From IMG/VR virus record IMGVR_UViG_3300035183_000076, positions 1 through 24,220 of that record: a stretch of DNA of 24,220 nucleotides. The stretch is one strand, 5' to 3'. Position numbers and translations under genes: made by a program. The notes beneath the pieces were generated by a model that ran no database searches, was not told where the DNA came from, and was given only the letters and a program-made list of their open reading frames with translations. Of this stretch, positions 1 to 24,220 are shown one piece after another (position 1 is the stretch's first letter; each line of letters begins with the position of its first letter). The stretch comes from a virus.

Positions 1-14
1 AAAAAGAGTGATGT

Positions 15-212
15 ATGGCTCTTACAGTAAATGACCTGGCCGAACGGCTACGGGTAATGGACGAAATTACCGTTATGGAGCTTCTGGATATTTCTTCAGA
101 AGAACTGGTAGATCGCTTCGGTGATTTTATCGAAGCGAAGTATGATGTATTGATTGGGATGTTCGACGATGTCGATGAAGAGGAAGACGGAGAAGGATCT
201 CTTGAGTTCTAA
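15..212 (+). CDS. Small acidic hypothetical phage protein
   Basis: A 65-residue protein with an acidic tail (DDVDEEEDGEG). The N-terminal half, with a LAERLRVMDEITVMELLDI stretch, looks like a compact helical domain of the kind found in small early or middle proteins of short-tailed phages, but I cannot assign a function. Only a weak purine-rich stretch (GAGTG) precedes the ATG. It is the first of four plus-strand genes that overlap one after another and end with nrdJ, so it is probably co-transcribed with DNA-precursor metabolism. Its 3' end holds the ribosome-binding site of the next gene. Confidence 0.7.
   Translation: MALTVNDLAERLRVMDEITVMELLDISSEELVDRFGDFIEAKYDVLIGMFDDVDEEEDGEGSLEF
189..197 (+). 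promoter_or_regulatory. Ribosome-binding site supporting a TTG start at 202
   Basis: GGAGAAGGA lies 4 bases upstream of TTG 202-204 and within the end of the preceding gene. The in-frame ATGs at 154, 169 and 175 have no comparable purine-rich sequence, so this site favours the TTG start. Confidence 0.45.
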
Positions 213-339
213 AGACAGGCGTGATCCCAAACATGAATTCAAAAAGGGGCATCGTACCAAAAAACATTTTCTTAATTCAGTGAGAGATAAGGAGGCAATT
301 GATGAAATCAGAACCGAAGCACTACAAGATCCCCGCTGA
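202..339 (+). CDS. Small basic hypothetical protein
   Basis: About 45 residues from the TTG at 202. ATGs at 154, 169 or 175 would give up to 61 residues but overlap the upstream gene more deeply and lack a ribosome-binding site. The protein is strongly basic in the middle (DRRDPKHEFKKGHRTKKHF) and ends with an acidic helix (RDKEAIDEIRTEAL). The basic stretch could bind nucleic acid, but this is only a composition argument. It overlaps the genes on both sides (11 bases upstream, 38 downstream), as is usual for tightly packed phage genes. Function unknown. Confidence 0.5.
   Translation: MSSKDRRDPKHEFKKGHRTKKHFLNSVRDKEAIDEIRTEALQDPR
289..295 (+). promoter_or_regulatory. Strong Shine-Dalgarno (AAGGAGG) for ATG 302
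   Basis: AAGGAGG lies 6 bases upstream of ATG 302. It decides between this ATG and the TTG three bases earlier, and it is the best ribosome-binding site in the plus-strand module. Confidence 0.7.
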
Positions 340-484
340 TACATTACGAGCCATTATCGGATACCTGTTGAATCGACCAATGTCGGAAGTTGAGGCAGGT
401 GTATACGCTCTACGTAATCTGGAGCCTCTTGTAGAAGAAGAGATGACCACAGGAAAAACCGATGACGAACAAGAGCAGGTTTAA
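302..484 (+). CDS. Small hypothetical protein preceding nrdJ
   Basis: A 60-residue acidic protein. The core, IPADTLRAIIGYLLNRPMSE followed by VEAGVYALRNLEPLVEEE, reads as two amphipathic helices, a pattern common in small phage proteins of unknown role. Translation should start at ATG 302 behind a strong AAGGAGG. The last 23 bases overlap the start of nrdJ, which suggests translational coupling. No catalytic motif is visible and I do not assign a function. Confidence 0.7.
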   Translation: MKSEPKHYKIPADTLRAIIGYLLNRPMSEVEAGVYALRNLEPLVEEEMTTGKTDDEQEQV

Positions 485-1287
485 GACACCACTTGCTGAG
501 GATGTATTTAGAAGGAAATATGCACAGGGGCCTAACGACACCTGGGATGCTCTTGCTGAGAGGGTTGTTGAAGATGTCTGTGGGACTAGGTGGGGAACTG
601 AACACAAGCTGATGTCAGATTCCGACAGGGAGGCTCTTGTTCAGGCCATCAAGGAATTCAAATTCATTCCCGGCGGAAGGTATCTTTACTATGCCGGGAG
701 ACCGCTGAAGTATTTTAACAACTGCTATCTTCTTCGTGTTGAGGAAGACACGAGGGAGGAATGGAGCAATGTAGTATGGCGGGCAATGTCATGTTTAATG
801 ACAGGTGGTGGGATTGGAATTGACTATAGTATCGTCAGGCCATCAGGAAAGCCATTACAGAGGACTGGAGGAATTGCATCTGGCCCAATTCCATTGATGT
901 ATTGTGTCAATGAGATTGGTAGGAATGTGATGCAAGGAGGTTCAAGAAGGTCAGCTATCTATGCTTCTCTTAACTGGAAGCATGAAGATATCGATGCCTT
1001 CCTTGAAGCGAAGAACTGGCATACTCAGGAACTTGGCTTGGTGTATTCAGGAAGAGATGGTACCAACAGTTATTACACAGTAGCTGATGCAAAGTTTGCT
1101 GATTTCAATTATCCTGCTCCGTTGGATATGACCAACATTTCAGTGAACTATGATGATGCTGCTCTTGTTGGTGGTCTGGAGAACAACAAGGTATTCCTGA
1201 AGAATTGTTATCAGGCATTGTCAACAGGGGAGCCAGGATTCAGCTTCAATTTTGGAGACAAGCAAAAAGAAACCCTTCGGAACGCGT
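462..1287 (+). CDS. nrdJ: Class II (B12-dependent) ribonucleotide reductase, exon 1
   Basis: This is the N-terminal coding exon of NrdJ; the full gene is join(462..1287, 2059..2930), 565 residues. The enzyme reduces ribonucleotides to deoxyribonucleotides using a thiyl radical generated from adenosylcobalamin, supplying precursors for phage DNA synthesis. Exon 1 holds the family's FIPGGRYLYYAGR segment, the first redox cysteine (Cys88 in FNNCYLL), the MTGGGIGIDYSIVRPSG region and the GEPGFSFNFG segment. It ends in Asn274-Ala275 plus the first base of the Cys276 codon, the start of the N-x-C-x-E active-site motif. ATG 462 has AGGA 7 bases upstream. Without splicing the frame runs into the intron and stops at 1311-1313, giving 283 residues with eight foreign C-terminal residues and no catalytic cysteine. 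Confidence 0.93.
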
Positions 1288-2058
1288 TAACTTTCAGTAG
1301 CGCCCTACACTAGTAATAGTGTTTGAATAACTAACCTAAAAACAGGGGAAGTCCAGACCGGATAATCCTGTGCCAATTCTGTATAGAAAGGTGCAACGAC
1401 TATGAGTATAAACGAAAAGCAACTTAGCAAACTACTGTACTACTTTACCTCTTTCGATGGTGGTATTTATGAAAGTGGTAAAGATTGTAAGTTTGTTATG
1501 AATATGCGGGCAGAGAATGCCGATTACATTTCGTGGGTAGAAAATACTCTCAATAATTTCGTAGAGACTTCTAAACATAATGTAATCCAACGAGGAAATC
1601 GCGCTCCTCTGGTGTGTTTAACGTCAAAGTCACATCCCAAGTTTACTGCTATTCGGCAAAGGCTTTATTTGCCAGATGGAAAGAAGGTGCTGGATCCACA
1701 TGAACTATCACTGATGGATTCAGAGGCGTTAGCCATTGTGTTCATGGCTGATGGAGGAACTACCTTAGACAAAGGAAAGTATCCAGAAATCAAGCTACAC
1801 ACAAAAGGCTATAGCTACTTTGACAACCTGGCTCTAAGTAAAGCCATCTATGAAAAGCTCAATATCAGGACTACTTTACAAAGACATTATCAATACTGGC
1901 ACTTAAGAGTAAAGACGGCTGATTTGGAGCTATTCATCAAGACAGTTAAACCACACATTTTACCTAGCTTTTCGTACAAACTCGAACGGTTAGCCCCAGT
2001 TTATGACTGGGTGATGATATAGTCTGATCTCCATAGGAATATGGAGTTAACAAAAATG
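1288..2058 (+). ncRNA. Group I self-splicing intron in nrdJ
   Basis: 771 bases. The borders come from the protein: joining 1287 to 2059 restores N-A-C-T-E-V in frame. The 5' exon ends in T and the intron ends in G, as group I splicing requires. P1 can form between exon GCGT (1284-1287) and GCGC (1300-1303), with a U-G wobble at the splice site. P2 is a hairpin, ACACTA with loop GTAA (1307-1322). The P4/P5 region near 1350-1375 follows the phage td-like layout. GGTGCAACGACTA (about 1390-1402) and GATATAGTC (about 2016-2024) match conserved R and S elements, with P7 as GACTA/TAGTC. P9 is a 7-bp stem with a GGAA loop (2029-2046). The peripheral loop encodes a homing endonuclease. P3, P6 and P8 were not fully resolved by eye. 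Confidence 0.9.
1402..2022 (+). CDS. LAGLIDADG homing endonuclease encoded in the nrdJ intron
   Basis: 206 residues, in a different frame from nrdJ. Two LAGLIDADG-type helices are visible: a degenerate LLYYFTSFDGG (about 11-21) and a clearer LAIVFMADGG (110-119), each contributing one acidic residue (Asp19, Asp117) to metal binding. The two-motif layout fits a monomeric enzyme like those in organelle and phage group I introns. It would cut intronless nrdJ alleles near the insertion site and drive intron homing. The ATG lies in the 5' strand of P7 and the TAG stop in the 3' strand of P7, so coding and ribozyme sequences overlap. A weak AAAGG sits 10 bases before the ATG. The frame is intact, so the enzyme is probably functional; maturase activity is possible but not shown. 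Confidence 0.87.
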   Translation: MSINEKQLSKLLYYFTSFDGGIYESGKDCKFVMNMRAENADYISWVENTLNNFVETSKHNVIQRGNRAPLVCLTSKSHPKFTAIRQRLYLPDGKKVLDPHELSLMDSEALAIVFMADGGTTLDKGKYPEIKLHTKGYSYFDNLALSKAIYEKLNIRTTLQRHYQYWHLRVKTADLELFIKTVKPHILPSFSYKLERLAPVYDWVMI

Positions 2059-2930
2059 GCACAGAAGTTACATCAGAAGATGATAGTGATGTCTGCAATC
2101 TTGGATCCATCAATATTGGTTCTATAGAAACACTGGAAGAGTTCAAGGATATAGTTATACTAGGAACAAAATTCCTTGTCTGTGGCACGCTTCGGGCACA
2201 CCTACCTTATGAAAAGGTGTACAAAGTTCGAGAGAAGAACCGTAGGCTTGGGCTTGGCCTTATGGGCATTCATGAATGGTTACTCAAAAGGAATCAAAGA
2301 TACGAAGTAACCAATGAACTGCACAAATGGCTTGCCGTATACCGAGACTATTCCCGTAAAGCAGCAGATGAGCATGCAGATCGCCTATTCGTAAGCAGGC
2401 CCGTTGCTTGTAGGGCAATTGCTCCCACAGGAACAATTGGTATCCTTGCTTCAACTACCACTGGAATAGAACCGCTGTATGCCGTAGCCTACAAACGTAG
2501 GTATTTGTCTGACGGTACTCGGTGGAAGTATCAGTTCGTTGTCGATGCAACGGCCGACCATTTGATAAAACACTACGGGATTGATCCAGACAAGATAGAA
2601 ACGGCCTCAGATTTGGCAGAAGACTATGAGCGAAGAATCAAATTTCAGGCAGACGTTCAAGATTACGTTGACATGTCAATATCCAGCACCATCAACCTTC
2701 CTTCTTGGAACACAAGAGAAGACACGGAAGATTACGTCAAAAGATTTGCTGGCACGCTTGCCAAGTATGCTACACGTCTACGAGGATTTACTTGTTACCC
2801 GGATGGAAGTAGAGGAGGTCAGCCAATTACCAAAGTAGATTACAACGAGGCGATAAAACACCACGGGGTGATCTTCGAAGAGAATGATATCTGTGATATA
2901 ACAGGTAAAGGAGGAGTTTGCGGGGTATAA
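2059..2930 (+). CDS. nrdJ: Class II ribonucleotide reductase, exon 2
   Basis: C-terminal exon, residues 276-565 of spliced NrdJ. It starts with the last two bases of the Cys276 codon, followed by T-E (Glu278, the general acid/base partner in N-x-C-x-E). The second redox cysteine is Cys288 in DVCNLGSIN, pairing with Cys88 of exon 1. A PTGTIG loop at about 398-403 corresponds to the substrate phosphate-binding region. The C-terminus carries Cys554 and Cys563 in CDITGKGGVC, the swinging-arm pair that re-reduces the active site. The length fits the short phage form and all key residues are present. The stop is followed at once by a strong terminator hairpin. Without splicing, translation could start only at an internal codon such as GTG 2217, giving an inactive fragment. 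Confidence 0.93.
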
Positions 2931-2954
2931 AAAAGGGGGCGAAAGCCCCCTTTT
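2931..2954. terminator. Bidirectional Rho-independent terminator between convergent modules
   Basis: AAAAGGGGGC, loop GAAA, then GCCCCCTTTT: a perfect 10-bp stem with a GNRA tetraloop. The plus strand continues TTTTCTTTATT, and the minus strand continues with a T-run (TTTTTTATA). It lies exactly between the nrdJ stop (2930) and the stop of the converging metalloprotein gene (2957), so it can end transcription from both sides. Confidence 0.9.
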
Positions 2955-2956
2955 CT

Positions 2957-3316
2957 TTATTGCTCTGTATTACCAGTTAATACGTTCTCCAATGTATTTA
3001 CTATTTCATGTTCCTTTTCCATGATTCCTTTTACATCCAAGGGCCTTTCTCTGGCATACTCCATTGCATCATATAAAAGAACATGAAGCATTTCGTGGCA
3101 AGCTACTGAATTGAGATTTTTATCAGTAATGGGAATTGTCCAGTATTGCCCCAAAGATACTGTGACAAGTTTACTGGATCTATCTCTTGGGAATGTACAT
3201 AAAGCCAAGGCATTTATTTTTTTGTCTGTTTTTATAATACTCCAGTCTTTTAGTCCAAATTTTTCCTGCCAATGGTAAACATATTGCATGAATTTGTTTT
3301 CATTTTTCTTGGACAT
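2957..3316 (-). CDS. Small HExxH putative metallopeptidase-like protein
   Basis: About 119 residues from ATG 3316. TTG starts at 3346 (behind GGAG, spacing 7) or 3364 would add 10-16 residues and overlap the endolysin gene. The key feature is ACHEMLH (His74, Glu75, His78 from the ATG), a zincin HExxH helix, with a likely third ligand in the downstream EKEHE segment (Glu102-Glu104). This spacing resembles small phage SprT/ImmA-like metalloproteins. No signal peptide or DNA-binding domain is seen. It is the last gene of the long minus-strand module, directly after the endolysin, so late expression is likely. The substrate is unknown. Confidence 0.72.
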   Translation of the reverse strand: MSKKNENKFMQYVYHWQEKFGLKDWSIIKTDKKINALALCTFPRDRSSKLVTVSLGQYWTIPITDKNLNSVACHEMLHVLLYDAMEYARERPLDVKGIMEKEHEIVNTLENVLTGNTEQ

Positions 3317-3326
3317 CTTCCATATT

Positions 3327-3794
3327 TTATGTTCTTTGTTTTTCAATTTCCATCTCCGAATCAATAAACCTGCGTAGATCGGTTACACGGTTCATCCACC
3401 CTTTCAGGAAAACTTTACTGGCAGGACGACGCTCGACTATGGCATTATAGGCTGCAATCCTAAGCTGTAAATACTTTACATAGTCATTGTCGCATTGGCT
3501 TAAAAAGGAGTTAGCACGACTAGTCCCCATATTGACTGATGTATCGAACATACAAGCTGCCAGAGGAAATCCAAGCTTTTCCCATTCAGGGTTCCAATAC
3601 TTGTCATAGTAAATATTAACTGCCTTGGCTAGCTTAAGATCTTTTACATCTTCTTTTGGAAGATTGTTTTCCTGATTGTACACATCCAAAGTTCTTTGGG
3701 TGATGCCATAATTGGTAGCACCACCGGGGTCTGCGGGATGGTTGACGTAACCTCCCTCATGATCTAGCACAAATTTAAGGATTCTTGAGAACAT
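3327..3794 (-). CDS. Endolysin, GH108-type N-acetylmuramidase
   Basis: 155 residues. The N-terminus has the GH108 signature DHEGGYVNHPADPGGATNYGIT, with Glu13 as the catalytic acid. The C-terminal half (KYWNPEWEKLGFPLAACMFDTSVNMG and after) matches the associated peptidoglycan-binding region. It should cleave the glycan chain of peptidoglycan at the end of infection. There is no signal or anchor sequence, so export would need a holin. The ATG follows the stop of the 1323-residue virion gene by 2 bases, with AGG 9 bases upstream. It stands about 11 kb from the only small membrane protein in the window that could be a holin. Confidence 0.9.
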   Translation of the reverse strand: MFSRILKFVLDHEGGYVNHPADPGGATNYGITQRTLDVYNQENNLPKEDVKDLKLAKAVNIYYDKYWNPEWEKLGFPLAACMFDTSVNMGTSRANSFLSQCDNDYVKYLQLRIAAYNAIVERRPASKVFLKGWMNRVTDLRRFIDSEMEIEKQRT

Positions 3795-3796
3795 CT

Positions 3797-6700
3797 TTAT
3801 TTACCTACATAATCAAGGAATTTACGAACTCCAATTGGTGTTTTGGCACCAAGTTGAAGGCGTTCCAGTTTGGTAGTCATACGATTAATGGCAGCTTCCC
3901 CAATCATCCTTTCAAGTTGTGGGAAATCACCATTAATTTCATAGTATTGTTCAATCAGTTCAGGAAGTTTGTCAGCAGAGCCTAACATGGCAGTGCGCTT
4001 GATTTTATCGGAAAGCTCTGTCACTCGCTTGCTTGTTTCTTTCTCTTGCGCTGAACTGTAGTAATCAAGCTCTCTTACGATACCTTCTGGCAGACTGTAA
4101 AGATTGAATTTGCGTAAGAGATTCTCTCCCTCCGTGCGTGGGTATACTCCCTGTAGAGGATCTCTTGATTTAGTACCCATTACACCGCCTTCTGGTAGTT
4201 TTGGAGAGAATACATCAGAGTTTGCCTCATATAGTCCTTGGAATGCTCTTGGCAGCATTGCTCGTTTGCCCAAAGCAACGCTAACCGGATCTTCAAGATC
4301 AGTTACCATTCCTGCGATGTCTTTTGAACGTTGCATGACATCTCCCATGAATGGTAGTAATCCCTCGAAGGTAGGATCAATTATAGCTCCAGTATCGAAT
4401 CTTCCTGATAGGTTGATACCGGTTGCTTTGGAGATAGCGCCGTGAGTTATCCATGACAAGTCAGGATTTTCAAATGCAAGCTTTGCCAATTCATTCCTGA
4501 TGGAGTAGTCTTTTACTTTTGCCCATAGATCTGTTGGCAGCATTTTCTTGATGAATTCCCATGCTGCATCCACGGTGGCAATTCCGTAAGCACCTCTTGC
4601 TCCAGCCAAGGTAAGGTTAAGCATCAATGCTGTTGTTAATGGGAGATAGTCACCTGTTTGTACACCATGCTTTCCAAGGGCATAAAGTTGGTTAAAGATG
4701 TTTACTTTATATGTTTGTAGCGTGGATAGTGCTGTTCCTAATGCCCCCATTCTGTTGAATAGCGGAGCACGCTCTGATCTCCTATAGTCAGCCATTGACA
4801 GCTTGGTAAGTTCTTCCGCTTTCTGGAACATTTCCATTTCCATGCCTTTGAACTTACCAGACTCATGCAGATGATGTACGAATGACATGAAGGTGTATGC
4901 ACGTGTGAGTTGCTCAACCGATGTCATGTTAAGTGCTGCCAGTTTTTCAGCCGCAGCAACCCCAGCAGGCAGAGAAAGCTCTGCAACATCTGACAATGGA
5001 GTGATGCTGATTACACCATTATCTACTGCATATTTACTTGCAAGATATCCTATTTCTGATGAGAATGTTCCTTTTCTATGATAGTTATCGAGGAACAATC
5101 CTATGGAATCCATCATTGATTTGGATAGAGTAGAAACAGGATTAAAATCATATCCCTCTTTTAATAGTTTTAGATGCCATGGCATCGTATTCATAGGCTG
5201 AGTTAGTGATACAGCAGTAAACCCTGGCTCGAAAAAGCCAAGAGTAAATAGATAGAAAAGACGGCGTGGAATGTCGATAATCTTTGATAGAGAAGATCTG
5301 CTTACACCAAGAGCTTTTGCGATCTCTCCTTCAATAGCGGAAAAGATCGGCTTTTCTCCAAATCCAAGCCGATTCTTCATGTATTCCTGTGCGATTTTGA
5401 TTGCATTCTGATGGAGTTTTTGAAGGTTTTCATCAGAGAAGACTTGCTTGGCTTTCTGCACAGCCGCCTGATCTTCTGCCCATTTAAATGCATTCTCTAT
5501 GTAACTTACCTGCTGTTTAAGGAATTCGATGGCATCATTCCTGCTCCAAGGACGATCTCCAATGAATCCTCGAATACCGGCTTTATGTTCAAAGTGCTTC
5601 GACTGAGCCAATTCATTGAAGCCAGTGGCAGCAACATAATCCTCGTAAATGGATTTAAGGGTTTCTACACGAGGATCGTTCCTGTCTAGTACTTGCAGAA
5701 GTTCATAGTAACCAGCTTCTGCTTTACTTGAGGTTAGTGGATTCTTTGATCTCGAATAAGTAAGTTTTGACTTTTTGAGATCAATGTCATCGAAGTTTTT
5801 CTTTATGTATTCGAAAGCCTTCTCTGCTCCCCACCGTGTTTGGGCAGCAATCCACCAGACAAGCTTTCCATCGTTTGTGTAAACAGGAATTCTCCAATCG
5901 CCATTCCACCGAGAAGCGAAGTATGCTTCAAGGCGTGTCAATGGCTTTTTGCCCATCGCTATCAGGGCATTGTTTTCTGCTTCGTATGCCCTGTCAAAAG
6001 CTTCCCGAAGCTTACTGTAGGCGGCTACTACTTTTGGATTAGCTCCTGCTTTCTGAAGTGCTTCTGGTCCATATTGTTTGCCTTCTTTGAATTCCTTCAG
6101 AATAACATCAACAAGAAGCTTTAAGTCCTTTTCAGATCTTCCAATTGCTTTAATACTTTCTACAACAGGGTCTGCATATTTTGTTATACTGTACTGAGCA
6201 CGTTTTTCAGCATTGTCAGCCCATTGAACTACGGCAGAAATGATTGGATTCTTCTTTATTTCTGCCATCATGGCTCCGCCGCCAATCAGGGCAACTTTAT
6301 CTGAAACTGGATTTGATTTCAAAGCCTCGTTGATTACAGTTTCAACAGGGACGTCTTTTGGAATAAGGGCATCATTTACACTGGAATAAGGAAGGATTTT
6401 CTTATATGATTCAAGCTGTGTAATATCCTTTTGTCCAGTAAAAACAAATAGATCTTTTGCTTTGCCAATAAGATCTGAAAGTTTCTTTAATCCTTCTTCG
6501 AAAACCTTGGGGTCGATAGCACCCATCTGCTTTTTGAAAGCAGCAATTTTATTTGGATCCCATTTTATTTTTGGAATTTCTGTTTCTGTTGTTGTTGGGT
6601 TTATTTCTCCAGATTTTCTGATACCACCGGGATATTTAAGAGATGGAATATCTCCTTCATAAACAGAGCCATAAAGTCTTCGTAGTCCGGGAGCAAACTG

Positions 6701-7768
6701 ATATGGATACATACCATATAGTTTCATGAATTCTGCGAATTCATCCTGTAATTTGGCAAGTGCTTCGGTATTTCCTTTTTCTTTATATTGTTCTGCTTTT
6801 GCTATATACTCATTGATCTTTTCAGAAACTTCTGGAGAATTCAGTACTTCTTGTCTTAATGGGAAATCTATGGTTGGAACTTCCGCTGCCATACCTTGCA
6901 CAACTTTTCCAGTATCTGGATCGAGGTAACGAACACCACCATCATCAACTGGATATTTATCTTTATCAAGAAGTTCCCATTGTAATTCCTCTGGTTTTTC
7001 TGTTACTCCACGAAGTTCTGGGAATTCAACACCAATGGCATTTCTTCCTCCATACTGCTGTCCATAGACTTTCTGTTTATCTATGGCAATTTCTTCTGGA
7101 GTAATTGTGTGCTCTGGTTCAATTTTATCAAGATTTTCAAGAATCTTGGCATTCTCGTCCAGTTTTGCTTTAGGTTCTAGATTCTCTTGTTTTGTTTTAA
7201 GTTGCTTTTCTAGTGCCCTTTTACCAGCACCAAGAGGCATGAAATTCAGAAGGGTTTCTGCTGCAATACCGGCAGCGAGTTCTCCTTCTGATCCACCGAT
7301 TGCGCTTCCGATTTCTCTTGCTTTTTCAATTGGGTACTGAAATACGTCGCTAAGAGCTTGTGTATATGCAGCACCACGTTCTGTCTTTGGTTCTACACCA
7401 AAGAACTTGTTCAAGCTCTCTTGAACGTACTTTTGTTGTTGTGCAGCAGCATCAATTCCTTGCCCGCTAATAGCAGCCCCAGCACCTACCAATCCACCAG
7501 CAACGTAGCCCGGCATTTGTCTCAAAAGAGTACTACCAGCTTCCAGCAATCCTTGCATTTCTTCGGGCTGCTGATGAAGTTGCTGCTTAAACTGATCCAT
7601 AGGAGAAAGCTGTGCTTGCTCCGGTTGCTGCTGTTGCTGTTGTGGTTGAGAAGGTTGCTGCTGTTTCAGTGAATTATGATATTGATTGGCCCACTTCCAT
7701 GCAGTGATTTCATCCGGGGCATCTACATCATAATCAACACCGTCAACTGTAACTACCCACTGATTCAT
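3797..7768 (-). CDS. Large virion protein, probable DNA-ejection/internal core protein
   Basis: 1323 residues, the largest gene here. It begins with a short domain (MNQWVVTVDGVDYDVDAPDE) often found at the front of large phage virion proteins, followed by a Gln/Pro-rich linker (about 34-55). Small-residue hydrophobic stretches follow (GYVAGGLVGAGAAISGQG; GIAAETLLNFMPLGAG; VALIGGGAMMAEI), which could insert into or cross a membrane. The rest is mostly helical with a mixed domain near SRWNGDWRIPVYTNDGKLVW. No lysozyme or transglycosylase motif was recognised. Size, position after the tail genes and two other helix-rich virion genes just upstream all fit the role of T7 gp16-like ejection proteins. 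That role is inferred from position and composition, not shown by homology. Confidence 0.75.
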   Translation of the reverse strand: MNQWVVTVDGVDYDVDAPDEITAWKWANQYHNSLKQQQPSQPQQQQQQPEQAQLSPMDQFKQQLHQQPEEMQGLLEAGSTLLRQMPGYVAGGLVGAGAAISGQGIDAAAQQQKYVQESLNKFFGVEPKTERGAAYTQALSDVFQYPIEKAREIGSAIGGSEGELAAGIAAETLLNFMPLGAGKRALEKQLKTKQENLEPKAKLDENAKILENLDKIEPEHTITPEEIAIDKQKVYGQQYGGRNAIGVEFPELRGVTEKPEELQWELLDKDKYPVDDGGVRYLDPDTGKVVQGMAAEVPTIDFPLRQEVLNSPEVSEKINEYIAKAEQYKEKGNTEALAKLQDEFAEFMKLYGMYPYQFAPGLRRLYGSVYEGDIPSLKYPGGIRKSGEINPTTTETEIPKIKWDPNKIAAFKKQMGAIDPKVFEEGLKKLSDLIGKAKDLFVFTGQKDITQLESYKKILPYSSVNDALIPKDVPVETVINEALKSNPVSDKVALIGGGAMMAEIKKNPIISAVVQWADNAEKRAQYSITKYADPVVESIKAIGRSEKDLKLLVDVILKEFKEGKQYGPEALQKAGANPKVVAAYSKLREAFDRAYEAENNALIAMGKKPLTRLEAYFASRWNGDWRIPVYTNDGKLVWWIAAQTRWGAEKAFEYIKKNFDDIDLKKSKLTYSRSKNPLTSSKAEAGYYELLQVLDRNDPRVETLKSIYEDYVAATGFNELAQSKHFEHKAGIRGFIGDRPWSRNDAIEFLKQQVSYIENAFKWAEDQAAVQKAKQVFSDENLQKLHQNAIKIAQEYMKNRLGFGEKPIFSAIEGEIAKALGVSRSSLSKIIDIPRRLFYLFTLGFFEPGFTAVSLTQPMNTMPWHLKLLKEGYDFNPVSTLSKSMMDSIGLFLDNYHRKGTFSSEIGYLASKYAVDNGVISITPLSDVAELSLPAGVAAAEKLAALNMTSVEQLTRAYTFMSFVHHLHESGKFKGMEMEMFQKAEELTKLSMADYRRSERAPLFNRMGALGTALSTLQTYKVNIFNQLYALGKHGVQTGDYLPLTTALMLNLTLAGARGAYGIATVDAAWEFIKKMLPTDLWAKVKDYSIRNELAKLAFENPDLSWITHGAISKATGINLSGRFDTGAIIDPTFEGLLPFMGDVMQRSKDIAGMVTDLEDPVSVALGKRAMLPRAFQGLYEANSDVFSPKLPEGGVMGTKSRDPLQGVYPRTEGENLLRKFNLYSLPEGIVRELDYYSSAQEKETSKRVTELSDKIKRTAMLGSADKLPELIEQYYEINGDFPQLERMIGEAAINRMTTKLERLQLGAKTPIGVRKFLDYVGK

Positions 7769-7771
7769 AAA

Positions 7772-8746
7772 TCATCTACGAGGACGAACAGCACCAGGAG
7801 GAGGAATATCTGGTACAGTAGGTACATTATTGATTTGAGGAATAGGTCCAAGTCCACCTTGACCTCCATATGGCGTCATCGGAGTTGGTTGCGGATGTGT
7901 TGGAATACGGCCTCCTGTTGCCGCACCAATATCTGGTTTTCCAGCCTGTTGTTGTTGAGCAGCAGCTTGTTTCATTTGAATATCAAGCATATAGATGGTA
8001 TTGGCACGCTGAGTCAAGTTGTTAATCATTTCAAGACGTTTAGCTTCGATCTCAGGATCTCCACTATTTGGAGAATTTTTGAGTGCTTCTGCCTGCTCGA
8101 TTAAACGAATAACTTCTTGCTGGTATGTTTTGGACATCATGCTAGAGACGGAGAGCTTCAGCTTTTGAAGCTCCATCGCAGCTTGATTTTTAAGTTCTTG
8201 TAGAGCAAGAGCACGCTTGGTCATCTCTTGCTGCCTCATTGCTTCTAGTCCAAATCTTTCTTTTCCTTGTTCCCTGATTTCCTGAAGTCTGCCTTGAGTT
8301 TGAATGTCTCGTTTAACTCGTTCTGGTTCTGCGGCACGATTGATCCATTCCTTCATTAGCACATCACGTTGTTCTGGAGTCAATGACATGAATTTTTCTG
8401 CAAACTGAGGAGGAACGCCAGAATATTCGACGGCGCCTTGTGGGTCATTATACTTAAGCATGTAATTAAAGAAGTTATCAGTAGCTTCCCTTCTACGTTT
8501 TTGCTCTGCTTCTGTAATCTCTCCTTCTGCTTTTTTGGCAGCAAGTGCTCGAAGTGCGGCCTCTTGTTTCTTTAGCTCAATGTCAAGAGGTAACATCTGC
8601 TCGTTCCTGTACATATCTTGTAACATACGAGCACGATTTACCTCTGCTGTTTGAAGGTCTGATAGGTTTTTTGCTCGTCCTTCTGCCCGTTCCTGTCCTT
8701 TGAAAAAGGCACCTATTCCGGGATCTTCCCAAGTAAAGTCAGCCAT
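7772..8746 (-). CDS. Coiled-coil virion protein, probable ejection protein
   Basis: 324 residues. Residues about 20-260 are almost entirely charged helix, rich in Glu, Lys, Arg, Gln and Ala (for example DIELKKQEAALRALAAKKAE and QEVIRLIEQAEALKNS). The C-terminus is a Pro/Gly/Gln-rich flexible tail with many prolines. No catalytic motif is visible. It lies between two larger proteins of the ejection set, separated by 3 bases on each side. Size and helix content are like the middle member of a podoviral ejection trio (compare T7 gp15 or P22 gp20), an inference from context. Confidence 0.7.
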   Translation of the reverse strand: MADFTWEDPGIGAFFKGQERAEGRAKNLSDLQTAEVNRARMLQDMYRNEQMLPLDIELKKQEAALRALAAKKAEGEITEAEQKRRREATDNFFNYMLKYNDPQGAVEYSGVPPQFAEKFMSLTPEQRDVLMKEWINRAAEPERVKRDIQTQGRLQEIREQGKERFGLEAMRQQEMTKRALALQELKNQAAMELQKLKLSVSSMMSKTYQQEVIRLIEQAEALKNSPNSGDPEIEAKRLEMINNLTQRANTIYMLDIQMKQAAAQQQQAGKPDIGAATGGRIPTHPQPTPMTPYGGQGGLGPIPQINNVPTVPDIPPPGAVRPRR

Positions 8747-8749
8747 ATA

Positions 8750-10615
8750 TTAATCCCACCATCCAGAAATAACATCCCATATATCTTTTCCAGTGTCTAT
8801 GATATTCTTGATATCATTCCAAACATTACCGGCAGAACCTCCTGCACCAAAGAATTGAGGAATGCCCTGCCAAGCATTTGCCTGCCTGCCTGCTGCTTCC
8901 CGGAACAACGATGCAACTGCAAGAGGTTGATAAATTCTTTCAATAGATTGCTGTAAACCTCTGCGATAATCTGCTAAACGGCTTTGGGCAAGCTGTTGCA
9001 GTTTTGCAGTACGATTGATATCATTTGATAGCCTTCCCTGAGCGGCATCAATTCCTGCCAAGCGATTTGCTTCTAGATTCAATATAGCCTGCATTTCAGG
9101 AGATTGAAGATAAGCATTAGGATTCTCATAGGATTCACGCAGTTTATTGATGTATGGACTTGCTTGCTCCTGCATTTGTCCTGCAATTTGCCTCAGCATG
9201 TTGGCATATTCTCTTGATTGCCTTGCACCATAAATGGCTGAGAGCAATCCTAGCAGGCCATTAGAATTTCCTCCAACATTAACCATTTGATTTCCTCCTC
9301 CAGATCCTCCAAATAATCTTCCAGCAATATTACCAATCTGCCCAATTCTATGAAATAGATCTCCTATCCCCTGAGTAGCTGGATTACTTGTAATCGGTGG
9401 CTCAAATCCTGGCTCAGTCATCCAAGGATCTGGCACCTCTGGATTAACTGGGGGTTCAAATCCAGGTTCTGTAAACCAAGGATCACTAGGGCTAACAGGA
9501 GCATCGTATGGTGGTTCAGTAAACCAAGGATCTGATACCACAGGGCTACTAGAGATAGGAGGTTCGAACCCGGGCTCAGTAAACCAAGGATCGAATGCAG
9601 TAGATGGATCAGTGCTAACAGGAGGGGAAAACCCGGGTTCTGTGAGCCAAGGATCAGTCACCATAGGAGGAGTGGCACTAACCGGAGGAGCAAATCCTGG
9701 TTCAGTAAACCAAGGATCTATTGCTCCAGTTGCCGCTCCTGCTCCTCCAGCCCCTATTTCAGTAAGCGGAGGTAGTTCTGACATTATCGGTGCACTTGGC
9801 ATAGAAATTGGAAATGACTCAGCAACACCGGTTCCTAGGGCTTCTCCAGCACCAGCAGCAGCTTCTCCACCTCCTATTAATCCAGCAGAAGCCAGTCCTC
9901 CAAACAAGAAAGGTAATCCGATTATGGAAGCTAATGCCAAGTTACCAAAACTATCATTTGTATCCCAATACCGTTTCTGAATTCCCTGTGTCTGTGGAAC
10001 CCATACATCGCCTTGTCTTACATATGGAATAACAGTACCTTCTTTACCTCCAGTTTTAATCATGAATCCCATAATATTGGGATTATTTGGATCAGTGATA
10101 ATATCCCAATTAGCATGATGTCCAAAAACAGAGGTTCCCCATTCACCATAATCTGATGGATTACCTCTAAATTTTAATTCTGGTGCTATATATATTGTGT
10201 ATGGCCCATTCCCTGAGTCTCCTCCTTCACCGGGAACAGTTTCTGTTTTTAAGATTGATTCCCAGTCGCGTGGTCCGCTATAATTATCAGGCAATGTCTG
10301 ATAATTTTGCCATGCTCTCATGGCATCAGAAAGATTATTCTCATATGGTCCCCAATTAAGATCTGAAACACGAAAATACGGCATGTCCCCAATACCGGGT
10401 ATATTAAGAAATTTAGGAGACCAAGGCTGTTCATTAGTAGGTCCAGAAGTTTGAACTGGAGCAGCAGTTACTGTGCTTGACGTAGATGAATAAGGAGATG
10501 TTTTAGTGTAATTACTAACATTTCCTATCATATTATTTATTGAATAGGGATTTGATTCATATAAACTTGATCCATCATCCATCATCCTGCGATTGAGATA
10601 ATTACCGATTGCCAT
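8750..10615 (-). CDS. Virion protein with DPWFTEPGF repeats, probable ejection protein
   Basis: 621 residues in four parts. Residues 1 to about 225 are Ser/Asn/Tyr/Pro-rich. A hydrophobic glycine-alanine segment follows at about 228-260 (LALASIIGLPFLFGGLASAG). Residues about 300-415 hold six copies of a 16-22 residue repeat around DPWFTEPGFxPPV. The helical C-terminal domain (about 450-590) has QSPEMQAILNLEANRLAGID and RLSNDINRTAKLQQLAQSRL, a domain type I associate with phage internal or tail-tip proteins. AAAGG lies 6 bases before the ATG. The gene follows the beta-rich 159-residue gene and begins the ejection set. The repeat region has no known function to me. Confidence 0.75.
   Translation of the reverse strand: MAIGNYLNRRMMDDGSSLYESNPYSINNMIGNVSNYTKTSPYSSTSSTVTAAPVQTSGPTNEQPWSPKFLNIPGIGDMPYFRVSDLNWGPYENNLSDAMRAWQNYQTLPDNYSGPRDWESILKTETVPGEGGDSGNGPYTIYIAPELKFRGNPSDYGEWGTSVFGHHANWDIITDPNNPNIMGFMIKTGGKEGTVIPYVRQGDVWVPQTQGIQKRYWDTNDSFGNLALASIIGLPFLFGGLASAGLIGGGEAAAGAGEALGTGVAESFPISMPSAPIMSELPPLTEIGAGGAGAATGAIDPWFTEPGFAPPVSATPPMVTDPWLTEPGFSPPVSTDPSTAFDPWFTEPGFEPPISSSPVVSDPWFTEPPYDAPVSPSDPWFTEPGFEPPVNPEVPDPWMTEPGFEPPITSNPATQGIGDLFHRIGQIGNIAGRLFGGSGGGNQMVNVGGNSNGLLGLLSAIYGARQSREYANMLRQIAGQMQEQASPYINKLRESYENPNAYLQSPEMQAILNLEANRLAGIDAAQGRLSNDINRTAKLQQLAQSRLADYRRGLQQSIERIYQPLAVASLFREAAGRQANAWQGIPQFFGAGGSAGNVWNDIKNIIDTGKDIWDVISGWWD
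9371..9718 (-). repeat. Six-copy DPW(F/L/M)TEPGFxPP(V/I) coding repeat
   Basis: Six imperfect units of about 16-22 codons encode residues about 300-415 of the 621-residue virion protein. The core DPWxTEP is invariant. One copy changes GFEPPV to PYDAPV, and spacers between cores vary in length and sequence. Codons differ among copies, so the array is old or selected at protein level rather than freshly duplicated. Confidence 0.9.
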
Positions 10616-10616
10616 A

Positions 10617-11096
10617 TCAAACCTTTGTTATGTAAAAACCTTCAATAAGGAATGTAGAATCTGTTGCCGCTATATTATGTGAGATCAATATTTCTGGATC
10701 TCCAGTCGTATTATTGGTTCTAACTTTAATGTTGGTATATTTAGTTCCATCTGACAATTTTGTCATAGTCAATGAATTCTGACCTAGCCAATCACCAGCA
10801 GCATATGTTTTAGGAGCAATACAAGGTAATGGTGCTGTCAGTACATCACCAGAGTTGAATGATACTGTAGCTCCACCACCAAGCGGATTATTGATATCAG
10901 GACAAATTTCTATGTGTAAGAATACAATACCGTTCAGGCGCTGATAATAGCCACGTTGGTCTGATAAAGATGCATTACTAAATCTTGCTGAAAGATGATT
11001 AGGATCGAATGTTCCTGATTTAAAAGAAATCATTATCGAGTTGAAATTTGCAGCACTAGTTGGGTCATCCCCTTTCCACAAAACAAGCTTTCTCAT
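10617..11096 (-). CDS. Beta-rich small virion protein of unknown role
   Basis: 159 residues, rich in Asn, Thr, Ser and Gly with alternating hydrophobic residues typical of beta structure; no signal peptide or helical coiled coil. The start overlaps the stop of the gp10-like tail gene as ATGA, with AGGA 5 bases upstream, indicating translational coupling. Its place between the gp10-like gene and the ejection genes suggests a tail-tip, fibre or receptor-contact protein, but nothing in the sequence proves this. Confidence 0.65.
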   Translation of the reverse strand: MRKLVLWKGDDPTSAANFNSIMISFKSGTFDPNHLSARFSNASLSDQRGYYQRLNGIVFLHIEICPDINNPLGGGATVSFNSGDVLTAPLPCIAPKTYAAGDWLGQNSLTMTKLSDGTKYTNIKVRTNNTTGDPEILISHNIAATDSTFLIEGFYITKV

Positions 11097-12727
11097 CTCA
11101 TTCCTAAATTATAAGCTACTTCAACCTTGTCAAGTATTATATTAGAAGCACCCATGAATTTAAGCCTTACTGCCAAATAGCGATATCTTCCTATATTGTG
11201 CCAGCGGAGTGCCTGATGTTTCAATGACTGTGGTTGTGTCTTTGAATAATATACTGTCCAACCAGAGTAATCTGTTTTTCCTGTCCAAGCCAGGTTAACA
11301 GTATTGTTCCCAAAATCACCGTATACATCTATGTATTTTATGTGCTTTTGCCAACCAACTCCAAAATCAGCGATATCGAATACAATTTCGGCAGTAGTGT
11401 TTGCACTTCCACTATAGAACTTGTCTAGGTAGTAAAAATTGACAGTACCATTATTTGAGTAGGATGATACAAAATAAGTTTTCCATTGAGCATTATCAGC
11501 AGTTGGAGCCAGTTGGATAAACCCAGGTGATTTTACTTCAACTCCCCACAAGTAACCAGTTGAGTCCGATGGAACAAAATCAAACCATTGATTCTGCTTT
11601 GTGCTATAGCATATATAAGGAAATCCCTTTACTGTTTCTGGTTCTCCAACATAACCTGAGTTTACATAACCTTGATCTACGTATAAAGCAGAACCAAATC
11701 CACAGTTAAATAGCATAACAGGATCGCCATTGAAATCTGCCATGTATAATGTTGTCGAGAATGGCTGAGCACCTGTAATACTTTCATTATTTATTAAAGA
11801 ATCTACATAAAAATTTGAAATCCTTTTTACGACAAAGTTATCTATTTTATAAATACCATATCCAAATCTATCTTCATACGACAGAAAATAAATATTATCT
11901 CCAGATTGTGTAATGTTTTTTGCTAATTTTACCCCATAGAGTTGTTGATATGCTTCTTGTCGGACAAGAGGAGAACCAAGCTCAATGGCACCATCTTGAA
12001 AAAACTCGATACTTTGTGTAGAAAAAGCAACAAGATAGTTTTTATAAAGCAAAATAGCGATAAGATCATCTCCTCTTGCTTCTGGTACAATAAAGTCAGT
12101 GCTATTCCAAGTAGTATACTGCCCCGGAGGAGTATTATAGATCCTTAAATCCTTCCCTATTAAAAATAACCTTCCATTGTAAAACAGAGATTGATGTGGA
12201 GCAGTGGTAGTGGTATTTCCAAATGAAAGAGAATTGGAGACCGTTATCGTATGCGTAGTAGCATTATATTGATAAGAGTGTAATGTGTTCGTTGTATTGT
12301 TTTTCAAAATCCCTGCATATAGCCGATCAGTTCCAGATGGATTAGTAACCTGAAACATTGATCTGAACGTATAGTTGTCTGATCCAGTAAAATCTAGAGC
12401 AGGATTTTCATCATTAAAATATATCCTTTTTCCTTTACAGATGTACTGTCCATCAGAAGAAACAGCAGTAATTTCATCAGAGCCAGATGATGGAAATGAT
12501 TTTGACTGTGAAACAATTGCTGGACATTTTGTCAACACCCATTTATCATCTGTATTCTGCAATATGATTCTTTTAGGATAACAGTTGATGAACCGTTGTC
12601 CTTGATAAACAGGAGTGTACGTTTCTGCTGTTCCTGGCCCAACATTTCCAGCAACAGTTTGTCCGCCAATAATTGGCAGAGCTTTTACATGATGGGTAGA
12701 GATTTCTGGAGTATCAGTAAAAGCCAT
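11093..12727 (-). CDS. P22 gp10-like tail accessory protein
   Basis: 544 residues. The N-terminal segment with QRFINCYPKR (about 45-54) and the following beta-propeller-like repeats (TFRSMFQVTNPSGTDRLYAG, SLFYNGRLFLIGKDLRIYN, FSTQSIEFFQDG) match the family of P22 gp10, the packaged-DNA-stabilising tail hub that sits below gp4 on the portal. The C-terminus (WHNIGRYRYLAVRLKFMG) is also typical of that family. The ATG has AGG 5 bases upstream and follows the gp4-like gene by 2 bases. Having gp4-like and gp10-like genes side by side supports a short-tailed virion. Confidence 0.82.
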   Translation of the reverse strand: MAFTDTPEISTHHVKALPIIGGQTVAGNVGPGTAETYTPVYQGQRFINCYPKRIILQNTDDKWVLTKCPAIVSQSKSFPSSGSDEITAVSSDGQYICKGKRIYFNDENPALDFTGSDNYTFRSMFQVTNPSGTDRLYAGILKNNTTNTLHSYQYNATTHTITVSNSLSFGNTTTTAPHQSLFYNGRLFLIGKDLRIYNTPPGQYTTWNSTDFIVPEARGDDLIAILLYKNYLVAFSTQSIEFFQDGAIELGSPLVRQEAYQQLYGVKLAKNITQSGDNIYFLSYEDRFGYGIYKIDNFVVKRISNFYVDSLINNESITGAQPFSTTLYMADFNGDPVMLFNCGFGSALYVDQGYVNSGYVGEPETVKGFPYICYSTKQNQWFDFVPSDSTGYLWGVEVKSPGFIQLAPTADNAQWKTYFVSSYSNNGTVNFYYLDKFYSGSANTTAEIVFDIADFGVGWQKHIKYIDVYGDFGNNTVNLAWTGKTDYSGWTVYYSKTQPQSLKHQALRWHNIGRYRYLAVRLKFMGASNIILDKVEVAYNLGMR

Positions 12728-12729
12728 GC

Positions 12730-13461
12730 TTACCTACGTCGTGCAGGAACAATGAAAAGTGAACCTTCTTCTGTTCCAAAAGATAACGCAGCTTCTAGAA
12801 TAGAATCTGCTTCTTTTTTTAGAACCATCCGTTCATTCAATGACAATCCATATTCTGGGGCAAGCCTTAACGCAAGTTGATAAATAAGCGCTTCATGCCA
12901 TTCAACAGGAAAATCTGGCTCATCGCTGCTGGAATCGAAATCTTGAAATTGGCGATGATACCTGATGTATAATTGCCCATTCGTTTGCCATGAAGAATCT
13001 GGCTTCGGCCATAGAGAAATTGTTCCAGTATATGCACCAGGAAGATAGAATAGTTTTATTGGCGCTCCAGAAGCTTTTTTTGATGATAATGCTTGATAAT
13101 CCTCATAAGTAGTAATCTCAAGCGGAACATCCAATGGCTGGCTAGATACAGTGTTATCTCTACGAACTGCTTGTAGAATTTTTAGAGGTTTATCTGCCTG
13201 ATTTATCGTAGCTCCTGGCCCAATAGTTACTGATGGATTTGAAGCCCAGTTAGACATTGCAATGTATTTTTCAGAAATTGCCCAAAGAGGCATTCCTTGT
13301 GCTGCTAATGCCTTTATCATGGGATTCAATGCAGCAATTCCTATATTCAATCTGGTACTGTCAATAGTTTCGTAATCTCCTAGTGCCCCTATTTTTCTAA
13401 AGGCAGCGGAAATTATTGAATCTCTTGATGATGTCCAGTCATAAGAATTAGAAGTAGACAT
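12730..13461 (-). CDS. P22 gp4-like tail accessory/head-completion protein
   Basis: 243 residues. The N-terminal helical domain (RDSIISAAFRKIGALGDYET, then ALNPMIKALAAQGMPLWAI) is the hallmark of the P22 gp4-like adaptor, which binds the portal after packaging and joins it to gp10. The middle is a beta domain (QLYIRYHRQFQDF) and the C-terminus is helical (EWHEALIYQLALRLAPEYG). It is longer than P22 gp4. No clear Shine-Dalgarno precedes the ATG, and 27 mostly AT bases separate it from the tail-fibre stop. The gp10-like gene follows directly. Confidence 0.8.
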   Translation of the reverse strand: MSTSNSYDWTSSRDSIISAAFRKIGALGDYETIDSTRLNIGIAALNPMIKALAAQGMPLWAISEKYIAMSNWASNPSVTIGPGATINQADKPLKILQAVRRDNTVSSQPLDVPLEITTYEDYQALSSKKASGAPIKLFYLPGAYTGTISLWPKPDSSWQTNGQLYIRYHRQFQDFDSSSDEPDFPVEWHEALIYQLALRLAPEYGLSLNERMVLKKEADSILEAALSFGTEEGSLFIVPARRR

Positions 13462-13488
13462 TATGGTAACTTTGTTTCAATAATAATA

Positions 13489-14907
13489 TCAAAAGAGACA
13501 TTTAGCCTTCAGCTTCAAGACTTCGTCTCGAAGCTCCTTTATGGCCTCGATAAGGACGCCAACCATGTTGCCGTAGGCCACTGACAGGTAACCGTTTTCG
13601 TCCTCATGGACGACCTCCGGCACAACACTGGAAACCTCCTGTGCGATGACGCCTACGTCTCTCTGCCCGGTGTCTTTTCGCGTGAACGAGACACCCCTCA
13701 TTGCGCTAACCTTGTCGAGCGCTCCTTCGATGGTCTTAACGTTGGTTTTCAGGCGTTCGTCAGAACCTTGTGTGATTGTGCCAGTAGCATATATGTCTCC
13801 GTTAACATAAAGTGATGTTCCTGATACTGGCGCATAGATCGTCACGTTACCGTTATCGGAGATTTCAAGACGGCTGGCAATTGACCCGTTAGATGGCCTC
13901 GTTGCAAATATAAGACCTCCGCCGGTGGTAGCACTTCCATCCGTAAGGGTGTTGGTGATGTAAGCCACTGCAGCAGCATTCTCATCGGTTGTGCTGCGTC
14001 TTGTGGAAATGAACTTGATGGTATTGTGGGTTGTAGTGGAAGTATTAGCGTGTCCACCAAGTAACAGTTCACTCCTTGTTGCGCCAATCACTGAGATACT
14101 CTCATTCGTTGCTCCAGTGGTTCCTCCAACACGGATACGGTCCGATGACAATGAGGTCCAATCTGCTGGAGTCGCGGTACTGACTGACAACGCGGCACCA
14201 CTGGACGGCGTACCGATTACTACCTTGCCAGTAAAATCGTGTGTACCGGCAACGTATGGGATGGTGCCAGTGTCGTTTCCGCCTGTTGTCGATGAGAAGC
14301 CGATGTAGCCTTCTCGACCGCCGCTTGAGTTGTTGAAGGCAACGAAACCGGTTCTGGCCGCTGTACCTACAATCACCCCGAGTTGCCCTACGCCACTTTG
14401 GTTGGCGCCAACATACAGGTTATTGTATGTGTTGATCTGCCCAGCAGTAATGCCACTTCGAGCAATGGACAACGCTATCGTGCTAGATGAGTAATCATCA
14501 GCATACGGCCTAAACTGTAACGAGGCCGTATCTACATAGATAATCCAGTTCTTCTCGTTAGGCGCAGAAGATGACCTCTCCAGACGGAGCTGAGGAGAAC
14601 TAGATGAATTTATTGTGAAAAAGGTACCAGTTACTGTTAGACCTGAAGAGGAGAAAAGACCTCTTTGGGTACCACCACAAGTAATTGCAAGCTGATCTGC
14701 TGCTGGAGAATAGATACCAGTATTGGTATTACCAACTATTGTAATTCCAGGTGCAGAAACAGTACCTGCAATAAAGCGCTGCGCCCCAGTAAACGGAATG
14801 GAGCCATCCCTTTCTATCTTTTCATCATTCAAAGCAGTGAAGTTATTGTCAGTTTCACTGAAAGTTAGTGTACTTCCTTTTATAAGCCTAAGAGTTAGTG
14901 TTGCCAT
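13489..14907 (-). CDS. Tail fibre/spike with C-terminal S74 chaperone domain
   Basis: 472 residues. The N-terminal part begins LTLRLIKGSTLTFSETDNNF, typical of phage fibre proteins that attach to the virion. The middle is Ser/Thr/Gly-rich repetitive beta sequence. The C-terminal about 91 residues form a Peptidase_S74 (endosialidase-type) intramolecular chaperone: SDERLKTN with the Ser382/Lys387 dyad, GVIAQEV, and a closing helical coiled coil. In this family the chaperone drives trimer folding and is then released by self-cleavage just before the serine. The C-terminal two-thirds is more GC-rich than the N-terminal part, suggesting domain exchange. It is the best candidate receptor-binding protein. 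Confidence 0.88.
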   Translation of the reverse strand: MATLTLRLIKGSTLTFSETDNNFTALNDEKIERDGSIPFTGAQRFIAGTVSAPGITIVGNTNTGIYSPAADQLAITCGGTQRGLFSSSGLTVTGTFFTINSSSSPQLRLERSSSAPNEKNWIIYVDTASLQFRPYADDYSSSTIALSIARSGITAGQINTYNNLYVGANQSGVGQLGVIVGTAARTGFVAFNNSSGGREGYIGFSSTTGGNDTGTIPYVAGTHDFTGKVVIGTPSSGAALSVSTATPADWTSLSSDRIRVGGTTGATNESISVIGATRSELLLGGHANTSTTTHNTIKFISTRRSTTDENAAAVAYITNTLTDGSATTGGGLIFATRPSNGSIASRLEISDNGNVTIYAPVSGTSLYVNGDIYATGTITQGSDERLKTNVKTIEGALDKVSAMRGVSFTRKDTGQRDVGVIAQEVSSVVPEVVHEDENGYLSVAYGNMVGVLIEAIKELRDEVLKLKAKCLF

Positions 14908-14910
14908 ATT

Positions 14911-15183
14911 TTACAATCCGTTGTCAAATGTACCAGGTGGAACTGATTCAAATGGAATAGACCATGATGGAGAAACATCTACTTCAGTTTCATGATAAGA
15001 AAACGCAACTTTGTTTGTTTCTTCTGCTTTTATTTTTATCAAATCCTGTGGATGACGTGGTTCCCAATCATAACGACATACCCATAAACCATCCCATCTT
15101 TTCTTCATTTCATCGGATTTAAACCGCTGTCCACAGACTGGACAGACTACATTCCATGTACCAGGTTTATAGTAATCTTTCAT
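14911..15183 (-). CDS. Small zinc-ribbon-like phage protein
   Basis: 90 residues. CPVC (Cys14, Cys17) and a later Cys36 in DGLWVCRYDWEPRHPQDLI, with Asp39 or His44 as a possible fourth ligand, suggest a zinc-binding knuckle. The combination CxxC, LWVCRxDWExRHPQD is a recurring small protein among phage structural genes. The ATG overlaps the preceding stop by 4 bases (ATGA), so the two are translationally coupled. Function unknown; a small virion or assembly factor is likely. Confidence 0.7.
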   Translation of the reverse strand: MKDYYKPGTWNVVCPVCGQRFKSDEMKKRWDGLWVCRYDWEPRHPQDLIKIKAEETNKVAFSYHETEVDVSPSWSIPFESVPPGTFDNGL

Positions 15184-15431
15184 TTTCTCAGGGCTTCCAG
15201 TCTATCCTCAAATTTATCAAATCTTGCCATAATTTCATTTTTTATGGCAATCAGATCCGATTTATGAGCGTAATCTACCTTCACTTGTTGAAGGTCATTT
15301 TCAATCTTTTTAAGTTCATTTCGTTGTTCTGTCATATTTTCTCTCATATTATAATAAAGAGATTTGACTAGAAATCCAAGAACACCAAGTCCTGTAGTTA
15401 GAGCAAAAATTATTATGTTTGTGAAGTCCAT
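15180..15431 (-). CDS. Small membrane-anchored coiled-coil protein, possible holin/lysis protein
   Basis: 83 residues. One transmembrane helix spans about 5-25 (NIIIFALTTGLGVLGFLVKS), followed by a charged helical coiled coil (about 30-80). The layout resembles class III-type holins or haemolysin XhlA-like phage proteins, but an i-spanin-like or structural role is also possible. It is the only small single-TM protein of this sort in the window. The ATG follows the stop of the TETD-repeat protein directly (TAAATG). It is not next to the endolysin gene. Confidence 0.65.
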   Translation of the reverse strand: MDFTNIIIFALTTGLGVLGFLVKSLYYNMRENMTEQRNELKKIENDLQQVKVDYAHKSDLIAIKNEIMARFDKFEDRLEALRK

Positions 15432-16439
15432 TTAATCATCCAAACTGACATGTTTTCCTTGTGTTACCCCATCTGGTAGTGACACACCGTCAATAAATTT
15501 TACAGAAACCCCACTTTTACTTACAATTAGTCCAGTAGAAATTGGATTAGCTGTATCAATTTCTGTTACAGACAGCACCAATCTATTCTTTGGATTCCAA
15601 TTGATTGGGTTTGCTGTATCTACTTCTGTAATCTGTGTTAATACTTTTAACTTTAATTTAAATACCGAGTTTGCTGTGTCTGTTTCAGTAACTTGGTTTA
15701 CTATTCTTATTTTTATGCTATGAACTGTAATTGCATTTGCAGTATCAGTTTCGTTAGTTTGAGAAACTGCTTTTAATTTTATCTTTGATATACCAAATGC
15801 AGTATCAGTTTCTGTTACTTGATTTACTGTTACTATATGTGATCCGCCAGAAGAAATTGGCTGGGCAAGATCTGTTTCTGAAGTTTGTCCTACAAGCTTT
15901 GTCTTGATTTTGGATACATTGAAAGCTGTATCCGTTTCTGAAACTTGTCCTACTACCCTTGTTTTTAATCTTGTAACTGCCTGAGCAGTATCTGTTTCTG
16001 AAACTTGATTTACTGCTTTGGTCTTTATCTTTGATATAGCAAAAACAGAATCTGTTTCTGTTACTTGACCTACCGATATTATATGACCCCCACCTGCATT
16101 GACTGTAACATTAGGTGTGACAGTGTAGGTATCAAGCGGCGTACCATTGTTCGTAATGCGGAACTTAAATTGTGTGCCGTTGGCTACCGAGGCGGCGATC
16201 TTGACGCAGAACTCGACCTCGGTGTTGCCGTTGTTACCGATGTCGATTGACGGCAGCGGATTGGTGTCGTCACTTATACGACCAGCAGTGAAGGTGCCGG
16301 TGAGTCCCGTCAGTCGCTGCGTCGTGCTCGTCGAAGCACTAGCAGCGATGAATGTTGAATCAACTAAATGAACCTCCGGCTCTACCGGAGGTTTTAAGCC
16401 GGGCGCATACGGAAGCCGCCCGTATACGCGCCACTGCAT
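15432..16439 (-). CDS. Repeat protein with nine TETD(T)A units, probable virion/fibre protein
   Basis: 335 residues. The first 122 form a beta-rich domain (VDSTFIAASASTSTTQRL through TYTVTPNVTVNAGG). Residues about 123-300 are nine repeats of 20-22 residues with core Q(V/T)(T/S)ETDTA followed by (I/V)xKIKxK. A short tail closes the protein. The repeats fit an extended beta-solenoid or fibre-like rod, but no structure is known to me. The ATG is preceded by GAGG at 7 bases. GC content falls abruptly where the repeats begin. A perfect 9-bp hairpin lies in the coding sequence near the N-terminus. Confidence 0.75.
   Translation of the reverse strand: MQWRVYGRLPYAPGLKPPVEPEVHLVDSTFIAASASTSTTQRLTGLTGTFTAGRISDDTNPLPSIDIGNNGNTEVEFCVKIAASVANGTQFKFRITNNGTPLDTYTVTPNVTVNAGGGHIISVGQVTETDSVFAISKIKTKAVNQVSETDTAQAVTRLKTRVVGQVSETDTAFNVSKIKTKLVGQTSETDLAQPISSGGSHIVTVNQVTETDTAFGISKIKLKAVSQTNETDTANAITVHSIKIRIVNQVTETDTANSVFKLKLKVLTQITEVDTANPINWNPKNRLVLSVTEIDTANPISTGLIVSKSGVSVKFIDGVSLPDGVTQGKHVSLDD
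15540..16073 (-). repeat. Nine-unit TETD coding repeat
   Basis: Encodes residues about 123-300 of the 335-residue protein. The first units have a period of exactly 20 residues; later ones are 20-22. Units share VxQ(V/T)xETDTA and a basic KIKxK segment. The last two units drift to TEVD and TEID. Composition here is near 27% GC in a sampled line (15601-15660). Confidence 0.9.
16371..16393 (+). other. Perfect hairpin inside the TETD-repeat gene
   Basis: AACCTCCGG, loop CTCTA, CCGGAGGTT: a 9-bp perfect stem. Read on the plus strand it is followed by TT, so the sequence resembles a small terminator for antisense transcription. On the coding strand it encodes KPPVEPEV and is not followed by T residues. 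Confidence 0.5.
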
Positions 16440-16443
16440 CGTG

Positions 16444-17427
16444 TTACCTCGTCAGACGACGGAGAGACGCGAGCGACATATAGTCCACGATCACGAGCGT
16501 CACGGCGGTAGTGCCGCTGTTCGTGGCGATCAGACCGTGACCTACTGTGTTTGCTGCCGTCGGGATGTTCGTAGTCACCGTGCCCGATCCGAGCAGAGTG
16601 CCTGTCTCACTGAAGACCTGAAACAGCGCTTCCGTCTTGGCAAGGTTGATTCGATACCGCAGCCGGTACCACGTTGCCGTCGACAGCGTTGCGAGCGTCG
16701 CTGTAGCTGTCTGGGTGCCAGCGTTGCGGCAGATTCCCACAACCGCTCCAGCAACGATCTCGAAGAAAACACCGTTGGTCGGGGCGGTCGCGGTTGTCGC
16801 GTTGTGGTGCCCCGCACGGATCGTGGTATTTGTGTTCGTTTGCGGGTTGATGATGAATTCGCTGACCTCTCCGCCCTCGATGGAGAAAGCGGTCGTATCA
16901 GTAAGCACGTATGCGCCGCTGTTCGCAGTCGTGGAAGATGAAGGTCTCCACTGTCCGGGGTGCCCAGCGGTGCCAGCGACCTTGACCTGCGTGCCAGCGC
17001 CGATGAGTGCCACGTCCCATATCATCGACGCCGCTTCTAGCGTAGCCGCGCCTGCCGGACCGAGAAAATCCGTCTCGTAAAACGCCCACCTGCTCCGGTT
17101 CAGGCCGAACCGCAGAGCGATGGGGCTCAGGTAAACGTACTTCGTGCCTGCGCCGAAGTTGACAAGCGATCCGCTGTTGCTCGACTCGGTGACAATGGTG
17201 CGAGAGAGTGTGTTCGCCGCGCTGTAGGTACCGATACCCACTTCCCAGTCACCATTCGGCACACCATTTGAATCAACAGATTCTATTAAGTAATCAAAGA
17301 AATCGTTAATTGTGATGTTCGGAATTTGATTCGCTCGAATGTGACCAGTCAATGCCGCATTAAGTGAAAAGTTACCAGTGCCAGTACTGGTAGAGCTTTC
17401 TGCTACCCGTGAAACTGTATGGAACAT
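16444..17427 (-). CDS. Putative virion/tail protein with lectin-like C-terminal region
   Basis: 327 residues. The N-terminal about 110 residues (RVAESSTSTGTGNFSLN through DWEVGIGTYSAANTLSRTIV and GTKYVYLSP) form a small domain I recognise as common in phage tail-associated proteins. The C-terminal part (FYETDFLGPAGA, GEVSEFIINPQTNTNTT, TATWYRLRYRINLAKTEALFQVFSETG) looks like a jelly-roll, concanavalin-like fold that could bind carbohydrate. The ATG overlaps the upstream stop (TAATG), so translation is coupled. The first 65 codons are AT-rich and the rest GC-rich, pointing to a domain swap. Confidence 0.7.
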   Translation of the reverse strand: MFHTVSRVAESSTSTGTGNFSLNAALTGHIRANQIPNITINDFFDYLIESVDSNGVPNGDWEVGIGTYSAANTLSRTIVTESSNSGSLVNFGAGTKYVYLSPIALRFGLNRSRWAFYETDFLGPAGAATLEAASMIWDVALIGAGTQVKVAGTAGHPGQWRPSSSTTANSGAYVLTDTTAFSIEGGEVSEFIINPQTNTNTTIRAGHHNATTATAPTNGVFFEIVAGAVVGICRNAGTQTATATLATLSTATWYRLRYRINLAKTEALFQVFSETGTLLGSGTVTTNIPTAANTVGHGLIATNSGTTAVTLVIVDYMSLASLRRLTR

Positions 17428-18308
17428 TATGGCACCTGTTTCCAGTTAGATCCGCCGACGATGTCGTATTCTAGGCGGAATTGTTTTCCAGTTGGATCAC
17501 TCGTCGCCTGAATTCCAAATCGAATTCTGAAGACTCCTCCGGGAGCTACCGTCACGTCTGTATTCTGCGCAGCCATAGCAGTGCTCCCGCTCTCGCTGCC
17601 ATCGTCATTGAAGTAGCGGTAAACTTTCTGGTCAAGTGTTGCACCGATCCCCTTCAACGAGATTGCTTGTATCGGAGACGCCGTACCGTCACCATTGTTG
17701 TTCGCCGAAAAGCTTATCGTCCTCGCAGTCAGGTCATTTGTGATGAGGTATGCACCAGCACCGTATTCACCATTGATCGATGGCCCGTCGTTGACGAAAA
17801 TCGTTGTCGGTGTTGCACCGGACCACTGGTCTGCCGTGATGCTGAACGTTGATGCCGACGCAGCGGCGAAGCTGAATGCCGCGATCAAAATCTCGTCCGT
17901 CTGCGAAGGAGCAGACAACGCGAGAGTCCACGGGCTGGTATTGTCCGTCGTCTGTGATGCATTCAGGTCAACCGGGCTAGAACTCACCACTCCTGAAATC
18001 TCGATGGCTCCAGCAGCAAAATTTCCTGCTCCGCAGTTGACAGTCACACCGAGATTATTCTTCGTATTGACGAGCTTCGCATACGCCACTGAGGTTCTAT
18101 TGTTCCCACTACCACTGACAGCTCTATTTGTGGTGTAAGAATTGCTTCCACCTGTTGCATCATCTGTGCAGACGCACTGAGTTGACGCGTACTCGGTCGT
18201 CGTTACAGCGACGTAGTTGCCAATCGTCGGAGTGCCACTGAAAAAGGTCGTGGCGCTCGATGTAGAAGAGTCGACGTATGTCGATGTCCTGACGACGCTT
18301 ATAGCCAT
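17427..18308 (-). CDS. Putative beta-rich virion protein
   Basis: 293 residues, dominated by Ser, Thr, Ala, Gly and Asn with short alternating hydrophobic strands, as in beta-sandwich adhesin-like domains. Residues about 1-215 look like one domain (TPTIGNYVAVTTTEYAST to SPIQAISLKGIG). A smaller C-terminal domain (YRYFNDDGSESGSTAMAAQN to FRLEYDIVGGSNW) resembles domains at the ends of other phage and bacterial surface proteins. The start overlaps the previous gene by 10 bases. It probably sits on the virion surface, inferred from context. Confidence 0.65.
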   Translation of the reverse strand: MAISVVRTSTYVDSSTSSATTFFSGTPTIGNYVAVTTTEYASTQCVCTDDATGGSNSYTTNRAVSGSGNNRTSVAYAKLVNTKNNLGVTVNCGAGNFAAGAIEISGVVSSSPVDLNASQTTDNTSPWTLALSAPSQTDEILIAAFSFAAASASTFSITADQWSGATPTTIFVNDGPSINGEYGAGAYLITNDLTARTISFSANNNGDGTASPIQAISLKGIGATLDQKVYRYFNDDGSESGSTAMAAQNTDVTVAPGGVFRIRFGIQATSDPTGKQFRLEYDIVGGSNWKQVP

Positions 18309-18694
18309 GTCACGCTCGCAGCCAGAGGCGTATCGACTGACAGCGTGACGGTCGCCCGCACGGAGTCAGGACGCACAGGAGTCATCACGCCGTTGACAAG
18401 CTCCTTCGGCCAGTAGACGGACAGATAATCGTGCGTCTTGGTCGCGCCGAACTTGTCCTGCTGCTGCCCACCCGTAAACGTCGCAGCAGCGGCGGGTGAC
18501 CACGAGGAACCATACAGGAACTCGATCAGCACGCTGCATACAGGTTCAGATGGCGTCAGCGGCCATGTGCCGCTTGCTCCACGCTGAACCTGAATTTTGG
18601 CGCCGACGTCGCCAAGCTGCCCACCGTCGATGACGTGCGGCCCATATGTGCCAGCAGGGTAGGTTGAAAAGGGGATGCTTGCGTTGCGAGCCAT
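18299..18694 (-). CDS. Small virion-associated protein of unknown function
   Basis: 131 residues with no transmembrane segment. Hydrophobic and Ser/Thr-rich strands alternate (GAKIQVQRGASGTWPLTPSE; DSVRATVTLSVDTPLAASVTWL), so a beta fold is likely. It lies in the GC-rich island between a membrane protein gene and the 293-residue protein. GGAG stands 13 bases before the ATG, with AGGG closer. No family is recognised. Confidence 0.6.
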   Translation of the reverse strand: MARNASIPFSTYPAGTYGPHVIDGGQLGDVGAKIQVQRGASGTWPLTPSEPVCSVLIEFLYGSSWSPAAAATFTGGQQQDKFGATKTHDYLSVYWPKELVNGVMTPVRPDSVRATVTLSVDTPLAASVTWL

Positions 18695-18697
18695 ACC

Positions 18698-19267
18698 CTA
18701 CTTAACTCTCCTAATTGAGACGTACCGGATCACCACGAATGGACCACGCTGCCAGTGCGCCTTTTCATTAGCCCTGTGCGGTTTCCACCCTGCCTGAAGT
18801 TCGACTGGTCCGACCCTCCTCCACCACCGCCAGATGCCTTCTTTCTCGTGCCACGCAAGCCCGGGGGTCTGCGGCTTGTCGAACTCTCCGTCGCTCGGTC
18901 TTGCACTTGTGATCCACGAGAGTCCGTACATGCGGTTGCGCCAGAGCCACCAGACGCTCGTCAGGTAGCGTCCGACTTTCTCTCCGAACTTCTTCGTCGT
19001 CCAGTCGAGAACTTCGCGTGTCTGGTACATACGCACGTCACCCGGCAGCCGCTCATCCGGCGTTCCCCAGATGTACGCCCACCTTGGCAGGTCGCCACGA
19101 ATTGTTGGGTGGTCGTAGTCGTACTCGCCTCCGGTCCACGTCGTTGGCTCCTCATCCCACTTGGCAAAGAGTGTCACTACTGGAACCAAGAGTGCTAAAG
19201 GCCACGAAATAACCTCGACTACGATTGCAATCACCAAGTCATTCAGAATCAGAAGAGCCTTCTTCAT
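18698..19267 (-). CDS. Membrane-anchored phage hypothetical protein
   Basis: 189 residues. An N-terminal hydrophobic segment spans about 4-35 (LLILNDLVIAIVVEVISWPL), then a Trp- and Arg-rich domain with GTPDERLPGD and SVWWLWRNRMYGL. This central motif set recurs in a widespread phage hypothetical family of unknown function. The protein is probably anchored in the inner membrane with its globular part on one side. Its first residues (MKKALLILNDLV) resemble those of the HNH gene just upstream (MKKVLLVIHNLV). GC-rich coding sequence. Confidence 0.68.
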   Translation of the reverse strand: MKKALLILNDLVIAIVVEVISWPLALLVPVVTLFAKWDEEPTTWTGGEYDYDHPTIRGDLPRWAYIWGTPDERLPGDVRMYQTREVLDWTTKKFGEKVGRYLTSVWWLWRNRMYGLSWITSARPSDGEFDKPQTPGLAWHEKEGIWRWWRRVGPVELQAGWKPHRANEKAHWQRGPFVVIRYVSIRRVK

Positions 19268-19273
19268 GGTTCA

Positions 19274-19636
19274 TCACTGTCCACAGTAGACCTTGCGTTC
19301 CCACTTGCTCTTGTCCTTCCACTGTGCTTCTGGAAGCCACTGCATGTTAATTATGTCGTCGCAACCTCCGCAAGCCAGAGGAATGACGTGGTCAATGTAC
19401 CACCCGGCGCACGCTCCAGTTGTGAAGCCTGTAGATGGGCACGGGTGCTCCCTCGCGAACTTGCGCTTCGCAGCCTGACTTCTTTTGATTGTCCCGTCAG
19501 CATTCCTCGGAATGTAGTCAGGATTAGCGTAGCACACACGCACATCATCAGCAAACGCAACCGAGAATGATGCTAACAAGATTACAAATACAAATAACAG
19601 AACTAAATTATGAATTACCAAAAGAACCTTTTTCAT
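19274..19636 (-). CDS. Exported HNH endonuclease
   Basis: 120 residues. A clear Sec signal peptide (MKKVLLVIHNLVLLFVFVILLASFSVAFA) ends in an Ala-x-Ala cleavage site after Ala29. The mature part is an HNH nuclease fold with Asp82-His83 in IDHVIPLACGG and Asn97 in NMQWL, plus six cysteines (35, 66, 76, 89, 92, 118) that could bind zinc or form disulfides. The family exists in phages and bacteria; export implies action in the periplasm or outside, for example on incoming DNA. Start and stop of the upstream gene overlap by one base (TAATG). The signal-peptide DNA is AT-rich and the nuclease domain GC-rich. Confidence 0.8.
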   Translation of the reverse strand: MKKVLLVIHNLVLLFVFVILLASFSVAFADDVRVCYANPDYIPRNADGTIKRSQAAKRKFAREHPCPSTGFTTGACAGWYIDHVIPLACGGCDDIINMQWLPEAQWKDKSKWERKVYCGQ

Positions 19637-20106
19637 TATTGTGCTCTATAGAAACCTGCAGCGGCAATTTGTGCTGTAATATCCGATCCGTCAGGTGTGA
19701 CTACGAAATCATGCCAAGTCAGAGGAATGATGTTTGAATCTGTTCCAGAAGTAGAGTCATTATCATAACAAATTGCAAGATCTGTCCAGTTTGTACCTGC
19801 TGCTACTCCCGTCCAAGTCTGATCTGGAATATCAAGATCAACACGATCATTGGTATCATCTGGAGCAAATGCAACAAGATCTGCATCAGTCAGGATTTTG
19901 CGCGCATAACCGGTATTGCTAACTTCATCTACTCCTGATGTTGCTTCCAATGCAGCTACGGTATCCACATCTTTGATCGTAGCATCAGATGCAGATGCGT
20001 TCCATGCAATCACTACTAGTACGGAGTTTGTAGGATCATTCGTATCTACACGGTTATATAGTTCCGTTACACGCCCAAGGGCAATGTTCATGACCATGTT
20101 AGCCAT
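19636..20106 (-). CDS. Conserved phage structural protein
   Basis: 156 residues. The sequence YNRVDTNDPTNS, NTGYARKILTDADLVAFAPDD, DIPDQTWTGVAAGTNW and NIIPLTWHDFVVTPDGSDIT matches a family often seen among phage head/tail genes. The start follows AAGGA with 7-8 bases spacing and overlaps the upstream gene by 8 bases. Mostly beta with acidic loops. The exact virion role is not known. Confidence 0.75.
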   Translation of the reverse strand: MANMVMNIALGRVTELYNRVDTNDPTNSVLVVIAWNASASDATIKDVDTVAALEATSGVDEVSNTGYARKILTDADLVAFAPDDTNDRVDLDIPDQTWTGVAAGTNWTDLAICYDNDSTSGTDSNIIPLTWHDFVVTPDGSDITAQIAAAGFYRAQ

Positions 20107-20533
20107 AAATCAGTTCCTTCAGTTTTTTCATAAATCTGGGAGAATTGTCATTTTTGTTTGCTTTATATTTTTCATGCTGGTGAGCTTCAAGAACACATTC
20201 ATAATGATTTAGTTTTTTGTATCCAAGAGGGTTCTGTGGATCTGGCGATTCTTTATCTTTATAATTAGATTCAACCCATGACTTAACCATATCCACGGAT
20301 TCAAAGTATTTATCATCAAAGCAACAATAGTAGCCAGGACGCTTGTTGATTTTGTAAACAAGCTCCTCTTCTGTAGTTTTGACATAGATATGCTTATCAT
20401 CCATTCTCATCCAGCCTTCGGCCATTGCACCAGAAACAAGTCTGGTAGAGAAATTCTGCTCTCTAGCGAAACCGGTATGTTTAATTTCTACTTTGGTGCA
20501 ACGGCCATCTTCATAGACTCGTTTCATTAACAT
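20099..20533 (-). CDS. Conserved phage protein of unknown function
   Basis: 144 residues. Contains HTGFAREQNFSTRLVSGAMAEGWMRMDD, a central GYYCCFDDKYFESVDMVKSW segment with paired cysteines, and an acidic, Asn-rich C-terminus with ECVLEAHQHEKYKA. Cysteine and histidine placement suggests a degraded or partial metal site. GGAG lies 6 bases before the first ATG, which supports starting at 20533 rather than at the internal ATG two codons later. It is followed by the structural protein gene, overlapping it. Confidence 0.65.
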   Translation of the reverse strand: MLMKRVYEDGRCTKVEIKHTGFAREQNFSTRLVSGAMAEGWMRMDDKHIYVKTTEEELVYKINKRPGYYCCFDDKYFESVDMVKSWVESNYKDKESPDPQNPLGYKKLNHYECVLEAHQHEKYKANKNDNSPRFMKKLKELIYG

Positions 20534-20534
20534 A

Positions 20535-21068
20535 TTAAGCTCCGCTTTGAATTACAGTTAGTGTGGCTGCACCAGCAGTTAATGCTGAAACAGATAGTCT
20601 AACCGCAGTAATAGGAAAAGCATAGTTACCATCATCTGTTACTGTTTTATTTGTGAGAAATTCATGTGGGAATACACGAAGTAAAGTTACTCGTGTATCT
20701 GCATTTCCAGTAGCAGTTCCTGAAGTTGATGTGGTATAAGTAAGAGTAGTGCTGTTTACAACAGAAGCAACAGGAAATACTCCATCTGCACCACTAATTC
20801 CTGATCCCTCTACTACAATGGAATCATTTGCATTTACAAGATGGTCACTGGCAAAAACAACAGTTACAGTAGTTCCAGATCTGGAAATACTGGTAATCGG
20901 GGTCTTTTTGCCAAGATCATCGAATGTATGCTGCACTTCGTAAGTAATTCCAGATGCACCGGAACTGAAATCAACAGCTACACCAATATTTACTGGCCGT
21001 TGTTTCCAATTAACAGGAATCCAATTGGAAACACCAACCGCAGATAATGTGACTGATTTAGAACGCAT
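20535..21068 (-). CDS. Beta-sandwich phage structural protein
   Basis: 177 residues. It has a repetitive Ig-like beta domain with ITSISRSGTTVTVVFASDHLV, NDSIVVEGSGISGADGVF and STTLTYTTSTSGTAT; this 'binding and transition' domain style is common in phage head-decoration and tail proteins. AAGGAAG precedes the ATG by 5 bases. It follows a short hairpin-containing gap. The role within the virion is not determined. Confidence 0.68.
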   Translation of the reverse strand: MRSKSVTLSAVGVSNWIPVNWKQRPVNIGVAVDFSSGASGITYEVQHTFDDLGKKTPITSISRSGTTVTVVFASDHLVNANDSIVVEGSGISGADGVFPVASVVNSTTLTYTTSTSGTATGNADTRVTLLRVFPHEFLTNKTVTDDGNYAFPITAVRLSVSALTAGAATLTVIQSGA

Positions 21069-21088
21069 TTATCTTCCTTTGGAAGAGA

Positions 21089-21106
21089 GGGGGGAATAAT
21101 CCCCCC
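21089..21106 (-). terminator. Possible weak terminator or stem-loop
   Basis: GGGGGG, AATAAT, CCCCCC: a 6- to 7-bp GC stem in the 46-base gap between two genes. Neither strand has a strong T-run after it, so this may attenuate transcription or protect RNA ends rather than terminate. Confidence 0.4.
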
Positions 21107-21114
21107 ATCCCTAA

Positions 21115-21522
21115 TTAGTCATACATACCTTCACCAGAGCCAGGGACAAAATACTCGATGAGTACATAGCCCTCGCCACCAGCGGTGGATGTTCCAACCG
21201 TATAGGTTGAAATGATCTGTTTATCTTCGGTAAGTTGGGTACCAACAGACGCACCAACCGCAGTTCCCGGAGCAACCAAACCAACTTTGGTAGTTGCCAT
21301 AGAAAATGCATTAATCAGTGCATTTGCACTACCACTCCATCCTAGACTGAATGAGCCCGCTCCAGTAACTGCGTTTGATGTCTGGTTTACCATTACCTGA
21401 GTAATAACCGCATTTTTTGGCAATACGCATTTTACTGTCGCGCTGTCAGTACGTAGGATTGGAACTACCTTAGTATAAACATCTCTAACTTTTGGGTATG
21501 AGATATTAACTGTAAGTGGCAT
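21115..21522 (-). CDS. Small beta-rich virion protein next to the capsid gene
   Basis: 135 residues with no transmembrane segment. Strands such as TVKCVLPKNAVITQVMVNQTSNAV and a final GGEGYVLIEYFVPGSG suggest a beta-sandwich. Being the first gene after the capsid-terminator, it may be a decoration or head-associated protein. No homologous family can be named from sequence alone. Confidence 0.65.
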   Translation of the reverse strand: MPLTVNISYPKVRDVYTKVVPILRTDSATVKCVLPKNAVITQVMVNQTSNAVTGAGSFSLGWSGSANALINAFSMATTKVGLVAPGTAVGASVGTQLTEDKQIISTYTVGTSTAGGEGYVLIEYFVPGSGEGMYD

Positions 21523-21533
21523 ATCTACTCCTC

Positions 21534-21562
21534 AAAACAGGGGGAAGTTATCCCCCTGTTTT
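21534..21562 (-). terminator. Stem-loop terminator after the major capsid gene
   Basis: AAAACAGGGGGA, loop AGTTA, TCCCCCTGTTTT: a perfect 12-bp stem that begins two bases after the capsid stop codon. The T residues on the minus strand are part of the stem, so it is a compact intrinsic terminator. It could let the capsid gene be transcribed more than the downstream genes. Confidence 0.75.
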
Positions 21563-21563
21563 A

Positions 21564-22472
21564 TTACGCACCTGGTGAGCCGTATAGACCACGCCAGTCT
21601 GACCAGCCGAATGAATAACGAGCCGTGGCTTTGAACTTGGCATTCTCAGTATCAAAGTCATTGTCGGTCGTAAATTCATCGGCACGACGCTCGAAATACT
21701 TCATACCATGCGGAGCATTGGTACGGAGGAACCAAGCGTCAGTGTCAGTTATGAAGTGGCTTACCACAATATTCTTGATCATCCCCATCTCTTTTAGAGC
21801 GTTGGGATCGTTCAGATCAGTGCCAGTACGGCCAACTGATTTGAGAATACGATGAGCCTCGAACTCTAGGGTATAGGGAATGATAAGTGATGTTGGGCGA
21901 AGAGCGATCAGTAGACCACGGTCATTACGGAATCCCTGAATATCAATGCAAGCCTGCTCAAGAGCCGCCTCGGAAAGATCCGAGTCAACTGAGAGACGGT
22001 TTGATTGAGTACCGCCAGCCACATTTGGATGTGCGGTATTAATCAGAGAAACACCATCGCCGCCAGGATAAGAGGCATTAAATGCACGGTTATAGACATT
22101 TGCACCAACGATTTCTTTGGTCTGGCGCATTGAGAATGCAAGACCTTGAGCACGCCGCTGTGCAATGATGTCATACATATCGTCTTCCATGGCCTCACGA
22201 GAAACTGAGAAGCCAAGAGCATACACGACATGCGTATACCGAGTAATGAATCCCTGACGCTCTGAATCGTATGATACAGGTGCGCCTTCGGCTTTCTGGA
22301 TAGCCAGACCAAATGACGATACACCTACATCCTCTTCAAAGTTACGCCGAGACGTAAATTTATCGAAGAGTTTATCGTATTCGACAGGGTATTCATCATA
22401 CGCTTTTCCGTACCAGGCATTTACACCTGGCCATAGCGCTTTTGCAAAATTGCCAGTAGTAATTAGAGCCAT
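21564..22472 (-). CDS. Major capsid protein (HK97-type fold likely)
   Basis: 302 residues. GKAYDEYPVEYDKLFDKFTS, an N-terminal region with SVSREAMEDDMYDII, the internal NTAHPNVAGGTQSN loop, ALRPTSLIIP and the C-terminal ARYSFGWSDWRGLYGS are all seen in major capsid proteins of HK97-like phages. The protein polymerises into the procapsid around the scaffold. GGAGG lies 7 bases before the ATG, a strong site suited to high expression. The gene is followed by a strong stem-loop, and lies just downstream of two small head-region genes. Confidence 0.9.
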   Translation of the reverse strand: MALITTGNFAKALWPGVNAWYGKAYDEYPVEYDKLFDKFTSRRNFEEDVGVSSFGLAIQKAEGAPVSYDSERQGFITRYTHVVYALGFSVSREAMEDDMYDIIAQRRAQGLAFSMRQTKEIVGANVYNRAFNASYPGGDGVSLINTAHPNVAGGTQSNRLSVDSDLSEAALEQACIDIQGFRNDRGLLIALRPTSLIIPYTLEFEAHRILKSVGRTGTDLNDPNALKEMGMIKNIVVSHFITDTDAWFLRTNAPHGMKYFERRADEFTTDNDFDTENAKFKATARYSFGWSDWRGLYGSPGA

Positions 22473-22485
22473 AGGTTATCCTCCA

Positions 22486-23103
22486 TTATACACCGGCAAC
22501 ACCCTTGCCTAGACGATGCTGATTGATCATGACTTCAAGTTTTAGGTTTGAAGTGTCATTCAGATCGTTTTCGACACTACGAACTGCACCAAGAATATGC
22601 AGACCGAGTGTGGCAGTTGTTGCTTTCGTTGACATATCTACTTGCATATTAGACATGCCGGCACCACCATTTGAAGTAGCAGCGCTAATTGCAACACTGG
22701 CATTTAGACCGGTATCTGCTACCGCAAAGGCACCGCTTGCTTGAGCCATGAAGATCAGATCTGGATCATCGGCAACAAGTGCATAGCGAGCAGTAGAAGC
22801 TTGACGGAAACCTGACAGAGAAAGGTCTGCCGTTCCCGTACCAAGAACACCGTCTACAGGGTTAGTACCTGAAGGAAGAAAACCTACAATAGCACCAAGG
22901 AATGGGCCATTGACCGCTGTTGCTCGGGCAATGGTTGGAACGCCGTTAGAATCTGCACTTCCTGCCAGATCAACAAGATCACCAACTGCCATAGCAGTTG
23001 AATCTGATGCTGGGACGAAATACAGATTTACTTTACCGTTATAAGGCGCACCAGAAAGGAATCGAACTGGGCGGAACCCAGTTGGACGACTTACGTTTGC
23101 CAT
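22486..23103 (-). CDS. Head-region structural protein, probable decoration protein
   Basis: 205 residues, beta-rich with small residues. It starts MANVSRPTGFRPVRFLSGAPYNG, a signature of a phage structural family encoded next to the major capsid gene. Its position before the capsid gene and AGGAGG five bases before the ATG fit a highly expressed head protein. Decoration or head-cement role is inferred from location. Confidence 0.75.
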   Translation of the reverse strand: MANVSRPTGFRPVRFLSGAPYNGKVNLYFVPASDSTAMAVGDLVDLAGSADSNGVPTIARATAVNGPFLGAIVGFLPSGTNPVDGVLGTGTADLSLSGFRQASTARYALVADDPDLIFMAQASGAFAVADTGLNASVAISAATSNGGAGMSNMQVDMSTKATTATLGLHILGAVRSVENDLNDTSNLKLEVMINQHRLGKGVAGV

Positions 23104-23143
23104 TAAAACCTCCTAAAATCATGGAAGCTTCTCGGCCAATAGC

Positions 23144-23545
23144 TCATCCCTTGTTTTCAATTTTAATGGAACCATATTGGCCTTCCGAAGCTTTTGGCTT
23201 AAGTCCGGCCTCAATTTCCTTAACTGCCTGTTCCTTTTCCTGCTGGCCCTCTTCGTATAGCTCTCTTGGTGTGCTCATGAGGACTTGGGTCTGACCCCCA
23301 CCAACAGGAATAGCATTATCAGTAGTTGTAGAAAGTGAAGCACGTAATCCTTGAGGCACATGGTTCGAGATCTGCTCGATTTCATAACCAAGTTGTTGCA
23401 TTTGATAAATGCGAGCAGGATCTGCATTTACTAACCGATATACCTTGCCAGGATCTTTATTAATAATCATGAGTCGATCTTTGACTCCAACTCGTTGACG
23501 AACTTTTCGGCCTCTTGGCTCTTTGGGCGCAATATCTTTTTCCAT
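23144..23545 (-). CDS. Head-assembly region protein of unknown function
   Basis: 133 residues, basic at the N-terminus (KEPRGRKVRQRVGVKDRL) and acidic, helical at the C-terminus (ELYEEGQQEKEQAVKEIEAG). The centre has VNADPARIYQMQQLGYEIEQ. No catalytic motif. It sits between the scaffold-like gene and the decoration protein gene, ending about 40 bases before the latter. A head-assembly role is inferred. Confidence 0.65.
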   Translation of the reverse strand: MEKDIAPKEPRGRKVRQRVGVKDRLMIINKDPGKVYRLVNADPARIYQMQQLGYEIEQISNHVPQGLRASLSTTTDNAIPVGGGQTQVLMSTPRELYEEGQQEKEQAVKEIEAGLKPKASEGQYGSIKIENKG

Positions 23546-23546
23546 A

Positions 23547-24220
23547 TTATCCCCTATATTCTTTTAATTGTTTAATGTACTCTTCCCGAGTAATTGGGGC
23601 TCCTGCTCGGAGCATCGTATTGAGGATCTTTTCCTCTTCTTCTGTTAAAGTAAAATTATCTGGTTTCTTTACATCTTTTCTGGAACCTCCCTCGATAGTA
23701 GGAGCACGATCCTTGTTTGGATTCCTAAATTTGTTAGGAAATGTTTCTTTGACCTTTTTCTCTATCATTGGTAATGCTTCCTCTGGATCACGAATGCCTG
23801 AATTCCAAAGATGCATTGCGTAACCATCAGCGAATACTCGCATGTCATTGTCTTGGGTATACCATTTGTTCTGTTCTACCCATTTGGCAAATTGTTCGTT
23901 TGGCTCCTGTTTGGTTTGTTGCTCTTTAAGAGCCTCCAATTCGATTCGCCGCTGATTCTCTTTCAGGCTCTCCATCTTGTCTCGGATTTCCTCGACTTTC
24001 TTGAGATCCTGCTCTTCAATGGCGCGGTCTCGTTCTTCTTTTAGTTCACGCAAAGCCTTTTCATAAGCCAGTTGTCCAATACGGCGGTTATGTTCCGCCA
24101 TTGCCTGCATTCCCTTTTTGAGTTCACGAATTTCTCGTGCCTGGCTGTCAATTTTATGAGCTTGGCTTTCGATTTTGTCAAAGAAAGATTTCCTATCAAG
24201 AAAATCCTCTGCCGTTCGCC
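23547..24220 (-). CDS. Scaffold-like coiled-coil protein (5' end cut by window)
   Basis: The frame stays open to the right window edge, so the N-terminus is missing; at least 223 residues are coded here. ATG 24110 is only an internal methionine, since FLDRKSFFDKIESQAHKID precedes it in frame. The first half is a long charged coiled coil (LAYEKALRELKEERDRAIEE, DLKKVEEIRDKMESLKENQ), then a compact domain with FAKWVEQNKWYTQDN and a flexible C-terminus ending in ITREEYIKQLKEYRG. The composition and place just upstream of the capsid gene fit a scaffolding protein that guides procapsid assembly and then leaves. Confidence 0.75.
   Translation of the reverse strand, partial: RTAEDFLDRKSFFDKIESQAHKIDSQAREIRELKKGMQAMAEHNRRIGQLAYEKALRELKEERDRAIEEQDLKKVEEIRDKMESLKENQRRIELEALKEQQTKQEPNEQFAKWVEQNKWYTQDNDMRVFADGYAMHLWNSGIRDPEEALPMIEKKVKETFPNKFRNPNKDRAPTIEGGSRKDVKKPDNFTLTEEEEKILNTMLRAGAPITREEYIKQLKEYRG

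Follow-up and report, generated by a model that had tools for sequence, protein, structure and literature searches.

The nrdJ gene analyzed here, which encodes a phage ribonucleotide reductase (RNR), very probably carries a mobile group I intron within the codon for its radical cysteine, and this intron belongs to a lineage that has spread among RNR genes, probably by homing. The sequence is IMG/VR record IMGVR_UViG_3300035183_000076, positions 1-24,220; the window refers to this entire stretch of 24,220 nt, and all nrdJ and intron features described below are on its plus strand. The roseophages CRP-3 and CRP-212 would be relatives of the bacteriophage that carries this gene.

An nrdJ-like RNR is present in the window in two pieces, one at 462-1313 and the other in a frame that runs to 2930; a 206-aa open reading frame (ORF) lies between them. 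Excision of positions 1288-2058 (771 nt) joins exon 1 (462-1287; 275 codons and the T of the Cys276 codon) to exon 2 (2059-2930; the GC of this codon through the stop) and results in an open 565-aa frame, in which Cys276 lies in an N-A-C-T-E motif. If unspliced, exon 1 reads ...RNALTFSSALH and then reaches a stop. Spliced in this way, the protein shares 65% identity with the intact CRP-3 NrdJ, and two sibling viruses, L004 (97% amino acid identity) and L005 (96%), have an uninterrupted ...AAYGCGTGC... sequence; both comparisons are gap-free at the junction. An earlier note on this DNA had placed the junction at 1287/2059, splitting the Cys codon into T and GC, and had suggested alignment with intronless relatives as a check. 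The spliced frame and these alignments support that placement, and the check did not refute it. Downstream of nrdJ, positions 2957-24220 contain minus-strand genes, including a GH108 endolysin, large virion-type proteins, a capsid and a tail-fibre S74 chaperone, and this order (nrdJ followed by opposite-strand genes) resembles that of CRP-3. No tRNA was detected in a tRNA scan of the window.

When compared with the nearest solved structures, Cys276 aligns with Cys322 in the N-P-C-G-E motif of the B12-dependent RNR of Thermotoga maritima, in agreement with the proposal in the same note that the insertion point is the catalytic-cysteine codon. Similarly, C88 aligns with T. maritima C134 and C288 with C333. 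We take Cys276 to be the thiyl-radical cysteine of NrdJ, and C88 and C288 to be its redox pair. The protein matches the class II RNR barrel domain (PF02867), with both the N-x-C-x-E cysteine and the redox cysteine pair present, and its best NCBIfam match is NrdJ_Z (TIGR02504, 1.8e-65, below the 399.95-bit cut-off of that model); such family membership suggests an adenosylcobalamin-dependent enzyme. Of 74 close NrdJ relatives that were sampled, just 3 carried the intron, and its spread within this group has therefore been modest.

RNR inteins are also mobile LAGLIDADG elements located at RNR active-site codons. That the window insert might itself be an intein was ruled out, as the reading after exon 1 meets stops beyond the junction and the insert is out of frame. 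A putative in-frame intein of 288 aa, with a LAGLIDADG-like motif, is located directly before Cys88 of nrdJ in L004 (4140-5003), and also in L005 and L039; all three lack the intron, and two of these carriers are 96-97% identical to the window NrdJ. A Pfam/NCBIfam search with this putative intein gave no match. Such elements resemble the intron in the nature of their mobile component and in their preference for active-site codons, but they splice as protein and occupy another site.

The insert is confirmed as a group I intron (1288-2058), predicted to be self-splicing, by Rfam matches to its two halves, by the intronless siblings and by covariation. The Rfam group I model (RF00028, Intron_gpI) matched the window at 1278-1491 (32.9 bits, E 1.9e-6) and 1878-2046 (29.1 bits, E 2.8e-5). 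At the gathering threshold (50 bits), the window search gave no match; the intron appears as two sub-threshold pieces, as the endonuclease gene interrupts its match to the model. Thus, the window copy has the P1-P9 helices of this family and differs in being interrupted and below the gathering score, whereas homologous introns pass this score over the whole intron (L099, 58.6 bits; L096, 51.8 bits).

We aligned 17 related introns, with the ORF cut out, to a hand-built structure of 10 helices (P1-P9), in which P3 is a pseudoknot. P1 (1284-1303) pairs exon GCGU(UA) at 1284-1289 with (UA)GCGC at 1298-1303 and places a U1287-G1300 wobble at the 5' splice site. The P2 hairpin (1307-1322; 1307-1312 with 1317-1322) has a GNRA-type loop and double changes in 6/6 pairs. 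The 5' strand of P3, CUAACC (1331-1336), pairs with GGUUAG (1988-1993), which is inside the endonuclease reading frame, with double changes in 5/6 pairs. P4 (1343-1347 with 1366-1370) and P5 (1352-1354 with 1360-1362) together span 1343-1370, and both covary; P6 (1372-1374 with 1390-1392) and P6a (1377-1380 with 1385-1388) span 1372-1392, and P6 covaries. The core is completed by P7, formed by GACUAU (R, 1398-1403) and AUAGUC (S, 2019-2024), by the covarying P8 hairpin (1995-2011; 1995-1999 with 2007-2011), also within the endonuclease frame, and by the P9 hairpin (2029-2046; 2029-2035 with 2040-2046), with double changes in 6/7 pairs.

Over the 17 introns, 97.5% of cells in this structure were paired, versus 76.0% for shuffles and 34-43% for slid controls. 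Changes on both sides that preserved pairing occurred in 33 of 51 pairs, and the covariation score was 0.629 versus 0.192 for the control; these differences in pairing and covariation exclude chance as an explanation for the fold. P7 is present and invariant in all 17 introns and hence offers no covariation test. The U-G pair of P1 at the splice site was seen in 17/17 aligned introns. In a larger set of 33 related introns, every member had the exon-terminal U, a 4-bp guide match and the intron-terminal G, while exon and guide changed together (GCGU/GCGC, GCUU/GAGC, GCAU/GUGC, CCGU/GCGG, CCUU/GAGG, GUGU/GCAC and CCCU/GGGG). The group I identity and the P1 of GCGU/GCGC, with exon-final U and intron-final G, had both been proposed from the window alone; the crossing P3/P7 core and the covariation now substantiate the former, and co-variation of exon and guide around a constant U-G the latter. 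The intron probably belongs to subgroup IA, as judged by the location of its ORF between P7 and P3.

This ORF (1402-2022) codes for a 206-aa, I-SceI-like LAGLIDADG homing endonuclease, of a lineage that annotators label "hypothetical protein". It matches LAGLIDADG_2 (PF03161, E 2.9e-20), and a profile search detected I-WcaI (5e-15) and I-SceI (2e-11). An AlphaFold2 model (mean pLDDT 92.8) superimposes on I-WcaI (6x1j) with a TM score of 0.77 and on I-SceI with 0.76. The protein is a single chain with two motifs, whose D19-G20 and D117-G118 are invariant over 28 sequences. It shares the single-chain LAGLIDADG fold of I-SceI and I-WcaI, but only 17-21% aligned identity, and it differs from them in host gene, target and its phage host. 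A Shine-Dalgarno-like AAGGUG (1388-1393), putatively functional, is located 8 nt before the AUG, in the 3' strand of P6/P6a. The AUG (1402) lies on the 5' strand of P7 and the stop codon UAG (2020-2022) on its 3' strand; endonuclease translation and ribozyme folding should therefore be mutually exclusive. Overlap of an ORF with the intron core is a known arrangement (PMC3984707).

We considered whether nrdJ might instead be a decaying pseudogene, disrupted by an insert that has lost the ability to splice. In favor of this reading, hairpins that follow P9 in most relatives are absent from the window ribozyme. On the other hand, both exons are open and conserved as far as the C-terminal CGV, the helices remain paired through compensatory change in the 17 introns that include this one, and divergence between siblings is similar in the intron (97.0% identity) and in the exon flanks (93-94%). 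Decay is thus very improbable, and a spliceable mobile intron accounts better for these data.

The distribution of this intron was analyzed by searching viral contigs with endonuclease alignments, with the presence of an RNR gene not used as a criterion. This search identified 35 distinct contigs, and additionally one bacterial metagenome-assembled genome (Desulfuromonadaceae) and a few phage isolates. For 33 introns, including that of the window, both ends could be resolved with protein-anchored junctions, and every one of them was in an RNR large-subunit gene at the radical-Cys codon. The insertion point was between T and GY in 30 of these, just after TGY in two (SPA01 and L117) and just before it in one (L146). 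The host RNRs fall into eight clusters at 45% identity; identities between clusters are at most 44% and mostly below 30%, and the motifs include NACTE, NPCSEI, NPCVEIG, NPCAEQS, NPCHEV, NPCCEI and NPCGEI, as well as NLCQE in isolate SPA01. The SPA01 RNR adjoins a beta subunit and has its best family match to class I NrdE-prime/NrdA models; the other clusters tested by family model best matched B12-dependent RTPR or NrdJ_Z. In Pseudomonas phage SPA01 (L002, OP875100), the split nrdA is annotated as three hypothetical proteins, which correspond to a single intron-interrupted RNR.

Site specificity of the endonuclease lineage is not absolute. Leaving aside distant Bacillus phage matches, three exceptions were found. 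In L003 (Pseudomonas phage HHBS10_2) and L108, related endonucleases occur in nrdB, at a site that does not involve a radical cysteine; a jump from a large- to a small-subunit gene is a candidate reading of these introns. The nrdB interruption follows FFELNVHAP and may be close to an iron-ligand motif. The third, L134 (3001-3597), is an endonuclease relative with no ribozyme sequence, just upstream of an apparent RNR start, and may be a free-standing partner, as in collaborative homing. Second group I introns were also observed in two of the RNR genes. In L086, nrdJ is interrupted twice, with the second intron (approximately 6081-6921; RF00028, 52.5 bits) containing another ORF and located in an APTGSIGILAS block, some 131 codons downstream of the Cys276 intron. 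In L103, the second intron (4713-4947, 96.4 bits) follows the radical-Cys intron by only about 41 nt and is located in a Cys-Asn-Leu block that holds the other redox cysteine.

The earlier note had also argued that a homing site at this point cannot drift. At the protein level this held, with Cys276 retained in 71 of 71 intronless close NrdJ relatives sampled and the same codon used in all eight RNR clusters. At the DNA level it did not, since synonymous positions do drift: the codon before Cys may be GCC, GCT, GCG or GCA, and the guide sequence is altered to match.

Occurrence of the intron at an identical position in all lineages would also fit shared descent, i.e., ancient vertical inheritance within RNRs with many losses and no movement between genes. 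Several observations are at odds with this scenario. The introns of L096 and L099 share 81.5% identity in a gap-free alignment of 816 bases, whereas their 300-nt exon flanks are 41-44% identical and the RNR proteins approximately 28%. With 10 host labels mapped on the endonuclease tree, 16 label changes are required, and for each of the four largest RNR clusters, AU tests rejected grouping of its endonucleases in a single clade (p at most 1e-4). In addition, L073 and L111 have RNRs in the group of the window but endonucleases from a different clade, and a short exon flank, described below, appears to have traveled with the intron. We therefore regard purely vertical inheritance as very unlikely; the endonuclease trees reject co-descent with RNRs and, at the level of sequence, establish horizontal movement of the intron lineage. 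Such alleles are illustrated by two cultured phages, Pakpunavirus SPA01, which has the intron, and vFB297, which lacks it. Exon 1 of SPA01 is 96.7% identical to the vFB297 sequence, and the joined exons match it at 114 of 120 bases, including 60 of 60 downstream, with all differences upstream of the junction. One of these differences is TGC to TGT, and P1 can therefore form with a terminal U.

Traces of homing were sought in five near-identical nrdJ alleles, three with the intron (window, L065 and L066) and two without it (L004 and L005). Eleven sites separate the two sets exactly, and seven of them fall at spliced positions 831-882 (2063-2114 of the window), no more than 56 nt after the junction. 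The other nine ways of dividing these alleles 3/2 account for 79 sites, only one of which is within 827-900 (Fisher p 3e-7), and the remaining nrdJ sequence recombines irrespective of the intron. A co-conversion tract left by DNA repair appears to explain best these intron-tracking sites in exon 2. Within the cluster of the window, GCG precedes the Cys codon in 9 of 11 intron-containing alleles versus 11 of 71 intronless alleles (Fisher p 2e-5, uncorrected for relatedness of alleles).

The fit of P1 to the host exon in 33/33 introns could also be expected if the intron spread mainly by RNA, through reverse splicing into any RNA that offers the four guide-paired bases and subsequent reverse transcription and recombination, with the endonuclease being incidental. 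However, a 4-nt guide permits many sites, yet the unbiased endonuclease search returned essentially one codon; the endonuclease remains intact, with Asp-Gly invariant in both motifs; and the exon-2 flank that accompanies the intron is predicted by DNA repair and not by RNA insertion. Accordingly, we assign this route only a small probability, and endonuclease-driven homing remains our preferred explanation.

From these sequence data, we infer the following series of events. The intron would splice itself out by the standard two-step guanosine mechanism, utilizing P1 with its U1287-G1300 wobble and the terminal G2058, and would thereby restore the radical-cysteine codon. The monomeric, I-SceI-like LAGLIDADG endonuclease that it encodes would cut intronless RNR genes at the Asn-x-Cys-x-Glu codon block, with cleavage of intronless nrdJ DNA expected near AAYGCNTGYNNNGAR. 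Repair would then copy the intron and a short exon flank into the cut gene, and the guide sequence would re-match the local codons after each move. The lineage could have moved among RNR genes with protein identities down to approximately 20-30% because this block is nearly universal in large subunits. We are evenly divided over a more specific proposal, that the endonuclease reads an Asn-(Pro/Ala)-Cys-x-Glu block (AAY-SCN-TGY-NNN-GAR) with tolerance for wobble positions, and drives the intron directly between RNR clusters and even classes whose genes have hardly any other sequence in common. If true, the RNR radical cysteine would be a universal docking codon, and synonymous drift would offer no escape from the parasite.

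Taken by itself, the window intron is one more mobile group I intron of phage RNR genes, a kind already known. Self-splicing introns are found in Twort nrdE (I1 and I2), T4 nrdB and nrdD, and SPbeta nrdE and nrdF, and several have homing endonucleases (PMC3653736, PMC2988022). These introns, including those of the Bacillus phage SPbeta, are likewise near functionally critical codons of phage RNR genes (PMC3653736, PMC2988022), but the genes of Twort, T4 and SPbeta belong to class I or III, whereas the lineage of the window shares the exact radical-Cys codon across clusters. No RNR motif was found in the part of the Twort genome (L156; a record without functional names) in which nrdE was sought. 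The usual endonucleases of RNR group I introns are of the HNH and GIY-YIG types (PMC8772380, stated of R2 genes), in contrast to the LAGLIDADG type in this lineage. What appears to be new is a lineage that specializes in the RNR radical-cysteine codon: in the open-licence literature searched, we found no description of an intron type that keeps to a single active-site codon in eight clusters, with class I-like and class II RNRs among them.

These findings are relevant to surveys of viral RNRs. Where a survey accepts only intact frames that contain the active-site cysteine, as in a virioplankton study (PMC12918982), intron-bearing genes would be expected to drop out, since it is this codon that the intron splits.

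More generally, this intron family seems to aim at a stretch of the gene that is closed to evolutionary change. To our knowledge, the idea that homing introns target unchangeable codons has been based mostly on scattered single cases. Here, a single lineage could be traced across eight RNR clusters at the same codon, with its jumps measured, its guide re-matched and a co-conversion-like tract in its flank. Thus, the idea becomes quantitatively testable, including in the cultured pair of SPA01 and vFB297.
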